A DNA stretch of 64,000 nt from Paraurantiacibacter namhicola (GCF_001687545.1 NZ_CP016545.1:372001-436000), one strand, 5' to 3'. Shown: positions 1-64,000, numbered from the stretch's first letter. Notes: generated from the sequence alone by a model not told the origin. Numbers and translations are program-made.

Positions 1-889
1 CGAACGCTATGCCGAGGGCTTTGGCCCGGGCACGCGCTTCATCGGCTGGTCGCTGTCCAAGACGGTGACGGGGCTGATGATCGGCGCGCTGGTGGCCGAA
101 GGGCAGCTGGCGCTGGACGAATCGCCGCCCATCCCGCGTTGGCAGCGGAGCGGCGATCCGCGCGGCGAGATCACGATTCGCCAGCTGCTGCAGATGCGCA
201 GCGGGCTGCGGCATGCCGAGGCGAGCGACCCGGTCTACGAATCCCCGGAAGTGCGGATGATGTTCCTCGACGGGCGCGACGACATGGCAGCCTGGGCGCA
301 GGCGCAGCCGCTGGAGCATGAGCCGGGCGCCGAGTTCGACTATTCCACCAACACCTCCGTCATCCTGGCGGACGTGGCGGCGCGCGTGCTGGCACCGGGC
401 GCCGGGCCTGATGCGCGGCGCGAGGCGGTGGCGGGCTTCCTCGAATCGCGGCTGGCAACGCCCATGGGCGCGCCCAGCTTCACCGGCGAATTCGATGCCC
501 AGGGCACCATGCTGGCCGGGTCCAACATCTGGGCCACGGCGCGCGACTGGGCGAAACTGGGCGAGCTGCTGCGCAATGGCGGCAGCAAGGGCGGCGTGCA
601 GCTGGTACCGCGCAGTTGGGTGGACTTCATGCGCCGTCCCAGCCCGCGGGCAAGCGATTACGGCGCGCATCTCTGGCTCAATCGCGCATCGGGTAATGAC
701 CGCACGGTGCTGTGGCCCGCGCAGGGTCCGGACACCGCCTTTGCCGCCGTTGGCCACCTCGGCCAGTATGTCGTGGTTTCGCCCGAGCAGGGCCTGACCG
801 TGGTTCGGCTGGGCAAGAGCACGAATGAGGAGCGAGACCTGATGGTCCCGCTGCTGGCCGAGCTCTTTGCGCTTTACCCGCTGACGTAG
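1..889 (+). CDS. Serine hydrolase, beta-lactamase/6-aminohexanoate-dimer hydrolase family (5' end outside window)
   Basis: The reading frame is open from base 2, so the N-terminus lies left of the window. Within the first 20 codons is a W-S-L-S-K motif (codons 50-61), which fits the catalytic SxxK of class C beta-lactamase-like serine hydrolases. About 100 residues later FDYSTN supplies the second motif (Y-x-x-N), and GHLGQYVVVSPE near the C-terminus resembles the third HxG-type motif. These proteins usually act as esterases or amidases on small substrates; the substrate cannot be told here. A GTG at 65 would cut the SxxK serine off, so it is not the start. The stop overlaps the end of the convergent PhzF gene by 16 bp. 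Whether a signal peptide exists cannot be judged. Confidence 0.85.
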   Translation, partial: ERYAEGFGPGTRFIGWSLSKTVTGLMIGALVAEGQLALDESPPIPRWQRSGDPRGEITIRQLLQMRSGLRHAEASDPVYESPEVRMMFLDGRDDMAAWAQAQPLEHEPGAEFDYSTNTSVILADVAARVLAPGAGPDARREAVAGFLESRLATPMGAPSFTGEFDAQGTMLAGSNIWATARDWAKLGELLRNGGSKGGVQLVPRSWVDFMRRPSPRASDYGAHLWLNRASGNDRTVLWPAQGPDTAFAAVGHLGQYVVVSPEQGLTVVRLGKSTNEERDLMVPLLAELFALYPLT

Positions 890-1686
890 AAGCGGCCTTC
901 CACCACCGTCACGCATTGCCCGCCGAGCCACGCGCGCTCGCCGCCATCGCTCTTGGCAAGCCTGCACGCCACATCGCCGCCCCGCGCGCTGGCCTGGTGT
1001 GCAGTGAAGGCATCGCGCCCCAGCTTCGCAGCCCAGAACGGGGTGAGCGCCGCGTGGGCGGAGCCGGTCACGCTGTCCTCATCCACCCCGCCGCCGGGCA
1101 CGAAGACCCGGCTGACGACGTCGGTGCGGTCGCCCGGCGCGGTGCAGATGAACTGGTCGTCCCCCAGTGCGCCCAGCCCGCGGATGTCGGGTGACAGCGC
1201 GCGCACCTCATCCTCGCTGCCGAACAGGTAGATGCCGTAGCGATCCGGGTTCAGCCACACCTCCTGCGGCTGCGCGCCCAGCAAGGCCGCCGCTTCGGCC
1301 CACTCGCCCTGCTCGGTCGGGATCGCAGGCAGAGCCAGCTCGTATCCCGCATCGCTGCGACGCACCTCGAGCACGCCGGCCTTGCGGGTGCGGAAAGTGA
1401 CCCGGTCGCCGCCATTCTGGCCCAGCAGCACATGACCGCTCGCCAGCGTGGCATGGCCGCACAGGCGGATCTCGCAGGTCGGCGTGAACCAGCGCAGCTC
1501 GTAATCGGCCTCGCCCGTGGCATCGGGCACCAGGAAGGCGGTTTCCGCGAAGTTGTTCTCTTCCCCGATGGCTTGCAGCACCGCGTCCGGCAGCCATTCC
1601 ACGAGCGGCATCACGGCCGCCTGGTTGCCGGTAAACGGGCGCGAGGCAAAGGCGTCAACATGCCAGTAGGGCAGCGTGTCAGGCAT
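874..1686 (-). CDS. PhzF family isomerase-like protein
   Basis: Protein of 270 residues starting MPDTLPYWHVDAFASRPF, the usual PhzF/YddE opening (hydrophobic strand, D-x-F, then PFxGNxxAV). ENNFAETAFLV contains the glutamate that acts as general acid/base in PhzF. FTPTCEIRLCGHATLA and the mirrored C-terminal DSVTGSAHAALTPFWA are the paired half-barrel signatures. PhzF of phenazine synthesis isomerises a dihydroxyanthranilate intermediate, but most members outside phenazine clusters have unknown substrates, and no phenazine genes are nearby. The ATG at 1686 is inside the last codons of the CDF gene (8-nt overlap), suggesting coupled translation; a more upstream frame extension does not look like PhzF. 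Confidence 0.88.
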   Translation of the reverse strand: MPDTLPYWHVDAFASRPFTGNQAAVMPLVEWLPDAVLQAIGEENNFAETAFLVPDATGEADYELRWFTPTCEIRLCGHATLASGHVLLGQNGGDRVTFRTRKAGVLEVRRSDAGYELALPAIPTEQGEWAEAAALLGAQPQEVWLNPDRYGIYLFGSEDEVRALSPDIRGLGALGDDQFICTAPGDRTDVVSRVFVPGGGVDEDSVTGSAHAALTPFWAAKLGRDAFTAHQASARGGDVACRLAKSDGGERAWLGGQCVTVVEGRFYVSG

Positions 1687-2632
1687 TGTCCGGTGTCTCC
1701 TCCAGCTTGGCGAACTCGTCTTCCTCGACCAGCGGATTGCCGGGGTCGTCGACATGTCCGGCAGGGTCGATATGGATCAGCAGCTCCATGCGCGGGAAGT
1801 GGCCGCACAGGTCCTCTTCCACGCGCTCGATGATGTCATGCGCCTGCTCCACGGTCATGGCACCGGGCAAGTCGACATGGAACTGCACGAAGTCGCGGTC
1901 CCCCGCAGAGCGCGTGCGCAGGTCATGCAGGTTGGACAGCTCCGGATGGCGATGCGCGATCTCCACGAAGCGGCGGCGCTCATCCTCCGGCCATTCGCGG
2001 TCCATCAGATGGTCCACCGCCTCGCTCGCCGCGCGCCATGCGCCCCAGCCCAGCCAGAGTGCGATGCCAAGGCCGAACAGCGGATCGGCGCCCGCCAGGC
2101 CGAAGGTGCTTTCCAGCAGCAGGGCGGCGATCACCGCCACGTTCAGCAGCAGGTCTGATTGGTAATGCACGTGGTCCGCATGGATCGCGACCGAGCGCGT
2201 GCGGGCCATCACGAAGCGCTGCCACGCCAGCAGAGCAATGGTTGCGACAATCGCGATGGTGGAGACCAGCACCCCGTCGCCCACCGCGCTGACTGCAGTG
2301 TCGCCCGCCAGCAGGCGTTCCACCGCGCGCGCCGCAATGGCCAGCGCCGACAGGGCGATCAGCAGGACCTGGAAGATGGCCGCCAGCGCCTCCGCCTTGC
2401 CATGTCCGAAACGGTGATCCTCGTCCGCCGGCATGCTGGCGATCCATACGCCCACGAAGGTGGCCATGCTGACAATCATGTCGAGCGCCGAATCGGCCAG
2501 GCTGCCGAGCATGGCGGTGGAGCCTGTGCGCCATGTCGCCCACAGCTTCAGGCCGACCAGCAGCACGGCCACCGTGATGCTCGCCAGCGCGGCGCTGCGC
2601 GTCAGCCAGTTGCGTTTGGTCATCTCCGTCAT
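1679..2632 (-). CDS. Cation diffusion facilitator (CDF/FieF-like) metal efflux transporter
   Basis: 317-residue inner-membrane protein. SLADSALDM in TM2 and AIHADHVHYQSD in TM5 provide the paired acidic/histidine site (D-x3-D and H-x3-D) that binds Zn/Fe/Mn-type cations in FieF/YiiP. HRFGHGKAEALAA is the conserved cytosolic loop after TM3. The C-terminal 80 residues (DLRTRSAGDRDFVQFHVDL and on) match the cytosolic dimerisation domain with histidines for metal sensing. The start at 2632 is preferred because GGAGG lies 7 nt upstream; the next ATG at 2623 has no usable spacing. Likely exports divalent metal in exchange for protons. Transcribed with the PhzF gene (8-nt overlap). Metal specificity is not visible. 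Confidence 0.9.
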   Translation of the reverse strand: MTEMTKRNWLTRSAALASITVAVLLVGLKLWATWRTGSTAMLGSLADSALDMIVSMATFVGVWIASMPADEDHRFGHGKAEALAAIFQVLLIALSALAIAARAVERLLAGDTAVSAVGDGVLVSTIAIVATIALLAWQRFVMARTRSVAIHADHVHYQSDLLLNVAVIAALLLESTFGLAGADPLFGLGIALWLGWGAWRAASEAVDHLMDREWPEDERRRFVEIAHRHPELSNLHDLRTRSAGDRDFVQFHVDLPGAMTVEQAHDIIERVEEDLCGHFPRMELLIHIDPAGHVDDPGNPLVEEDEFAKLEETPDNA

Positions 2633-2642
2633 CGCGCAACCT

Positions 2643-2720
2643 CCGCTCGTCCTGAGCTTGTCGAAGGACGCTTGACCGGCGCGCGCCACACGGACCCTTC
2701 GACAGGCTCAGGGTGAGCGG
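2643..2720. repeat. REP-like inverted repeat (CCTGAGCTTGTCGAAGG family)
   Basis: Arm CCTGAGCTTGTCGAAGG at 2651-2667 is matched by CCTTCGACAGGCTCAGG at 2696-2712, 16 of 17 positions complementary and the odd one a possible G-U pair; similarity extends outward to 2643 and 2720. This pair is the well-known dispersed REP-type palindrome seen between genes in many Sphingomonadales and other proteobacteria. It lies between pdxH and the CDF gene, both on the minus strand, where it could protect or terminate the pdxH message. No other copy was noticed in the window. Confidence 0.75.
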
Positions 2721-2741
2721 TTGGGGAAAGGGAGCACATGA

Positions 2742-3350
2742 TCACGGGTAGAGCAGCGTGCTGGTCCAGCCGCCCTTTCCGTCTGCGCTGTAGAGGCGCC
2801 GGTCATGCAGCCGGTTCGGCCGGTCGAGCCAGAACTCGATGGCGCTGGGCACAAGCCGGAAGCCCGTCCAGTGATCGGGGCGCGGTACGTCCGTGCCTTC
2901 CGGATACTGCTCCGCCAGCGCTTCCACGCGGGCGAGGTAGTCGGCGCGCTGCTCCAGCGGGCGCGACTGGTCGCTCGCCGCGCTGCCCACCTGGCTGACA
3001 TGGGCGCGCGAGTGGAAATAGGCATCCGCCTCCGCCGCGCTCACTTCATGCAACGGGCCTTCGATGCGGATCTGGCGGCGCAGGCTCTTCCAGTGGAACA
3101 GCAGGGCGGCCTGCATGTTAGCGCGGATCTCGCCGCCCTTGCGGCTCTGCGCATTGGTGTAGAACACAAAGCCCGCCACATCGTGATCCTTCAGCAGCAC
3201 CATTCGGACCGACGGCGCGCCATCGGGCGTCGCGGTGGCGAGCGCCATGGCATTGGGATCGTTCGGCTCGCTGCCCTTTGCCTCGGCAAACCAGGCATCG
3301 AACAGCGCGATCGGGTCCGTCGGCTCCAGCGCGCTCTGTTCAGCTTTCAT
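2742..3350 (-). CDS. pdxH: Pyridoxamine 5'-phosphate oxidase
   Basis: 202 residues, close to the usual 200-220. PdxH oxidises pyridoxamine- or pyridoxine-5'-phosphate to pyridoxal-5'-phosphate with FMN and oxygen in the cytosol. APSVRMVLLKDHD and FVFYTNAQSRKGGEI are the FMN-phosphate-binding segments, AALLFHWKSLRRQIRIEG is the central strand pair, and the C-terminus RPNRLHDRRLY ... WTSTLLYP is the diagnostic PdxH ending. The start has AAGGT 8 nt upstream. Just ahead of it lie two head-to-tail copies of a 9-bp box that may be an operator. Confidence 0.96.
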   Translation of the reverse strand: MKAEQSALEPTDPIALFDAWFAEAKGSEPNDPNAMALATATPDGAPSVRMVLLKDHDVAGFVFYTNAQSRKGGEIRANMQAALLFHWKSLRRQIRIEGPLHEVSAAEADAYFHSRAHVSQVGSAASDQSRPLEQRADYLARVEALAEQYPEGTDVPRPDHWTGFRLVPSAIEFWLDRPNRLHDRRLYSADGKGGWTSTLLYP

Positions 3351-3364
3351 GGCACGTACCTTAA

Positions 3365-3382
3365 GGTGTTACAGGTGTTACA
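3365..3382 (-). promoter_or_regulatory. Tandem 9-bp direct repeat upstream of pdxH
   Basis: Plus-strand GGTGTTACA occurs twice with no gap (3365-3373 and 3374-3382); read in the pdxH direction this is TGTAACACC twice, ending 14 bp before the start codon. Perfect adjacent repeats directly before a vitamin B6 gene look like a regulator binding site or part of the leader. No known regulator is assigned; it may also be a chance duplication. Confidence 0.35.
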
Positions 3383-3481
3383 CAGTCCTGAGCCGAAAAA
3401 GCGCGGCCGCGGCACACGCGTTCCGGCAGGGCGGCGATGGTGCATGCGATGGACAGTTTCCAACCTCATGCCCCGCCCCTA

Positions 3482-3496
3482 GCCAGCATGGCTGGC
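3482..3496. other. Short perfect hairpin in the pdxH-dnaJ intergenic region
   Basis: GCCAGC-ATG-GCTGGC forms a 6-bp stem with a 3-base loop 66 bp before the DnaJ-like gene, in the 212-bp divergent spacer (3351-3562). It has no T-tract, so it is not an obvious terminator; it may fold in the dnaJ leader RNA or be an operator. Nothing else was recognised in this spacer apart from the direct repeat near pdxH. Confidence 0.25.
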
Positions 3497-3562
3497 GTAG
3501 GAAAGGCCGCACCGCCCGCGATTGCCTTGCATGGTCCGCGCGCATTACCTAGCTAACACACC

Positions 3563-4552
3563 ATGGCAGACCCCTATGCAACTCTCGGCGTGAGCCGTTC
3601 CGCAAGCGAGAAGGACATCAAGTCCGCTTATCGCAAGCTCGCCAAGGAACTGCATCCGGACCGCAACAAGGACAATCCGAAGGCGGCGGAGAAGTTCAGC
3701 ACTGTCACCAATGCCTATGACCTGCTGTCCGACAAGGACAAGCGCGCGCAGTTCGACCGGGGCGAGATCGACGCGGATGGCAACCCCGCGCATCCCTTCG
3801 GAATGGGTGGCGGCTTTGGCGGCGGCCGAGGCGGCAATCCGTTCGGCGGCGGCGGGGCGCGCGGCGGCCAGGGCGGCTTCTCGGCGCGTGATTTCGAAGG
3901 TTTCCAGCAAGGCGCGGAAGGCGTGGACCTGGGCGATCTGTTCGAGGGGCTATTCGGCGGCGGCGGCGCGCGGGGCGGCGCACGCTCCGGCATGGGCGGC
4001 GGCGGCTTCCAGCAGCGGCGCGCCCCGCCATCGAAGGGTGCGGACGTGCAATACCGGCTGCGCGTGCCCTTCGTGGATGCGGCCGCGCGCAAGGACCAGC
4101 GCATCACGCTGGCCGATGGCAAGACGATCGACCTGAAACTGCCCGCCGGGGTGGAGGATGGCACGCAGATGCGACTGAAGGGCAAGGGCCAGCCCGGCGC
4201 AGGCGGCAATGGCGATGCCATCGTCACCGTCGCAATCGAACGGCACAATTTCTTCAAGCGCGAAGGCGACGATGTGCGCATGGACCTGCCCATCACGCTG
4301 GACGAGGCGGTGAACGGGGCGAAGGTGCGCGTGCCCACGGTAGACGGCGCCGTGATGATGACGCTGAAGCCCGGCAGCAATGGCGGCAGCGTGCTGCGCC
4401 TTGGCGGCAAGGGCTTTTCGAAGAAGAGCGGCGGCCGCGGGGACCAGCTGGTGACGCTGGAAATCCAGCTGCCCGAAGACCTGTCCGCGCTGAAGGATCG
4501 GCTGGGCGACTGGTCGGACGGGCGCAACGTCCGCGCCGACATGGGCGGCTAA
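3563..4552 (+). CDS. DnaJ/CbpA-type J-domain co-chaperone (no zinc-finger region)
   Basis: 329 residues. The J domain covers residues 1-70 with the HPD tripeptide at 31-33, which stimulates the DnaK ATPase. Residues about 75-150 are Gly/Phe-rich, with runs such as [15 protein letters not shown]. The C-terminal substrate-binding beta domains (about 155-320) follow directly: no CxxCxGxG repeats are present, so this is a type B co-chaperone like CbpA rather than canonical Dna[23 protein letters not shown] is the usual first beta-domain signature. The ATG at 3563 gives the canonical [10 protein letters not shown] start. It stands alone upstream of a YihY-family gene on the same strand. Confidence 0.93.
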
Positions 4553-4636
4553 CATCCTGAAATAACGCGCCGGGGCGTCCCTTTTGCAGCCCCTGCGCCC
4601 TCGACTTGCGGCCACCATGGGGTTACGCCGTGCGCA

Positions 4637-5683
4637 ATGGCCCTGGCTGACCAGCAAGACGAGGACGAGATCCCCGCCCCCGGAGAGCCGGTGGAAGACC
4701 TCTCGCCCGAGGCGCGCGCCCGTGCGGCGCGGCACAAGCGCGGGCAAAAGCTGCGCGAGAAATACGGCCCCGGCACGCGCGCCTTCGAAGTGACCAAGCG
4801 CGTGGCGGTCGGCACTTTCAACGACGGTTTCATCCATGCCGGCAACCTCGCCTACATGGCCGTGCTGGCAATCTTTCCCTTCTTCATCACCGCCGCTGCA
4901 ATCTTCTCCGTCATCGGGGAGGAAAGCGAGCGCGCGGCCACGATTAATGCCGTCCTGACCGCCCTGCCCCCCGTGGTGGGCGAGGTGATCGGCCCGGTTG
5001 CGCGGTCCGTGGTGGAGGCGCGCAATGGCTGGCTGCTGTGGGTAGCGGGCCTGTTCGGCCTGTGGACCGTGGGCAGCCTGGTGGAAACGATCCGCGACAT
5101 GCTGCGCCGCGCCTATGGGACGAAGGCGACCAAGGCCTTCTGGAAATACCGCATCTTCTCCACCGGCATCATCCTGGCGGCCGTGGCGCTGATGATGCTC
5201 AGCCTGATCGCGCAGGTGGTGATCGGCGCCGCGCAGCAGATCATCGCTGCCTATTTCCCGCAATTGAACGACATACTGGGAGAGCTTGCCCTGTCGCGCA
5301 TCGTGCCCGCACTCGGCCTGTTCGGATCTCTATACCTGCTGTTCTACACGCTGACGCCGGCCAAATACCGCGTGCGCCGCTATCCCAAGTGGCCGGGCGC
5401 GCTGCTGGTGACGGGGTGGTGGGTGCTGGTGACCGTGGCCCTGCCGCCGCTGCTGCGCAGCGTGTTCCGCATGTCGGCCACCTATGGCTCGCTGGCCGGG
5501 GTAATGGTGGCGCTGTTCTTCTTCTGGCTAGTCGGCCTCGGCATGGTTATGGGAGCGGAACTGAACGCTGCCCTGGCCGAAACTCCCGAAGAGGAGGAAG
5601 ACCGGGTAGGGCAGGAAGACAACAGGGAGCGTAAGCGCCGCGCCGCGGCCGCGAGCGCGCAGACGGAGGAGGCCGGGACATGA
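4637..5683 (+). CDS. YihY/UPF0761-family inner-membrane protein (formerly 'ribonuclease BN-like')
   Basis: 348 residues. A charged cytosolic N-terminus of about 60 residues is followed by six or so hydrophobic helices (for example LAYMAVLAIFPFFITAAAIF and GVMVALFFFWLVGLGMVMGAEL). The pattern FNDGFIHAGNLAYMAVLAIFP and the late Y-G-S-L-A-G-V segment are typical of the YihY family, whose role is unsettled; the old RNase BN assignment is not supported. The C-terminal tail is rich in Glu, Arg and Ala. Its TGA overlaps the fabI start as ATGA, so the two are probably translated together. A second, more compact family member is at 39845. Confidence 0.88.
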   Translation: MALADQQDEDEIPAPGEPVEDLSPEARARAARHKRGQKLREKYGPGTRAFEVTKRVAVGTFNDGFIHAGNLAYMAVLAIFPFFITAAAIFSVIGEESERAATINAVLTALPPVVGEVIGPVARSVVEARNGWLLWVAGLFGLWTVGSLVETIRDMLRRAYGTKATKAFWKYRIFSTGIILAAVALMMLSLIAQVVIGAAQQIIAAYFPQLNDILGELALSRIVPALGLFGSLYLLFYTLTPAKYRVRRYPKWPGALLVTGWWVLVTVALPPLLRSVFRMSATYGSLAGVMVALFFFWLVGLGMVMGAELNAALAETPEEEEDRVGQEDNRERKRRAAAASAQTEEAGT

Positions 5684-6483
5684 GCGGTCTGATGCAGGGT
5701 AAACGCGGGCTCATCATGGGCCTGGCAAATGACAAGTCGCTGGCCTGGGGCATTGCCAAACAGCTGTCCGAACACGGGGCGGAGCTCGCCTTCTCCTACC
5801 AGGGCGAGGCGCTGAAGAAGCGCGTTGCGCCGCTGGCCGAGCAGCTGGGATCGGACTTCCTGCTGGAATGCGATGTGTCGGACATGGACGCGCTCGACGC
5901 GGCCTTCGATGCACTGAAATCGCGCTGGGACACCATCGACTTCATCGTCCACGCCATCGGCTTTTCCGACAAGAACGAGCTGCGCGGCAAATATGTCGAC
6001 ACCAGCCTCGACAACTTCCTGATGACGATGAACATCTCGGCCTATTCGCTGGTCGCCGTGGCCAAGCGCGCGGCGGAGATGATGCCGGACGGCGGCAGCA
6101 TCGTGACGCTGACCTATTACGGCGCGGAAAAGGTCATCCCGCATTACAATGTGATGGGCGTGGCCAAGGCGGCGCTGGAAACAAGCGTGCAATATCTCGC
6201 CAATGACCTTGGCCCGCAGAACATCCGCGTGAATGCCATCAGCGCAGGGCCGATCAAGACGCTGGCCGCCAGCGGGATCGGCGATTTCCGCTACATCCTG
6301 AAGTGGAACGAGCTGAACTCGCCGCTGCGCCGCAATGTCACCATCGACGATGTCGGCGGATCGGGCCTGTACTTCCTCTCGGACCTGTCCAGCGGCGTGA
6401 CGGGCGAGACCCACCATGTCGATGCCGGCTATCACGTGGTCGGTATGAAGCAGGAAGACGCGCCCGATATCGCGCTCGGCTGA
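5680..6483 (+). CDS. fabI: Enoyl-[acyl-carrier-protein] reductase (NADH), FabI
   Basis: 267 residues. Performs the last reduction of each fatty-acid elongation round, turning trans-2-enoyl-ACP into acyl-ACP with NADH. GLANDKSLAWGIAKQL is the FabI form of the SDR nucleotide-binding motif. The active-site set has the same numbering as E. coli FabI: Tyr146, Tyr156 and Lys163 in LTYYGAEKVIPHYNVMGVAK. ISAGPIKTLAASGI is the substrate-loop signature. Starts within the YihY stop codon and is followed after 6 bp by two nucleotide-sugar genes, an unusual operon mixture. This is the target family of triclosan and related inhibitors (family knowledge). Confidence 0.97.
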   Translation: MSGLMQGKRGLIMGLANDKSLAWGIAKQLSEHGAELAFSYQGEALKKRVAPLAEQLGSDFLLECDVSDMDALDAAFDALKSRWDTIDFIVHAIGFSDKNELRGKYVDTSLDNFLMTMNISAYSLVAVAKRAAEMMPDGGSIVTLTYYGAEKVIPHYNVMGVAKAALETSVQYLANDLGPQNIRVNAISAGPIKTLAASGIGDFRYILKWNELNSPLRRNVTIDDVGGSGLYFLSDLSSGVTGETHHVDAGYHVVGMKQEDAPDIALG

Positions 6484-6489
6484 CCTCGA

Positions 6490-7461
6490 ATGACGAGAGG
6501 CGGGACCTATTTCGACCGGAAGCGCGTCCTCGTCACCGGCGGGGCCGGCTTCATCGGCAGCCATGCGATCGACCGCCTGCTGGCCGACGGGCACGAGGTG
6601 CTGTGCGCCGACAATCTGTTCACCGGCAGCAAGCAGAACATTGCGCATCACCTGGACAATCCGCGCTTCGAATTCCTGCGCCACGACGTTACCTTCCCGC
6701 TGTATGTGGAGGTTGACGCCATCTGGAACCTCGCCTGCCCGGCCAGCCCCGTGCATTACCAGCACGACCCGGTGCAGACGACCAAGACCAGCGTGCACGG
6801 CGCGATCAACATGCTGGGACTGGCCAAGCGGCTGGACTGCCCCATCCTGCAGGCGAGCACGAGCGAGGTTTACGGCGATCCCACCGTGCACCCGCAGACG
6901 GAGGATTACTGGGGCAATGTGAACCCCATCGGCCCGCGCAGCTGCTATGATGAAGGCAAGCGCTGCGCCGAGACGCTGTTCTTCGATTACCACCGCCAGA
7001 TGGGCCTGCCGGTCAAGGTCGCGCGCATCTTCAACACCTATGGTGCGCGGATGCATCCCAATGATGGGCGCGTGGTGAGCAATTTCATCGTGCGCGCGCT
7101 GCGCGGCGAGCCGCTGGAAGTGAACGGCGATGGCAGCCAGACGCGCAGCTTCTGCCATGTGGACGACTTGGTCGAAGGGCTGGTGCGGCTGATGGATACA
7201 GGCCCCGAATTCACCGGGCCGGTCAATCTGGGCAATCCGCGCGAATTCACCATTGGCGAGCTGGCGCGCGAAGTGATCGCGCTGACCGGCACCAAGAGCG
7301 AGATCGTGCACACCGACCTGCCGCAGGACGATCCCGTGCGGCGCCGCCCCAGCATCGATCTGGCAAAGCGCGAGCTGGACTGGGAGCCGAAGATCGCGCT
7401 GCATGATGGCTTGCGCCGCACGATCGACTGGTTCCGAAGCCTGCTGGAGGATGCGAAGTGA
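6490..7461 (+). CDS. UDP-glucuronate decarboxylase/UDP-xylose synthase-like SDR
   Basis: 323 residues, extended short-chain dehydrogenase fold. GGAGFIGSH at about 17-25 binds NAD. The catalytic Ser/Tyr/Lys come from [11 protein letters not shown] and [13 protein letters not shown]; the YDEGKR form with [12 protein letters not shown] and [19 protein letters not shown] is characteristic of UDP-xylose synthases rather than GalE or RmlB. The likely reaction is UDP-glucuronate to UDP-xylose plus CO2, with internal NAD recycling. Starts 6 bp after fabI and overlaps the next gene by 4 nt. Xylose donors feed surface polysaccharide or glycan synthesis; no glycosyltransferase is adjacent, so the end product is unknown. 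Confidence 0.88.
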
Positions 7462-8465
7462 GGGTACTGGTCACCGGCGCGGCGGGCTTCATCGGTGCGG
7501 CGCTCAGCGACCGCTTGCTGGCGCGCGGGGACGACGTGCTCGGCATCGACAACCTCAACGATTATTACCAGGTCAGCCTGAAGGAAGACCGGCTGGCGCG
7601 CGTACATGCCAATGCTGCGGATACGGGCGGCAGCTTCGCGTGCAAGCGGGTCGATTTCTCCGACATGGCCGCGCTGAAGGCGGCTCTGGAGGGCGAGCAG
7701 TTCGACCGGATCGTGCATTTGGGCGCGCAGGCGGGCGTGCGATATTCGCTGGAGAACCCGCACGCTTATGTCGCCAGCAATCTGGCAGGGCACCTGAACA
7801 TGCTGGAGATCGCGCGGCACCGGCAGGCGGCGCATATGGTCTATGCCAGTTCCAGCAGCGTCTATGGCGGCAATGCCAAGCTGCCGTTTTCGGTGGACGA
7901 CCGCGCGGACCACCCCGTCAGTCTGTATGCCGCCACCAAGAAGGCGGACGAGCTGATGAGCGAGACTTACGCCCATCTCTACCGCATCCCGCTGACGGGC
8001 CTCAGGTTCTTCACCGTTTACGGACCGTGGGGCCGCCCGGACATGATGCTGTGGCGCTTCACCCAGCGGATCCTGGCTGGCGAAAGCATCCCGGTTTACA
8101 ATCACGGCGACATGTACCGCGATTTCACCTTCATCGACGATATCGTGAGCGGCGTGGTCGCCTGCCTCGACAGCCCGCCCGCCGATGACGGGCAGGCAAA
8201 GGCCGGCGGCAGCACGAAGCCGCATGCGCTCTACAATATCGGCAATCACCAGAGCGAGAAGCTGATGGACGTGATCGCGGTGCTGGAAGAAGCCTGCGGC
8301 CGCAAGGCGCAGCTCGAGATGCTGCCGATGCAGCCGGGCGACGTGCACAAGACCTTTGCCGATATCGACGCGATCCGCGCGGACCGCGGCTATGAACCGA
8401 CGACCACGGTCAGTCAGGGCGTGCCCGCTTTCGTGGATTGGTACCGGGATTACACCGGCGAATAG
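7458..8465 (+). CDS. UDP-glucuronate 4-epimerase-like NAD-dependent epimerase
   Basis: 335 residues, starting at a GTG that overlaps the TGA of the previous gene (GTGA). [10 protein letters not shown] is the NAD-binding glycine motif; [12 protein letters not shown] and [13 protein letters not shown] supply Ser and Yxxx[20 protein letters not shown] is the signature of UDP-glucuronate 4-epimerases of the LspL/Cap1J type, giving UDP-galacturonate. Together with the preceding gene, two fates of UDP-glucuronate are encoded in tandem. The C-terminal half includes a low-complexity insert (about 240-255) that looks lineage-specific. A small hairpin terminator follows directly. Confidence 0.88.
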
Positions 8466-8471
8466 GAAACG

Positions 8472-8490
8472 GGCCTCCTAAAGAGGCTTA
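8472..8490. terminator. Small bidirectional hairpin between convergent genes
   Basis: GCCTC-CTAAA-GAGGC (8473-8487) is a perfect 5-bp stem extendable by one G-U pair. It sits exactly in the 22-bp gap between the convergent epimerase gene and the secreted-protein gene. The T-run is poor, so it may work weakly or together with Rho. Confidence 0.45.
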
Positions 8491-9081
8491 TTCGCCGCCC
8501 TCATCGCCCTCATCGCCTTCTTCGCTTCCGCCATCCATGGTGGACACCACGACCGGCTGGGCATTGGGATCGACTTCGCGGAAGCCGGAGCCAAGCCGCT
8601 CTTCCTCGATCTCCTCGACGCGGGCCTGCTGTTCGGCAGCATCACCGTCGATCTCGGCCAGGCGGTTGGCGCGTTCCTGCGCGATGATTTCCTCGAAGCG
8701 GACGCCGGGATTGTTCTCTTTTTCCTTGTAGGCCGCGTCGATCAGTTCCGCCGTACAGCCCAGTTCGGAGCCGAGGCCCACGGTGGAGCAGGACAGCGGG
8801 CCGAACTTGCCGACCGTCTCGAAGCTCTGCACGCGGCTGGCCCATGCCTCGTTGGCAGGACTGTCGCTGAGACGCAGGTTTTCCGGGATGCGGTAACGTT
8901 CGCCCTCGTCCAGGCGGGCGCAGACCACGATTTCGTCTTCGGCCGATTGCGGGCAGGGATCATCGCCATAGATAATCAGCGTGTTGACCCGGTCGCCGCC
9001 TTCGTCCTGCGCGGCGGCAGGGGCTGCGGCCAGCGCCATGGCAGCGACGGGGGCAAGGCTGAGGAGGGCGAGGCGGGTCAT
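8488..9081 (-). CDS. Secreted hypothetical protein, conserved in Sphingomonads
   Basis: 197 residues. MTRLALLSLAPVAAMALAAA followed by APAAAQ is a clear Sec signal peptide, cleaved near AAAQ. The mature part has the pattern DPCP ... DEIVVCARLDEGERYRIPE, a motif I associate with a group of uncharacterised secreted proteins frequent in Sphingomonadales, and two further cysteines in LSCSTVGLGSELGCT that could form a disulfide. The C-terminal third is a Glu/Arg-rich helix ending in an acidic EEGDEGDEGGE tail. Of two candidate ATGs, 9081 is chosen because GGAAG sits 7 nt upstream; 9087 would leave only 1 nt. Function unknown; periplasmic location is inferred. Confidence 0.75.
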   Translation of the reverse strand: MTRLALLSLAPVAAMALAAAPAAAQDEGGDRVNTLIIYGDDPCPQSAEDEIVVCARLDEGERYRIPENLRLSDSPANEAWASRVQSFETVGKFGPLSCSTVGLGSELGCTAELIDAAYKEKENNPGVRFEEIIAQERANRLAEIDGDAAEQQARVEEIEEERLGSGFREVDPNAQPVVVSTMDGGSEEGDEGDEGGE

Positions 9082-9222
9082 GGGCATTCTTCCATCAATT
9101 GCGGTGCACCGGAACTTTGCACCCTGCTTGCTGCAATAAGGCGCGCTGGCCGGTGAACGGGTTATGAAGCAAACGGGCGGCAAGCCGCAGCGTTCCGCCG
9201 TTTGCGAAGCCTTCGGGCAGCG

Positions 9223-9759
9223 TCAGATACGCTCCGCCAGCCGGATCGCGGCGCGGCAGCCGAAGCGGATGGCGGCGGACAGGATGGGATAGCCGGGCGC
9301 CTCTTCCGCGCCTGCGGCAATCGCGTGGTCGCGGTGCTCGCGCTCGTCCTCGCGGAATTCCTCGATCATGGCGGCGAGTTCGGGATCGTCCTGATCGCGC
9401 TGCAATTCATCGAGCTGCGCGGAATAATGCCGGTCGATCTCGGTCTCCACCGCAGCGGTGCACGCCATGGCGGCTTTCGGCCCCATCAGCGCCGTACCCG
9501 CGCCCAGCGCGTATCCAGCGGCGGACCAGAAAGGCTGCAGCAGGGTCGGCCGCACGCCGCGTTTTGCCAGCAGTGCGTCGAAGCGGGCGCGGTGGCCTTC
9601 TTCCTGCTGCGCCATGGCACGGATTTCGGCCGCATGCGGGCCGTTCTCGCCCAGCACGGCCAGCTGGCCTTCGTAGATGCGCGTGGCGCCGAGTTCGCCC
9701 GCCTGGTCCACGCGGATCATGGCAGAGCGGTCGGGCTTGGCAGTCGCTTGGTCGGTCAT
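9223..9759 (-). CDS. coq7: Demethoxyubiquinone hydroxylase (Coq7/UbiM-type di-iron)
   Basis: 178 residues. Coq7 hydroxylates demethoxyubiquinone in late ubiquinone synthesis and carries a di-iron centre in a four-helix bundle. The ligands are visible as E in DQAGELGATRIYEGQ, E and H in QQEEGHRARFD, E in AVETEIDRHYSAQ and E/H in EDEREHRDHA. The ATG at 9759 overlaps the dsbB stop (ATGA); upstream in-frame codons belong to dsbB sequence. It is the last gene of the proA-to-coq7 run on this strand. Confidence 0.93.
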   Translation of the reverse strand: MTDQATAKPDRSAMIRVDQAGELGATRIYEGQLAVLGENGPHAAEIRAMAQQEEGHRARFDALLAKRGVRPTLLQPFWSAAGYALGAGTALMGPKAAMACTAAVETEIDRHYSAQLDELQRDQDDPELAAMIEEFREDEREHRDHAIAAGAEEAPGYPILSAAIRFGCRAAIRLAERI

Positions 9760-10238
9760 CTCGGTTTCCTTAGCAGCAAGGCAAAGATGGCTATCCCGCC
9801 CGCCGCAGAAAAGAGGAAATTCCAGCCTGCGAGCGAAATGCCCATCAGCCGCCACGCTGCCTTGTCGCAGGAAATCATCGACTGGCCGAGGATATTGTCG
9901 AGGGCGTTGCCCCCGCCCCCGCTGGCCGCGCCGGAACAGGTATCCAGCCCTTCCCACCAGCCCCATTCCACGCCCGCATGGAAACCGGCGATGCCCGCGC
10001 TGGTCAGGATCGCGCCGGCCGCAAGCGAAGTCCACAGCCGCGGGCGCGGCAGCAAATAAGCCAGCAAGGCGAGCGCCACGGCCGCGAAATGGGGATAGCG
10101 CTGCCACCAGCACAGCTCGCACGGGAACAGGCCGAAGCCATATTGCGAGATATAGGCCCCGCCCAGCAGCACGGCGGGCAGGCCGATGGCGATTTGCCGT
10201 GCGAGCCGCTCTGCGCGCGTTATCGGCATTCCCGCCAT
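9756..10238 (-). CDS. dsbB: Disulfide bond formation protein B
   Basis: 160 residues with four predicted membrane helices. The first periplasmic loop carries the redox pair CELC (in FPCELCWWQRYPH) and the second loop carries two more cysteines (LDTCSG and MISCDKAA), the four-cysteine set of DsbB that passes electrons from DsbA to ubiquinone. The start lies 4 bp after the ctpA stop with AGG between them; a second ATG three codons in is also possible. Its position next to coq7, which makes the quinone acceptor, is suggestive but may be coincidence. No dsbA is nearby. Confidence 0.92.
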   Translation of the reverse strand: MAGMPITRAERLARQIAIGLPAVLLGGAYISQYGFGLFPCELCWWQRYPHFAAVALALLAYLLPRPRLWTSLAAGAILTSAGIAGFHAGVEWGWWEGLDTCSGAASGGGGNALDNILGQSMISCDKAAWRLMGISLAGWNFLFSAAGGIAIFALLLRKPR

Positions 10239-10242
10239 CCTG

Positions 10243-11607
10243 TCAGCGGCGCGCAGTTGCGGTGCGCGACGTGCGGCGCAGGGTCTGCAGCGCGTAATGC
10301 AGCTGGAAATCCTCGATGCCCTGCTCGGCCAGCTCTTCCGGCGTGGCGGTGAAGCGCGGATCGGCCTTGTTGTCGATCTCCAGCGTTTCGTCCTTCAAAT
10401 CTTGCTCATTCACGATGTGGCGTTGCAGGTCGCTCTCGCGGAAGGTGAATTTGGCGCGTGCGGCCATGTCCGGATCGGACAGCTGCGGCACGCGGATATC
10501 GGGTTCGATCCCGCCTTCCTGCACGCTGCGGCCCGAAGGCGTGTAATACAGCGCCGTGGTCAGCTTCAGCGCGGTGTTGCGTGTCAGCGGCATCAGCGTC
10601 TGTACGCTGCCCTTGCCGAAGCTGCGCTCGCCCATCACCAGCGCGCGCTTCTGGTCCTGCAGCGCGCCTGCCACGATTTCGCTGGCGGAAGCGGAGCCGG
10701 CATCGATCAGCACAATGATCGGCACGCCGTCGGCCACGTCGCCCGGATACACGCTCTCGCTGTCGTAATAGATGGTGTCACGCCGTCCGCGCCCACGCTG
10801 GGACACGATCTGGCCTTCGTCCAGGAACAGGTCGGACAGGGCCACGGCCTCGTCCAGCGAGCCGCCCGGATTGCGCCGCAGGTCCAGCACCAGGCCGTTC
10901 AGCGTGCCGCCTGCCTGCTTGCGCAGGTCGGCCAGGCCTTGGGCGACATCGCGCCCGACATCGCGGCTGAACTCGTTGACCGAGATATAGCCGATATTGC
11001 CGTCCTTCAGCTCCCAGGTCACCGGCTCCAGCTCGATCACGCCGCGCGTCACGGTGATTTCCAGCGGAGCATCGCGCCCGGCGCGCACTACCGTCAGCGT
11101 GATGGCCGTGCCCGCAGGCCCGCGCATCTGGCTAATGGCCTCGTCCAGCTCCAGCCCGACGATCAGCTTGCCATCGATATGGGTGATGTAATCGCCCGCC
11201 TTCAGGCCGGCCTTGTCTGCCGGGGACCCCTTGAAGGGGGAGACGACCTTCACCGCGCCGTCCTCGCCCTGGACCTGGATGCCCAACCCCTGGTAATTTC
11301 CGTCTATCATGGTGGTCAGGCGCTCGTAGCCGTCGCCGTAGATATAGGCGGAATGGGGATCGAGTTCTGCCAGCATGCCCTTGATGGCGCCGTTCACCAG
11401 CGTCTCGTCATCCACTTCGCGGACATAGACGGCCTTCACCCGGTCCACGACGGCGAACAGCGTGGCAAATTCGCCGCTGGCCCGGCTTTCGACCTGCGCG
11501 AAACCGGCCGTGGTGGCGGGCAGCAGGGCGACGGCAGTCAGCAGCGCGCCCGCGCGGGCGGCCCGCGCAAGGTTTTTCGGTGCGAATTTCTTGGGTGCGA
11601 ATGTCAT
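10243..11607 (-). CDS. ctpA: Carboxy-terminal processing protease, S41 family
   Basis: 454 residues. A signal peptide or anchor (ARAGALLTAVALLPATTAGF) is followed by an N-terminal helical part, a PDZ domain (about 90-170, GLGIQVQGEDGAVKVVSPF) and the S41 core. The catalytic serine is in DAGSASASEIVAGAL and the lysine in SFGKGSVQTLMPL. Ctp proteases trim or degrade periplasmic proteins, including peptidoglycan enzymes. In alphaproteobacteria ctpA often follows an EnvC-like gene, as here (89-bp gap), so it may regulate the EnvC/amidase pathway. The C-terminal tail is Arg/Thr-rich. Confidence 0.95.
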   Translation of the reverse strand: MTFAPKKFAPKNLARAARAGALLTAVALLPATTAGFAQVESRASGEFATLFAVVDRVKAVYVREVDDETLVNGAIKGMLAELDPHSAYIYGDGYERLTTMIDGNYQGLGIQVQGEDGAVKVVSPFKGSPADKAGLKAGDYITHIDGKLIVGLELDEAISQMRGPAGTAITLTVVRAGRDAPLEITVTRGVIELEPVTWELKDGNIGYISVNEFSRDVGRDVAQGLADLRKQAGGTLNGLVLDLRRNPGGSLDEAVALSDLFLDEGQIVSQRGRGRRDTIYYDSESVYPGDVADGVPIIVLIDAGSASASEIVAGALQDQKRALVMGERSFGKGSVQTLMPLTRNTALKLTTALYYTPSGRSVQEGGIEPDIRVPQLSDPDMAARAKFTFRESDLQRHIVNEQDLKDETLEIDNKADPRFTATPEELAEQGIEDFQLHYALQTLRRTSRTATARR

Positions 11608-11696
11608 TGAAGGATCCCGTTATCGTATGGCCATCCTATCGCGCAGGAGGGCTTAACGCCAGATGAGGATGCGCCGGACGAGGCGGCGGCCGGCAA

Positions 11697-12959
11697 TCAG
11701 CCCAGGAATGGGACGGGATTGACCGGCTCGCCCTCGCGCCGCAATTCCAGCGAGATGGTCGGGCGCCCCTGCGGCGCGATACCCAGCGGCGAACCGCCCG
11801 TCACCTCGTCACCGACATTCACGTCCACGCGGGCAAGGCCCATGACCACGCTGGTCCAGCCGCCCTCGTGCTCCACGATCACGATGCGGCCATAGCCCTC
11901 GTATGGCGCGGCGAAGACCACGCGGCCCTGCGCAGGCGCAATCACCTGCGCGCCGCCGCGCGGGGCGATGGTCAGGCCGTTGGACAGCCCGCCGGAAGAG
12001 GGCGCACCGAAGCCGGTGACGGTTCTCCCGGCCACAGGCAGGAGGTATGGGCTGGGCGGACGGGTGCGGATGCCTTCAGTACCCTGCGCGGCGCGTTCCG
12101 GCGCGGTGACCTGCGCATCCTGCGGGCGTTCCGGCCGCAATTTCGGGCCCGGGAGTGCCGCCAGCCTGTCGCGCAAGGACCCTGCCCGGTCGAGTTCACC
12201 CACCAGCCCGTCGAGGTCGCGCGCCTCCTCCGCCAGCGCCAGCGCGCGTTCGGATTCGCGTGCCGCATTGCCGCTCGCCTGCCGCGCGGCGAGGCGCTGG
12301 CGCGTCTCCAGCTCGGCCAGCTCGGTGCGCCGCTCGTCCAGCGCCTCCTGCTCGGCGCGCAGGACGCCGCGGGCCTGTTCCGCCTCGCGCCGGAGCCTGC
12401 GGCTGCGATCGAGCCGGGCGCGCAGGCCGGATGTGCGTTGGCGCACCTGGGGCACGGCGCTCGCCAGCATGGCGCGGGTGTAGACCACGTCGCGGATGGA
12501 GCCGGGGCGCAGCAGCGACAGCACCACCGGGCGGCGGCTGAATTTCTGCAAGGCGGCGGTGAGGCGGACCACCGGGCCCTGCCGCGCGCCCAGCTCCTCA
12601 CGCAGCTTGCGGCGCTCGTTATCGATCATGGCGATGCGTGCTTCAGCGGCGGCGATGCCGGCTTCGGCCTGTTGCACGCGGGCGGCCAGCGCGGCGGCTT
12701 CTTTCCTGGTGCGCGCGGCGGCGGTCTCAGCCTCGCTGGCCTCGCGCTCCAGCCGGATGCTGCGGGCTTCGGCATGCTTGCGCTGCTCCACCGCGGTTTC
12801 GAGCGCCGCGCGGCCTTCCTCGGCAGAGGTGAAGACGGGCTCGCGCTGGGCGGTAGCCTGCGACGCGGCCAGCACCAGCAGGAAGGCGACCAGCGGCCAG
12901 CGCCGCGGCCTCGATTCCGGTGTCTGGGTTTCCGGTGTCTGGTTGGCCAGCGTGATCAC
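11697..12959 (-). CDS. EnvC-like murein hydrolase activator with degenerate M23/LytM domain
   Basis: 420 residues from a GTG start 7 bp after rlmH. A signal peptide (WPLVAFLLVLAASQATAQ) precedes about 230 residues of Ala/Glu/Arg-rich coiled coil (residues about 45-290) and a C-terminal LytM fold. The zinc ligands of active M23 enzymes are gone: where H-x-H would stand the protein reads TISLELRREGEPVNP, and no HxxxD lies before it. This is the architecture of E. coli EnvC, which activates amidases instead of cutting peptidoglycan. Longer upstream frame extensions run through the rlmH coding sequence and are rejected. The partner amidase is not in the window. Confidence 0.88.
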   Translation of the reverse strand: MITLANQTPETQTPESRPRRWPLVAFLLVLAASQATAQREPVFTSAEEGRAALETAVEQRKHAEARSIRLEREASEAETAAARTRKEAAALAARVQQAEAGIAAAEARIAMIDNERRKLREELGARQGPVVRLTAALQKFSRRPVVLSLLRPGSIRDVVYTRAMLASAVPQVRQRTSGLRARLDRSRRLRREAEQARGVLRAEQEALDERRTELAELETRQRLAARQASGNAARESERALALAEEARDLDGLVGELDRAGSLRDRLAALPGPKLRPERPQDAQVTAPERAAQGTEGIRTRPPSPYLLPVAGRTVTGFGAPSSGGLSNGLTIAPRGGAQVIAPAQGRVVFAAPYEGYGRIVIVEHEGGWTSVVMGLARVDVNVGDEVTGGSPLGIAPQGRPTISLELRREGEPVNPVPFLG

Positions 12960-12966
12960 GCAGCCG

Positions 12967-13386
12967 TCATGCCCGATGATAGGGATGCCCTGCAAGGATG
13001 GAGGTGGCGCGAAACAGCTGCTCTGCCAGCATGGCGCGGGCGAGCAGGTGCGGCCAGGTCGCCTTGCCGAAGGCGAGCAGCAGGTCGGCCTCGGCGCGTT
13101 CCTGCTGGGAATGCCCGTCTGCCGCGCCCAGTACGAAGCGGGTTTCGCGGATGCCGTCATCACGCCAGCGGCCGAGCAGGGCCGCGAAATCCTCGCTGCC
13201 CATGGCCTTGCCCCGCTCGTCCAGCAGGACAGTGCGGCACGGCGTCAGCGCGTCGGGGATCCTGCCGCCGGTTTCGGGCAGCTCGGTATGGCGGAAGGGC
13301 CAGGTGATGCGCTTCTCATACCGCGCCAGCAGCTCCGCCTCCGGCGAACGCGCGATCTTGCCCCGTGCGATGATGTGGAGAAGAAT
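12967..13386 (-). CDS. rlmH: 23S rRNA pseudouridine-1915 N3-methyltransferase RlmH, apparent ATT start
   Basis: 139 residues. RlmH methylates pseudouridine 1915 in helix 69 of 23S rRNA; it is a small SPOUT methyltransferase. The knot region TRFVLGAADGHSQQERAEADL and the C-terminus FRATSILAGHPYHRA are diagnostic. The first ATG (13203) would remove the N-terminal 61 residues, yet homology continues upstream through LLHIIARGKIARSPEAELLARYEKR (written here in two parts: LLHIIARGKIARSPEA and ELLARYEKR). Between this and the in-frame TGA there is no ATG, GTG or TTG; the codon before LLHII is ATT at 13386, with GGGAG 7 nt upstream. I therefore take ATT as the initiator. Next gene: the EnvC-like protein. 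Confidence 0.85.
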   Translation of the reverse strand: MLLHIIARGKIARSPEAELLARYEKRITWPFRHTELPETGGRIPDALTPCRTVLLDERGKAMGSEDFAALLGRWRDDGIRETRFVLGAADGHSQQERAEADLLLAFGKATWPHLLARAMLAEQLFRATSILAGHPYHRA

Positions 13387-13418
13387 TTCAGCGCTCCCGA
13401 ACTGGCTATCTCAAGTCC

Positions 13419-13519
13419 GGTCCGCGTCCAGCGGACCGCAAAGGCGACCGCCCGCCCGGACCGGCCCCGGAGCGAAGCGTAGGGAATAGCCGGGAGGACG
13501 AACCCGCGGATGCGGGTTC
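13419..13519. other. Two intergenic hairpins between rsfS and rlmH
   Basis: GGTCCGC-GTCCA-GCGGACC (13419-13437, perfect 7-bp stem) and GAACCCGC-GGAT-GCGGGTTC (13500-13519, perfect 8-bp stem) occupy the 169-bp gap between rsfS and rlmH. Neither is followed by a T-run on the minus strand. They may be RNA processing or attenuation elements, or a fragment of a dispersed intergenic repeat; a GGTCCG/CGGACC hairpin also occurs at 30126-30144. Confidence 0.4.
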
Positions 13520-13555
13520 ATGAGACAAACAAACGCGGAGCCACTACGCCCGATC

Positions 13556-13951
13556 TCAGCCCCCGGCCGCGTCTGCCGCCTTCTCCTCGTCCCCGAAACC
13601 CCACATGCGTTCGAGGTTGTAGAAGCTGCGGACTTCGGGGCGGAACAGGTGCACCACGACGTCACCGGCATCCACCAGCACCCAGTCGGCTGCGGGCAGG
13701 CCTTCGATATGCGCGCGGCCGTGGCCGGCGTCCTTCACCTTCTGCGCCAGCTTGCTGGCCATGGCGGCCACCTGCCGCGTGGAGCGGCCCGATGCGATCA
13801 CCATGTGATCGGCGATGGAGGACTTGCCCGCCAGCGGGATGGAGACGAGGTCCTGCGCCTGGTCGTCGTCCAGCTGGTCGATGATCAGTTCGTGCAGCGA
13901 GCCCGGCTCGGTGGCGGGTTTTTCCGCGATATGTTGCGATGCGTCGGTCAT
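13556..13951 (-). CDS. rsfS: Ribosomal silencing factor RsfS
   Basis: 131 residues. RsfS binds L14 on the 50S subunit and blocks subunit joining under starvation. The domain (about 18-115) is complete: LHELIIDQLDDDQAQDLVSI, then ADHMVIASGRSTRQVAAMASKL, then WVLVDAGDVVVHLFRPEVRSFYNLERMWG, which contains the invariant D-x-x-D/V-V-H-x-F pattern. It lies in the conserved order nadD-rsfS-rlmH, 77 bp after nadD. The short Ala-rich C-terminal tail is not conserved. Confidence 0.95.
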   Translation of the reverse strand: MTDASQHIAEKPATEPGSLHELIIDQLDDDQAQDLVSIPLAGKSSIADHMVIASGRSTRQVAAMASKLAQKVKDAGHGRAHIEGLPAADWVLVDAGDVVVHLFRPEVRSFYNLERMWGFGDEEKAADAAGG

Positions 13952-14028
13952 GGCGTGATGGCGCGCGGCGAATTTGGCCGCGGCGGATCAGTCTCCTGTA
14001 AGTCTTGAAAAGCGGTCAGTGCGGGCGG

Positions 14029-14688
14029 TCATGCCGCGCCGGACCTTGTATGTTGCTGAATAAGCGAATGGGTAACCTCGTCGCGCGGCGGCGGACCGGC
14101 AAAAGCGTCGGCCCAGTCGGGATCGGCACGGCGCAGAGCGGTGGCCGAGCGGGGATCCGGGTCGAAACGCAGTTCGATCAGCGCGGGGGCACTCCAATCC
14201 GTCCGGCTCCTGAAACTGGCGGCGGAGAGCCGGTAGCGGCGCAGCCAGGCCATTGCGGGGCTCGCAATTGCAGCACTGTCATACCCCGGGCGCGCAATCA
14301 CCGCAATCGGCATCTGGCGGGCGATGGCCTGCCAGTCCTTCCACAGGTGGAACTGCGCAAGATTGTCCGCCCCCATCAGCCACACGAAATCGCGGTTCGC
14401 GAAGCGGCGGCGGATCGCTGCCAGCGTGTCGACGGTGTAGCGCGTGCCCAGCTGCTGCTCGATCGCGGTCACCCGGATCGGCGCGCGCCGCGCCTGCACC
14501 TGCGCGCTTTTGACGCGCGCGGTCAGGCTGGCCATGCCTTCCTTCGGTTTCAGGGGGTTGCCGGGCGAAACCATCCACCAGACCTCCGCCAGACCCAGCG
14601 CGCGCAGGGCGAACAGGCTGATCCGCCTGTGCCCGCCATGCGCCGGGTTGAAGCTGCCGCCAAGGAGGCCGATCGGCCCGCCGCGCAT
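14029..14688 (-). CDS. nadD: Nicotinate-nucleotide adenylyltransferase
   Basis: 219 residues. NadD adenylates nicotinate mononucleotide to deamido-NAD. GLLGGSFNPAHGGHRRIS holds the H-x-G-H nucleotidyltransferase motif, VSPGNPLKPKEGMASLTAR is the substrate loop and FVWLMGADNLAQFHLWKDW is the NadD-specific segment. The ATG at 14688 shares its A with the proA stop codon (TGATG), so translation is coupled; twelve upstream in-frame codons come from proA. Ends 77 bp before rsfS. Confidence 0.95.
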   Translation of the reverse strand: MRGGPIGLLGGSFNPAHGGHRRISLFALRALGLAEVWWMVSPGNPLKPKEGMASLTARVKSAQVQARRAPIRVTAIEQQLGTRYTVDTLAAIRRRFANRDFVWLMGADNLAQFHLWKDWQAIARQMPIAVIARPGYDSAAIASPAMAWLRRYRLSAASFRSRTDWSAPALIELRFDPDPRSATALRRADPDWADAFAGPPPRDEVTHSLIQQHTRSGAA

Positions 14689-15962
14689 CAGGCGCGCGCC
14701 TGCCCGGTGCCGCGCACCTGCCACTTGTATGTGGTGAGGCCTTCCAGCGCCACGGGACCGCGGGCGTGCAGCCGCCCGGTCGCGATGCCGATTTCCGCGC
14801 CCAGGCCAAATTCCCCGCCATCGGCGAACTGGCTGGAGGCATTGACCATGACGATGGCCGAATCGACCTCGTCCAGGAAGCGCTGGGCGGCATCGGCGTC
14901 CGACGTCACGATGGCATCGGTGTGCCCGCTGGAATGCGCCGCGACATGGCTTAGCGCATCATCCATCCCGTCCACCACGGCGACCGACAGGATGGCGTCG
15001 AGATATTCGGTGTCCCAGTCCTCGGGCGAGGCGGGAACGATCCGCGAATCGAGCGCCTGCGCCCGCTTGTCGCCGCGCAGTTCGCAGCCGCCGTCCAGCA
15101 ACGCGCCCACGATCCGCGCGCTTTCGGGAAATTGCGAATCGAGCAGCAGCGTCTCCATCGCGCCGCAGATGCCGGGGCGGCGCAGCTTCGCATTCACGGC
15201 CAGCTTCTCCGCCATGCCGGGCTCTGCCGCCGCGTGCACATAGGTGTGGCAGATACCATCGAGGTGGGCGAGCACGGGCACGCGGGCATCGTTTTGCACC
15301 CGCTCCACCAGGCTCTTGCCCCCGCGCGGCACGATCATGTCGATCAGCCCGGCCGCCTTCAGCATCGCCCCCACGGCGGCGCGGTCCTGCGTTGGCAGCA
15401 ATTGCACGGCTGCTTCCGGTACGCCTTCTTTCGTCAGCCCCTCGGTCAGAGCATCCAGGATCGCGCGGTTGGAATGCACCGCCTCGCTGCCGCCGCGCAG
15501 CAGGGCTGCATTGCCGGAGCGCAAGCACAGGGCCGCCGCGTCCGCCGTGACGTTGGGGCGGCTTTCGTAAATGATGCCGATCAGGCCGATCGGGATGCGC
15601 ACGCGCTGCAGGTCCAGCCCGCTGGGTGCTTCGGATTTCGAGATTACCTCGCCCACCGGATCGGGCAGGGATGCGACGTTTTCCAGCGCGGCGGCGATCC
15701 CTTCCAGCCGCTCCCCATCCAGCTTCAGCCTATCGAGCAGCGCACCGGTTAGCCCGCGCTCCTGGCCCGCCGCGATATCCTTCGCATTGGCATGGAGGAT
15801 GTCCGCCTCGTGATCGCGCAGCGCCTGGGCGGCAGCGCGCAAGGCGGCAGCCTTCTGTCCGTCGCTCATCCGGGCGAGCTGACGCTGGGCTGCGCGGCCA
15901 TCGCGCGCAAGGCCGGCAACAAGCGCCTCCGGATCGGCGGAAAATGCGGTCTGATCGGTCAT
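14688..15962 (-). CDS. proA: Gamma-glutamyl-phosphate reductase
   Basis: 424 residues, full length. ProA reduces gamma-glutamyl phosphate with NADPH to glutamate semialdehyde in proline synthesis. The active-site cysteine lies in NAKLRRPGICGAMETLLLD; IGLIGIIYESRPNVTADAAAL and LRGGSEAVHSNRAI are conserved cofactor and substrate segments. It is the first gene of the run proA-nadD-rsfS-rlmH-envC-ctpA-dsbB-coq7. No proB is present in the window, so the kinase step is encoded elsewhere. Divergent from the M23 gene across a 250-bp spacer. Confidence 0.97.
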   Translation of the reverse strand: MTDQTAFSADPEALVAGLARDGRAAQRQLARMSDGQKAAALRAAAQALRDHEADILHANAKDIAAGQERGLTGALLDRLKLDGERLEGIAAALENVASLPDPVGEVISKSEAPSGLDLQRVRIPIGLIGIIYESRPNVTADAAALCLRSGNAALLRGGSEAVHSNRAILDALTEGLTKEGVPEAAVQLLPTQDRAAVGAMLKAAGLIDMIVPRGGKSLVERVQNDARVPVLAHLDGICHTYVHAAAEPGMAEKLAVNAKLRRPGICGAMETLLLDSQFPESARIVGALLDGGCELRGDKRAQALDSRIVPASPEDWDTEYLDAILSVAVVDGMDDALSHVAAHSSGHTDAIVTSDADAAQRFLDEVDSAIVMVNASSQFADGGEFGLGAEIGIATGRLHARGPVALEGLTTYKWQVRGTGQARA

Positions 15963-16086
15963 GCGGTGTGCCTAACAAACATCATTCGCCTTGTCAGGAT
16001 TTTCGCCGGAGCGGACGCAAAGCCGGCCCAAATGCCGAATCGATTCTGTGAACGCTCACGCACAGAGTCCCGGCAAGTTCCCGCCG

Positions 16087-16102
16087 GATGAAACGTTTCA
16101 TC
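16087..16102. promoter_or_regulatory. Perfect 16-bp palindrome with central CG in the proA/M23 divergent spacer
   Basis: GATGAAACGTTTCATC is perfectly self-complementary. The core TGAAACGTTTCA has the central CG and half-site style of LacI/GalR-family operators such as those of Cra/FruR. It lies 124 bp upstream of the proA start and 111 bp upstream of the M23 start, so it could act on either. The rest of the spacer (15963-16212) shows no recognisable gene; no regulator gene of this family was found in the window. Confidence 0.45.
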
Positions 16103-16212
16103 GCTTCTTTTTCTCGGCTCGCCCCCTTTAAACGTAGGTAATTTTGCGAATCGTGACCCTGTTGCTAACCACGCCGCGGGTTTGGACACTTATTTAGTAC
16201 GGGGTCGACATC

Positions 16213-17361
16213 TTGCAGAACGAAACCGGAGGCGGCTTTCTGGCGCGCCTGCGGAGCTGGTTCCCGGATCGCGAATTTTTCATGCGGTCTAACGGGCAGG
16301 TCCGTTTCATCACGATTACCACGAAGATGCAGATGACCGCTGCCGGCGCGGCCTGTGCCGCGCTGCTGGTTTGGGGCGTGTCCGTGGTGGGTGCGGGCGT
16401 CATGCAATACAGCGCCCAGGCCGAACGGATGGCCCTGCTGGACCGCGAAGCGAAGGTGGAAGACGCGCAGACGCGGCTCGACGCCTATAGCGACGACCTG
16501 GATTCCGTGGCCGACGAGCTCGAGACGCGGCAGGACTTCCTTGAAGACATGCTGCCCATGCTGCCGGAAGACGTGCGCGAAGGCGAAACGGTAACCGATA
16601 GCGAAAGCGAAACCGCCGCCACCGTGCAGAAGGTGTCCGCCAGCTTCCCCGAGGCAGCCCGCCTGGCCCAGATCGAGCGCCGCCAGATCGCGCTGGCCGA
16701 ACGCATGACCCGCTTTGCGGACCGCCGCGCAGCCCGCGCCGAGAAGGCGATTCGCAAGCTGGGCCTCAACCCCGACGCCATGCTCGCCAATTCGCGCGAT
16801 GCCATGGGTGGTCCTTTCGAGGCGCTGGGCAAGAGCATCGACCCGCGCTTCCAGCGCCTGGGCGCAAGCCTTGCCCGCATGGACGCGCTGGAGCGCGGCC
16901 TGGCCGGCATTCCGCAGGTCATGCCGGCGGATATCAACATGATCTCCAGCGGCTTTGGCTATCGCCGCGATCCGTTCAACGGTTCGGGCGCCATGCATAG
17001 CGGCCTGGACTTCAAGGGCCCCGTGGGCGCCCCGATCCACGCCGCAGCCGCCGGCAAGGTGACCTTCGTCGGTTACAAGGGCGGATACGGCAAGACGGTG
17101 GAAATCACCCACGGCAACGGCATGATGACCCGCTACGCCCACATGTCGCGTTACAACGCCAAGGTCGGTCAGAAAGTCGACGCCGGCAGCGTCATCGGCG
17201 CCATCGGTTCCACCGGGCGCTCCACCGGCCCGCACCTGCACTTCGAAGTGCGCATCAACAATCGTGCGGTCAATCCGCGCCCGTTCCTGGAGACGGCCCC
17301 GAATGTTCTCGAAGAAGCCCGACGCCCCGCTTCCACCGCAAAGGAAAAGAAACGTGGCTAA
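16213..17361 (+). CDS. M23 family peptidoglycan DD-endopeptidase, membrane-anchored
   Basis: 382 residues from a TTG start. A cytosolic stretch of about 40 residues, one transmembrane helix (AAGAACAALLVWGVSVVGAGV, 41-61) and a coiled coil (about 70-200) precede a complete LytM domain (about 240-355). Zinc ligands are present: H and D in GAMHSGLDFKGPVG, and the H-x-H in STGPHLHFEVRINN. It should cleave peptide cross-links in the periplasm. The last 59 bp overlap the start of the bactofilin gene in another frame. Bactofilin/M23 pairs are known to control local cell-wall growth and cell shape, which is the likely role here. Confidence 0.92.
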   Translation: MQNETGGGFLARLRSWFPDREFFMRSNGQVRFITITTKMQMTAAGAACAALLVWGVSVVGAGVMQYSAQAERMALLDREAKVEDAQTRLDAYSDDLDSVADELETRQDFLEDMLPMLPEDVREGETVTDSESETAATVQKVSASFPEAARLAQIERRQIALAERMTRFADRRAARAEKAIRKLGLNPDAMLANSRDAMGGPFEALGKSIDPRFQRLGASLARMDALERGLAGIPQVMPADINMISSGFGYRRDPFNGSGAMHSGLDFKGPVGAPIHAAAAGKVTFVGYKGGYGKTVEITHGNGMMTRYAHMSRYNAKVGQKVDAGSVIGAIGSTGRSTGPHLHFEVRINNRAVNPRPFLETAPNVLEEARRPASTAKEKKRG

Positions 17362-17761
17362 TCCCGGCTCGACCTTCTCCGTCCTCGGCCCGGACGTTTC
17401 GATCACCGGCGACATTTCCGCCAATGCCGACCTGCATGTCGATGGCAAGGTGCATGGCGACATCACCTGCAAGGCCATCGTGCAGGGCGAGGAAAGCGTC
17501 ATCAACGGTTCGATCGAGGCGGAAAGCGCCCGCATCTCCGGCACTGTGAAGGGCACGATCTCCGCTCGCGAACTCGTCGTGCTGCGCAGCGCCCGCATCG
17601 AGGGCGACGTGCGTTACGAAGCGCTGACCGTGGAACAGGGCGCGCATATCGAAGGTCGCTTCTCGCACGGCGAGGCCCGCGCATCCACGCAGGGCGCCAA
17701 GCCCGCAGCCAAGCAGAACGGCAATGATGGCGGGGAACCGGTGCTGACCGTCGCGAACTGA
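17303..17761 (+). CDS. Bactofilin (polymer-forming cytoskeletal protein)
   Basis: 152 residues with the start at 17303 (MFSKKPDAPLPPQRKR, a common bactofilin opening). The alternative GTG at 17354 has AAGGAA 7 nt upstream and would give a 135-residue form; I cannot exclude it. The core (about 38-135) is a right-handed beta helix with short repeats: VSITGDISANADLHVDGKV, then GSIEAESARISGTVKGTI, then SARIEGDVRYEALTVEQG. The C-terminus is unstructured. Bactofilins form membrane-associated filaments that place cell-wall enzymes; the overlap with the M23 gene supports direct partnership. A strong terminator follows. Confidence 0.93.
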   Translation: MFSKKPDAPLPPQRKRNVANPGSTFSVLGPDVSITGDISANADLHVDGKVHGDITCKAIVQGEESVINGSIEAESARISGTVKGTISARELVVLRSARIEGDVRYEALTVEQGAHIEGRFSHGEARASTQGAKPAAKQNGNDGGEPVLTVAN

Positions 17762-17793
17762 TCGCGCGCTTCGCCTGACAGGGCAGGAAAACA

Positions 17794-17830
17794 AAAAGGG
17801 CCGCTACCCGGATCGGGAAGCGGCCCTTTT
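17794..17830. terminator. Strong bidirectional intrinsic terminator
   Basis: AAAAGGGCCGCT (17794-17805) pairs with AGCGGCCCTTTT (17819-17830) across a 13-base loop that itself contains CCCG/CGGG. T-runs lie on both strands. It separates the convergent bactofilin and TrcR genes and should stop transcription from both sides. Confidence 0.9.
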
Positions 17831-17862
17831 GCTATCTATCGGCCATCGCTGGCCGGAGGAGG

Positions 17863-18609
17863 TCAGCCTTCGTTCGTCTCGCCGTCTTCGGCAGCGCGCT
17901 TGGCGGTCAGCCATGCTTCGGCTTCGGCTTCCTGCGCGGCCTGCGCAGCAGCCTTGGCGGCTTCCTCGCGCTCGGCCTTCAGTTCCTCGATCAGCGCGGC
18001 CTTGTCGTCACGCGGCTGGACGGGAGCCTCTTCGACCACCTCTTCGCCTTCGACCGGCTCGGGCGCGTTGGCGGCGGCCTTCTTCGCGGCCTTGGCCACG
18101 GCGGCGTCCAGCTCGCGCTGGCTGCACAGGCCCAGGGTCACCGGATCCTTGGGCTGGATGTTCTGGATGTTCCAGTGCGTGCGTTCGCGGATGGCGTTGA
18201 TCGTGTTGCGCGTGGTGCCGATCAGCTTGCCGACCTGCGCGTCGGAAATTTCCGGGTGGTTGCGCAGCAGCCATGCGATGCCGTCCGGCTTGTCCTGGCG
18301 CTTGGACACCGGCGTGTAGCGCGGGCCCTTGGTGCGGCTGACATCGACCGGGGCGCGCTGCATGACCAGCGCATATTCCGGGTCCTTCTCGCCCTTTTCG
18401 ATTTCGGCATGGGTCAGCTCGCCGGAATGCACCGGATCGCGGCCGGTATATTTGGAGCCTGCCAGGTCGTCCGCCATGGCCTGCACTTCCAGGATGTGGA
18501 GGCCGCAGAAATCGGCGATCTGGGTGAAGCCCAATGCGGTGTTGTCGATCAGCCAGCTGGCTGTCGCATGGGGCATGAGGGGAGTGGGCTGGTTAGTGGA
18601 CTGGGCCAC
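17863..18609 (-). CDS. trcR: Cell-cycle transcriptional regulator TrcR (DUF1013)
   Basis: 248 residues. The N-terminal two thirds (MPHATASWLIDNTALGFTQI through THWNIQNIQPKDPVTLGLC) is the highly conserved DUF1013/TrcR region, confined to alphaproteobacteria. It has two helix-turn-helix-like parts: NTALGFTQIADFCGLHILEV and ISDAQVGKLIGTTRNTINAI. In Caulobacter the family has been linked to cell-cycle transcription control. The C-terminal 85 residues are a variable Ala/Glu/Lys coiled coil. Monocistronic by its position between a terminator and the separately placed oxidoreductase gene (122 bp upstream). Confidence 0.92.
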   Translation of the reverse strand: MAQSTNQPTPLMPHATASWLIDNTALGFTQIADFCGLHILEVQAMADDLAGSKYTGRDPVHSGELTHAEIEKGEKDPEYALVMQRAPVDVSRTKGPRYTPVSKRQDKPDGIAWLLRNHPEISDAQVGKLIGTTRNTINAIRERTHWNIQNIQPKDPVTLGLCSQRELDAAVAKAAKKAAANAPEPVEGEEVVEEAPVQPRDDKAALIEELKAEREEAAKAAAQAAQEAEAEAWLTAKRAAEDGETNEG

Positions 18610-18731
18610 ATGATTTCTCCGCTGAAATTAAAAGGGCCGCCCCTTGCGGAGCGGCCGTTGCATGCCCGATGTAAGCGCATTCGCCCCGCGCGGCAAGAAA
18701 AAGCGCAAGCGGGGCCGCGTTTGCCGCATGC

Positions 18732-19757
18732 TTAGCCCGCTGCGCCATCGCCCACGGCCAGCACGATCTTGCCGATGTGATCGCCCGCCTCCATCCGCGC
18801 ATGGGCGGCGGCGGCGTCTGCCAGCGGGAATGTGCGGTCCATCACCGGGCGCAGCTCCCCTTCGGCCACCATCGGCCAGGCGTTCTGCGCGATATCCTGC
18901 GCCAGCAACTGCTTGAAGACATCGGGCCGCGCGCGCAGCGTGGACCCGGTCAGCACGTGGCGCTTCATCATCACCTTGGCCATGTTGACCTGCGCCTGCG
19001 CCCCGCCCAGCACGGCGATGGTGACCAGCCGGCCGTCCGGCGCCATGCAATCGAGGTTGCGCTGCGTATATTCGCCCGCGACCATGTCCAGCACCACGTC
19101 CGCGCCTGTCCCGCCGGTATGTTCCAGCACGCGCGCGCCGAAATCCTCCGCCTTGTAATTGATCGCCAGGTCCGCGCCGACGTCGCGCGCGGCGTCGCAC
19201 TTCGCCTCGCTGCCGCAGGTGACGATCACCGTCAGCCCTAGCAGCTTGCCCAGCCGCGTCGCCATGGTGCCGATCCCGCTCGTCCCGCCATGCACCAGCA
19301 GCACCTCGCCATCGCGCGCGAAACCGCGCTGGAAGACGTTATGCCATACGGTAAACAGCGTTTCGGGCAGGGCCGCAGCCTCTGCCAGCGAGAGGCCCTG
19401 CGGCACTGGCAGGCACTGCCCGGCCTTTGCGCAGCAATACTGCGCATAGCCGCCGCCCGGAACCAGCGCGCAGACCTGTTGCCCCAGCATCTCTGCCGCC
19501 ACCCCATCGCCCAGCGCCACGACGTCACCGGAGATTTCCAGCCCCGGCGTCTCGGGCGCACCGGGCGGAGGGGGATAAAGGCCGAGGCGCTGGAATACGT
19601 CCGGCCGGTTCACACCGGCATGGCTGACGCGGACCAGCACTTCGCCCGGCCCCGGCTGCGGCACGGGCAGCTCATGCAGCTGCAACTGCTCCGGCCCGCC
19701 CGGCTGCGCGATGCGGATTGCCTGCATGGTTTCCGGAATGGCCGATGCCTCGTCCAA
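18732..19757 (-). CDS. NAD(P)H-quinone oxidoreductase, zinc-free medium-chain dehydrogenase (PIG3/TED2-like)
   Basis: 341 residues from TTG 19757; ATG 19727 ten codons later is the alternative. The TTG has a G-run about 6 nt upstream, and homologues commonly carry a short leader before M-x-A-I, so TTG is favoured moderately. GroES-like domain: SHAGVNRPDVFQRLGLYPPP and PGLEISGDVVALGDG. Rossmann domain: LVHGGTSGIGTMATRLGKLL. No structural-zinc cysteine cluster is present, placing it among the quinone oxidoreductases (QOR/PIG3/TED2). It reduces small quinones or alkenal-type electrophiles with NADPH; physiological substrate unknown. Transcribed toward trcR. Confidence 0.88.
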   Translation of the reverse strand: MDEASAIPETMQAIRIAQPGGPEQLQLHELPVPQPGPGEVLVRVSHAGVNRPDVFQRLGLYPPPPGAPETPGLEISGDVVALGDGVAAEMLGQQVCALVPGGGYAQYCCAKAGQCLPVPQGLSLAEAAALPETLFTVWHNVFQRGFARDGEVLLVHGGTSGIGTMATRLGKLLGLTVIVTCGSEAKCDAARDVGADLAINYKAEDFGARVLEHTGGTGADVVLDMVAGEYTQRNLDCMAPDGRLVTIAVLGGAQAQVNMAKVMMKRHVLTGSTLRARPDVFKQLLAQDIAQNAWPMVAEGELRPVMDRTFPLADAAAAHARMEAGDHIGKIVLAVGDGAAG

Positions 19758-19873
19758 CGTTACCCCCCTGTCACGTTGCTCTGTCACGTTGCTGTGGCCC
19801 CTTCGCCACGCCTGTTGGCGTAGTGATAGCGCCCGTTGACAGCAAGCGCCAAGCGCAGGACACTGGCTGCGCA

Positions 19874-20092
19874 ATGGACCAAGACGACCTCCCGCGGGCG
19901 CGCCAGGATGCGGCCGACCAGCTCTCGAAAGAGGATCTGGACAGCTATTCGCAGGAAGAGCTGCTGGAGAGGGTTGCACTGCTTGAAGCGGAAATCGCGC
20001 GGGTGAAGGCGCAGCATGCGCGGGCCGCGGACCACCGCAAGGCGGCCGATGCGCTGTTTGGTTCCCCGCCCCAATCCGGGCAGGCCGGCTGA
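19874..20092 (+). CDS. DUF1192 family small protein
   Basis: 72 residues. The opening MDQDDLPRARQDAA and the central DLDSYSQEELLERVALLEAEI followed by ADHRKAADALFG match DUF1192, a family of about 60-70 residues conserved in alphaproteobacteria with no assigned function. Residues 22-50 form a short predicted coiled coil. The ATG at 19874 is chosen because it gives the family's normal N-terminus; the frame is open further upstream without homology. It lies divergent from the quinone oxidoreductase gene and 164 bp before clpA. Confidence 0.85.
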   Translation: MDQDDLPRARQDAADQLSKEDLDSYSQEELLERVALLEAEIARVKAQHARAADHRKAADALFGSPPQSGQAG

Positions 20093-20256
20093 GCCATGCC
20101 GACCCAATCCGCCCGCACCTGTAAATCGCGCGGCGGCTTCCTATATTCCCTGCAACAGGGACCCGCCGGCAGCCAGCCGTTTGCCGTGCGTTCAGTTTCC
20201 CGCCTTACCCTGCCGTTCCCGGACCATGCCGGACGCGGCCGAATAACGGATAGACC

Positions 20257-22656
20257 ATGCCAAGTTTTGCCCAGAGCCTAGAGAAGACCCTCCACACCGC
20301 GATGCAGCTCGCCAGCGATCGCACGCATGAATACGCCACGCTGGAGCACCTGCTGCTGGCGCTGGTGGACGATAGCGATGCGGCCGAGGTGATGAATGCC
20401 TGCGGTGTCGACCTCGATGAGCTGGGCCTGGCGGTGCAGCAATATCTCGACCAGGAATTCAAGAAGCTGGAGGGTGAGCCGGAAAGCGATCCGCAGCCCA
20501 CGGCCGGCTTCCAGCGCGTGATCCAGCGCGCCATCCTGCACGTGCAGGCCAGCGGCAAGGACGTGGTGACGGGCGCCAATGTACTGGTCGCCCTGTTCTC
20601 CGAACGCGACAGCTATGCCGTCTATTTCCTGCAGCAGCAGGATATGAGCCGGCTGGATGCGGTCAGCTTCATCAGCCACGGCATCGCCAAGAACGGCAGC
20701 AGTGAAGCCCGCCCGCCCGAAGGCGCGGAGGGGGCCGAGGACGGCGATACCAAGCCCGGCGGCAAGAAGAAGGAAACCGCGCTCGACCAGTTCACCGTCA
20801 ACCTCAACAAGAAGGCGCAGGACGGCAAGGTCGACCCGCTGATCGGCCGCAATGCCGAGGTTGACCGCACGGTCCAGATCCTGTGCCGCCGGTCCAAGAA
20901 CAACCCGCTGTATGTGGGCGATCCCGGCGTGGGCAAGACGGCGATTGCCGAGGGCCTGGCGCGCAAGATCGTGGAAGGCGACGTGCCCGAAGTGCTGAAC
21001 GATGCGGTCATCTACTCGCTCGACATGGGCGCGCTGCTGGCCGGTACGCGCTATCGCGGCGATTTCGAGGAGCGGCTGAAGCAGGTCGTTTCCGAACTGG
21101 AAAAGATGCCCGACGCGGTGCTGTTCATCGACGAGATCCACACGGTGATCGGCGCAGGGGCCACCAGCGGCGGGGCCATGGATGCTTCCAACCTTCTGAA
21201 GCCCGCCCTGTCCGGCGGGACGATCCGCTGCATCGGTTCGACCACTTACAAGGAATTCCGCAATCACTTCGAGAAGGACCGGGCCCTGCTGCGCCGGTTC
21301 CAGAAGATCGACGTGAACGAGCCCACGGTGGAAGACACGATCAAGATCCTCAAGGGCCTGCGCAGCGCCTTCGAGGAGCATCACAAGGTGCGCTACACGC
21401 CCGACGCCATCAAGACGGCGGTGGAAATGAGCGCGCGTTATATCAATGACCGCAAGCTGCCGGACAAGGCGATCGACGTGATCGACGAGGTCGGCGCGAT
21501 GCAGATGCTGGTCCCACCCAGCCGGCGCCGCAAGACCATCACGGCCAAGGAAATCGAGAAGGTGATCGCTACCATGGCGCGCATCCCCCCGAAATCCGTC
21601 AGCAAGGATGATAAGGCCGCGCTCGGCAGCCTGGAGAAGGACCTGAAGCGCGTCGTGTTCGGGCAGGACCTGGCGATCGAGAAGCTCTCGACCGCGATGA
21701 AGCTGTCGCGCGCGGGCCTCCGCGATCCGGAGAAGCCCATCGGCAGCTTCCTGTTCAGCGGCCCGACCGGCGTCGGCAAGACCGAAGTCGCCCGCCAGCT
21801 TGCCTCCATCATGGGGATCGAGCTGAAGCGCTTCGATATGTCGGAATATATGGAGCGTCACAGCGTCTCCCGCCTGATCGGCGCGCCTCCGGGCTATGTC
21901 GGTTACGACCAGGGCGGCCTGCTGACCGATGCCATCGACCAGAACCCGCACTGCGTGCTGCTGCTGGACGAGATCGAGAAGGCCCATCCGGACCTGTTCA
22001 ACATCCTGCTGCAGGTGATGGATAACGGCCGCCTGACGGACCATCACGGCAAGACGGTGGACTTCCGCAACGTGGTGCTGGTCATGACGACCAATGCCGG
22101 CGCGTCCGACATGGCGAAACAGGGCATCGGCTTTGGCGACGTGTCGAAGGAAGATGCCAGCGAGGAAGCCGTGAAGCGCATGTTCACGCCGGAGTTTCGC
22201 AACCGCCTCGATGCCATCGTGCCGTTCGGTTACCTCGGCACGGGCACGATCAGCCGCGTGGTGGACAAGTTCATCCTGCAGCTGGAACTGCAGCTGGCCG
22301 ACCAGAACGTGCACATCCAGTTCGACGGCGATGCGCGCGAATGGCTGGGCAAGCGCGGTTACGACCGCCTCTATGGCGCGCGCCCGATGGACCGCCTGAT
22401 CCAGGAAAAGGTGAAACAGCCGCTGGCCGAGGAACTGCTGTTCGGCAAATTGTCCGGCGGCGGCGAGGTGCAGGTGAGCGTGAAGGACGACAAGCTCGCC
22501 TTCGAACTCGCCCCGGCCCCGCCCAAGTCCAAGGCCAAGAAAGCCAAAAAGAAGCCAGCCGCCAAGAAGAAGGCCCCTTCAAAGGATAAGCCCAAGGATA
22601 CGCCCGACACGTCCGGCGCGGATGCCTCGGGGGACGACGGCTCCGGCGACAGCTGA
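20257..22656 (+). CDS. clpA: ATP-dependent Clp protease ATP-binding subunit ClpA
   Basis: 799 residues. ClpA unfolds substrates and feeds them to ClpP. It contains a Clp-N double repeat (1-145), a first AAA+ module with Walker A GDPGVGKT near 222-229 and Walker B VLFIDEIH, and a second module with GPTGVGKT near 502-509 and VLLLDEIEKAHPD. HLLLALVDDSDAAEVMNACG is typical of ClpA rather than ClpB, and the long ClpB middle coiled coil is absent. The protein is longer than usual because of a roughly 45-residue Lys/Ala-rich tail (KAKKAKKKPAAKKK and on). Unlike in many bacteria, no clpS lies upstream: the 164-bp spacer encodes nothing recognisable. Confidence 0.96.
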   Translation: MPSFAQSLEKTLHTAMQLASDRTHEYATLEHLLLALVDDSDAAEVMNACGVDLDELGLAVQQYLDQEFKKLEGEPESDPQPTAGFQRVIQRAILHVQASGKDVVTGANVLVALFSERDSYAVYFLQQQDMSRLDAVSFISHGIAKNGSSEARPPEGAEGAEDGDTKPGGKKKETALDQFTVNLNKKAQDGKVDPLIGRNAEVDRTVQILCRRSKNNPLYVGDPGVGKTAIAEGLARKIVEGDVPEVLNDAVIYSLDMGALLAGTRYRGDFEERLKQVVSELEKMPDAVLFIDEIHTVIGAGATSGGAMDASNLLKPALSGGTIRCIGSTTYKEFRNHFEKDRALLRRFQKIDVNEPTVEDTIKILKGLRSAFEEHHKVRYTPDAIKTAVEMSARYINDRKLPDKAIDVIDEVGAMQMLVPPSRRRKTITAKEIEKVIATMARIPPKSVSKDDKAALGSLEKDLKRVVFGQDLAIEKLSTAMKLSRAGLRDPEKPIGSFLFSGPTGVGKTEVARQLASIMGIELKRFDMSEYMERHSVSRLIGAPPGYVGYDQGGLLTDAIDQNPHCVLLLDEIEKAHPDLFNILLQVMDNGRLTDHHGKTVDFRNVVLVMTTNAGASDMAKQGIGFGDVSKEDASEEAVKRMFTPEFRNRLDAIVPFGYLGTGTISRVVDKFILQLELQLADQNVHIQFDGDAREWLGKRGYDRLYGARPMDRLIQEKVKQPLAEELLFGKLSGGGEVQVSVKDDKLAFELAPAPPKSKAKKAKKKPAAKKKAPSKDKPKDTPDTSGADASGDDGSGDS

Positions 22657-22689
22657 TCGCTTGAGCGGCAAAATGGTTTGAACACGCGG

Positions 22690-22720
22690 CGGGCGGGTGC
22701 ATGATGCATCCGCCCGTTTT
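22690..22720 (+). terminator. Intrinsic terminator after clpA
   Basis: CGGGCGGGTGCAT (22690-22702) pairs with ATGCATCCGCCCG (22704-22716) with one G-U pair, followed by TTTT. The inner pairs must open to form a loop. It lies 34 bp after the clpA stop and 17 bp before the M1 peptidase start, insulating the two genes. Confidence 0.85.
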
Positions 22721-22737
22721 GCTTTGGGGGAACATGC

Positions 22738-24468
22738 ATGCGCCAGCCACTCAGGATCACACTACTCGCCGGCCTGGCCGCCGCCATGCCGATGGGCATG
22801 TCTGCCGCGCAGGACACGGCTGAGGCGCAGGCGGAGCCGATACGCACGCTGGTTTCCGGTACGCCGCTGACCAGCGAGCAGGCCAAGCTGGTCCCGCTGA
22901 AACTGGACCTGAAGATCTGGGTGATGCCGGAGACGACCAGCATTCGCGGGCTGGCCGATTACACATTCGCCGCAAACGGGACCCCGAAGCGGGTCGAGCT
23001 GGAGCTGGATGAGCGGCTGGCCGTCTCGCAGGTGATGGTGGGCGGCATGCAGATCGCGCCGGGCAGCTTCACCCACGCAGACGGGCTGCTGTCGATCGAA
23101 TTGCCAGAGAGCCGCCGCGATCCGCGCCGCTATTCGGTGCAGATCCAATACGAAGGCGTTCCGCGAGAGGCGCCGCGGGCGCCCTGGGACGGCGGCTTCG
23201 TCTGGTCGCAGACGCCCGATGGCCAGCCTTGGATCGCCACCGCCATGCAGGGCCATGGATGCGACCTGCTGTATCCCTGCATCGACCATTCGACGAAGGA
23301 GATTGCCGAGGTGGAGAGCACGATCTTCGTGCCATCCGACAGCAACCTCTATGCCGCGGGCAATGGCAGGCTGCTGGGCGAGGAGACCGCCGGCGAGTGG
23401 CGCGGGTATCGCTGGCTGGCCAAGCACCCGAACATCTACGCGATGGCGCTGAACATCGGGCCTTACGAGGTGCTGGAGCGCACACATCGCGGCCCGTCGG
23501 GGCAGGACATCCCGCTGGTGTTCTATCACCTGCCGGGCGACGGAGAGAATGCCGGGCGCCTGCTGGACGAGCTGGCGCTTTACATCGACTGGTTCGAGCG
23601 CCGCATCGGCCCCTATCCCTTCGCGGACGAGAAAGCGGGCGTCGTCCACACGCCGCACCTGGGCATGGAGCACCAGACCATCAACGCCTACGGCAATGGC
23701 TACAAGCGCGGAGTCATGCCTTACGACTGGCTGCTGTTCCACGAATTCGCGCATGAATGGTTCGCCAACCAGCTGACCCATCGCAGCAATGCGGACATGT
23801 GGCTTCACGAGGGCACGGGCAGCTACATGGAGGCGCTGTACCTGCGCGATATTGCGGGCGAGCATGCCTATCACGCCAAGATGGCGGGCGCGCGCAATAT
23901 CATCCGCAACCAGGTGCCCGTCGCGCCGCGCGATCATGTGCGATCAGACGCATATCTGGACGATGCCGGCTGGGGCAGCGACATCTATGCCAAGGGCAGC
24001 TGGGTGCTGCACACGCTGCGCGAGCTGATCGGGGACGATGCCTTCTTCCGCAGCATGACGCTGCTGGTTTACGACACCTTCGATCCGCAGCCGGGCCGGT
24101 TCATGCCGGTCCTGCGCGACACGGACGACCTGTTGCAGATTGCGGAAGAAGAATCGGGCCTGGAGCTCGGCTGGTTCTTCGAGGTCTACCTGCGCCAGGC
24201 CGCCCTGCCGGACCTCGTCGCGACGCGCGATGGCGGCACGCTGGCGCTGGAATGGCGCGATGTGGGCAATGTCGAATTCGCCATGCCGGTGGAAGTGATG
24301 GTGGACGGCCAGCTGATGCGCGCCGAGTTCACGGGCAACCGCGCGGTGCTCGAAATCGGGGAGGACGCGCAGATCGTCACGCTGGACCCGCAATCGAAGA
24401 TCCTGCGCCGCGATCCGAATATCGAAGCCTACCAGGCGCAGCAGGCCAGGGCGCGTGCCGGGACATAG
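22738..24468 (+). CDS. M1 family zinc metallopeptidase, exported
   Basis: 576 residues. A signal peptide (ITLLAGLAAAMPMGMSAAQ) precedes an N-terminal beta domain and a thermolysin-like domain. The zinc site is complete: HEFAH at 335-339 and the third ligand Glu358 in WLHEGTGSYMEA, giving HExxH-x18-E. The exopeptidase motif before it reads GMEHQTINAYG, a variant of the G-x-M-E-N of aminopeptidases, with His instead of Asn. The large C-terminal ERAP1-like domain is missing, so this is a short M1 form, probably periplasmic. A G-run lies 7 nt upstream of the chosen ATG. The stop codon is inside a tandem 13-bp repeat. Confidence 0.9.
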   Translation: MRQPLRITLLAGLAAAMPMGMSAAQDTAEAQAEPIRTLVSGTPLTSEQAKLVPLKLDLKIWVMPETTSIRGLADYTFAANGTPKRVELELDERLAVSQVMVGGMQIAPGSFTHADGLLSIELPESRRDPRRYSVQIQYEGVPREAPRAPWDGGFVWSQTPDGQPWIATAMQGHGCDLLYPCIDHSTKEIAEVESTIFVPSDSNLYAAGNGRLLGEETAGEWRGYRWLAKHPNIYAMALNIGPYEVLERTHRGPSGQDIPLVFYHLPGDGENAGRLLDELALYIDWFERRIGPYPFADEKAGVVHTPHLGMEHQTINAYGNGYKRGVMPYDWLLFHEFAHEWFANQLTHRSNADMWLHEGTGSYMEALYLRDIAGEHAYHAKMAGARNIIRNQVPVAPRDHVRSDAYLDDAGWGSDIYAKGSWVLHTLRELIGDDAFFRSMTLLVYDTFDPQPGRFMPVLRDTDDLLQIAEEESGLELGWFFEVYLRQAALPDLVATRDGGTLALEWRDVGNVEFAMPVEVMVDGQLMRAEFTGNRAVLEIGEDAQIVTLDPQSKILRRDPNIEAYQAQQARARAGT

Positions 24469-24495
24469 GGCCGGGACATAGGGCCGGAACATAAG
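24457..24495 (+). repeat. Three tandem 13-bp repeats spanning the M1 peptidase stop codon
   Basis: GCCGGGACATAGG at 24457-24469 and 24470-24482 are identical; GCCGGAACATAAG at 24483-24495 is a degenerate third copy. The TAG of the peptidase gene lies in the first unit, and 13 is not a multiple of 3, so gain or loss would not lengthen the frame past the next stop. Looks like replication slippage; it extends to 25 bp before the exonuclease gene. Confidence 0.7.
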
Positions 24496-24520
24496 CGCGC
24501 CATCGCGGCTTTATCCCGCA

Positions 24521-25552
24521 ATGGCCGCGCCTTTTTCCTGGATCCGCCCCGAACCCTGGGGCGTGCATGTCGTGCCCGCCGATTGCTGGATCGATCCCAG
24601 CCGGGCGGTGGACCGCGCGCTCGTCACCCATGGCCATGCCGACCATGCGCGCGGCGGCCATGGCGAGACGGTGGCCACGCCCGAGACGCTCGCCATCATG
24701 GAGCTTCGCTATCGCACTGGGGCGCAGGACGATGCAGGCGAAATCCCGCACCGCGCCGTGCCCGTGGCCTATGGCGAGACGATCCGCCTGAAGGGCGGCG
24801 TCGATGCGACGTACATCCCCGCGGGGCATGTGCTGGGCAGCGCGCAGATCCTGCTGGAACATGCGGGCGAGCGCGTGGTCATCACCGGCGATTACAAGCG
24901 CCGCGCCGATCCCACCTGCCCGCCCTTCGAAGTGACGCCCTGCGACATCTTCATTACCGAGGCGACATTCGGCCTGCCGGTCTTCACCCATCCGCCGATC
25001 GAGGAGGAGATGGCCAAGCTGACAAGCGCGCTGGCGGCCCATCCCGATCGCTGCGTGCTGGTGGGCGCCTATGCGTTGGGCAAGGCGCAGCGGGTGATCG
25101 CGGAATTGCGGGCGGCAGGACACCATGACGTCATCTACCTCCACGGCGCGATGGAGAAGATGTGCAATCTTTACAAAGACTTCGGGGTCGACCTCGGCAG
25201 GCTTGCGCCGGTGGCCGACACGCCGAAGGATGATCTTCGCGGCCATATCGTGGTGAGCCCGCCCGGCGCCCTGAACGACCGCTGGAGCCGGCGCCTGCCC
25301 GAACCCATCACCGCCATGGCCAGCGGCTGGATGCGCGTGCGCCAGCGCGCCCGCCAGCGCAATGTGGAGCTCCCGCTGGTCATCTCCGACCATGCCGATT
25401 GGGAGGAACTGACCCGCACCATTCAGGAAGTCGACCCGCAGGAAACCTGGGTCACCCACGGCCGCGAGGAGGCGCTTCTGCGCTGGTGCCAGCTCCACCA
25501 GCGCCGCGCGCGCGCACTGGCGATGGTTGGCTACGAGGACGAGGATGATTAG
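24521..25552 (+). CDS. Ligase-associated DNA exonuclease (metallo-beta-lactamase fold)
   Basis: 343 residues. The metal-binding H-x-H-x-D-H is in LVTHGHADHARGGHGE (about 37-45), with further ligands in IPAGHVLGSAQ, ITGDYKRRADP and ISDHADWEEL. The family is CPSF/SNM1-like and belongs to a bacterial four-gene DNA-repair set (Exo, ATP-dependent ligase, Lhr-Core helicase, MPE phosphoesterase). Here the ligase follows 640 bp downstream, but a membrane-protein gene sits between and neither Lhr-Core nor MPE is in the window. Probably a 3'-5' or structure-specific nuclease acting before ligation; this is inferred from the family. Confidence 0.9.
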   Translation: MAAPFSWIRPEPWGVHVVPADCWIDPSRAVDRALVTHGHADHARGGHGETVATPETLAIMELRYRTGAQDDAGEIPHRAVPVAYGETIRLKGGVDATYIPAGHVLGSAQILLEHAGERVVITGDYKRRADPTCPPFEVTPCDIFITEATFGLPVFTHPPIEEEMAKLTSALAAHPDRCVLVGAYALGKAQRVIAELRAAGHHDVIYLHGAMEKMCNLYKDFGVDLGRLAPVADTPKDDLRGHIVVSPPGALNDRWSRRLPEPITAMASGWMRVRQRARQRNVELPLVISDHADWEELTRTIQEVDPQETWVTHGREEALLRWCQLHQRRARALAMVGYEDEDD

Positions 25553-25594
25553 GCGGAAAGGATCTGATGGATCCCAAGAAAGGAACGACACCCA

Positions 25595-26179
25595 ATGCTG
25601 GCCCACCACCTGATCAGGCAAGGCATCATCGCGCCGGTCGCAATGGTAATTCCGATGCTGCTCAGCCCTTTCGTGCCCGGGTTCGACAGTTTTGCGAGCC
25701 ATCTGAGCGAGTACCAGCTGGGCCCAGAGTGGATCAGTGCGATCGTACGCATATCGGCTGCGCTCGCCGGCACTTCGATCATCGCCTTTTCCATCGGCCT
25801 ATTGCTCGCAAAGGGCGGGATCAGCTGGTCCTGGAGCGCGCTTGCCGGCTTCGCCTTTGGCCTTGCCATGCTGTTCAACGGCATTTTCGTCGCGGGTGAT
25901 CCACGGCACGGACTGTACGGCCTGGCCATTTTCGCGGTGCTGCTGCCGGCATTTTTTGCAACCGAATTTTCCGATTGGCTAACGCCGGTCGGCAAGCAAA
26001 TCTCGCTGTTCGTGGCTTTCGCAGGCCTTTTTTACATGTGGTTCCTGCTCGTCGGGCTCGATCCGGCCGAATATCGGGGGCTTACCCAGCGCGCCTATAT
26101 CCTGCTCAGCTTCGGCTGGTTCTTGGTCCCTTTCATGGCGGCCGGGCGGCAGCGCACCGCATCTCCGGTCTCATCCTAG
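25595..26179 (+). CDS. DUF998-like multi-pass membrane protein, lower GC than neighbours
   Basis: 194 residues and roughly six hydrophobic helices (for example IIAPVAMVIPMLLSPF, ISAALAGTSIIAFSIGLLLA, LFVAFAGLFYMWFLLVGLDP). The pattern of a first helix, then SEYQLGPEWISAIVRIS, then DPRHGLYGLAIFAVLLPAFF resembles DUF998 integral membrane proteins, whose function is unknown; the assignment is tentative. Base composition is visibly lower (about 55 % GC in the line counted) than in the flanking repair genes, suggesting a later insertion between exonuclease and ligase. The ligase starts 12 bp after its stop. Confidence 0.7.
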   Translation: MLAHHLIRQGIIAPVAMVIPMLLSPFVPGFDSFASHLSEYQLGPEWISAIVRISAALAGTSIIAFSIGLLLAKGGISWSWSALAGFAFGLAMLFNGIFVAGDPRHGLYGLAIFAVLLPAFFATEFSDWLTPVGKQISLFVAFAGLFYMWFLLVGLDPAEYRGLTQRAYILLSFGWFLVPFMAAGRQRTASPVSS

Positions 26180-26191
26180 GCGATAGCGACG

Positions 26192-27784
26192 TTGGAAGAG
26201 TTCGCCGCCCTGATCGACGCGCTGGTTTACACCCGCTCCCGCAATGAGAAGTTGCGTCTGATTGCCGAGTACCTGCGCGCGACGCCCGACCCGGATCGCG
26301 GCTGGGCGCTGGCGGCGCTTTCCGATGGGCTCGACTTCCCGGCGGTGAAATCCTCCACCATCCGGAACTTGCTGAAGGACCGGGTGGACCCCGTGCTCTG
26401 GACGCTCAGCCGCGATTTCGTGGGGGATACGGCGGAGACGGCGAGCCTGCTCTGGCCCCAACCGGATGACCCGCCTTCCCCGCCCTCGGTGTCCGAAACG
26501 GTGGAACTGCTCAGCGCGATGAACCGCAAGAGCGTGGTGACCGAACTGCCGCGGCTGCTGGACCGGCTCGATTCCTCCGGCCGTTACGCGCTGCTGAAGC
26601 TGGCGACGGGCGGCATGCGGATCGGCGTGTCCAGCCGGCTGGCCAAGACCGCTTTCGCGCAGGCTTTCGATGTGCCTGTCGAGGAGGTGGAGGAATACTG
26701 GCACGGCCTCGCCCCACCCTATCCGGAGCTGTTCGACTGGGGCGCGCATGGCAAAGACCCGCCCGATATCGCCAACCTGCCCACCTTCCGCCCCTTCATG
26801 CTGGCCCATCCGCTGGAGGAAACGGTGGTGGACCTGGCCGATTACGCTGCGGAGTGGAAATGGGACGGAATCCGCGTACAGCTGGTGCGAGCCGGCGGCG
26901 AAACGCGCGTCTATTCGCGCAGCGGTGACGATATCTCCGCCACCTTCCCGGAACTGCTGGACGTGCTGCCCTTCGATGCCGTGCTGGACGGCGAGCTGCT
27001 GGTGCGGGGCAGCACGCAGGGCGGTGAGGAGGGCGGCGCGGCCAGCTTCAACGCGCTGCAGCAGCGCCTCGGCCGCAAGACCGTCAGCAAGAAGATGCTG
27101 GCGGAAAGCCCCGCCTTCGTGCGGCTGTACGATGCGCTGCTGGTGAAGGGCGAGGACTTGCGCGAAATGGCCTGGACCCAGCGTCGCGCGCGGCTGGAGG
27201 CGCTGATGAGCGAGCTGCCCGGCAGCCATTTCGACATCAGCAGCATCGTGGAGGCGCGCGATTTCGAGCACCTGGCCCAAATCCGCGAGGGCACGCGCGA
27301 CGATGCGATCGAGGGCCTGATGCTGAAGCGCCGCGACAGCCCCTATATCGCCGGGCGCCGCGTGGGGTTCTGGTACAAATGGAAGCGCGACCCGCTGCTG
27401 GTCGACTGCGTGCTGATGTATGCCCAGCGCGGCAGCGGCAAACGCTCCAGCTTCTTTTCCGATTACACCTTCGGGTGCTGGGACGGCGATCCCGACGCGG
27501 GCGCGGACCTGCTGCCCGTCGGCAAGGCCTATTCCGGTTTCACGGACGAGGAGTTGAAGAAGCTGGATCGCCACGTCCGCCAGAACACCGTCAACCGCTT
27601 CGGCCCGGTGCGCGAGACCAACCGCAGCATGGTGTTCGAAGTCGCCTTCGACAGCGTGCATGAAAGCAAGCGCCACAAGAGCGGCCTCGCCATGCGCTTC
27701 CCGCGCATCCACCGCATCCGCTGGGACAAGCCGCCGCACGAAGCGGACCGGATCGAGGCGCTGCGCAAGCTGGTGCGGGATTAA
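26192..27784 (+). CDS. ATP-dependent DNA ligase (cisplatin-resistance/LigB-type)
   Basis: 530 residues from a TTG start. An N-terminal DNA-binding domain (1-185, including LATGGMRIGVSSRLAKTAF) precedes the nucleotidyltransferase domain with the adenylated lysine in KWDG (223-226) and later motifs VLDGELLVR, IEGLMLKRRDSPY and WYKWKRDPLLVD, and a C-terminal OB fold. It seals nicks in duplex DNA and in this family works with the ligase-associated exonuclease. It is full length with all active-site motifs. The opening MEEFAALIDALVYTRSRN matches the expected family N-terminus, which supports the TTG. Confidence 0.94.
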   Translation: MEEFAALIDALVYTRSRNEKLRLIAEYLRATPDPDRGWALAALSDGLDFPAVKSSTIRNLLKDRVDPVLWTLSRDFVGDTAETASLLWPQPDDPPSPPSVSETVELLSAMNRKSVVTELPRLLDRLDSSGRYALLKLATGGMRIGVSSRLAKTAFAQAFDVPVEEVEEYWHGLAPPYPELFDWGAHGKDPPDIANLPTFRPFMLAHPLEETVVDLADYAAEWKWDGIRVQLVRAGGETRVYSRSGDDISATFPELLDVLPFDAVLDGELLVRGSTQGGEEGGAASFNALQQRLGRKTVSKKMLAESPAFVRLYDALLVKGEDLREMAWTQRRARLEALMSELPGSHFDISSIVEARDFEHLAQIREGTRDDAIEGLMLKRRDSPYIAGRRVGFWYKWKRDPLLVDCVLMYAQRGSGKRSSFFSDYTFGCWDGDPDAGADLLPVGKAYSGFTDEELKKLDRHVRQNTVNRFGPVRETNRSMVFEVAFDSVHESKRHKSGLAMRFPRIHRIRWDKPPHEADRIEALRKLVRD

Positions 27785-27825
27785 GGGCACAAGACCCCTT
27801 TCCACCATGAATTGCGTTTGTTAGC

Positions 27826-27851
27826 CCTCCGGCATTCCTTCGGAGGTCGCA
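27826..27851 (+). promoter_or_regulatory. Hairpin sequestering the ribosome-binding site of the DUF305-LVIVD gene
   Basis: CCTCCG (27826-27831) is perfectly complementary to CGGAGG (27841-27846) across a 9-base loop. The second arm contains the GGAGG ribosome-binding site, 5 nt before the ATG at 27852. Folding would hide the site, so translation may depend on temperature, a bound factor or ribosomes reading through from the ligase gene. The stem is short, so this is a candidate only. Confidence 0.4.
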
Positions 27852-30047
27852 ATGCACAAGTCTGTTTTCCTCATGGCCACCATGCTGGCCACCACCGCCC
27901 CTGTCGCCGCGCAGGAGGTGCCGATCATCCTGCCGGGCGCGCCGGGTGAAGCCCCGCGTGTCGTTTCCAGCGAGGAAGCCATCGCGCTGGCGGACACGCG
28001 CTATTCCCCCGCCGATGTGGCCTTCATGCAGGGCATGATCGTGCACCACCAGCAGGCGCTGGACATGGCGCAGCTGGCGAAGGGGCGCACCAGTAACGAT
28101 GCCGTGCTGAAGATCGCCGACAGGATCGAGGCGACGCAGGCCGACGAGATGAAATTCATGCGCGGCTGGCTCGAAGCGCGCAATATCGAGGTGATGCCCA
28201 TGGGCATGGGCCATGCGCACCATGACCACATGATGAAAGGCATGGCCACGCCCGAGCAGATGGCGCAGCTCGCAGCCTCCAGCGGGACGGAATTCGACCG
28301 GCTTTTCCTGCAGCTGATGACCGCGCACCACCTGGGCGCGGTCGACATGGTAGAGGAGCTGCACAAGCAGCCCGGCAGTGCTTACGACCCGGTGATGTAC
28401 GAATTCACCAATGAGGTGCTGGGCGACCAGAAGTCCGAGATCGACCGGATGAACGCCATCGCGGCCACCCTGTCGCAGGATCCGCGCGCGACGCTGGGCG
28501 CAGGCTTCCGCGATGCGGACGAGGCGATCCTGCACATGCGCAAGGTGGCAGTGATGCCAAAGCCCGCCGGCTTCTTCGATCCGGCGAACCCCGCGCAGCT
28601 TCGCCCCCTGGTCGAGAAGGACGAGGAGGAAGCCGAAACCGAAACATCGATGTCCGAAGCGGAAGAAGATGCGGAGGCCGACAAGCCGCAATTCGGCAAG
28701 CGCGGATCGCTGCTCAGCTTCAGCTTCACCGATATGGCGTTTGCCGGCGATGTGATGGTTGTCGGCAGCTATCACGGCTTCAACGCCTATCGCCTCGGCG
28801 CGGACGGCGTGCCGCAGCTGGTCAGCTCCGTCGTCTGCCCCGGCGGGCAGGGCGATGTCTCGATCGCGGGCGACCTCCTGGTGATGAGCGTGGAATCCAG
28901 CCAGGGCCGCAAGGACTGCGGGCTGCAGGGCGTGACCGACAAGGTAAGCGAGGAGCGTTTCCGCGGTCTGCGCATCTTCGATATCTCCGACCTCACCCGC
29001 CCCCGCCAGGTGGGCCAGGTGCAGACCTGCCGGGGTAGCCACACCCATTCCATCGTGCGCGCAGATGCCGAGCGGCTGGTGGTCTACAACTCCGGCTCCT
29101 CCTACGTACGTGACGAAGAGGAGCTGGCAGGATGCATCGAGACGGCCGGTGACGGGACGGCGCTGTTCAGTATCGACGTCATCGAGATACCCGTATCCGA
29201 CCCCGCTTCCGCACGGGTGGTGGAAAAGCCGCGCGTGTTTGCAACCGATGGCGAGATTGCCGGCCTCTGGCGCGGCGGCGACCATGGCCGCGATACGCAG
29301 CGCACCAGCGTCACCAACCACTGCCACGATATCACCGTATTCCCGGCAAAGAATATCGCGGCGGGCGCCTGTTCCGGCAACGGCATCGTGCTCGATATCT
29401 CCGACCCGCTGCGCCCGAAGCGCATCGACGATGTGACGGACAAGGGCTTCGCCTACTGGCACTCCGCCACTTTCAACAATGATGGCACGAAGGTGCTGTT
29501 CACGGATGAATGGGGCGGCGGCGGGCGGCCGCGCTGCCAGGCCGGCGACCCCCAGAACTGGGGCGCGGATGCCTTCTACGCCTTCGTGGACGGGAAGCTG
29601 GAATATCGCGGGATGTACAAATTGCCCGCACCGCAGAGCGACAAGGAAAACTGCGTCGCGCATAATGGCTCGATCGTCCCGGTGCCGGGGCGCGATATCT
29701 TCGTGCAGGCCTGGTACCAGGGTGGGATCAGCGTGATCGACTTCACCGACGCGACCAACCCGGTGGAGATCGCCTATTTCGACCGCGGCCCGGTGGACAA
29801 GGACCAGCTGGTTACCGGCGGTTATTGGTCCGCATATTGGTACAAGGGCCGGATCTACGCGACCGAGATCAGCCGCGGGCTGGACGTGTTCGCGCTGGAG
29901 CCGAGCGAGTTCCTGACTGCCGAAGAGATCGCCGCGGCCGAGAATGCCGAATATGCCGGGGACGTCTTCAATCCGCAGACGCAGACGCAGGTCACCTGGC
30001 CTGAGGAATATATCGAAGCCGCCGAGCGCAGCCGCGCGGGCGGATAA
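27852..30047 (+). CDS. Exported DUF305-LVIVD repeat fusion protein
   Basis: 731 residues. After a signal peptide (cleaved near APVAAQ), residues about 45-235 form a DUF305 four-helix domain with the H-H pairs of the family: AFMQGMIVHHQQALDMAQL and LQLMTAHHLGAVDMVEEL, plus a His/Met-rich loop PMGMGHAHHDHMMKGM that could bind copper or another metal. An acidic linker (EEEAETETSMSEAEEDAEAD) leads to about 440 residues of LVIVD-type beta-propeller repeats (GLRIFDISDLTRPRQVGQV, VIDFTDATNPVEIAYFD). Cysteines in the propeller come in several pairs. Likely a periplasmic or surface metal-binding protein; function unproven. Its ribosome-binding site can fold into a hairpin. Confidence 0.85.
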   Translation: MHKSVFLMATMLATTAPVAAQEVPIILPGAPGEAPRVVSSEEAIALADTRYSPADVAFMQGMIVHHQQALDMAQLAKGRTSNDAVLKIADRIEATQADEMKFMRGWLEARNIEVMPMGMGHAHHDHMMKGMATPEQMAQLAASSGTEFDRLFLQLMTAHHLGAVDMVEELHKQPGSAYDPVMYEFTNEVLGDQKSEIDRMNAIAATLSQDPRATLGAGFRDADEAILHMRKVAVMPKPAGFFDPANPAQLRPLVEKDEEEAETETSMSEAEEDAEADKPQFGKRGSLLSFSFTDMAFAGDVMVVGSYHGFNAYRLGADGVPQLVSSVVCPGGQGDVSIAGDLLVMSVESSQGRKDCGLQGVTDKVSEERFRGLRIFDISDLTRPRQVGQVQTCRGSHTHSIVRADAERLVVYNSGSSYVRDEEELAGCIETAGDGTALFSIDVIEIPVSDPASARVVEKPRVFATDGEIAGLWRGGDHGRDTQRTSVTNHCHDITVFPAKNIAAGACSGNGIVLDISDPLRPKRIDDVTDKGFAYWHSATFNNDGTKVLFTDEWGGGGRPRCQAGDPQNWGADAFYAFVDGKLEYRGMYKLPAPQSDKENCVAHNGSIVPVPGRDIFVQAWYQGGISVIDFTDATNPVEIAYFDRGPVDKDQLVTGGYWSAYWYKGRIYATEISRGLDVFALEPSEFLTAEEIAAAENAEYAGDVFNPQTQTQVTWPEEYIEAAERSRAGG

Positions 30048-30099
30048 GGGCGCTCGGGAACCGCGAAGTAGCGCCGCGCAACTCGGTCTTCATTTGCGG

Positions 30100-30144
30100 C
30101 CCCGCCTCCGCGGGGTGGCCCGTGGGGTCCGACTTAAGCGGACC
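30100..30144. terminator. Two hairpins between convergent genes
   Basis: CCCCGC-CTCC-GCGGGG (30100-30115) and GGTCCG-ACTTAAG-CGGACC (30126-30144) are perfect stems in the 105-bp gap between the DUF305-LVIVD gene and the gamma carbonic anhydrase gene, which converge here. No T-run follows, so termination may be Rho-assisted. The second stem shares its GGTCCG/CGGACC arms with the hairpin at 13419-13437. Confidence 0.45.
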
Positions 30145-30152
30145 GGGGAAGC

Positions 30153-30734
30153 CTAACGGCGCAGCTCCGCCATGTGGCGCTGCGCGAGGCGCATGTAGCG
30201 TTCGGTCTGGAAGCGGACCTTTTCGATCTCCGTTTCGCTGCGCTGCTTGAAGGGCTTGGCCGGGCGGCCGATCCATATCTCGCCTGCCGGGATATGCTTG
30301 CCGGGGCTGAGCAGCGCGCCCGCCCCCAGCATGCCGCCCGCGCCGATGCGGCAATCGTCCATCGCAACGGCACCCATGCCCACGAAGCCCTTGTCCTCCA
30401 CCGTGCAGCCGTGGACCACGGCCATGTGACCGATCACGCAATCCTCGCCGATGATGGTGGGGCAGCCATCCGTGTCGGGCCGCGGCCCCTCGACATGGAA
30501 GACGCTGCCATCCTGGACGTTGGAGCGCGCGCCCACCTCGATCCGGTGGATGTCCCCGCGCAGCACGCAATTGTACCAGACGCTGGATTGCGGGCCGAGC
30601 GTCACGTCCCCGATGATCCGCGCCCCGGGCGCAACGAACGCGCTTTCGTCGATCTGCGGATGCTTGCCCTCGAACGGGATGATGGTCGCACCCGGAAAGC
30701 GCTCGGCCCATTCGGATTGCGGGATGTGGTTCAC
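30153..30734 (-). CDS. Gamma-class carbonic anhydrase-like hexapeptide-repeat protein
   Basis: 193 residues from a GTG that overlaps the stop of the preceding gene (GTGA). The left-handed beta-helix hexapeptides (IIGDVTLGPQSSVWYNCVLR, then GEDCVIGHMAVVHGCTV, then GMGAVAMDDCRIGAGGM) are clear. The zinc histidines of gamma carbonic anhydrases can be matched to VFHVEG and to GHMAVVHGC. The family (YrdA/PaaY/CaiE-like) includes both active anhydrases and inactive homologues, so activity is likely but not certain. The upstream in-frame extension belongs to the spermidine-synthase-like gene. Confidence 0.9.
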   Translation of the reverse strand: MNHIPQSEWAERFPGATIIPFEGKHPQIDESAFVAPGARIIGDVTLGPQSSVWYNCVLRGDIHRIEVGARSNVQDGSVFHVEGPRPDTDGCPTIIGEDCVIGHMAVVHGCTVEDKGFVGMGAVAMDDCRIGAGGMLGAGALLSPGKHIPAGEIWIGRPAKPFKQRSETEIEKVRFQTERYMRLAQRHMAELRR

Positions 30735-32980
30735 AGGAAATTCTCCCAGATCAGGTGCGGCAGGATGGAGGCGTAATCGTCCGTCCATGCCGCGCGGTCC
30801 GGCACGGGCAATTCTTCCCACTCGCCCTTGTCCGCAAGGTGGGCCAGCACTGCCGGATCCGCCGTCATCACCACCCATGTGGAGGAATAGAGGCCCGCTT
30901 CCCAGTCCGGCACATCGTCGCGCACCAGGGCGACCATGCCCTGCTCCTTCGCCAGCGCCGAGAGCACCGGCTTCAGCTGCAGGAAGCGGTTGGTGATATT
31001 GACCACCAATATGCCCCGCTCGCCCAGCGCGCGGCGGTAATGGCCCATCGCCTCATTCGTCAGCAGGTGCAGCGGGATGGAATCGCTGGAAAATGCGTCG
31101 AGCACCAGCAGGTCGTAACTGTCGGCGGGCGTTTCGGCCATTTCCAGCCGCGCATCGCCGACGCGGACATCGGCATCGGGCGTGCATTTCTCGACATAGG
31201 TGAAGGTCCCGTCGCGCGAATAGCGCACCACGGCCGGATCGATCTCGAACAGCGTCCACCGCTGGCCCGGCTGGCGGAAGCAGGCGAGCGTCCCCACGCC
31301 GAGGCCCAGCACGCCGATGTGCGCATCCCTACCAAACAGCTCCGGCACGCTGGCCAAAGCCATCCCGGCCCCCGATGTCGGGCCGTAATAAGTCGACGGC
31401 GCAAGCGATCGCTGGCCATCCTCTCCTGCCAGCTGGATACCGTGGGTCGTGGTCCCGTGCATCAGCTGGCGCGTGCCATCGTCCTGCCGGATCACGGAAT
31501 AGACCCCGAAGTAGCTGCGGCTGCGATCGCCCGATGCGCTGACCTGGAACTGCATGATGCCGCCCAGCGCGGCGAGCACGGTGGCGGTCCCGGCCACGAA
31601 GGACCAACGCCGGATGGCCACGAACAGCGCGAAGGCGAACAGGCCCAGCAGCGCGATGGCGATTGCCCAGCCCGGACGGCCCATCTCCTCCCCGATCTTC
31701 AGGAAGGCGAGCCCCGCAAACAGCGCGGCGATCAGCGCGAGGAGCAGCGTCCAGCGCACGAAGAAGGCCGGAAGCACGAACCGGTCCGCAAAGCCGCGAT
31801 AAGCGCCGAGCGGCAGCAGGGCGGCGGCCGCCACCATCAGGATGGGGTGTTCCCACGTCCAGTCGAAGGTGACCGGCGCAATCAGCGCCGTGAACAGGCC
31901 GCCCAGCGCGCCGCCCAGCGACATGACGAGATAGAAGCGCGTCAGCTGTGCAGGCTCCGGACGGCTCTCGTACAGGCGCGCATGCAGCGCCGTGGCCACC
32001 ACGAACAGCAGCACCACGCTGGCGATCGCCGCGCTCAGGCCCGGGCGGCCCGAGCCGTAGATTGCCATCGCGGCCCCGGCCAGCAGAACAACCGGCGCGG
32101 CCAGCACGAATAGCCGGGCAAGCCCGCGCCCTTCGGCAAAGGCGATGCTGAAGCTGAGGAGGTAAAGGCCCAGCGGAATCACCCACAGCAGCGGCATCGC
32201 CATGATATCGGTGGTGAGATAGGTGGTGGTGGACAGCATCAGCCCGCTGGGCACGGCAGACAGCGCCAGCCACAGCATGATGCGCCGCCAGCCGGTCCGC
32301 TCCTGCGGTGCTGCCTCTTCGGTGGCCCGAACCGCCGGAGCGGCCGCTGCCACTCCGCGCCGCGCCCAGACGAGCGCCGCGACAAGGCCCAGCAGGACAA
32401 GGTAGCCAAACGCCCAAAGCCGCCCCTGCTGCGCCAGCGGCAGCAGTGGCTCGGCCAGCAAGGGATAGGCGATCAGCCCGCCGAAGCTGCCAAGGTTGGA
32501 CGCGGCGTAAAGCGGATAGGGATTGCCCGCCTGCGGATGCGCGGCAAACCAGCGCTGCACCAGCGGCGCCTGCGCACTGACGGCGAAAAACACCGGCCCT
32601 ACGCTCAGCAGGAAGAGCCATGGCACCCACAGCGCCTCCCACCCCGGCGCGGCGGGCGCGATTTCGGCCAGGTGCAGCGGCAGGGTCAGCGCAGCGAGCG
32701 CGAGCACGGCGAGGTGGACATAGCCCTGCTTCGCCAGGGACAACCGCCCGATGAAATGCGCATAGGCATACCCGCCCAGCAGCAGCGCCTGGTAAACCAG
32801 CATGGCGCTGTTCCAGACATTCGGCGCGCCGCCCAGTTTCGGCAGGGCCATGCGCGCGACCATGGGCTGCACCAGGAACAGCAGGAAACTGCCCGTCAGG
32901 ATGGCCAGCACGAACAGCCAGCGGCGCGGCTGAGATCCGGCGCTATTTGGCGCTTCGCCAGCCGTCACGGCGTCAGTCAT
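30731..32980 (-). CDS. Membrane-bound spermidine synthase-like protein (TM domain plus SpeE-like methyltransferase fold)
   Basis: 749 residues. About 13 hydrophobic segments fill the first 490 residues (LFVLAILTGSFLLFLVQPM is the first). A C-terminal Rossmann domain (about 520-740) then follows, with the SAM-site glycine motif IGVLGLGVGTLAC, an acidic loop FEIDPAVV and the SpeE-like LLVLDAFSSDSIPLHLLT. Such fused transporter-like/SpeE-like proteins are common in proteobacteria; no aminopropyltransferase activity has been shown for most. The ATG at 32980 overlaps the GNAT stop (ATGACTGA); an ATG seven codons upstream is less likely, having no Shine-Dalgarno. Confidence 0.85.
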   Translation of the reverse strand: MTDAVTAGEAPNSAGSQPRRWLFVLAILTGSFLLFLVQPMVARMALPKLGGAPNVWNSAMLVYQALLLGGYAYAHFIGRLSLAKQGYVHLAVLALAALTLPLHLAEIAPAAPGWEALWVPWLFLLSVGPVFFAVSAQAPLVQRWFAAHPQAGNPYPLYAASNLGSFGGLIAYPLLAEPLLPLAQQGRLWAFGYLVLLGLVAALVWARRGVAAAAPAVRATEEAAPQERTGWRRIMLWLALSAVPSGLMLSTTTYLTTDIMAMPLLWVIPLGLYLLSFSIAFAEGRGLARLFVLAAPVVLLAGAAMAIYGSGRPGLSAAIASVVLLFVVATALHARLYESRPEPAQLTRFYLVMSLGGALGGLFTALIAPVTFDWTWEHPILMVAAAALLPLGAYRGFADRFVLPAFFVRWTLLLALIAALFAGLAFLKIGEEMGRPGWAIAIALLGLFAFALFVAIRRWSFVAGTATVLAALGGIMQFQVSASGDRSRSYFGVYSVIRQDDGTRQLMHGTTTHGIQLAGEDGQRSLAPSTYYGPTSGAGMALASVPELFGRDAHIGVLGLGVGTLACFRQPGQRWTLFEIDPAVVRYSRDGTFTYVEKCTPDADVRVGDARLEMAETPADSYDLLVLDAFSSDSIPLHLLTNEAMGHYRRALGERGILVVNITNRFLQLKPVLSALAKEQGMVALVRDDVPDWEAGLYSSTWVVMTADPAVLAHLADKGEWEELPVPDRAAWTDDYASILPHLIWENFL

Positions 32981-33578
32981 AGCCCCGTCCACTTGTCGCA
33001 TTGCTGTCTAGCGCCTCCCAATCCGCGCGCTTCATCGTCCAGATGATATTGTCGCGCCAGGGCGGATCGTAGCGCATGTCCTGATAATCGAGATCCTCGC
33101 GGCGCTGCATGCCGAGCCGCTCCATCAGCCGCCAGCTGGCCGCATTGTCGATCACGGTGATGGCGTGGATCTGCTCCGCACCGAAGCGGGTGAAGCCCGC
33201 ATCCATCGCTGCCTCCGCCGCCTCGCGTGCATAGCCCTTGCCCCAGGCATCGCTGCGGAAGCGCCAGCCGATCTCCATCTCGCCGGTAATGCTGCTGCCC
33301 GGCGCATCGGCGCGTTTCAGGCCGCAGAAGCCCAGCACCTCTCCCGCCAGATGTCCGCCATCCGCCAGTCGCTCGACCAGCCAGAAGCAATGGCCGTGAC
33401 CAGCCTCGCAGGCTTCCACCCGTGCGCGCTGCATCGCCATGCCATCGCCGTCCAGCACCCCGCCCAGCCATTGCATCACAGCTTCGGTATTGGTGTGGCG
33501 GAAGAAGGCCTTCCAGTCGGCATCGCCGCGCCAGTCGCGCAGCACCAGCCGATCGGTCGGCAGGCGAAATTCACGCAT
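32973..33578 (-). CDS. GNAT family N-acetyltransferase (RimJ/RimL-like)
   Basis: 201 residues. MREFRLPTDRLVLRDWRGDADWKAF is the usual opening of the RimJ/RimL branch (quoted: TDRLVLRDW). The acetyl-CoA pyrophosphate loop is RSDAWGKGYAREAA (R-x-x-x-x-G-x-G/A), and IDNAASWRLMERLGMQ is the C-terminal motif B. The acceptor may be a protein alpha-amine or a small molecule; it cannot be told. Overlaps hemB by 8 nt upstream and the spermidine-synthase-like gene by 8 nt downstream, so these four genes form one coupled unit. Confidence 0.88.
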   Translation of the reverse strand: MREFRLPTDRLVLRDWRGDADWKAFFRHTNTEAVMQWLGGVLDGDGMAMQRARVEACEAGHGHCFWLVERLADGGHLAGEVLGFCGLKRADAPGSSITGEMEIGWRFRSDAWGKGYAREAAEAAMDAGFTRFGAEQIHAITVIDNAASWRLMERLGMQRREDLDYQDMRYDPPWRDNIIWTMKRADWEALDSNATSGRGYD

Positions 33579-34569
33579 TGGCGAGCCAGCGCGCGGCCTG
33601 CGGGGCGTGATAGGTCAGGATGCCGGTGCAGCCCGCGCGGCGAAAAGCGATGAGCTTTTCCATTACCAGCGCCTCGCGCTCGCCCACGCCTGCGGCCACG
33701 CCGGCCTCTACCAGGGCGTATTCCCCGCTGACCTGGTAAGCGAAGATCGGCACGTCGAAGGCCTGTTTCGCGCGCCAGATGATGTCGAGATAGGCGAGGC
33801 CCGGCTTCACCATCACGCTGTCCGCACCTTCCGCGATGTCGAGCGCGATTTCCCGCAACGCCTCTTCGCCATTGGCCGGGTCCATCTGGTAGGTCTTCTT
33901 GTCGCCCTGCAGTACGCCGGAACTTCCGACCGCATCGCGGAACGGGCCATAGAAGGCGGAGGCATATTTGGCGGCATAGGCCATGATCTGGACATTGTGA
34001 TGCCCGCCCATTTCCAGCGCCATGCGGATCGCGCGCACGCGGCCATCCATCATGTCCGACGGGGCGACGATATCCGCGCCGGCCTCCGCCTGCACGATCG
34101 CCTGGTCCACCAGAACGGCAACCGTATCGTCATTTGCGACATAGCCCGACGCGTCCAGAAGTCCGTCCTGCCCATGGCTTGTGTAGGGATCGAGCGCGAC
34201 ATCGGCGAGCACGCCAAGGTCGCTGCCGACAGCATCCTTCACCGCCCTGATGGCGCGGCACATGAGGTTGTCCGGATTTAGCGCTTCGGCCCCGTCATCG
34301 CTGCGGCGGTCTGCCTGCGTGTAGGGAAACAGCGCGATGCACGGGATGCCGAGCGACACCGCCTCGCGCGCCTGCTCCACGATGCCGTCCACGCTGCGGC
34401 GCGACACGCCGGGCAGGCTGGCGACGGGATCGGTGACGCCGCTGCCTTCCGTCACGAATATCGGCCAGATCAGGTCCGCCGCGGCCAGCCGCGTTTCGCG
34501 GAACATCGTGCGGCTCCAGCCATGCGCACGGGTGCGGCGCAAACGGGTGTTGGGGAATGCTCCGGTCAT
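33571..34569 (-). CDS. hemB: Delta-aminolevulinic acid dehydratase (porphobilinogen synthase)
   Basis: 332 residues. Condenses two 5-aminolevulinate molecules to porphobilinogen in heme synthesis. The two active-site lysines are in MAYAAKYASAFYGPFRDA (about K200) and SVMVKPGLAYLD (about K252). The metal-site region reads DVALDPYTSHGQDGLLD, with no cysteine cluster, so it is of the zinc-independent, Mg-type found in alphaproteobacteria. The start MTGAFPNTRLRRTR is chosen at 34569; upstream in-frame codons lack homology. Heme genes hemJ and hemE are at the right end of the window, not linked to it. Confidence 0.96.
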   Translation of the reverse strand: MTGAFPNTRLRRTRAHGWSRTMFRETRLAAADLIWPIFVTEGSGVTDPVASLPGVSRRSVDGIVEQAREAVSLGIPCIALFPYTQADRRSDDGAEALNPDNLMCRAIRAVKDAVGSDLGVLADVALDPYTSHGQDGLLDASGYVANDDTVAVLVDQAIVQAEAGADIVAPSDMMDGRVRAIRMALEMGGHHNVQIMAYAAKYASAFYGPFRDAVGSSGVLQGDKKTYQMDPANGEEALREIALDIAEGADSVMVKPGLAYLDIIWRAKQAFDVPIFAYQVSGEYALVEAGVAAGVGEREALVMEKLIAFRRAGCTGILTYHAPQAARWLANA

Positions 34570-34622
34570 GGGGCCAGCTTGTGCCGCATGGCGGGGCGCA
34601 GGGCAACGCACATCGCGCTAGG

Positions 34623-36230
34623 TCAGAGGACCTGGCGGCGGCGCTCCAGCCGGTCGATCTCGCGCTCGGGGCGCTCCTCCAGGCCGGGATCGGGTGCCAA
34701 TGAGACCAGCGCAGCGCCCGGAGTGACCGACTGCAGGCTGGACAGTCGCCCGCGGAAGGCCTGCAATTCAGCCCCTTCCAGCTGCGCGCGGGTCACGAAC
34801 TTGATGCCCGCCGGGTTCACCGTGCGGCCATTGCGATACACCTCGTAATGCAGGTGCGGGCCGGTGCTTAGGCCGGTGGAGCCGACATAGCCGATTACCT
34901 GCCCGCGCCGCACGCGCTGGCCGCTGCGCACGGCGATGCGGCTCATGTGCGAATATCCGGTCTGCAGGCCGCCACCATGGGTCAGCTTCACGTAATTGCC
35001 ATGCCCGCCATTGCGTCCGGCCATGGCCACGGTGCCATCGGTCACGGCGTAAATCGGCTGGCCGTGGCTCGCCTTGAAGTCCATGCCGCGGTGCATCCGC
35101 TTGTATCCCAGGATCGGATGGCGGCGCATGCCGTAATTGGAACTGACGCGGCCGGGCACGGGGCGCACCATGCCCTCACGCTGTTCGCCAACGCCGCTGG
35201 CTTCAAAGAAGCGCCCCTGCGGGCCCCAGCGCATCAGCTGCAGCTTGGGCTTCCCGTCGCGCACCAGACCGGCGTAGAGCAGGCGCCCCGCCTCCACCTC
35301 GCCGGTTGCGGCGCGCTTGTATTCCACGATCAGGTCGAATTCGTCCGCGGCGGAAATTGCGGTGTCGAGGTTCACCTCATTGCCCACGGCGCGCAAATAT
35401 TGCTGCGCCGCGCTGGCCGGGGCGCCGGCTGCACGGGCGGAGCGGTAAAGGCTGCTGCCGACCTTGCCGCGAATGCGCAGCGGCGTCGTGTCCACCTTGA
35501 TCGGTACGGGGTCCAGCACCAGCCGGCCATCGGTGCGCGTCACGCGCAATTGCAGGTCGAAGCGCGCGCGGAAGCTGAGCGCGTCCAGCGGGCGCGGCAT
35601 GTCCGGCGCGGCGCGGCGGCCCAGCGTAATATCCACCTGCGTGCCGGACTGGATCTGCGATAGCGGCATGGCGTCACCCACCATCTCCGCAACGCGGATC
35701 GCCTCCGCCTCGCCCACCCCTGCACGGGTCAGCATGCGGGCAAAGCCATCGCCCTGCGCCAGCGTGGCCAGCACGTCCATGCGCGGACGCTCCGGCGCAG
35801 AGGCCAGCTGCGAGACGAAGCGGCTTTCGCCCATGCGGCGGCCGCTGTCCGCGCCCAGCGCCAACGGGGCGATGGACTGGCTGCGAAACTCGTCACGCGC
35901 AGCCTCGTCGATATCGACGGGCGGCGCAGCTTCCAGGCGGGAGAAATCGGGCCAGAAGGCAAAGGCCAGCACGGTCAGGCCAAGCAATGTCGCACTGCCG
36001 CGCAGCCACCGTACGCTGCCGATATTGCTGGCAAGGTCGGGCGCGAGGTCGAGGGCGGAGAGGCGGGCCGATGCTGCCTGCCGCCAGTTCTCGTAACGCT
36101 GGCCCAGAGTGCCGCCTTCGCGCGCGATCTTCGCACGCAGCGGCGCGCCGATGATGGCGTCATGCGACAGCGACGCGGGCTGCGCGCGGTTGCCTTCCGG
36201 CAGTGCTTCGCTGTCGGCCTGTGTGAACAC
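34623..36230 (-). CDS. M23 family metallopeptidase with LysM/OapA-like N-terminal region
   Basis: 535 residues from GTG 36230, which has GAGGA 6 nt upstream. A cytosolic segment of about 80 residues, one TM helix (GSATLLGLTVLAFAFWPDF, about 78-96), and a periplasmic region (about 145-330, AQGDGFARMLTRAGVGEAEA) resembling the OapA/LysM-like part of E. coli MepM-type proteins precede the LytM domain. The zinc site is intact: H and D in MHRGMDFKASHG and H-x-H in STGPHLHYEVYRNG. It should be an active peptidoglycan DD-endopeptidase. Third LytM protein of the window, and unlike the EnvC-like one it keeps its ligands. Confidence 0.92.
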   Translation of the reverse strand: MFTQADSEALPEGNRAQPASLSHDAIIGAPLRAKIAREGGTLGQRYENWRQAASARLSALDLAPDLASNIGSVRWLRGSATLLGLTVLAFAFWPDFSRLEAAPPVDIDEAARDEFRSQSIAPLALGADSGRRMGESRFVSQLASAPERPRMDVLATLAQGDGFARMLTRAGVGEAEAIRVAEMVGDAMPLSQIQSGTQVDITLGRRAAPDMPRPLDALSFRARFDLQLRVTRTDGRLVLDPVPIKVDTTPLRIRGKVGSSLYRSARAAGAPASAAQQYLRAVGNEVNLDTAISAADEFDLIVEYKRAATGEVEAGRLLYAGLVRDGKPKLQLMRWGPQGRFFEASGVGEQREGMVRPVPGRVSSNYGMRRHPILGYKRMHRGMDFKASHGQPIYAVTDGTVAMAGRNGGHGNYVKLTHGGGLQTGYSHMSRIAVRSGQRVRRGQVIGYVGSTGLSTGPHLHYEVYRNGRTVNPAGIKFVTRAQLEGAELQAFRGRLSSLQSVTPGAALVSLAPDPGLEERPEREIDRLERRRQVL

Positions 36231-36445
36231 GCCTGTTCCTCGCTTGCTGTGCCGGGCCGATGGCCCTCTTGAAGGGGAGGTTGCGACCCCCACGATCCGG
36301 CGGCTTTCTTGGCAGTATTGCTTGCGCGCTTAAAGTTAATGCCGGGTAAAATTCCGGTGAGCGGACTCCCCGGTGCGCCGAACTGTGCGCCATTCGCGGC
36401 CACGCCTTGCGCAGGCGGGCGGCAAGGGCCAGATTCCGGGGCATC

Positions 36446-39064
36446 GTGTCGCACAAAGGCCCCCAGTCCCATGTCCGCGCCGTCCTCGGCCCGACGAACA
36501 CCGGCAAGACCCATCTCGCCATAGAGCGCATGTGCGCCCATTCCAGCGGCGCGATCGGCTTCCCGCTGCGGCTGCTGGCGCGCGAGGTCTATGACCGGGT
36601 CCGCGCCATCAAGGGCGACGCCGTGACGGCATTGATCACGGGGGAGGAACGGATCGAACCTCCGGGTGCGCGCTACATGCTGTGCACGGCGGAGGCGATG
36701 CCAAGGAATGGCGGAGGCCACGCATTCGTGGCGCTGGACGAGGCGCAGATCGGCGCCGACCGTGAGCGCGGACATATCTTCACCGACCGGCTGCTGCATG
36801 CCCGCGGGCGGGAGGAGACGATGATCCTCGGTTCCGCCCCGCTGGAGCCGGTGCTGCGCAAGCTGGTGCCCGAAGCCGTGGTGGAAGAACGGCCGCGTTT
36901 CTCCACGCTCACCCATGCGGGCGCGGCCAAGTTGTCCCGCCTGCCCCGCCGCAGCGCCATCGTCGCCTTCAGCGTGGAGCAGGTTTATGCGCTGGCGGAA
37001 ATGCTGCGCCGGTTCCGGGGCGGGGCGGCGGTGGTCATGGGCGCGCTGAGCCCGGAAACCCGCAACCGGCAGGTGGAATTGTTCCAGTCGGGCGAGGTCG
37101 ATTACATCGTCGCCACCGATGCCATCGGCATGGGACTGAACCTCGACGTGCGCCATGTCGCCTTCGCCGCATTGTCGAAATTCGACGGCGTACGCCAGCG
37201 GCGGCTGCACCCGGCGGAGATGGCGCAGATCGCCGGGCGCGCAGGGCGGCACCAGACCGATGGCAGCTTCGGCACGCTATCCGGCGGCGGCGGGCGGCGC
37301 GGCGGGACCCCGCTGGAATTCACCGACGAAGAAGTCTTCGCGATCGAGGAACACCGCTTCGCCCCGCTCACCCAGCTGTACTGGCGCAATGCGGAGCCGC
37401 GCTTCTCCTCGCTCGCCGTGCTGATCGGCGACCTGGAACAGCGCCCGTCCCAGCCGGAGCTGACCGCTGCGCCGCAAAGCATCGACCTCGCCGTGCTGAA
37501 GCGCCTGTCCGACAATCCCGATATCGCCAATGGCGTCACGACACCCGCCCGCGTCCGCCGGTTCTGGGAGGCCTGCCAGCTGCCCGATTTCCGCCAGCTG
37601 GGCGCGGATGCCCATGCCCGCTTCGTGGCGCGGCTGTGGCAGGATTTGAAGCACGATTACCTGGGCGCGGATTATGTCGCGGCGCGCATCGCAGACCTCG
37701 ACAAGCCCGATGGCGATATCGACACGCTGCAAGGCCGTATCGCCGCGATCCGCAGCTGGGCCTATATCTGCCAGCGGCCGGACTGGGTGCTGGCGCGCGA
37801 CGAGATGGCCGGCCGCGCCCGCGCCGTGGAAGCCCGCTTGTCCGACGCATTGCACCAGCGGCTGACGGAACGTTTCGTAAATCGGCGCACAGCTGTATTG
37901 ATGCGCGGCATGAAGGATACGAACTTGCTGCGCGTCACGCTGGATGAAACCGACCGGGTCATGGTGGAAGACCATGTCATCGGCCGCCTCGATGGCTTTC
38001 GCTTCATCGTCGATGACAGCGCCGATAGCGAGGAGCGCCGCCTGATGCTGGCCGCGGCCGAAAAGCACATGCCTGCCTTGCTGGCGGACCGCGCGAAGCG
38101 ATTGGTGGCGGACGAGCTGGGCGAGCTCACCATTGCGAAGGGCCGCGTGTGGCGCGGCGAGCAGGCCGTGGCCTCCATCGAGCGCACGCGCCAGCCCAGC
38201 AGCCCGCGCCTGGTGCTGGAGAAGGACCTCTCGGCCCTCAACCCGGCTGACCGCACCGCGCTGGAACGCGCGCTGGAGATCTGGTTCGAGAACCGCCTCG
38301 CCCCGCTCGCCCCGTTGCGCGCGCTGGAAGAGGCTGCGCAGGACGAGGCATTAGGATCGGAGGCGCGCGCGCTCGTGCTGACGCTGATCGAACGCGCCGG
38401 CGTGGTGCACCGGGAAGCCGCTGGCCTTGCGGTGATTCCGAAGGAGAAACGCCCTGCCCTGCGGCGTCTCGGCGTCATCATCGGCTCGCTCGATGTCTAT
38501 CTGCCCGCCCTGCTGAAACCCGCGCCGCGCGCGCTGCTGCGAGAGCTTGGCGTGGACCGCAGGCCGCTCAATCCGGAAATGCAGGCCGTGATCGAAGGCG
38601 GGAAGCAGCCGCCTGCAGGCTATCGCCGCGCGGGCAAGCAGGCGATCCGCGTGGACATGGCGGAAAAGCTGTTCCGCGCCGCGCATGAGGCGCGGGTGAA
38701 GCAGGACAAGAAGTTTTTCCGGCTGGAGGACGCGCTGCCCGTCTCCATGGGCCTGCTGATGGAAAATTACGACCGGCTGATGCGCGATGCGGGCTTCGCC
38801 GTGCGCCGCGCAAAGCCGCTGGAGGAAGGTGTGCACGGCGCGCCTGCCCCGGCGAGCTGGAGCTGGCGTCCGCCGCGCAAGGACCGCCATCCCTCCGCCG
38901 CGCCCGCGCATCGCGGCAAGCCGCGCGCCAGTGGTAAACCCGGTGGCAAGCCCGGCGGCAAGCCTGGTGGCAAAGCTGGCGGCAAGCGACCTGCCAAACC
39001 GCAGAAACCCGTAGAGCCGCGGCCTGAAAACGCGTTCGCCGCGCTGAAGGGCCTGGTGCGCTGA
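36446..39064 (+). CDS. Suv3-like superfamily 2 RNA/DNA helicase
   Basis: 872 residues from GTG 36446 (MSHKGPQSHVRAVLGPTNTGK), favoured over TTG 36407 because homologues begin near here. Walker A is GPTNTGKTH, motif II is LDEAQIG (DExQ), and motif VI is AQIAGRAGRHQ, as in mitochondrial SUV3 and its alphaproteobacterial relatives. GVTTPARVRRFWEACQLPDF belongs to the C-terminal SUV3-type region. The last 70 residues are a basic low-complexity tail with GGKP repeats, probably RNA-binding. Neighbours S4 protein and ferredoxin follow in the same direction, an arrangement common in alphaproteobacteria. Role in RNA decay or repair is inferred. Confidence 0.9.
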   Translation: MSHKGPQSHVRAVLGPTNTGKTHLAIERMCAHSSGAIGFPLRLLAREVYDRVRAIKGDAVTALITGEERIEPPGARYMLCTAEAMPRNGGGHAFVALDEAQIGADRERGHIFTDRLLHARGREETMILGSAPLEPVLRKLVPEAVVEERPRFSTLTHAGAAKLSRLPRRSAIVAFSVEQVYALAEMLRRFRGGAAVVMGALSPETRNRQVELFQSGEVDYIVATDAIGMGLNLDVRHVAFAALSKFDGVRQRRLHPAEMAQIAGRAGRHQTDGSFGTLSGGGGRRGGTPLEFTDEEVFAIEEHRFAPLTQLYWRNAEPRFSSLAVLIGDLEQRPSQPELTAAPQSIDLAVLKRLSDNPDIANGVTTPARVRRFWEACQLPDFRQLGADAHARFVARLWQDLKHDYLGADYVAARIADLDKPDGDIDTLQGRIAAIRSWAYICQRPDWVLARDEMAGRARAVEARLSDALHQRLTERFVNRRTAVLMRGMKDTNLLRVTLDETDRVMVEDHVIGRLDGFRFIVDDSADSEERRLMLAAAEKHMPALLADRAKRLVADELGELTIAKGRVWRGEQAVASIERTRQPSSPRLVLEKDLSALNPADRTALERALEIWFENRLAPLAPLRALEEAAQDEALGSEARALVLTLIERAGVVHREAAGLAVIPKEKRPALRRLGVIIGSLDVYLPALLKPAPRALLRELGVDRRPLNPEMQAVIEGGKQPPAGYRRAGKQAIRVDMAEKLFRAAHEARVKQDKKFFRLEDALPVSMGLLMENYDRLMRDAGFAVRRAKPLEEGVHGAPAPASWSWRPPRKDRHPSAAPAHRGKPRASGKPGGKPGGKPGGKAGGKRPAKPQKPVEPRPENAFAALKGLVR

Positions 39065-39080
39065 TCGGGGCTGCGGCCTG

Positions 39081-39422
39081 ATGCGCGAGGGCGGCCTGCG
39101 GCTGGACAAGCTGCTGTGCTACCTGCGTTTCGCGCGCTCCCGCGCCGCCGCCCGCGACTGGATCGAGGCCGGCCATTTCCGCCGCAACGGCCAGCGGATC
39201 GAGCAGGCAGGCCAGTGCGTGTGGGTGGATGATATCCTCACCATGCCGCTGCGATCGGGCGTGCTGGTGGTGCGCATCCTGGCCATCCCGCAGCGCCGCG
39301 GATCGCCGGCAGAGGCACGCGAACATTACCATGTGCTTGACCCGGCACGCCCTTTGGCCATAGCAGGCCGCGAAGACCGGCTGCCGGATGGCCGGAATGA
39401 ACAAGGACACGCCGCGCCATGA
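39081..39422 (+). CDS. S4 domain RNA-binding protein (Hsp15-like)
   Basis: 113 residues. The S4 domain spans about 5-65: [20 protein letters not shown], then [18 protein letters not shown], then [14 protein letters not shown]. It resembles Hsp15, which binds stalled 50S-nascent chain complexes, but the C-terminal 45 residues are not diagnostic. Lies 16 bp after the helicase and ends in ATGA overlapping the ferredoxin start, so it is cotranslated with fdxA. Helicase plus S4 protein suggests RNA or ribosome metabolism. Confidence 0.88.
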
Positions 39423-39757
39423 CCTATGTCGTCACCGATGCCTGCATCAAGTGCAAGTACACCGACTGCGTGGAGGTGTGCCCCGTCGACTGCTTCTATG
39501 AGGGCGAGAACATGCTCGTCATCAATCCTTCGGAATGCATCGATTGCGGCGTGTGCGAGCCGGAATGCCCGGCCGAAGCGATCCTTCCCGATACCGAGGA
39601 CGGCCAGGAAAAATGGCTGGAGATCAACACCAAGTTCTCCGCCGAATGGCCCAACATCACGGAAAAGAAGGATCCGCCCGCCGATGCCGACGAGCACAAG
39701 GGCGAAGAGGGCAAGTACGAGAAGTTCTTCTCTCCCGAGCCCGGCGAAGGCGACTGA
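39419..39757 (+). CDS. fdxA: 7Fe ferredoxin (3Fe-4S and 4Fe-4S), FdxA
   Basis: 112 residues. The cluster ligands are [14 protein letters not shown] near the N-terminus and [12 protein letters not shown] at about 40-51, the arrangement of seven-iron ferredoxins such as those of Azotobacter and Pseudomonas. A C-terminal extension of about 50 residues ([20 protein letters not shown]) is the normal FdxA form. It is an electron carrier with unknown partner. Starts inside the stop of the S4 gene. In related genomes CarD usually follows; here a YihY-family gene is in between. Confidence 0.96.
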
Positions 39758-39844
39758 GCCGTCGCTTCCAGGTTCGTTTTTGCAAGACTGAAGGCTGCGT
39801 GGAGCGCCGGTTCGGCCGATAATATCGGCCTGGCCGCTGCCGGC

Positions 39845-40561
39845 ATGGCCTATTACGCCTTCCTCGCCATGGTACCGCTGATGGCGGTGGCCGTGCTGTC
39901 CTACGGCCTGTTCGTCGATCCCGAGACGCTCGCCCGCCACGCGCAGGCCATTGCCGGCGCGCTGCCGCAATCCGCGGCGGAGCTGGTCACGAGCCAGCTT
40001 GAAGCGGTGGTGGAGACGCGGTCCGGCGCAAAGGGCATCGGGCTCGTCATTGCTCTTGGACTCGCCATCATCAGCGCGCGCGGCGCGGCGGGCGGCATGG
40101 TCACGGGCCTGAATATCGTGTTCGACGTGGAGGAGGGGCGCAGCTTCCTGCGCTCCAATCTCGTGGCGCTGGCCATCACACTCGGTGCCGTCATCGGCCT
40201 TGCTCTGGTCGCACTGTCCGTCACGCTGACGGCGGCCCTGCCCGGCATCCTCGCGCCGCTATTCGGCCATGCGCTGGTCTTCCTGGCCGGATTTGCCGGC
40301 GCAGCCGTGCTTTACCGCCGTGCGCCTGCCCGGCCCACGCTGGGCTGGGGCGCCACGGTACCCGGCGCGCTGTTGTTTGCGGCGGGATGGCTGGTCGCCA
40401 CGCTGGCCTTCACCGCCTACGTTTCCAATTTCGGCAATTACAATGCGACTTATGGTTCGCTCGGCGCAGTGGTGATCCTGCTGACGTGGTTCTACGCCAG
40501 CGCCTATATCCTGCTGCTGGGCGCCGAGATGTCCGCCGTCTCGGCACGCGAACAGGGCTGA
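39845..40561 (+). CDS. YihY-family membrane protein with unclear 5' end
   Basis: 238 residues from ATG 39845, about five hydrophobic helices (MAVAVLSYGLFV, LVALAITLGAVIGLALVALS, TVPGALLFAAGWLVATLAF, GSLGAVVILLTWFYASAYIL). The in-frame codons upstream still read like family sequence (FARLKAAWSAGSADNIGLAA), but from the fdxA stop to 39845 there is no ATG, GTG or TTG. A CTG at 39788 would give 257 residues but has no Shine-Dalgarno. Either a rare start is used, the N-terminus is shortened, or a base is wrong. Function unknown; related to the protein at 4637. Confidence 0.75.
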   Translation: MAYYAFLAMVPLMAVAVLSYGLFVDPETLARHAQAIAGALPQSAAELVTSQLEAVVETRSGAKGIGLVIALGLAIISARGAAGGMVTGLNIVFDVEEGRSFLRSNLVALAITLGAVIGLALVALSVTLTAALPGILAPLFGHALVFLAGFAGAAVLYRRAPARPTLGWGATVPGALLFAAGWLVATLAFTAYVSNFGNYNATYGSLGAVVILLTWFYASAYILLLGAEMSAVSAREQG

Positions 40562-40595
40562 GAGAGGCCGCACTTGCGCCCAATGCAACAGGCGC

Positions 40596-40626
40596 TGGAA
40601 ATTTTGTTACAAACCTGCTATATAAT
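40596..40626 (+). promoter_or_regulatory. Candidate sigma-70 promoter of the CarD gene
   Basis: TGGAAA (40596-40601), a 17-bp spacer, and TATATA (40619-40624) preceded by TG at 40616-40617 as an extended -10; TATAAT also occurs two bases on (40621-40626). It lies about 145 bp before the CarD start and would give a long leader. This A/T-rich patch stands out in the 210-bp gap 40562-40771. Confidence 0.45.
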
Positions 40627-40771
40627 CCATCACCTCCGCCGTCTGGTTTCGGCGGCAGCCTGATTCGGAAAGGCAGGGCATTACCGGCATCTTCGGGCGT
40701 TCTTGGCTCCGCCACCGGCGGGAAGGCCACCCGATTGACGCAGGTTTCCCGGCCGCGTGAAAGGATTTTTC

Positions 40772-41305
40772 ATGGCAAGCAGTGAATTCGCCTTCGATGT
40801 CGGCGATTATGTTGTCTACCCCAAGCACGGCGTTGGCCGTGTGATCGAACTGCAGAACGAAGAAATCGCCGGGATGCAGCTGGAGCTTTACGTGCTCCGC
40901 TTCGAAAAAGAGAAAATGACGCTGCGCGTGCCCACCAACAAGGTGGAATCGATCGGCATGCGCAAGCTTTCCAGCGACAAGACGCTGAAGGAAGCGATGG
41001 AGACGCTGAAGGGCAAGCCCAAGGTCAAGCGCACGATGTGGAGCCGCCGCGCCCAGGAATACGAAGCCAAGATCAACTCCGGCGAGCTGGTCAGCATCGC
41101 CGAGGTGACGCGCGACCTGTTCCGCCCGGAAGACCAGCCCGAGCAGAGCTATTCCGAGCGGCAGATCTTCGAAGCGGCCTCCAGCCGCCTCGCACGTGAA
41201 CTCGCGGCCATGGAAAAGACGGATGAGCCCACCGCGCTCACCAAGATCCTGGACGTGCTGAAGGAGCACGCCCCGCAATATTACGAGAACACCGAAGACT
41301 CCTGA
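40772..41305 (+). CDS. CarD family transcriptional regulator (RNA polymerase-binding)
   Basis: 177 residues. The N-terminal Tudor-like RNA-polymerase-interacting domain is FDVGDYVVYPKHGVGRVIEL followed by YVLRFEKEKMTLRVPTNKV; the C-terminal helical domain carries the basic RTMWSRRAQEYEAKINSG typical of the family. CarD/CdnL stabilises open promoter complexes, notably at rRNA and growth genes. Start 40772 is chosen over GTG 40757 because AAAGGA lies 6 nt upstream of it, inside what would be the longer form. It has its own candidate promoter and a strong terminator, so it is probably expressed alone. Confidence 0.95.
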   Translation: MASSEFAFDVGDYVVYPKHGVGRVIELQNEEIAGMQLELYVLRFEKEKMTLRVPTNKVESIGMRKLSSDKTLKEAMETLKGKPKVKRTMWSRRAQEYEAKINSGELVSIAEVTRDLFRPEDQPEQSYSERQIFEAASSRLARELAAMEKTDEPTALTKILDVLKEHAPQYYENTEDS

Positions 41306-41334
41306 TTTCGGCCAACAGCCGACAGGGTTCTGCG

Positions 41335-41360
41335 AAGGGCTGCCGATTGGCAGCCCTTTT
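41335..41360 (+). terminator. Intrinsic terminator after the CarD gene
   Basis: AAGGGCTGCC (41335-41344), loop GATT, GGCAGCCCTT (41349-41358), then more T. A perfect 10-bp stem 30 bp after the stop codon. Confidence 0.92.
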
Positions 41361-41391
41361 GCGTTGCGCCGCTTGCGCACCGTGCTCCGGC

Positions 41392-41409
41392 GTATTACCT
41401 TGATAATAC
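41392..41409. promoter_or_regulatory. Inverted repeat upstream of the DUF2807 lipoprotein gene
   Basis: GTATTA-CCTTGA-TAATAC has perfect 6-bp arms and ends 37 bp before the start codon. The right arm overlaps an A/T-rich stretch (GATAATACA) that could be a -10 element, so a repressor bound here would block the promoter. No regulator is assigned. Confidence 0.4.
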
Positions 41410-41446
41410 ACATAGGGAATTGGACGCTTTTTCAGGGAGTGCGACG

Positions 41447-42298
41447 ATGCGAGCAGGCAAGTTTTTCCGCAAGTTGGGGCCGGTACTGGGTCTCGCCATG
41501 GGCGTTGCTCTGGCCGGGTGCGACAGCAATATGGACATGAAGTTCAACGGCGAAGAGGGCGTCCCGCTGGCGGAACTCGACATGTCGGGCGCTGCCCCCA
41601 CGACCCTCGCCATCGCCGGGCCGGACCTGGTCCGCATTACCGAAGGCGATACGCTGGCCATCACCGTCGAAGGCGATACCGAGGCGACCGATACGCTGCG
41701 CTTCGTGCTGAAGGACGGCACGCTTGGTATCGCCCGCGAAGATGGCTGGAAGGGCGGCGGCATTGCCACCGTCAATGTCACCATGCCCGCCCCGTCCGAA
41801 ATTGCCATCGGCGCATCCGGATCGGTCGAAACGCCGACCATGGCGAAGGACGCCTCCATCGCCATCGGCGGATCGGGCTCCGTGAACATCGCCACGCTGG
41901 ATGCCGACGAGCTCAGCATCGCAATCGGTGGTTCGGGCAAGGTCATGGCGTCCGGCAAGGCCACGAAGCTGAGCCTGTCTGTCGGCGGATCGGGCGACCT
42001 CGTCGCTCCGGACCTGCAGGTGCAGGAGGCTGACATCAACATCGGCGGATCGGGCAATGCGGAGTTCGCATCCGATGGCACGGTCAATGCCAGCATTGCC
42101 GGCGCCGGCGATATCGTCGTCCACGGCAGCGCGAAATGCGAACTCAGCAGCTTCGGCAGCGGCAAGCTGACCTGCCAGCCGCGCAGCAATGCTGCACCGG
42201 CAGCCCAGCCCGCCGAAGCGGCCGAGGCACCGGAAGGACCGGACGCACCGGACATGCCGGATGCACCCGAAGCGCCGGATGCCCCCACCGCCGGGTAA
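41447..42298 (+). CDS. DUF2807 (head GIN domain) lipoprotein
   Basis: 283 residues starting MRAGKFFRKLGPVL, with AGGGAG 7 nt upstream. The signal ends in a lipobox (VALAGC), so the protein should be lipid-anchored. The body has repeats with IGGSGSV-like turns about every 20 residues (SIAIGGSGSVNIAT, SIAIGGSGKVMASG, NIGGSGNAEFAS), the beta-helix pattern of DUF2807 proteins. A low-complexity tail of Pro, Ala, Glu and Asp (EGPDAPDMPDAPEAP) ends the protein. Function of the family is unknown; a role at the cell surface is likely. The first 9 codons of a longer frame (from 41420) are rejected. Confidence 0.88.
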   Translation: MRAGKFFRKLGPVLGLAMGVALAGCDSNMDMKFNGEEGVPLAELDMSGAAPTTLAIAGPDLVRITEGDTLAITVEGDTEATDTLRFVLKDGTLGIAREDGWKGGGIATVNVTMPAPSEIAIGASGSVETPTMAKDASIAIGGSGSVNIATLDADELSIAIGGSGKVMASGKATKLSLSVGGSGDLVAPDLQVQEADINIGGSGNAEFASDGTVNASIAGAGDIVVHGSAKCELSSFGSGKLTCQPRSNAAPAAQPAEAAEAPEGPDAPDMPDAPEAPDAPTAG

Positions 42299-42352
42299 TC
42301 CGCGCTTCACAAGTTCATCGAACTGAAAAGCCCGCGCTGCTACGGCCCTGCC

Positions 42353-42700
42353 ATGGTCGCGCGGGCTTTCCTTTTGTCGCTTCGGGCATGTGCCCTATTG
42401 GGACTCGGCCTCTCGCTGCAGGCCTGCCTGGCAAAGGCGGCGTGGGATGTCGCCACCCTGCCGGTCAAGGCCGCAGGCGCCGTGGTGGACGGCGTCACCA
42501 CCAGCCAGTCCGAAGCCGATGAAAAGCGCGGCCGCGAGATCCGCAAGCTGGAAGAGCGCCTCGGCAGGCTGGAGCGCGACTATTACAAGGCGGACGCGAA
42601 ATGTCTGCGCGGCGACGCGGAAAAATGCCGCGAGCGCGATTCGATCGCCGCCGAAATGCGCGAGATCAGCCGCCAGCTTCCCGCATCGCCGGAGCCTTAG
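42353..42700 (+). CDS. Small putative lipoprotein, uncharacterised
   Basis: 115 residues. MVARAFLLSLRACALLGLGL then SLQAC gives a lipoprotein signal with Cys at about 25. The rest is short and mostly helical: a hydrophobic turn (WDVATLPVKAAGAVVDGV) and then a charged coiled coil (EIRKLEERLGRLERDYYKADA) with two cysteines in AKCLRGDAEKCRERD. I do not recognise a named family. It starts 54 bp after the DUF2807 gene and converges on the FG-GAP gene 12 bp away. Confidence 0.68.
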   Translation: MVARAFLLSLRACALLGLGLSLQACLAKAAWDVATLPVKAAGAVVDGVTTSQSEADEKRGREIRKLEERLGRLERDYYKADAKCLRGDAEKCRERDSIAAEMREISRQLPASPEP

Positions 42701-42712
42701 GCGCGCTGCCGA

Positions 42713-43804
42713 CTATTCCTGCACGAGCTGCTGGAGGGGATCGGTAAACAGCATTACGCGCGGTTCCTCCCAGCAGCCGGCAACCAGGTCGCCGCGCCCG
42801 TCACCATCGACATCGCCGATAGCCAGCCCGACGGGGCGGAAGCAGGCCGCAATCGTGCCCAGCAGAGCGCCTTCGGGCGACAGGATATGGACCCGGTCGC
42901 TGTCCCACAATCCAATCGCAATCTCGTCGCGCCCGTCACCGTCCATATCCCCCACGGCGATTTCGGTCGGGATCTCGAAGGCCAGCGGCGATCCGGGAAG
43001 CGCGGTGAAGCCCTCGTCACCGGCCACCCACAGCGACACGGCATTTTCATGCGCAGCCACAACGTCGCGCCCGCCCTTGCTGTCGAGATTGGCATCGACA
43101 ACCATCATCGCGCCGCGCGCTTGGCCGACCGCGACTAGCGCCGCGCCGCCATCGGCCAATCCGGGGATGAGCGAAACGGTGTGGGCCCGCGGGCTGGGGA
43201 TGAGAATGCCGGTCTGCGCGCCATCGGGCCGGGCATCCACGCGGTAATAGGGGAATTGCCCCGCCGCCACCTGCTGTCCCGCCTCGAAACCTCCTGCCTT
43301 GCCAAGCAGCACGGCAATGCTGTCGAGGTCCGAGGAATCCGCAGCAATATCGAGATGGCCGTCCGAATTGAAATCGCCGACCGCCAGACCGTGCAGGTGC
43401 GGCCGCGCACCGCTGTCGAAGGGCGATCCAGGCATGGGCGCAAAGCCGCCCGAACCATCGCCGAGCAGCACGGTGACAAGCGAGGTTTCATGATTGGCAA
43501 ATGCGGCATCCAGGGTGCCGTCGCCGTTGAAATCCGCAAGTTCGATATCGGATGGCTCGTTTCCGGCGGCAAAATCGCTCCGCACGAAAGTGCCGTCGGC
43601 GGATTGCAGCAGGATGGACAGGCTGTCGCTGTCTGCATTGGCGACGGCGATGTCCATGCGCCCGTCACCATCGAGGTCCGCCAGCGCGATCCCGCGGGGT
43701 CGATCCCCAACGTCGAGCGAAAGCGGACCGGCCTGACCGGCGGAATTGGCAGCGCAGGCGGCAAGCGCCAGCGGCATGGCAAGAAGGAAGTGAGCGAGGA
43801 CCAT
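42713..43804 (-). CDS. FG-GAP/VCBS repeat lipoprotein
   Basis: 363 residues. A lipobox occurs at PLALAAC, so the protein is probably anchored in the outer membrane or periplasm. At least six repeats carry the calcium-binding D-x-D-G-D-G-x-x-D pattern: ADLDGDGRMDIAVAN, ADFNGDGTLDAAFAN, GDFNSDGHLDIAAD, GDMDGDGRDEIAIG and GDVDGDGRGDLVAG. This predicts a beta-propeller like integrin-alpha/VCBS domains. Role unknown, possibly binding or scaffolding. Ends 12 bp from the convergent small lipoprotein gene; Sua5 lies 18 bp upstream on the same strand. Confidence 0.85.
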   Translation of the reverse strand: MVLAHFLLAMPLALAACAANSAGQAGPLSLDVGDRPRGIALADLDGDGRMDIAVANADSDSLSILLQSADGTFVRSDFAAGNEPSDIELADFNGDGTLDAAFANHETSLVTVLLGDGSGGFAPMPGSPFDSGARPHLHGLAVGDFNSDGHLDIAADSSDLDSIAVLLGKAGGFEAGQQVAAGQFPYYRVDARPDGAQTGILIPSPRAHTVSLIPGLADGGAALVAVGQARGAMMVVDANLDSKGGRDVVAAHENAVSLWVAGDEGFTALPGSPLAFEIPTEIAVGDMDGDGRDEIAIGLWDSDRVHILSPEGALLGTIAACFRPVGLAIGDVDGDGRGDLVAGCWEEPRVMLFTDPLQQLVQE

Positions 43805-43822
43805 ATGCGCCTCTTTTCCGGT

Positions 43823-44746
43823 TCAGGCAGCGGCGCGGCGCAGCCTGTCATTGATCGCGGCCCCGACACCATGCGCCGGAACCGGGGCAATCGCAATGCG
43901 CGGTGCATCGGAGCGGGCGGCCTCGTGCAGGCAGGCATAGAGCCGGGCGGCAGCTTCCCACATGTCGCCGCCGGGAGAGAGCGAGACGTCCCCCGCCACT
44001 TTTCCGAAGCCGATATGGAATTCGCCTTCCCGTGCCGCCGCAGCTTCCAGCCGGACGGGTTTCCCGGGCGAATAATGCCGCGCGAGCTGGCCGGGGGCCT
44101 CCACCTTACCGCTCGCCGCTGGCGGGCTGGCGCCTTCCACCTCCACAGGGCCGGGGCGCAGCAGCTCCCACCGACCCGCGTCCCGCAGGGCGACGATGGT
44201 GGATTCCACGCCTGCGCGGCAGGGCCCGCCGTCGATGGCCATGTCGATACGGCCATCGAGCGTCGCCAGCACATGTTCGCGCGAGGTCGGGCTGACGGTG
44301 TTGCTGGCATTGGCCGAGGGGGCAGCCAGCGGCAGGCCGGTCGCCTGCAGCAGGGCCTGCATCGCCTCGTGCTGAGGGCAGCGGACGGCAAGCGTCGGCA
44401 GGCCGGCGCGCACCGCTGCCGTGACAGGACTGGGCTCGCGCGCAGGCAGCACCATCGTTAGCGGCCCCGGCCAGTGCGCATCGGCAAGGCTCGCCGCGCC
44501 ATCCGGCCATTCCACCAGCTCTGCCGCATGGGCGGCATCCCGGACATGGACGATCAGCGGGTTGAAATCCGGGCGGCCCTTGGCGCGGTAGATGCCCGCG
44601 ACGGCCTGCGCGTCATCGGCCCGCGCGGCGAGGCCATAGACCGTCTCCGTCGGCACGGCGACCAGGCCGCCGCGCGCGATGACATCGGCCGCGCGCGCGA
44701 TCCCGGCAGCATTGGCCGCCACGATCTCTGTCCAGATATCGCCCAT
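43823..44746 (-). CDS. Threonylcarbamoyl-AMP synthase, long Sua5 form
   Basis: 307 residues. Makes threonylcarbamoyl-AMP from threonine, bicarbonate and ATP for the t6A37 modification of ANN-decoding tRNAs. The catalytic domain (1-200) shows GGLVAVPTETVYGLAARADD, the KGRPDFNPLIVHV motif and SANASNTVSPTS. The linker GQLARHYSPGKPV joins a C-terminal Sua5 domain (about 225-307), so this is Sua5 rather than the short TsaC. No other t6A genes (tsaB, tsaD, tsaE) are nearby. Confidence 0.95.
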   Translation of the reverse strand: MGDIWTEIVAANAAGIARAADVIARGGLVAVPTETVYGLAARADDAQAVAGIYRAKGRPDFNPLIVHVRDAAHAAELVEWPDGAASLADAHWPGPLTMVLPAREPSPVTAAVRAGLPTLAVRCPQHEAMQALLQATGLPLAAPSANASNTVSPTSREHVLATLDGRIDMAIDGGPCRAGVESTIVALRDAGRWELLRPGPVEVEGASPPAASGKVEAPGQLARHYSPGKPVRLEAAAAREGEFHIGFGKVAGDVSLSPGGDMWEAAARLYACLHEAARSDAPRIAIAPVPAHGVGAAINDRLRRAAA

Positions 44747-44780
44747 CGCTTCCCTTCCGAAGCCGCGAAGTGCCCTGCGC

Positions 44781-46241
44781 CTAGAGCGAGCCCGGCGCGA
44801 TCGCGCCTTCCTCGAATGCGCGCGAGGGATCGCCGATCAGCTGGCGTCGGGGCGGCAGGCTGCGGCCCGTGTTGCGGACCGGCGCAGCGGCAGGCTCCGC
44901 ATCGGGAGCGGTCACGCGCCATACGATGCCGGCGGTATCGTCCGTCACCAGCAACGCGCCGGTCCGGTCCCATTCGGTCCATGTCGGGCGGCCGCGCGTG
45001 GTGCCGTCCCCGGTCAGGAAACCGGTGAGCACCGGCAGCGGCTTGCCCTGCGGATTGCCGCGCGCATCGAAGGCGACATAGACCACGTCATATCCGGCAG
45101 GTGGCTTGCGATTCCATGATCCGTGGCGCGCGATGAAGGCGCCCTGGCCGAAACGTTCGCCCATGCGCGCACCGCCGCGGGTGAAGGACAGGCCCAGCGC
45201 CGCGACATGCGGCCCCATCGCATATTCCGGGGTGCGGGTGTATTCCGCCAGGAAGCGGTTGGGCAGCGGGTGGTCCACCCGCTCGTCGCGAATGTCGTTC
45301 CAGTAGAACCACGGCCAGCCGTAATGCACGCCTACGGGCACATTGGTCAGGTAATCGGGCACGAGGTCGCTGCCGAGCATGTCTCGCTCGTTCACCGTGG
45401 TCCAGAGCTCGCCCGACCAGGGGTTCCAGGCAAGGCCATTGGGATTGCGCAGGCCCGCCCCGAACAGGCGCGAGCGCCCGGTTTCGAGGTCCAGCTCATG
45501 GATCGCGGCGCGGCCTTCCTCGATAGCCATGCCGCCTTCGCCGATATTGCTGGCCGAACCGACCGCGACGTAAAGCTTGGTCGCATCCTCGCTCAGTACG
45601 ATATTGCGCATCCAGTGATTGCCGGCCGGCGGCAGGTCCATCAGTTTGCGCGCCTCGCCCGCGATCTCGCCCGCGCCCAGCTCGTAAGGGAAGCTGACGA
45701 CAGCATCGTGATTGGCGATGTACAGCGTGCCATCGGACCAGGCGATGCCGGACGGCGAGGAGAGGTCGTCGCGCAGGGCGATCTGCCGGTCCGCCGTGCC
45801 GTCACCATCGACATCGCGCAGCAGCATCAGCGTGTTGGCGGATTCGCCGCCCGCGCCGGCCTTGTCGAACAGCAGACCCGCGACGAAATTCGTCAGCCAG
45901 CCGCCAGCCACCTCGCCCGGAGGGGCTGCTGTCAGCGTAACCAGCACATCGCCATTGGGCAGGGCATGCATCACGCGCGGATGGTCGAGCCCCTCGGCAA
46001 AGCGGTTCACGACCAGCCCGTCCGCCGCTTCGGGGACTTCACCTTCCTGCCAGCCGACAGGCTCTGCAATGGCGACCGTGGGAAGCAGCTGGGCATCCGC
46101 TTCCGCCAGCGTGGGATCGGTGCCGGTCACAGCCTCCACACTGTATTGCGCGGTGTCGCCCCGCATCAGCCACCAGATCGCGATGGCGAGGACAAGGACG
46201 AAGACGAGGAGGCCGATGCCGATTTTCTTGAGGGTGCTCAT
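44781..46241 (-). CDS. L-sorbosone dehydrogenase/PQQ-dependent sugar dehydrogenase-like beta-propeller protein
   Basis: 486 residues. One N-terminal TM helix (IGIGLLVFVLVLAIAIWWLM) anchors a periplasmic six-bladed propeller of the GSDH/sorbosone dehydrogenase family. Recognisable segments are FAEGLDHPRVMHALPNGDVLV, LRDDLSSPSGIAWSDGTLYI, LFGAGLRNPNGLAWNPWSGE, FIARHGSWNRKPPAGYDVVY and WTEWDRTGALLVTDDTAGIV; the conserved His and Arg of the PQQ pocket can be placed in ARHGSWNR and GLRNPNG. Real substrate and PQQ use are not shown. The start 46241 (MSTLKK) is chosen; it is divergent from the methionine sulfoxide reductase gene across 63 bp. Confidence 0.88.
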   Translation of the reverse strand: MSTLKKIGIGLLVFVLVLAIAIWWLMRGDTAQYSVEAVTGTDPTLAEADAQLLPTVAIAEPVGWQEGEVPEAADGLVVNRFAEGLDHPRVMHALPNGDVLVTLTAAPPGEVAGGWLTNFVAGLLFDKAGAGGESANTLMLLRDVDGDGTADRQIALRDDLSSPSGIAWSDGTLYIANHDAVVSFPYELGAGEIAGEARKLMDLPPAGNHWMRNIVLSEDATKLYVAVGSASNIGEGGMAIEEGRAAIHELDLETGRSRLFGAGLRNPNGLAWNPWSGELWTTVNERDMLGSDLVPDYLTNVPVGVHYGWPWFYWNDIRDERVDHPLPNRFLAEYTRTPEYAMGPHVAALGLSFTRGGARMGERFGQGAFIARHGSWNRKPPAGYDVVYVAFDARGNPQGKPLPVLTGFLTGDGTTRGRPTWTEWDRTGALLVTDDTAGIVWRVTAPDAEPAAAPVRNTGRSLPPRRQLIGDPSRAFEEGAIAPGSL

Positions 46242-46304
46242 GCCGGGCAGGATAAAGCAGGCTGGACCTTGCGGCAATCGCGCAAGGCCCTAGATGCCTT
46301 GGCG

Positions 46305-46787
46305 ATGTTCGATTTCCAGCCCGATCCCGCCCAGCCCAAGGCCGATTTCTACCGCGAAGTGACTCAAGCCGCCGTCGCCTTGACCGAAGGCGAGCCCGAC
46401 GGCGTGGCCAACATGGCCAATATCGCGGCGCTGCTGTGGCAAGCGATGCCGGACCTGAACTGGGCCGGATTCTACCGCATGGTGGATGGCGGGCTGTTGC
46501 TGGGGCCCTTCGTCGGCCGCCCCGCCTGCATCCGCATCCCACTGGGACAGGGCGTGTGCGGCACGGCGGCGCAAAGCGGCGAGAGCCAGTGCGTGGCGGA
46601 CGTCCATGCCTTCCCCGGCCATATCGCCTGCGACGCGGCCAGCCGGTCCGAACTGGTGGTGCCGGTGAAGCGCGGCGGCGAAGTCATCGCCGTGCTCGAT
46701 TTCGACAGCCCCAGCCCCGCCCGCTTCGATGAAGGTGACCAGGCCGGGATCGAAGCGCTCGCCGAGGCGATTGCCGCGCGCATCTGA
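46305..46787 (+). CDS. msrC: Free methionine-(R)-sulfoxide reductase, GAF-domain (fRMsr/MsrC)
   Basis: 160 residues, a stand-alone GAF domain. ANIAALLWQAMPDLNWAGFY and GPFVGRPACIRIPLGQGVCG are the family signature. The three catalytic or resolving cysteines are in GQGVCGTA, ESQCVADV and HIACDAASRSELVVP, so the redox relay is complete. The enzyme reduces free Met-R-sulfoxide in the cytosol. The start MFDFQPDPAQPK at 46305 matches the family; the long upstream in-frame opening is an antisense shadow of the sugar dehydrogenase gene. Confidence 0.93.
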   Translation: MFDFQPDPAQPKADFYREVTQAAVALTEGEPDGVANMANIAALLWQAMPDLNWAGFYRMVDGGLLLGPFVGRPACIRIPLGQGVCGTAAQSGESQCVADVHAFPGHIACDAASRSELVVPVKRGGEVIAVLDFDSPSPARFDEGDQAGIEALAEAIAARI

Positions 46788-46924
46788 GCGCGCCTGATCG
46801 CGCCTGACCGCCCCGAAACGGGACGCGCCCGGCGAAAGACTCCTGATTGCGGGAAACTGCATGGTAACCGCGGGGTTAACTCGCGCACCTCGCGTGCTGC
46901 CTGCCATCGACAAGGGGAATGATC

Positions 46925-47707
46925 ATGCACCGCTCCGCACTCGCCGCCACCGGCCTCACGCTCGCGCTGATAGCCAGCCCGGCCGCCGCGCAGGATTACT
47001 ATTACGAAGACGATGCCGCCTATGCGGAAGAGGTCTATTACGAGGACGAAGTCGAATACGCGCAGCCCGCCACCATGTGCCGGACGGCCGAGCGCGCGCC
47101 GGCACCGTGCGGCGCCTATCGCAACGTTCAGCACCACGCTGCGCAGCAGCCTGTCCAGCGCGGCTATTCCGAATACGAGCGGAGTGCATGGCTGGATGAG
47201 TGCACCCGCCGCGTGAAGGCCAATGGCAGCGGCACGCTGATCGGCGGTCTGGCAGGCGCAGCAGTCGGCGGTGTGATTGGCAACCGCGTGGCCGGCCGGG
47301 GCGATCGCCTTGGCGGTACGCTGATCGGTGCCGGCGTGGGCGGTCTTGCCGGGGCGGCGATCGGCAATGCCGTCGATGGCCGCGATGCGCGCAATGAATG
47401 CGAAGCCTATCTCGCCGATTACGAGGCGAACTGGCGCGCGCCGGCCGGTCATCACGGCAGCTATGGCCATCACGGCCAGGTCGTCGGATATACCTATGCC
47501 GTGCCGATGATGGTCGTTCGCGTGCCGGTAGAGCGCCCCCGCCGCGCCCAGCGCAATGTGGTGGTGGAAGAGCATGTGACTTACGAGACGGTCTATGAGA
47601 CCGAAGTGGTCGAAGTGCCGGTCCAGCGCCCCGCGTCCAAGCGCACACCCGTGCGCACCGTGCCCGTCAAGCGCACACCCGCCAAGCGCACGCGCTACGT
47701 CAAGTAA
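46925..47707 (+). CDS. Glycine-zipper 2TM domain exported protein
   Basis: 260 residues. Of two in-frame ATGs, 46925 is used since AAGGGG is 7 nt upstream, while 46919 would leave 1 nt. A signal peptide (ALAATGLTLALIASPAAAQ) is followed by a Tyr/Asp/Glu-rich acidic segment, two glycine-zipper hairpins in tandem (GSGTLIGGLAGAAVGGVIG and GGTLIGAGVGGLAGAAIG), and a basic tail with repeats KRTPVRTVPVKRTPAKRTR. Glycine zippers of the Rick_17kDa/SlyB type insert in the outer membrane. A His-rich loop (HHGSYGHHGQ) is also present. Function unknown; possible envelope-stress or barrier role. Confidence 0.85.
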   Translation: MHRSALAATGLTLALIASPAAAQDYYYEDDAAYAEEVYYEDEVEYAQPATMCRTAERAPAPCGAYRNVQHHAAQQPVQRGYSEYERSAWLDECTRRVKANGSGTLIGGLAGAAVGGVIGNRVAGRGDRLGGTLIGAGVGGLAGAAIGNAVDGRDARNECEAYLADYEANWRAPAGHHGSYGHHGQVVGYTYAVPMMVVRVPVERPRRAQRNVVVEEHVTYETVYETEVVEVPVQRPASKRTPVRTVPVKRTPAKRTRYVK

Positions 47708-47740
47708 ACCAGGGGCGCGGCCGAAAGGCCGGATGCGCGG

Positions 47741-50440
47741 TCAGGGCGAATTGTCGGCGACTTCTATCGGGGAAAGCCTGATCGTGCCGGCATTCTGCAC
47801 CGGCTGTGCATCGCCCACCGCAAGGCCGGTCGCGAGCTCGCGGCGCACGGACAGGACCCGCGCGCTGTCGGCAGAAATGCGCAGCGCGTAATCGCCATAG
47901 GGCACGCGGTCGAACAGGAAGAATCCGTCATATTCGGAGATGGTCGTGGCCGCGACTTCGCCGTCGCTGCGCACCAGTTCTAGCTTCACGCCCGGACGCG
48001 GGCGCTCTTCGGCATCCAGCAGCATGCCTTCCACTTCGCCCGTCGGTGTGACGGCAAGCTCGACCGTCGCTGCCACGCCCGGGCGCGGGGTTACGACCAC
48101 GCCCTTGCCGCGCGGCACCAAGAAGGGATCCTCCAAGGTGGAGGAATCGATACCGACCAGGACCTGGCGATACGGATCGAGCCCCGCCACGAAAGCGTGG
48201 CCGTCCTCATCCGTCGGCGCGGAGGAGCCGAACTGCCCGGCCGTCACGCCCACATTCGGCAGCGCCTCCTCGCCCGGTTCGCGGCGGCCATTGCCGTTGC
48301 GATCGACGAAGACGGACACTGCCGCCTGCCCGCGCTGGGCCAGCTTCTCGTTCGACATGTGCCACCCGCCGCTCAGTGGGTCCGGGCCCACGCTGAAGCT
48401 GATGAACAGGTTAAGGCCATAGGAGCCGCGCGTATCGAGTGTGCCGCCAGCCTGCAGCGCGAATTTGTCGAACTGGTGGATGTATCCCGCGCCGAACTGC
48501 GTGACATTGGTCCGCGCGAAGTGCTGCACATCGACGCGCAGGTCCGACCGCACGCCGATGGCCCGGTCCGCACTGATACGCGCGCTTTCGAAGCCCTGGT
48601 CCGGCCCGCTGATGCGGAATTGCGCCTCGCCGCGCATGCGGAACCCCAGGAAGCGGGTGTTGGCCAGCACGCCCACACGCGTCTGGTCCGCCTCGCTCGA
48701 TCCCGGCGGCACGCCCGACACGTCGCGGTGCAGCACGAAACCGGTTAGCGAGACCTGCGGAAGGATCAGCGATCCGCGCAGCAAGAATTCGTTAACCTTT
48801 TGCCCATCGCGCCTGACCGAGCGGGAGAAGCCGAAGGCCACCGGCATGTCCTGCTTGCCCAGCTTCAGCGAATGGTCGATTTCGAAGCGCTGCGCGCTCT
48901 TTTCATCGGGCCGGATCGTGCCGCTGGTGTAGCCGCCGTTGGTAAAGAAGGTCTCGGCCCGGAAATTCGTCCTCCCGAAACGCCCAATGGCCTCCGCGCG
49001 GAAGGCCTGGCCTGCGCCGAACTCCTGCGCACCGGTGACATTCACCAACACCGGCCCAAGCGACCGCTGCACAGAGCCTTCGACGTAATATCGTTGTTTT
49101 CCAAATAGATACATGGATTGCGCACTGACGCCCGCAGAGGTCCGCTGGTCGATGCCATATTGCGCGCCTGCCCCGAAGATCCAGCCGCCTTCCGGCCGCA
49201 CGCTTGAGCTGGAGAAGCTGATGAGGTCACGGTTGCGCTCCACGGCGCCGGCCCAATACTCCAGCTTACCGGGCTCCAGCGCGGAATAACCCACCGGGAT
49301 GGATCGCGTATCCTTCCGGATCTGCCCCTGCGGACCGTAAAGCACGATCTCCAGCTCGTTTCGGCCCAGCAGGAGGTCGACTTCGAATTCGTAACGTCCG
49401 TCGATGGGGGACGGCTGGAAGGCCAGCAGCTGGCCGTTGCGGTAAAGTTCGGCGTCCCAGCCCACCGGCAGCGCGCCGCGCACCACGGTCTTGCCGAAGG
49501 TGTTCGGGCGATTGAGCGGCTGGTTGCTGACGAACAGGCCGCGCCCGACGGCGGGACCGCCTGCCAGCTGGCCGCCCGGATAGTCCACATCGCCGACACC
49601 CACCTGCGTTGCATCGAGCGGGCCCAGCATGCCGCCTTCCGGCTGCACGCGGTAAGCGCGCATCCGCAGGCTGGCGGGCGTTCCCTGGTCGTCGGAGGCA
49701 AGACGCGCCTCGAAACTGGCGGATGCGAGCTCTCCGGTGGCGAAGATCTCGTACTGCCCGGTAGTGCGGGTGCTCGATCCGTCGGACTTGTGGCCGACCC
49801 GTGCAACGACATCGACGCTCGGCAGGCGGAAGGTCTGGTAGTCGTTGCGCGCTTGCGGAAGCTTGGACAGATCGGTCGGGGCGCGCCCGGAAAGTCGCGC
49901 CGCGCGACTTTCGCGCTCGATCCGCTGGATGAAAGGCAGGGGCGCGTCGCTTTCCACCTTCAGCACGGATTCGAAGAGATTGGGCGTCAGCGAGACACCA
50001 AGCCAGTCGGAAAGGCTCTTCGTATCGACACACCAGCCCTCGGGCGTGTCATACAGCTCGCCAGTCCGTAAATCACGCCTCTTGTTCACGATTTGTACCG
50101 TGTTGGAGTCGCGATCGAGGGTGAATGTGCGCTGCTCGCTGAAAAGCCACCCGGTTGCGCGGCGCGACTTCTTGTCGAGTCGCACCGGCAGGTCGAATGA
50201 CTGAATGACGTCGGCCAGGTCCACGCAAGTGCCGCCCGGCGTCTGGTAGCCGCGTAGCTCGAAGGTCAGGCGGTATTTCTTCACCTGCGGCTCCAGCAAG
50301 ATGAAATCGTCCTCATTTGCCTGCCAGGTGGATGGCGTCGCGGCGTCCTGCGCCGATGCGGGGCTTAGCGGTGCAGACGCAACAAGGGCCGCCGCCGTAA
50401 TGGCAGCGGCCCTGGTCGCAAAGGCCCGCAGGATCCGCAT
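47741..50440 (-). CDS. Usher-like outer-membrane protein with two-Cys N-domain and C-terminal regulatory-like domains
   Basis: 899 residues. The signal peptide is cleaved near ASA-QD (residue 30). An N-terminal domain (about 45-165) has one cysteine pair, C72 in GGTCVDLADV and C137 in GWCVDTKSL, that I cannot name. Residues about 200-700 alternate short amphipathic strands, as in a large beta barrel; near 335-385, VGWDAELYRNGQLLAF and RNELEIVLYGPQGQ resemble the strand-plug region of fimbrial ushers. The C-terminus has an SdrD-B-like calcium motif (VFVDRNGNGRREPGEEALPN) and a carboxypeptidase-regulatory-like domain (GEVEGMLLDAEERPRPGV). It follows the chaperone by 30 bp. Proposed role: secretion of the DUF4402 subunit; inferred from context. 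Confidence 0.75.
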   Translation of the reverse strand: MRILRAFATRAAAITAAALVASAPLSPASAQDAATPSTWQANEDDFILLEPQVKKYRLTFELRGYQTPGGTCVDLADVIQSFDLPVRLDKKSRRATGWLFSEQRTFTLDRDSNTVQIVNKRRDLRTGELYDTPEGWCVDTKSLSDWLGVSLTPNLFESVLKVESDAPLPFIQRIERESRAARLSGRAPTDLSKLPQARNDYQTFRLPSVDVVARVGHKSDGSSTRTTGQYEIFATGELASASFEARLASDDQGTPASLRMRAYRVQPEGGMLGPLDATQVGVGDVDYPGGQLAGGPAVGRGLFVSNQPLNRPNTFGKTVVRGALPVGWDAELYRNGQLLAFQPSPIDGRYEFEVDLLLGRNELEIVLYGPQGQIRKDTRSIPVGYSALEPGKLEYWAGAVERNRDLISFSSSSVRPEGGWIFGAGAQYGIDQRTSAGVSAQSMYLFGKQRYYVEGSVQRSLGPVLVNVTGAQEFGAGQAFRAEAIGRFGRTNFRAETFFTNGGYTSGTIRPDEKSAQRFEIDHSLKLGKQDMPVAFGFSRSVRRDGQKVNEFLLRGSLILPQVSLTGFVLHRDVSGVPPGSSEADQTRVGVLANTRFLGFRMRGEAQFRISGPDQGFESARISADRAIGVRSDLRVDVQHFARTNVTQFGAGYIHQFDKFALQAGGTLDTRGSYGLNLFISFSVGPDPLSGGWHMSNEKLAQRGQAAVSVFVDRNGNGRREPGEEALPNVGVTAGQFGSSAPTDEDGHAFVAGLDPYRQVLVGIDSSTLEDPFLVPRGKGVVVTPRPGVAATVELAVTPTGEVEGMLLDAEERPRPGVKLELVRSDGEVAATTISEYDGFFLFDRVPYGDYALRISADSARVLSVRRELATGLAVGDAQPVQNAGTIRLSPIEVADNSP

Positions 50441-50470
50441 GAGCGCTATCCGTATGTCCCGTCCGCTGCC

Positions 50471-51310
50471 TTACAGCACCGCGTCGAGAGCCATGATGAG
50501 CCCGCCGCCGCGCTCGGGCGGTTCGCGGAATTCGATCCGCACCGGGCCACGCAGGGTGTCCACCATCTCGGCGGGGATTCCGAAGACGGCCTGGCGCTTG
50601 GTAATTTCGGGATAGACGCCCAGTCCGCGGGCGGCGAACACAGGGTCGTCCACGCCCGGCTTGCTGACCACCAGGTCGCCATATAGCGAGGCACTTCCCT
50701 CACGCGCGATATCGATCGCGAAGGCAGGATTCCCGTCGATGGTCGTAAGCCGCGCATTGTCGAGCGAGCCGGTCACTTCCAGCTGCCCCTTGCGGATGAT
50801 GATCGGCATGGTGATGCCGTAGATCGGGATCAGGTTGATGCTGATGCCCCCGCCAGCCGGCGCAGCCTCGGTGACTTCCTGCGCCTTCGGGATGGCATTG
50901 AAGGACATGTGCACGCGGTATTCGCCGTCGGGCAGGTCCGCGCTGGGCCGCGCGCTGACGCGGATGGCCTGCGGCTGGTTGGGCGGCAGGACGACGCGGC
51001 GCGGGGCATAGCGGACCATGTCGCGGCTGGAGATCTCAAGCGCATTCTCTGCGCCCTCCTCCACTTCCACCAGCGATCCGTCCGGCATCATCCGGCGCAG
51101 TTCCAGCGTCACACGGTACGTCGCGTCTTCCGATCCGATATTGGACAGGATGATCTCGCCGCCGTTGCGGCCATCGAGCACGAGGCGCGTGGGCGCGATC
51201 AGCAAGTCGCCCTGCGCGGCAGCGGACGGTGCAAGGGCGAAGGAGCTTATGAGCGTTGCAGCGGCCAGCGCGGCCTTCCTGAAGGGTACCGGGAATACGG
51301 TGCGAAACAT
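50471..51310 (-). CDS. PapD-like periplasmic pilus/surface-protein chaperone
   Basis: 279 residues. Signal peptide (AALAAATLISSFALAPSAAAQ), then two Ig-like domains. LLIAPTRLVLDGRNGGEIIL is the family N-terminus, DMVRYAPRRVVLPPNQPQAIRV is the G1/F1-type strand with the conserved proline region, and YRVHMSFNAIP followed by ISINLIPIYGITMPIIIRKG continues into domain 2. It is longer than classic PapD (about 220 mature residues). It should hold secreted subunits by donor-strand complementation and hand them to the usher. Lies between the subunit and usher genes on the same strand, 209 bp after the subunit gene, with a hairpin terminator in the gap. Confidence 0.82.
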   Translation of the reverse strand: MFRTVFPVPFRKAALAAATLISSFALAPSAAAQGDLLIAPTRLVLDGRNGGEIILSNIGSEDATYRVTLELRRMMPDGSLVEVEEGAENALEISSRDMVRYAPRRVVLPPNQPQAIRVSARPSADLPDGEYRVHMSFNAIPKAQEVTEAAPAGGGISINLIPIYGITMPIIIRKGQLEVTGSLDNARLTTIDGNPAFAIDIAREGSASLYGDLVVSKPGVDDPVFAARGLGVYPEITKRQAVFGIPAEMVDTLRGPVRIEFREPPERGGGLIMALDAVL

Positions 51311-51446
51311 GTGCGATCCTCTTCTTCGAAAACTCGCCCGCAGCCATTTCGTGCAGCGGGGGTGCCTGTCCGGGCTACGCCAACAGGGTTAATTCCGCGT
51401 AAAGCATGGAAGGGCGCGGCTTACGGGATGGCGCGGAGGCGCAAGC

Positions 51447-51480
51447 AAAGGGCCGCCCCCGGTTTCCCGGAGGCGGCCCC
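51447..51480 (-). terminator. Terminator or attenuator between subunit and chaperone genes
   Basis: On the minus strand GGGCCGCC (51472-51479 complement) pairs with GGCGGCCC (51450-51457 complement) around an inner CCGG/CCGG stem, followed by TTT. It lies 40 bp after the DUF4402 stop and well before the chaperone. Partial read-through would make much more subunit than chaperone and usher. The rest of the gap 51311-51519 shows nothing else recognisable. Confidence 0.75.
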
Positions 51481-51519
51481 TCATGCTTTTCTGGCGTGCG
51501 CCGCTACGGGCGCATCGGC

Positions 51520-52062
51520 TCAGTTGTAAGCGACGTTCACCGTAACGGTGCCGCTGTAAGTGCCTTCGGCCTGGTTCGGGCCAACAGTCAGCGTGCCGCC
51601 GACCGTGAAGTCCTGCGTGCCGCCGGCGGGCAGCGTTGCAGCGTTGCCGGTCAGGCTGGTGGTGAAGTCCTTCACCGTCATCGTGCCGTCGGTGCCGGCC
51701 GGCGGAGCGGCGTGGCTGAGCGTTTCGGTTGCGTTCTGGAACGTCACCTGCACGCTGCGGCCGGCGAGGCCAGCGATCGTGAAGGTCGGCGTTGCCAGCG
51801 TGCCGCCACAGATCAGCGTGGCGGGGCAGGTGCTGCCACGGGTGCCGTCTGCATTGACAATCACGTCCACGTCAGCGGTCAGGCCGCCGTCGGCAACCGT
51901 GCCGAAGTTCAGGACGTTGTCGGTGGCGTCGACCGTCACGGACAGTGCGGACAGCACTTCAGCGCGCACGTCGGCGGAAGCCTGCGTGGCGGCCTGGGCC
52001 TGGCCAGCAACGGCCAGGGAGACGAGTGCAGCACCGGTTGCGGCAATCTTCGTGAATTTCAT
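51520..52062 (-). CDS. DUF4402 surface/pilin-like subunit
   Basis: 180 residues. Signal peptide (MKFTKIAATGAALVSLAVAG then QAQA, cleaved near residue 24) followed by a beta-rich domain with low charge and many Thr, Ala, Gly and Val. The C-terminal GGTLTVGPNQAEGTYSGTVT then VNVAYN is the recurrent DUF4402 ending, and FNFGTV-like NVLNFGTVADGG near the start is also typical. A single pair of cysteines (GSTCPATLICGG) probably forms a disulfide. DUF4402 proteins are thought to be pilin-like or secreted matrix subunits assembled by chaperone/usher machinery. It is the first gene of the operon and has a 194-bp upstream region with an A/T-rich stretch. Confidence 0.85.
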   Translation of the reverse strand: MKFTKIAATGAALVSLAVAGQAQAATQASADVRAEVLSALSVTVDATDNVLNFGTVADGGLTADVDVIVNADGTRGSTCPATLICGGTLATPTFTIAGLAGRSVQVTFQNATETLSHAAPPAGTDGTMTVKDFTTSLTGNAATLPAGGTQDFTVGGTLTVGPNQAEGTYSGTVTVNVAYN

Positions 52063-52256
52063 AACTTAGGTCCCTTTCAAACTTGAACTGCCCAACGCCA
52101 GAAGGCTGCAAGGGCACCCGGCAGGAAGCCAATCGGCCTCCAACGCGATGTCTGAAATAGCGACCCGGCGTTCAGGCTTGGTCAGCAAGCGTGGTTAACA
52201 CCTAGGTCTTTTTCCTTAAGGTTTTAACCAGCAGGTGGGAACTTATCGTAATAATT

Positions 52257-53267
52257 TCAGATGCTTGCGCCTGTCAGACGCTGGCAGATCAGGTCCAGCT
52301 GGTCCAGGGTACGATACTTTATCGTTACCGCTCCACTGCGCGGATCGGCGTCCGTAGCGATCTTTACCGACAGGCCGAGAATCTCTTCCAGGTGATTCTC
52401 TACCGCTGCGATGTCCGCATCCTCTGCGCCCCCGCGTGGCTGGCGAGCGGTCTTGCGCCCCTCCCCGCCGGAAGCACCCTCGCGGCCCTTGCGCGCCAGC
52501 TTCTCGACATCGCGCACGGAAAGCTTCCTGCGCACGGCTTCATCGGCCAGCGCGGTCGCATCGTCATGGCCGATCAGGGCGCGTGCATGGCCCATGTCCA
52601 GCCGCCCGGCCTCGACATGATCGAGCACGGCGTCCGGCAGGGCGAGCAGGCGCTGGAGATTCGCCACGTGGCTGCGCGACTTGTCGACCAGCTTGGCAAT
52701 CTCCGCCTGGGTCATACCTTCCTGCTCGGACAGGCGATGATAGGCGCGCGCCTCCTCGACCGGGTTCAGGTCTTCGCGCTGGACGTTCTCGATCAGGGCG
52801 AGCGCCATGACCTCCTGTTCGTCCAGCTCGCGCACGATGGCGGGTATCTCGTGCAGCCGCGCCTTCTGCGCCGCGCGCCAGCGACGCTCACCCGCGACGA
52901 GCTGGTAGCGGCCGCCGGCGAGCGGGCGGACGATCACGGGCTGGATGACGCCGCGCGATTCGATGGATGCAGCCAGTTCTGCCAGCGCACCGTCGTCAAA
53001 ATGGCGGCGCGGCTGCTCCGGATGCGGCTCGATCGCGGCAATGGCCAGCATATTGGCAGAAGAAGGCGCGGCGTTTTGCGAAGATTGTCCTGAACTTCCA
53101 GCGCCTTGGGCCGAATTCGTGCCCTGCGCCGGAGCCCTGCCGGAGGACCGCACCAGCGGTTCCTCCCGGCGGGCCTCGCCCATCAATGCGCCCAGTCCCT
53201 TGCCCAGCTTTCGCTTCGGCGGAGTTGCTGCCTTCGCTGGCGTGCCGGTGGTCGTCTTCGCGCTCAT
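52257..53267 (-). CDS. parB: Chromosome partitioning protein ParB
   Basis: 336 residues. A basic, Ser/Gly-rich N-terminus (RKLGKGLGALMGEA is the ParA-stimulating box) precedes the CTP-binding domain, with GGRYQLVAGERRWRAAQKA, the helix-turn-helix (ALIENVQREDLNPVEEARAY; MTQAEIAKLVDKSRSHVANL) and a C-terminal dimerisation domain (HLEEILGLSVKI). It binds parS palindromes and spreads as a CTP-dependent clamp. The ATG overlaps the parA stop (ATGA). Three strong parS copies lie 0.8-3.3 kb upstream. ParB is followed by the DUF4402 operon rather than the usual downstream housekeeping genes. Confidence 0.97.
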   Translation of the reverse strand: MSAKTTTGTPAKAATPPKRKLGKGLGALMGEARREEPLVRSSGRAPAQGTNSAQGAGSSGQSSQNAAPSSANMLAIAAIEPHPEQPRRHFDDGALAELAASIESRGVIQPVIVRPLAGGRYQLVAGERRWRAAQKARLHEIPAIVRELDEQEVMALALIENVQREDLNPVEEARAYHRLSEQEGMTQAEIAKLVDKSRSHVANLQRLLALPDAVLDHVEAGRLDMGHARALIGHDDATALADEAVRRKLSVRDVEKLARKGREGASGGEGRKTARQPRGGAEDADIAAVENHLEEILGLSVKIATDADPRSGAVTIKYRTLDQLDLICQRLTGASI

Positions 53268-54040
53268 GCTGCGATCCTTTCCTTGGGCAGGCGCCCGATC
53301 AATTCGCGGGCCAGCGCCATATAGGCCCGGCTACCGGGGCATTTGTGATCGTAAATCAGCGCCGGGAGGCCATGGCTGGGAGCCTCTGACAGGCGCACAT
53401 TGCGCGGGATCACGGCCTCGAACACCAGATTGCCCAGGCATTCGCGAACGTCGTCCGCCACTTGGTCGGTCAGGCGATTGCGGCGATCAAACATCGTCAG
53501 GGCCACACCGACGATGCCCAGGTCCGGATTGAACCGATCCTGCACCTGTTCGACGGTCTGGAGCAGCTGGCTTAGCCCCTCCAGCGCAAAGAATTCGCAC
53601 TGCAGCGGCACAAGCAGTGTATCGGCGGCAGCCAGCGCGTTCAGGGTCAGCAGGCCGAGCGATGGCGGGCAGTCGATGAAGCAGATCTCGTGCGTATCAT
53701 CGCCCCGCAATGCCGCCTTCAGCCGCCCGGCACGGTCTTCGCGTGCAACCAGCTCGATCTCCGCGCCGCTGAGATCAACGGTCGCCGGGACGACATCGAG
53801 ACCGGGAATACCGGAGGGAACCGCACATTCCTGCAGCGAAGCGCCTTCGACCAGCACGTCATAGCTGCTCATCTCACGGTGGGCCGCATCGATTCCCAGG
53901 CCTGTGGAGGCATTCCCCTGCGGATCGAGGTCGATCAGCATGGTCTTCCAGCCGGTTGCGGCCATGGCGGTGGCGATATTGATGGCAGTCGTCGTCTTGC
54001 CGACGCCACCCTTCTGGTTCGCTATCGCAACGGTGATCAT
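53264..54040 (-). CDS. parA: Chromosome partitioning ATPase ParA
   Basis: 258 residues. Deviant Walker A KGGVGKTTTAINIA near the N-terminus ([17 protein letters not shown]), Walker A-prime DLDPQGNAST, and Walker B FIDCPPSLGLLTLNAL. The sandwich-dimer ATPase drives segregation of ParB-parS complexes. ATGA overlaps at both ends, with rsmG upstream and parB downstream, so expression is tightly coupled. Full length and canonical. Confidence 0.98.
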   Translation of the reverse strand: MITVAIANQKGGVGKTTTAINIATAMAATGWKTMLIDLDPQGNASTGLGIDAAHREMSSYDVLVEGASLQECAVPSGIPGLDVVPATVDLSGAEIELVAREDRAGRLKAALRGDDTHEICFIDCPPSLGLLTLNALAAADTLLVPLQCEFFALEGLSQLLQTVEQVQDRFNPDLGIVGVALTMFDRRNRLTDQVADDVRECLGNLVFEAVIPRNVRLSEAPSHGLPALIYDHKCPGSRAYMALARELIGRLPKERIAA

Positions 54041-54663
54041 AAACCTGCCGGCCTCCCCTTCCCTACCAAGATTCCCGCATCTGCATCGGTCAGCGATTGT
54101 TCCACGTGGAACATTGCGCGGCGATTCGCTGGCAGTGCTTCCATTTCTTGCGCTGCCGATCGCCCTTTCGGCAACAGCCAGGCGGTCGAGCGTGTGGAAA
54201 AGCGCGCGGATAACTCCAGCAGCTTGGGCAGCGGAGCGAAGGCGCGTGCGCAGATTACGTCCACCGGAAAGCTATCCACAAGTTCGAGCCGACTTCCGTG
54301 AACCGCGCACGATTTCAGGCCAAGCCGGGCCGCAACGTCTGCAAGCCACTCGAAACGCTTGCGGCGCGATTCGACCAAATGTGTGGTCCAGTCCGGCCTC
54401 GCAATGGCGAGGGCCATGCCGGGGAAGCCTGCACCCGTTCCCAGATCGAGCAGCGTCGATGTTTCACGTGGAACATGCTCGAGCAGCTGCAAGCTATCGG
54501 CGATATGGCGCTGCCACATGTGTTCGAGCGTGGCCTTTGCGATGAGGTTCTGCCGCTCGTTCTCCTCAGCGACGATTGCCGCGAAAGCCGCGAGGCGCTC
54601 CATGGCCTCCTCATCGACCAGTCCCGCGCAATAGGCCCGGGCTGCCGATTCACCTGCGATCAT
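54037..54663 (-). CDS. rsmG: 16S rRNA (guanine-527-N7)-methyltransferase RsmG
   Basis: 208 residues. SAM-binding motif [20 protein letters not shown], followed by [20 protein letters not shown] and [18 protein letters not shown], which are the RsmG (GidB) signatures. It methylates G527 of 16S rRNA, a site linked to streptomycin sensitivity. Overlaps mnmG upstream and parA downstream by ATGA. Its coding sequence holds two parS sites, which constrain codons at MFHVEQ and HVPRETST. Confidence 0.97.
54098..54113. promoter_or_regulatory. parS site 1 (inside rsmG)
   Basis: TGTTCCACGTGGAACA is a perfect 16-bp palindrome identical to the form used by Caulobacter parS. It lies 58 bp upstream of the parA start, within the 3' coding part of rsmG. 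Confidence 0.95.
54460..54475. promoter_or_regulatory. parS site 2 (inside rsmG)
   Basis: TGTTTCACGTGGAACA differs from the palindromic consensus by one base. It is 347 bp from site 1, also inside rsmG. Confidence 0.92.
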
Positions 54664-56519
54664 GCGGCTTTCTCCTGTTCGCGTCGCCGCGCTTTTACCA
54701 ACACAGCAGCAAGCGCCGCCGGCGTGATGCCGCGCACGCGCTGTGCGTCTGCCAGTGTTGCCGGCCTTGACGCGGCCAGACGTTCCACCATCTCATTCGA
54801 GAGCCCCGGGACGGAGGCGTATGGGAAGTCCGGGCCAAGACGGACGCGCATGCTGGCCTGCAGTTCGGCGATTTCGCGATCCTGCCGCTCCAGATAGGGG
54901 CGGTAAGCCGCGTCCTCTGCCAGTTCCTCGGCAAGCGCGCCCGTCAACGAAATGCCATCCGGCGCATGAGCGCCAAAATCTGTGAGCGCGACCTGGTCGA
55001 ACTGCAGCCACTCCGCAATCGCCCGCGTCCCGGCATCGCGCTTCACGTGAAGCCCGGCATCCGCCAATTCGGTTGCAGGGACCGGCTGCGCCAGGAACTC
55101 CTCCAGCTCCGCCCGGTCCTGCATCCGGGCACGGTACCAGTCGGCACGCTCCGGACCCACGCAGCCGCAATCGATCCCCAAGCCCGTCAGGCGTGTTGTC
55201 GCATTGTTGGCGCGCAGCCGCAGCCGGTACTCGGCGCGCGAGGTTAGCATACGGTACGGCTCACTGACCCCGTGCAAGGTCAGGTCATCGACCATGACAG
55301 CGATGTAGGAATTGGCACGATCAAGTGAGGCAGGCGCCTTACCGGTGACCGCGGCGGCAGCATGCATACCGGCGACAAGGCCCTGTGCGGCTGCCTCCTC
55401 ATAGCCAGTCGTGCCGTTGATCTGCCCTGCGCAATAAAGGCCGGGGATCGCCTGCACCTGCAGTCCGCTGTCGAGGCAGCGCGGATCGATATGGTCATAT
55501 TCCACGGCATAGCCGGGGACCGCCATCTCCACTGCATGCAGGCCGTCCATGGTGCGCAGCATGCCCAGCTGCACATCCACTGGCAGCGAAGTGCTGATCC
55601 CATTGGGATAGACCAGCGGCGTGTCCAGCCCCTCCGGCTCAAGGAACACTTGGTGTCCGTCGCGGTCGCCGAAGCGATGGATCTTGTCCTCGATCGACGG
55701 GCAATAGCGCGGGCCGGCCGCGTCGATCGCGCCGCTGAACAGAGGCGAACGGTCGAGGTTCGCGCGAATGATGTCGTGGCTGCGGGCATTGGTGCGCGTA
55801 ATGGCGCAGAATACCTGCGGGTTTGTGCGCGAGCGCGACATGGCGGACATGGTCCAGGAATCGCTGTCGGACGGTTGCTCCTCCAGCGCCGCCCAGTCGA
55901 TCGTGCGCCCGTCGAGCCTCGGCGGCGTGCCGGTCTTGAGGCGCGCCATTGGAAGCTGCGCTTCCCGCATCTGTTCGGCCAGTCGGTGGGCTGCGTTTTC
56001 GCCGATACGCCCGCCTTCCAGGCGCTCCTCGCCGCGGAACAAGCGTCCGCCAAGGAAGGTCCCGGTGCAGAGGATCACCGCTTTCGCAGCAATCTTGCTT
56101 CCATCGGCCAGCATGACGCCGCGGGCTGATCCACCCTCCATTATGAGCGATGCGACCTCGCCCGCAATCTCGGTCAGACCATCCTGCGCTGCGATCATGT
56201 CCTGTATGGAGCGAAGGAACAGCGAACGGTCCGCCTGCACGCGCGGGCCCCAGACGGCACTACCCTTCGACTTGTTGAGCATGCGGTAGTGGATTGCCGC
56301 CGCATCGGCTGCGCGCCCGATCAGGCCGTCGAGGGCATCCACCTCGCGCACCAGATGGCCCTTGCCAAGGCCGCCAATTGCCGGGTTGCAGCTCATCGCG
56401 CCGGTTCGCGCAGGGTCGAATGTCACCAGCGCGGCGCGTGCGCCCATCCGGGCCGCAACCGCTGCCGCCTCGCAACCGGCATGGCCGCCGCCGACCACTA
56501 CGATATCGAATTCCTGCAT
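54660..56519 (-). CDS. mnmG: tRNA uridine-34 5-carboxymethylaminomethyl modification enzyme MnmG
   Basis: 619 residues. With MnmE it installs the cmnm5 group on U34 of certain tRNAs, using FAD and glycine. FAD-binding [20 protein letters not shown] at the N-terminus, [20 protein letters not shown] and the cysteine-containing [16 protein letters not shown] are family signatures; the C-terminal helical domain (about 450-619, IPAA-type end [16 protein letters not shown]) binds tRNA and MnmE. Start 56519 gives the family's N-terminus; GTG 56540 is possible. A weaker parS-like palindrome lies in its coding sequence at 55039. Confidence 0.96.
55039..55054. promoter_or_regulatory. parS-like palindrome inside mnmG, weaker match
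   Basis: CGCTTCACGTGAAGCC keeps the core TTCACGTGAA, and GCTTCACGTGAAGC is perfectly palindromic, but the outer TGT/ACA of parS are replaced. ParB may bind it weakly, or it may be a chance E-box-type palindrome. Confidence 0.4.
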
Positions 56520-56586
56520 TCCTGCCCGATAATGCCGCACTGCGCCCCGGTCAAAGCCTTAGGGATGGGCGGAACGGGTTGGGCGA

Positions 56587-56602
56587 TGTTTCACGTGAAA
56601 CA
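56587..56602. promoter_or_regulatory. parS site 3 (between mnmG and mnmE)
   Basis: TGTTTCACGTGAAACA is the universal parS consensus without mismatch. It begins immediately after the mnmE stop codon in the 83-bp mnmE-mnmG spacer. Confidence 0.97.
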
Positions 56603-57886
56603 CTACTTACCGATGCAGAACTTCCCGAAGATCGTATCCAGCACGTCTTCAACGCCGGAACGCCCCACCAGCGCATCGAAAGCCGCCCTTACCGAGCGCA
56701 GGTCCTCAGCGACGATCAGCAGGTCCCTGCGCGTCTCGCCAGCCCCGTCCAACGCGGCAAGAGCGTCCTGCAGCAAAGCCCTCTGCCTCTGGTTCAGCGC
56801 AGTGGCGCCGGGCTTCGGCAAGCGGGAGCGTGCCTCTGCGACCAGCGCCCGCTTGAGTTCTGGCATGCCCTCTCCGGTCACGGCCGAGATGCGATAATCG
56901 GATGAACGACCGGGCTGCCGGTCATCAAGGTCGCATTTCGACCGGACACGCCATGCGCCCTCCGGCTCCTCGCCCTCACCAAGCCACAGGACGAGGTCAG
57001 CCCGCGCGATCTCCTCGCCCGCTCTCCCGACGCCGATTGCCTCGACCTCGTCCGAGGTATCGTCGCGCAGGCCGGCCATATCGACGAAGGTGAAAGGCAC
57101 GCCGTCCAGGGCAACATTGCGCAGCAGCACATCGCGCGTGGTTCCAGCCGTCCGGGCGGCAATTGCAGCCTCTTCTTCCAGCAAAGCATTGAAAAGCGTG
57201 GATTTTCCGGCATTCGGCGGACCCGCCAACGCTACGCGGAAGCCTTCGCGGAGATGCTCGACAGTCGGTGTCGCCACCGCAGCCCGGACTTGCCCTGCAA
57301 GCACTCGCACCGCCTCGCCAAATCCCGCCGGAAGGTCGGACACATCGTCCTCGTCATCGAAGTCGAGCACGGCCTCCACCTGTGCAGACAGGCCGAGCAC
57401 ATCGTCCCGCCAGCCTTCGATCCGCCGCGAAAGCCCACCAGATGCCGAATCGAGCGCGACGCGCCGCTGCAACTCGGTTTCTGCAGCGAGCAGGTCAGCC
57501 AGCCCCTCGGCCTCGGCCAGGTCCATGCGGCCATTGGCAAAGGCGCGGCGGGTGAACTCGCCCGGCAGCGCGGGCCGCAGGCCATCCACCGCCTCCAGGG
57601 CGAGTGAGACGGCCGCAATGACCGCCCTGCCCCCATGCAGGTGCAGTTCGACCAGGTCCTCGCCCGTGGCCGTCTCGGGCCCGGGAAATACGACAACCAG
57701 CGCATGGTCGAGAACCCCGCCATCCGCCCCTCGCAAGGTTCGCAGGCCGGCCCGGCGCGCGTCAGGCGCTACGCAACCGAGGGCCGCCAACGCATCCAGC
57801 GCGCGCGGACCCGTGACGCGGATCACGGCAATGGCGGAAGGCGGCGCACCGCTCGAGAGCGCAAAGATCGTATCCGCGCCGGACAT
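56603..57886 (-). CDS. mnmE: tRNA modification GTPase MnmE
   Basis: 427 residues. N-terminal formyl-THF-binding domain (DTIFALSSGAPPSAIAVIRV, GEDLVELHLHGGRAVIAAV), then helical domain, and inserted G domain with GPPNAGKSTLFNAL (about 218-231), GTTRD switch and VDMAGLRD. The usual NKxD is RSKCD here. The C-terminus ends in FGKFCIGK, whose cysteine is the hallmark of the family. Works with MnmG, transcribed next (83 bp away across a parS site). The start MSGADTIF at 57886 is chosen over upstream in-frame codons that overlap the DUF6489 gene. Confidence 0.96.
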   Translation of the reverse strand: MSGADTIFALSSGAPPSAIAVIRVTGPRALDALAALGCVAPDARRAGLRTLRGADGGVLDHALVVVFPGPETATGEDLVELHLHGGRAVIAAVSLALEAVDGLRPALPGEFTRRAFANGRMDLAEAEGLADLLAAETELQRRVALDSASGGLSRRIEGWRDDVLGLSAQVEAVLDFDDEDDVSDLPAGFGEAVRVLAGQVRAAVATPTVEHLREGFRVALAGPPNAGKSTLFNALLEEEAAIAARTAGTTRDVLLRNVALDGVPFTFVDMAGLRDDTSDEVEAIGVGRAGEEIARADLVLWLGEGEEPEGAWRVRSKCDLDDRQPGRSSDYRISAVTGEGMPELKRALVAEARSRLPKPGATALNQRQRALLQDALAALDGAGETRRDLLIVAEDLRSVRAAFDALVGRSGVEDVLDTIFGKFCIGK

Positions 57887-57905
57887 CGCCCCGGTCCCGC
57901 GTGCC

Positions 57906-58184
57906 CTACTTCTTCTTGGAAGAAGAGGGGGAGGACGCGCCCTTGGACCCGGCCTGCGCCGCGCTGGATGCATTCTCCATGAAGTTCTGGAACATCTTCA
58001 GTCCCAGCTGGCCCATGGGCGCGAGCTGCTTGGCATAGGTTTCCAGCTGTTCGGTGTTGCTGGTACCCTTCATCGCGTTCGTGATGGTGTCGATATAGAC
58101 GCTGTTCGCCTTCTCCACATCGGGCAGGCCCATGAACTGGCGCGCTTCTTCGGGCGTACAGTCGATTTCGATATGCATTTTCAT
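57906..58184 (-). CDS. DUF6489 family small protein
   Basis: 92 residues. MKMHIEIDCTPEEARQFMGL at the N-terminus is the family hallmark: a beta strand with CTPEEAR, then PDVEKANSVYIDTITNAMKG, and a C-terminal helix (QLAPMGQLGLKMFQNFMEN) before a Ser/Lys-rich tail. Function unknown, with resemblance at the strand to ParB-like or ferredoxin-fold parts too weak to use. Lies 19 bp upstream of mnmE on the same strand, as in other Sphingomonads, and starts the mnmE-to-parB run. AAAGG is 9 nt upstream of the ATG. Confidence 0.85.
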   Translation of the reverse strand: MKMHIEIDCTPEEARQFMGLPDVEKANSVYIDTITNAMKGTSNTEQLETYAKQLAPMGQLGLKMFQNFMENASSAAQAGSKGASSPSSSKKK

Positions 58185-58258
58185 CACGGGCACCTTTCGC
58201 CTAGCTTGCTCGTATGTGGGAAGACAGTGACAGCATTCCCCGGAGCGAGGATACCCAT

Positions 58259-58969
58259 ATGAGCGAGAACATCCGCATTTCCACCCTCGAAACCACGGAC
58301 GGCGCCAGCGGCTCGTTCGGCGCCTACCTCGCAAAGCCACAGGAAACCCCCAAAGCGGCCATCGTGGTGATCCAGGAAATCTTCGGGGTGAATGCCGGGA
58401 TCCGCCGCAAATGCGACAAGTTGGCGGAAGCGGGATACCTCGCCATCGCGCCAGACCTGTTCCACCAGTTCGAGGACGGGATCGAGCTCGACCCCGACAT
58501 CCCGGACGAGATGGACAAGGCCATGGGCCTGTTCGGCAAGTTCGACCAGGACCAGGGCGTGCGCGACATCGCCGCCACCATCGCCCACGCCCGCAAGGCA
58601 ACCGGCGGCGGCAAGGTGGGCGCGGTCGGTTACTGCCTCGGCGGGCGGCTTGCCTACATGACCGCAGCACGCACGGACAGCGATGCCAGCGTCGGCTATT
58701 ATGCCGTGGGCGTGGACAACCTGCTGCGCGAGAAAGACGCCATCGCCAATCCGCTGATGCTGCACATCGCCGAAGAGGATGGCTTCGTGGACAAGGAAAC
58801 GCAGGCCGCCATGCATGAAGGCCTGGACGGTCACCCAAAGGTCACGCTGCACGATTACGAGGGCATGGACCACGGCTTTGCCACCGAGTTCGGCGATCGC
58901 CGGAGCGAGGAAGCGGCGCAAATCGCGGATGAACGCACCGCGCAGTTCTTCGCCCGGCACCTGGCCTGA
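58259..58969 (+). CDS. Dienelactone hydrolase family protein
   Basis: 236 residues. An alpha/beta hydrolase with the DLH triad Cys126 (VGYCLGGR), Asp174 (EEDGFVD) and His205 (GMDHGFA), and the Glu40 of QEIFGVN that tunes the cysteine. FLIGRF-type substrate data are lacking; classical DLH opens dienelactone in chlorocatechol degradation, but many members have other substrates, and no catechol genes are nearby. The start at 58259 has GAGGA 8 nt upstream; the ATG at 58214 lacks one. Followed by the FMN-binding glutamate synthase-like gene after 10 bp, so the two are probably cotranscribed. Confidence 0.92.
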   Translation: MSENIRISTLETTDGASGSFGAYLAKPQETPKAAIVVIQEIFGVNAGIRRKCDKLAEAGYLAIAPDLFHQFEDGIELDPDIPDEMDKAMGLFGKFDQDQGVRDIAATIAHARKATGGGKVGAVGYCLGGRLAYMTAARTDSDASVGYYAVGVDNLLREKDAIANPLMLHIAEEDGFVDKETQAAMHEGLDGHPKVTLHDYEGMDHGFATEFGDRRSEEAAQIADERTAQFFARHLA

Positions 58970-58979
58970 GCGCCGCTGG

Positions 58980-60560
58980 ATGACCTTTCCCTGGCGTTAC
59001 GCAATCCCGTTGCTGCTGGCCGCCCTGTGCGCGGCTGCATGGCTCCTGTGGGGCCCTGCCCTCTGGCTGCTGGCCCCGCTGACCGCATTGGCGCTGTGGG
59101 ACTTTGTCCAGACGCGCCATTCGCTGCGCCGGAATTACCCGCTGGTCAGCCGGATCCGCTGGATCATGGAGGACCTGCGGCCCTTCGCGCAGGCCTATAT
59201 CGTGGAAGACGACCTGGAAGGCCGGCCCTTCAGCCACCAGGAACGCGCGCTGGTCTACGCCCGAGCAAAGGGCCAGCAGGACGTGCATCCGATGGGCACG
59301 GAGCTGGACGTCTATTCCGACGAGTATGAATGGCTTGGCCATTCCATCACCCCGCACGAGAATGCGCCGGAATCATGGCGGCTGCCTATCGGATCCAAGG
59401 ATTGCGCCAAGCCTTACGATTCCGCCCTGCTGAACATCAGCGCCATGAGCTTCGGTTCGCTTGGCGCAAACGCCATCGAGGCGCTAAACCTCGGCGCGAA
59501 GCAGGGGAATTTCGCGCATGACACAGGCGAAGGCAGCATTAGCCGTTACCACCGCAAGCATGGCGGCGACCTGATCTGGGAAATCGGCAGCGGCTATTTC
59601 GGATGCCGCCACAAGGATGGCAGCTTCGATATCGAACAGTTTGCCGAGCGGGCTGGTGACGGCCAGGTCAAGATGGTCGAAATCAAGCTGAGCCAGGGCG
59701 CTAAACCCGGCCATGGCGGCGTGCTGCCGGGCCACAAGGTGACCGAGGAGATCGCGGAGGCCCGCGGCGTCGAGGTGGGGGAGACCTGCTACTCGCCCGC
59801 AGCGCATGGCACGTTTTCAACCCCCATCGGCATGCTGGAATGGCTGGCGCAGCTGCGCGATGCCTCCGGCGGCAAGCCGGTCGGCCTCAAGCTATGCGTG
59901 GGCCAGCCGCATGAGGTCTTCGCGATCGGCAAGGCCATGCTGGAGACCGGCATCGTCCCCGATTTCATCACGGTGGACGGGGCGGAAGGCGGAACGGGCG
60001 CAGCTCCGCTGGAACTCAGCAATGCCGTCGGCATGCCGCTGCGCGAAGGACTGATCTTCGTGCGCAACATGCTTGTGGGCATCGGTTTGAAGGACCAGGT
60101 CAGGATCGCCGCATCGGGCAAGATCCACTCCGGCGCGCAGATGGCCCGCGCCTTTGCCATGGGGGCGGATTGGTGCAATTCGGCCCGGCCCTTCATGTTC
60201 GCGCTGGGCTGCGTGCAAAGCATGCAGTGCCACACAGGCAATTGCCCCACCGGCGTCGCCACGCAGAAGGCCTGGCGCCAAGCCGGGCTGGCGGTGGAGG
60301 ACAAGGCGGAGCGCGTCGCTCGCTACCAGCACGCCACGCTCGACGCTTTCCGCGAGATCGTCGTCGCCATGGGGCTCGACAATCCCTGGCAGATCGAGCC
60401 AATCGACCTGCGCGAACGCGTCAATGGCGCGCGCAGCGATGCGATGGACCGGATCTATGAATTCGTGGAGCCGGGCGCGCTGCTGGAAAATACCGAAACC
60501 CTCGCCCTCGCCCGCATCTGGGCCATGGCGCAGGCCGGCAGCTTCAAGCGCGCGGCCTAG
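58980..60560 (+). CDS. FMN-binding glutamate synthase-family protein (GltB-like C domain)
   Basis: 526 residues. Two adjacent TM helices at the N-terminus (IPLLLAALCAAAWLLWGPAL, LLAPLTALALWDFV) anchor a TIM barrel homologous to the synthase domain of glutamate synthase. ISAMSFGSLGANAIEALNLG and QGAKPGHGGVLPGHKV are FMN-binding segments; ITVDGAEGGTGAAPLEL follows; the [3Fe-4S] cysteines are in LGCVQSMQCHTGNCPTGVA (C-x5-C-x4-C). The amidotransferase domain and GltD partner are missing, so it is not a normal GOGAT; such short membrane-associated members are widespread and uncharacterised. Ends overlapping the convergent DUF2007 gene by 4 bp. Confidence 0.9.
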   Translation: MTFPWRYAIPLLLAALCAAAWLLWGPALWLLAPLTALALWDFVQTRHSLRRNYPLVSRIRWIMEDLRPFAQAYIVEDDLEGRPFSHQERALVYARAKGQQDVHPMGTELDVYSDEYEWLGHSITPHENAPESWRLPIGSKDCAKPYDSALLNISAMSFGSLGANAIEALNLGAKQGNFAHDTGEGSISRYHRKHGGDLIWEIGSGYFGCRHKDGSFDIEQFAERAGDGQVKMVEIKLSQGAKPGHGGVLPGHKVTEEIAEARGVEVGETCYSPAAHGTFSTPIGMLEWLAQLRDASGGKPVGLKLCVGQPHEVFAIGKAMLETGIVPDFITVDGAEGGTGAAPLELSNAVGMPLREGLIFVRNMLVGIGLKDQVRIAASGKIHSGAQMARAFAMGADWCNSARPFMFALGCVQSMQCHTGNCPTGVATQKAWRQAGLAVEDKAERVARYQHATLDAFREIVVAMGLDNPWQIEPIDLRERVNGARSDAMDRIYEFVEPGALLENTETLALARIWAMAQAGSFKRAA

Positions 60561-61024
60561 CTCGCGGTCGGCGCCAGGAAGAACTCGGCGGGGCCCTGCG
60601 GGCTTCCGCGCGCCGCCAGCACCGTTGCCGGGACGTTGACAAGCATCCCGGCAAGCAAGTTCCCAGCCGGGAGTCCCGGAACTGTGAGCACGCCCAGCAA
60701 ACCGATCGCCAGTTCGGCGCCGAAATACACGCCCACGAACCGCCAGAGGGCCTTCGCCGGACCGCTGCAGAATTCCCAGCTCCCCGGCAATTCCGCCTCG
60801 CGTATTACCGCGCTGGCCGCTTCCCACTGCCAAGCAGGCACCATCAGGCGATGCCCGCCCAGCGCCAGCGATATGGCCTCTGCCGATGCGTGATGGTCGC
60901 CGTGGATGTGAACCATGATGCCGGCCGAGCGCAGCATGCTTGCCATGACCACCGCCTGCACGCGGGAGACGGCAATGGCGACGGTCACCATTGCGTCCTC
61001 CGCAAAGGCATCGTCTGTACTCAA
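60557..61024 (-). CDS. DUF2007 domain membrane protein
   Basis: 155 residues. Residues about 10-75 fit DUF2007: VTVAIAVSRVQAVVMASMLR, IMVHIHGDHHASAEAISLAL, and MVPAWQWEAASAVIREAEL. Two hydrophobic helices follow (FVGVYFGAELAIGLLGVL; NLLAGMLVNVPATVLAA). DUF2007 is suspected of signal transduction on sequence grounds only. Its ATG overlaps the stop of the BLUF gene (ATGA), so the light sensor and this protein are made together, which makes it a candidate output partner. Stop codons of this and the convergent gene overlap (CTAG). Confidence 0.8.
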   Translation of the reverse strand: MSTDDAFAEDAMVTVAIAVSRVQAVVMASMLRSAGIMVHIHGDHHASAEAISLALGGHRLMVPAWQWEAASAVIREAELPGSWEFCSGPAKALWRFVGVYFGAELAIGLLGVLTVPGLPAGNLLAGMLVNVPATVLAARGSPQGPAEFFLAPTAS

Positions 61025-61422
61025 CGCGGGGCAGGCCCTTCGAGGAAGCTCAGGACATGGCCCATGATTTCACCCGACGGATCCTTCTCCGCCAGCACTT
61101 CGCGCAGTTCCTCCAGGCCCGGCGTACCGGAAAAGGAGATCAGCGGTTTCATGTCCCAGTCCGGAAACCAGGTTTCCTCGGCCGGAGCGCGGTAGATCAC
61201 TTCCACGCCGTGGTGGCGGGCATCGGCCTCGATCTCCGCCATCAGCGCTTCCAGCCGCAGGGCCGGACCTTCCAGCAATTGCAGGAATCGGCCGCCCGAA
61301 TGGATCAGGAAGCCGCCGATGCCGGAGGCTGAATTGTTCCGCTCGGACTGTGCGACGATGGCAAAGACATCCGGAGACGAGAGGTTTTCCGCCGCAGTGC
61401 TGGTGTAGATGAGCCGTTCCAC
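61021..61422 (-). CDS. BLUF-domain blue-light photoreceptor (short, single-domain)
   Basis: 133 residues. The flavin photocycle residues align in spacing with AppA: Tyr6 (LIYTS), Asn30 (RNN), Gln48 (FLQLLEG), Trp89 and Met91 (FPDWDMK); the differences 24, 42, 83 and 85 are the same as in AppA Y21/N45/Q63/W104/M106. No output domain is attached, so signalling must pass through a partner, probably the DUF2007 protein that it overlaps by 4 nt. It lies 22 bp downstream of rho and may be cotranscribed with it. FAD and BLUF function are family knowledge; the pairing is inference. Confidence 0.94.
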   Translation of the reverse strand: MERLIYTSTAAENLSSPDVFAIVAQSERNNSASGIGGFLIHSGGRFLQLLEGPALRLEALMAEIEADARHHGVEVIYRAPAEETWFPDWDMKPLISFSGTPGLEELREVLAEKDPSGEIMGHVLSFLEGPAPR

Positions 61423-61444
61423 AAGCGGTTCCTTGCCCTGCCCC

Positions 61445-62701
61445 TTACTGGTTCATCGTGGCGAAGAAGTCCTCGTTGGTCTTGGAATCCTTCATCTTGT
61501 CGAGCAGGAATTCCATCGCGTCGACCGTGCCCATCTGCATCAGGATACGGCGCAGGACCCACATCTTGGAAAGCTGGTCCTTGTCCACCAGCAGCTCTTC
61601 CTTGCGGGTGCCGGACTTGCCGACATCCAGCGCCGGGAAGATGCGCTTGTCCGCAACCTTGCGGTCGAGGACGATTTCGCTGTTACCGGTGCCCTTGAAT
61701 TCCTCGAAGATCACCTCGTCCATGCGGCTGCCGGTATCGATCAGCGCGGTGGCGATGATGGAAAGCGATCCGCCTTCCTCGATGTTGCGTGCCGCGCCGA
61801 AGAACCGCTTCGGGCGCTGCAGGGCATTGGCGTCGACACCGCCGGTCAACACCTTGCCGGAGCTCGGCACCACGGTGTTGTAGGCGCGGCCAAGACGGGT
61901 GATGGAATCGAGCAGGATGACGACATCCTTCTTGTGCTCCACCAGGCGCTTGGCCTTCTCGATCACCATTTCGGCAACCTGCACGTGGCGATTGGCAGGC
62001 TCGTCGAAGGTGGAGGAGATTACCTCGCCCTTCACGCTGCGCTGCATGTCGGTGACTTCTTCCGGGCGCTCGTCCACCAGCAGCACCAGCAGGAAGACTT
62101 CCGGATGGTTGTCCGTGATGGCCTTGGCGATATTCTGCAGCAGCACGGTCTTACCGGTGCGCGGCGGGGCCACGATCAGGGCGCGCTGCCCTTTGCCCTG
62201 CGGGCTGATCAGATCGATCACGCGGGCCGACTTGTCCTGCACCGTGGGGTCGAGCGTATCGAGGTTGAGGCGCTGTTCCGGATAGAGCGGCGTCAGATTG
62301 TCGAAATTGGTACGCGTGCGGACCTGGTCGGGATCTTCGTAATTGACGGTCTGCAGCTTGGTCAGCGCAAAATAGCGTTCGCCGTCCTTGGGACCGCGGA
62401 TCTCGCCTTCCACCGTGTCACCGGTGCGCAGGCCCCATTTGCGGACCTGGTTGGGCGAAACATAGATGTCGTCCGGCCCGGCAAGGTAATTCGCTTCCGG
62501 ACTGCGCAGGAAGCCGAAGCCATCGTTGAGCACTTCGATCGTGCCCATGCCGATGATCTCTTCGCCTTCTTCCGCCACTTCCTTGAGGATGGCGAACATC
62601 AGGTCCTGCCGGCGCATGGTGGAGCCGCCTTCGACCCCGTATTCTTCCGACATGCTCACCAGTTCGGCCGGTGTGCGTTCTTTCAGTTCTTTCAGATGCA
62701 T
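61445..62701 (-). CDS. rho: Transcription termination factor Rho
   Basis: 418 residues. N-terminal helical and cold-shock-like RNA-binding domain ([38 protein letters not shown]), then the ATPase with Walker [16 protein letters not shown], Walker [18 protein letters not shown] and the Q/R loop [19 protein letters not shown]. Start 62701 gives the standard MHLKELK N-terminus; further upstream codons are not conserved. It ends 22 bp before the BLUF gene. The 180-bp gap to hemJ (62702-62881) is its leader and shows no other feature. Confidence 0.98.
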
Positions 62702-62881
62702 TTGATGTGTTCCGTATGGGAAAATTCGTGTGTTCGGGGCCGGAGAGCGCGGTGACGGGGCCATGGGGCTTGGGGAAAGCGGGCCCGGCTGCGCCACTGG
62801 CTACAGCCCAATTCCGTTGCTGCGGCGATACGCCCGCCGCTGCGGCCCGTCAATCGGGCGGATGCGTTCTTTGGCGCGGGC

Positions 62882-63325
62882 TCAGAAGGGCTTTACGATT
62901 GCCAGGATCACGATGATCGCCACGGCAACGCCCGGCACTTCGTTCACCAGCCGCAGCTGCTTGCCGCTCAGGGTGCGTTCGCCGCGCGCCAGCTTTTTCG
63001 CATAAGCGCTCATCCAGCCGTGATAGCCGGACAGCAGGATCACGAAGAGCAGCTTGGCGTGGAACCACCCACTGCTCCAGGCTCCGATCGTGCTGGCGAG
63101 CAGCAGGCCGAGCACCCAAACCACCACGATGGATGGCAGCAGGATGATCTTCAGCAGCTTGCGCTCCCGGTCGACGAATTTTGTCGCCTCTTCGGAACCT
63201 TCGGCCGCTTCCTGGTGATAGACGAACAGGCGCGGCAGCATGAATAGCCCGGCCATCCAGAAAATCACGAAGATGAGGTGTCCCGCCTTCAGCCAGGCAT
63301 AGATCGGGAGGAGCGCTTCCTGCAT
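62882..63325 (-). CDS. hemJ: Protoporphyrinogen oxidase HemJ (UPF0093)
   Basis: 147 residues with four TM helices. Oxidises protoporphyrinogen IX in bacteria that lack HemG or HemY. The conserved first-helix segment WLKAGHLIFVIFWMAGLFML (His for heme) and PRLFVYHQEA, plus WFHAKLLFVILLSGYHGW, are the HemJ signature, including the essential His and Lys. It starts 9 bp after hemE on the same strand; hemE-hemJ are consecutive in heme synthesis (uroporphyrinogen decarboxylation and final oxidation). The name is from family knowledge. Confidence 0.94.
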   Translation of the reverse strand: MQEALLPIYAWLKAGHLIFVIFWMAGLFMLPRLFVYHQEAAEGSEEATKFVDRERKLLKIILLPSIVVVWVLGLLLASTIGAWSSGWFHAKLLFVILLSGYHGWMSAYAKKLARGERTLSGKQLRLVNEVPGVAVAIIVILAIVKPF

Positions 63326-63334
63326 ATCCGCCAG

Positions 63335-64000
63335 TTAGGAGCCCGCGCCGCCGCGCACAACCGCCAGCAGCCGCTCCACATTGGCAATCGGCGTTTCCTT
63401 GTCGATCCCGTGACCCAGGTTGAAGACATGCGGGCGGTCCGCAAAGGCGCGTAATATGCCCCTTGCCGCGCCCTCGAGTTCTTCCGAGCCCGACAACAGC
63501 AGGACCGGATCGAAATTGCCTTGCACCGGCATGCCGGCGGGCAGCTCGCGGTGCGCCCATTCCGGCTCCACCGTCTCGTCCAGCCCCACAGCGTCCACGC
63601 CCGTTTCGCGGGCATAAGCGGGAAGCTTCGTGCCGGCGCCCTTCGGGAACCCGATGACGGGGACCGCTGGATGCCGCTGCTTCACCGCAGAGGCGATGCG
63701 CGCATTGGGTGCGATGACCCAGCGCTCGAACTGCGCCGGGCTCAGCGATCCGGCCCAGCTATCGAACAATTGCACCGCTTCCGCCCCCGCCTCAATCTGG
63801 CCGGAGAGGTATTCCACCGTGTCGGAGACGATCGCATCGATGATTGCGTCGAAGGCCGCGGGGTCGCGGTAAGCCAGGCTGCGTGCGGCCTGCTGGTCCT
63901 TACTGCCCTGCCCTGCCACCATGTAAGTCGCCACGGTCCAGGGAGAACCGGCAAAGCCCAGCAGCGTGGTCTCATCCCCCAGGCCGGCACGCACCTGGCG
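63335..64000 (-). CDS. hemE: Uroporphyrinogen decarboxylase (N-terminus outside window)
   Basis: The last 222 codons are inside; the frame is open to base 64000, so the start lies to the right. Decarboxylates uroporphyrinogen III to coproporphyrinogen III. TTLLGFAGSPWTVATYMV, AVQLFDSWAGSLSP, VPVIGFPKGAG, MPVQGNFDPVLLL and FNLGHGIDKETP are HemE signatures. In Caulobacter and several other alphaproteobacteria the chromosomal origin lies just upstream of hemE, thus probably just beyond this window. Confidence 0.95.
   Translation of the reverse strand, partial: RQVRAGLGDETTLLGFAGSPWTVATYMVAGQGSKDQQAARSLAYRDPAAFDAIIDAIVSDTVEYLSGQIEAGAEAVQLFDSWAGSLSPAQFERWVIAPNARIASAVKQRHPAVPVIGFPKGAGTKLPAYARETGVDAVGLDETVEPEWAHRELPAGMPVQGNFDPVLLLSGSEELEGAARGILRAFADRPHVFNLGHGIDKETPIANVERLLAVVRGGAGS

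Follow-up and report, generated by a model that had tools for sequence, protein, structure and literature searches.

A probable divergent chaperone–usher fibre system with DUF4402 subunits in Paraurantiacibacter namhicola and other sphingomonads

Gene content and conservation of the locus

We analysed a 64,000-nucleotide stretch of the chromosome of Paraurantiacibacter namhicola (GCF_001687545.1 NZ_CP016545.1:372001-436000; hereafter, the window). Three of its genes, encoding an usher, a chaperone and a DUF4402 protein (Pfam, E 1.3e-22), were confirmed as the open reading frames first called, all on the minus strand and all with signal-peptide-like starts (Table 1). A scan of public genomes recovered 295 loci, the best 80 of which were retained. 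Among these 80, every sphingomonad locus in which all three genes were readable (76 of 76) had the order subunit–chaperone–usher, confirming that the arrangement is conserved in relatives, and the median spacing between the chaperone and usher genes in the readable loci was 39 bp. The gene set is far from a chance association. Of 398 sphingomonad genomes sampled, 143, from 33 of 78 genera, contain the usher, and more distant versions of the system extend to further alphaproteobacteria and to additional classes. DUF4402 or PF14352 is mentioned in no open-access full text, and we found no published description of the system.

Table 1 Features of the locus and unlinked DUF4402 genes of the same genome
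Feature	Position	Strand	Size or basis
Usher, outer-membrane assembly platform	47741..50440	-	899 aa
Usher CTD2, residues 789-888	47777..48076	-	Pfam CarboxypepD_reg at 803-859; structural and profile alignments
Usher CTD1, residues 704-788 (the earlier SdrD-B-like domain)	48077..48331	-	Aligned with FimD C-terminal region up to residue 833; motif common to archaic ushers
Usher beta-barrel, residues 204-687, about 24 strands	48380..49831	-	DSSP of model; FimD/PapC barrel alignment
Usher plug domain, residues about 315-368	49337..49498	-	Insert after sixth barrel strand; inside FimD/PapC alignment
Usher N-terminal domain, residues 46-163, invariant C72 and C137	49952..50305	-	High-confidence domain in model
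Periplasmic chaperone, PapD/CsuC kind	50471..51310	-	279 aa
GC-rich hairpin in the subunit–chaperone intercistronic gap	51442..51488	-	Folded; strong hairpin in 76/76 homologous loci
Major fibre subunit (predicted), DUF4402, N-terminal donor-strand-like extension	51520..52062	-	180 aa
parB, conserved upstream neighbour, outside the machine	52257..53267	-	Same-strand parB directly upstream in 70/70 loci showing parB
Unlinked DUF4402 gene, first family	C1:884972-885520		Candidate tip subunit
Unlinked DUF4402 gene, second family	C1:686624-687235		Candidate minor subunit

Two further features of the locus recur with the genes. The hairpin noted between the subunit and chaperone genes proved to be strong and general: the best 45-nt fold past the subunit stop codon had a median of -29 kcal/mol, compared with -16 for shuffled sequence, and exceeded the shuffled strength in every one of the 76 loci. 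The operon also lies beside parB as described, the two being a median of 203.5 bp apart in the loci showing that gene. Four loci with sufficient flanking sequence lack parB, and all four carry an extra subunit inside the operon; at L020, which likewise has an extra subunit in the operon, parB is about 30 kb away. Usher distances track ParB distances (r 0.77; permutations reached 0.14 at most), the pattern that vertical inheritance should give. In the usher tree, loci linked to parB are found on both sides. The position of parB is no accident. Adjoining the usher gene is a convergent gene (window positions 46919-47707, plus strand) for a glycine-zipper (Rick_17kDa_Anti-like) product, a homologue of which is present in just 6 of the 80 loci.

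The usher is distant in sequence and FimD/PapC-like in predicted fold

Pfam searches of the usher matched solely CarboxypepD_reg and SdrD_B, near the C-terminus. PF00577, the Pfam usher model, matched neither this protein nor any other in the genome, and the window usher had no Pfam match to CooC_C/TcfC. An NCBIfam search of the window proteins gave nothing useful beyond Pfam, and PDB searches, run both with single sequences and with profiles, returned no usher, PapD or pilin, with SdrD/NOMO-like matches to the usher C-terminal domains as the only hits.

An AlphaFold model of the usher alone, built with 64 homologues (mean pLDDT 88.5), contains a beta-barrel and the plug-like insert suspected from the sequence. 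FimD and PapC structures occupied ranks 1–17 in a Foldseek search with this model (best E 1.8e-27), with unrelated proteins appearing from E 1e-8 on. Using VIA, residues 196–889 aligned with FimD over 553 residues (Z 20.6, rmsd 8.4 Å), compared with Z 14.8 for the best unrelated barrel. The modelled fold of the window usher is therefore that of FimD/PapC over the barrel, plug, CTD1 and CTD2, although identity is about 10–13% and a direct profile comparison gave no significant match to FimD. The description of this usher as noncanonical holds for its sequence, which lacks a PF00577 match and belongs to a clade of its own, but not for its predicted fold.

Profile comparisons connect the family to archaic ushers. 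In single comparisons, as opposed to database searches, a close-family profile matched archaic ushers with E 2e-11, and a wide-family profile did so with E 1.1e-21 over columns 48–857 (reversed control, 0.09); BamA, LptD and FhuA, used as control profiles, did not match the usher family. The initial annotation correctly placed SdrD-B-like and carboxypeptidase-like matches at the C-terminus and proposed that these domains might act as an adhesin or cap. That role is not supported, because the two domains align by structure with FimD and by profile with archaic ushers, pairing with the archaic counterparts through a clear common motif, and are thus normal CTD1 and CTD2; the Pfam labels reflect remote fold resemblance.

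The N-terminal domain bears the two cysteines first pointed out, C72 and C137, which are invariant in 64 of 64 homologues. The wide-profile alignment with archaic ushers starts at column 48. The VIA alignments scarcely cover this domain; compared alone with the archaic, FimD and EcpC N-terminal domains, it gave no significant match. Ushers of some more distant relatives (L160, L161, L164, L165 and L166) are 1032–1285 aa long, exceeding the window usher.

The chaperone and the major subunit

The chaperone profile matched archaic chaperones with E 9.2e-10 in a single comparison (reversed control, 0.31), and PapD_N was matched by 10 of 53 chaperone homologues. Residues P103, R132 and Y233 are invariant in all 53 and align with P59, R89 and Y196 of CsuC, where the proline is reported to kink strand D1 and R89 and Y196, together with R174, anchor the subunit carboxylate (PMC4654587). 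No arginine aligns with CsuC R174, and the invariant R203 lies nearby. On these results, the product is predicted to be a PapD-like periplasmic chaperone with an invariant D1 proline, and it is the only chaperone of this kind in the whole genome. R42, within a TR motif, is invariant as well; it presumably resembles Arg8 of classical chaperones, with threonine where we take the classical lysine to sit, and we regard this likeness as a lead only. The chaperone would then mix a non-classical anchor arginine (R132) with an Arg8-like one.

The model of the DUF4402 subunit (pLDDT 87.2) retrieved only chaperone–usher pilins or adhesin pilin domains among its top 50 Foldseek matches, with Caf1 best (E 1.6e-3) and CsuA/B, FimG and CfaB also included. 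VIA gave Z values of 6 to 8 (at most 8.0), and the top score was tied with two non-pilin Ig-like domains, so that the hits are structurally of very uniform kind but modest strength. The pilin alignment begins at approximately residue 34; the N-terminal extension lies outside it and is free, as would suit a donor strand. In a single profile comparison, the subunit matched SCPU pilins in its C-terminal 38 columns alone (E 7.5e-9), and the reversed-sequence control was negative. On this modest match, the major subunit is modelled as a pilin-type incomplete Ig fold with an N-terminal extension.

Placement among chaperone–usher clades

The archaic (sigma) pathway of the Csu pili (CsuA/B, CsuC, CsuD and CsuE) has detectable profile homology to the window system in all three components, and the anatomy of the machine is alike. 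The system could thus be a plain, if divergent, member of the sigma clade and not a separate branch, a placement that is compatible with the mechanism proposed below. The homology of usher and chaperone profiles to their archaic counterparts is highly significant, and the C-terminal part of the subunit matches SCPU pilins. Against this, the pilins here are DUF4402 proteins, and no SCPU (PF05229) gene was found in the genome. In an IQ-TREE analysis, a branch with 100/99 support separated FimD and the archaic ushers from all 18 family ushers, although long branches (EcpC, FimD and L168) make the tree tentative. The window system has neither an SCPU pilin nor a PF00577 usher and, with the same long-branch caveat, its usher does not group with archaic ushers. 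The family ushers tentatively form a separate, deep and well-supported clade, and we consider simple sigma-clade membership unlikely. We would call the system a divergent variant of the known chaperone–usher pathway. Two further differences from Csu are that no two-domain tip adhesin was found in the DUF4402 list of this genome and that the subunit genes are split over three chromosomal places.

Similarity to the other pathways is more limited. Direct profile comparisons with FimD, EcpC, FimC, EcpB, FimA and EcpA were at chance level. The alternative (alpha) pathway (EcpABCD and CFA/I) has in common with the window system a non-classical chaperone arginine in strand F1, but the usher, chaperone and subunit have no profile match to EcpC, EcpB and EcpA. 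Beta- and gammaproteobacteria are reported to be the only hosts of classical and alternative systems, whereas archaic systems are widespread (PMC9452303), a distribution that fits a non-classical alphaproteobacterial branch. One usher of the wider set (L168:4794-7412, in G278) was matched by both the DUF4402-family and the archaic usher profiles and has a long tree branch; it is possibly an intermediate between the two.

Probable additional subunits are encoded away from the operon

The genome contains three DUF4402 genes: the operon copy and two unlinked genes hundreds of kilobases away on the same chromosome (Table 1). Among 60 relatives, both unlinked families are confined to usher-positive genomes. 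Across the 398 sphingomonad genomes, strong matches (E up to 2.5e-20) to the first family are present in 92 of the 93 that have the close usher type and absent from the 305 others; the genomes counted come from one family and are phylogenetically non-independent. Of these 92 genomes, 25 have the gene immediately ahead of the one for the major subunit, on the usher strand and no more than 2.5 kb upstream of the usher; the remaining 67 have it at an unlinked site. The first unlinked gene of P. namhicola is next to a metallopeptidase-like gene and ribD/ribE, a neighbourhood kept in three relatives, and the second is next to an ABC-transporter ATPase gene and nadB, kept in five (names by sequence reading).

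The two families differ at the N-terminus. In alignments, the second retains the donor-strand-like stretch, whereas the first lacks the alternating sequence found ahead of strand A in the major subunit and has in its place a Cys-rich or Gly/Asn-rich linker, reduced in L108 to about five residues. By the logic of strand donation, a subunit that accepts a strand but does not donate one must sit at the tip, and the product of the first gene is therefore probably the subunit that starts the fibre, judging from its N-terminus; the product of the second is probably a minor subunit. In L213:2478-3814 (G016), two second-family paralogues stand in tandem beside the ABC-transporter gene, and the number of minor subunits therefore varies. 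In two relatives (L021:10703-11734 and L022:6819-7838), a protein of 339–343 aa with a C-terminal DUF4402 domain is encoded directly after the usher and resembles, by analogy of place and form, a two-domain tip adhesin.

Because two unlinked DUF4402 genes accompany the machine, one of them from a family that follows the close usher type so closely, the system is not a one-subunit system at the genome level: a second fibre subunit is unlinked, and probably a third too. The initial annotation, which described a minimal one-subunit system with no further subunit or tip gene, was accurate for the operon but not for the genome. An alternative is a polyadhesin or capsule-like fibre of the F1 antigen type (Caf1M–Caf1A–Caf1), built strictly from one subunit, in which case the other DUF4402 genes would serve unrelated functions. 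The parB-linked operon does hold a single subunit gene, as does that of F1 antigen, and the fibre protein Caf1 is the best Foldseek match of the subunit. However, this explanation has to contend with the co-occurrence just described and the in-operon position in 25 genomes, and the genome has neither a second such chaperone nor a PF00577 usher that could serve the extra subunits. We therefore regard it as improbable. A further difference from F1 antigen is that the chaperone and usher of the window go unrecognized by classical Pfam models.

Proposed mechanism and implications

We propose, with a probability of roughly 80%, that the products of this locus are the major subunit and the assembly machine of a chaperone–usher fibre, belonging to a divergent, undescribed branch and supplied with extra subunits from unlinked genes. 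Sec would bring the DUF4402 protein into the periplasm, where the chaperone would bind it by donor-strand complementation, using R132 and Y233 in its cleft to anchor the C-terminal carboxylate of the subunit. The chaperone would hand the subunit to the usher, and subunits would then polymerize through the plugged barrel, presumably by donor strand exchange, into a thin fibre. The donor-strand-less first-family protein would probably start the fibre as its tip, and the donor-strand-bearing second-family protein would be a probable minor subunit. The hairpin 3′ of the subunit gene probably keeps subunit output well above that of the machine. Gene order and the predicted barrel, plug and pilin folds support the earlier suggestion of a secretion and assembly route for a thin fibre, and a role at the surface and in biofilms may be inferred. 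Export of the DUF4402 protein as a single or matrix protein through an usher-like barrel, with no donor-strand-exchange polymerization, would suit the dispersal of the subunit genes, which is unusual for pilus operons, but is very unlikely given that the anchor residues, pilin fold with a free extension, plug and two CTDs make up the architecture of a polymerizing usher system and that the operons of relatives contain several subunits, as well as tip-like proteins of two domains.

A broader reading of the fibre system, to which we give even odds, is that DUF4402 is the marker of a separate, deeply branching clade alongside the archaic, alternative and classical clades, a clade that in sphingomonads has been inherited vertically at a fixed site next to parB while the tip and minor subunits were split off to fixed places of their own, yet are still needed for the fibre. 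DUF4402, a domain of unknown function, would gain a likely function as a chaperone–usher pilin family. The standard Pfam usher model misses this machine, which is present in more than one-third of the sampled sphingomonad genomes and has a bearing on attachment and biofilm formation in abundant aquatic and soil alphaproteobacteria. The locus is also a clear case of co-occurring fibre subunits scattered on the chromosome, for which neighbourhood-based annotation would report one subunit. In G585, G562, G559, G767 and G737, a single in-frame stop codon interrupts an otherwise complete family usher, which suggests either that some lineages have recently lost the system or that the assemblies contain errors.
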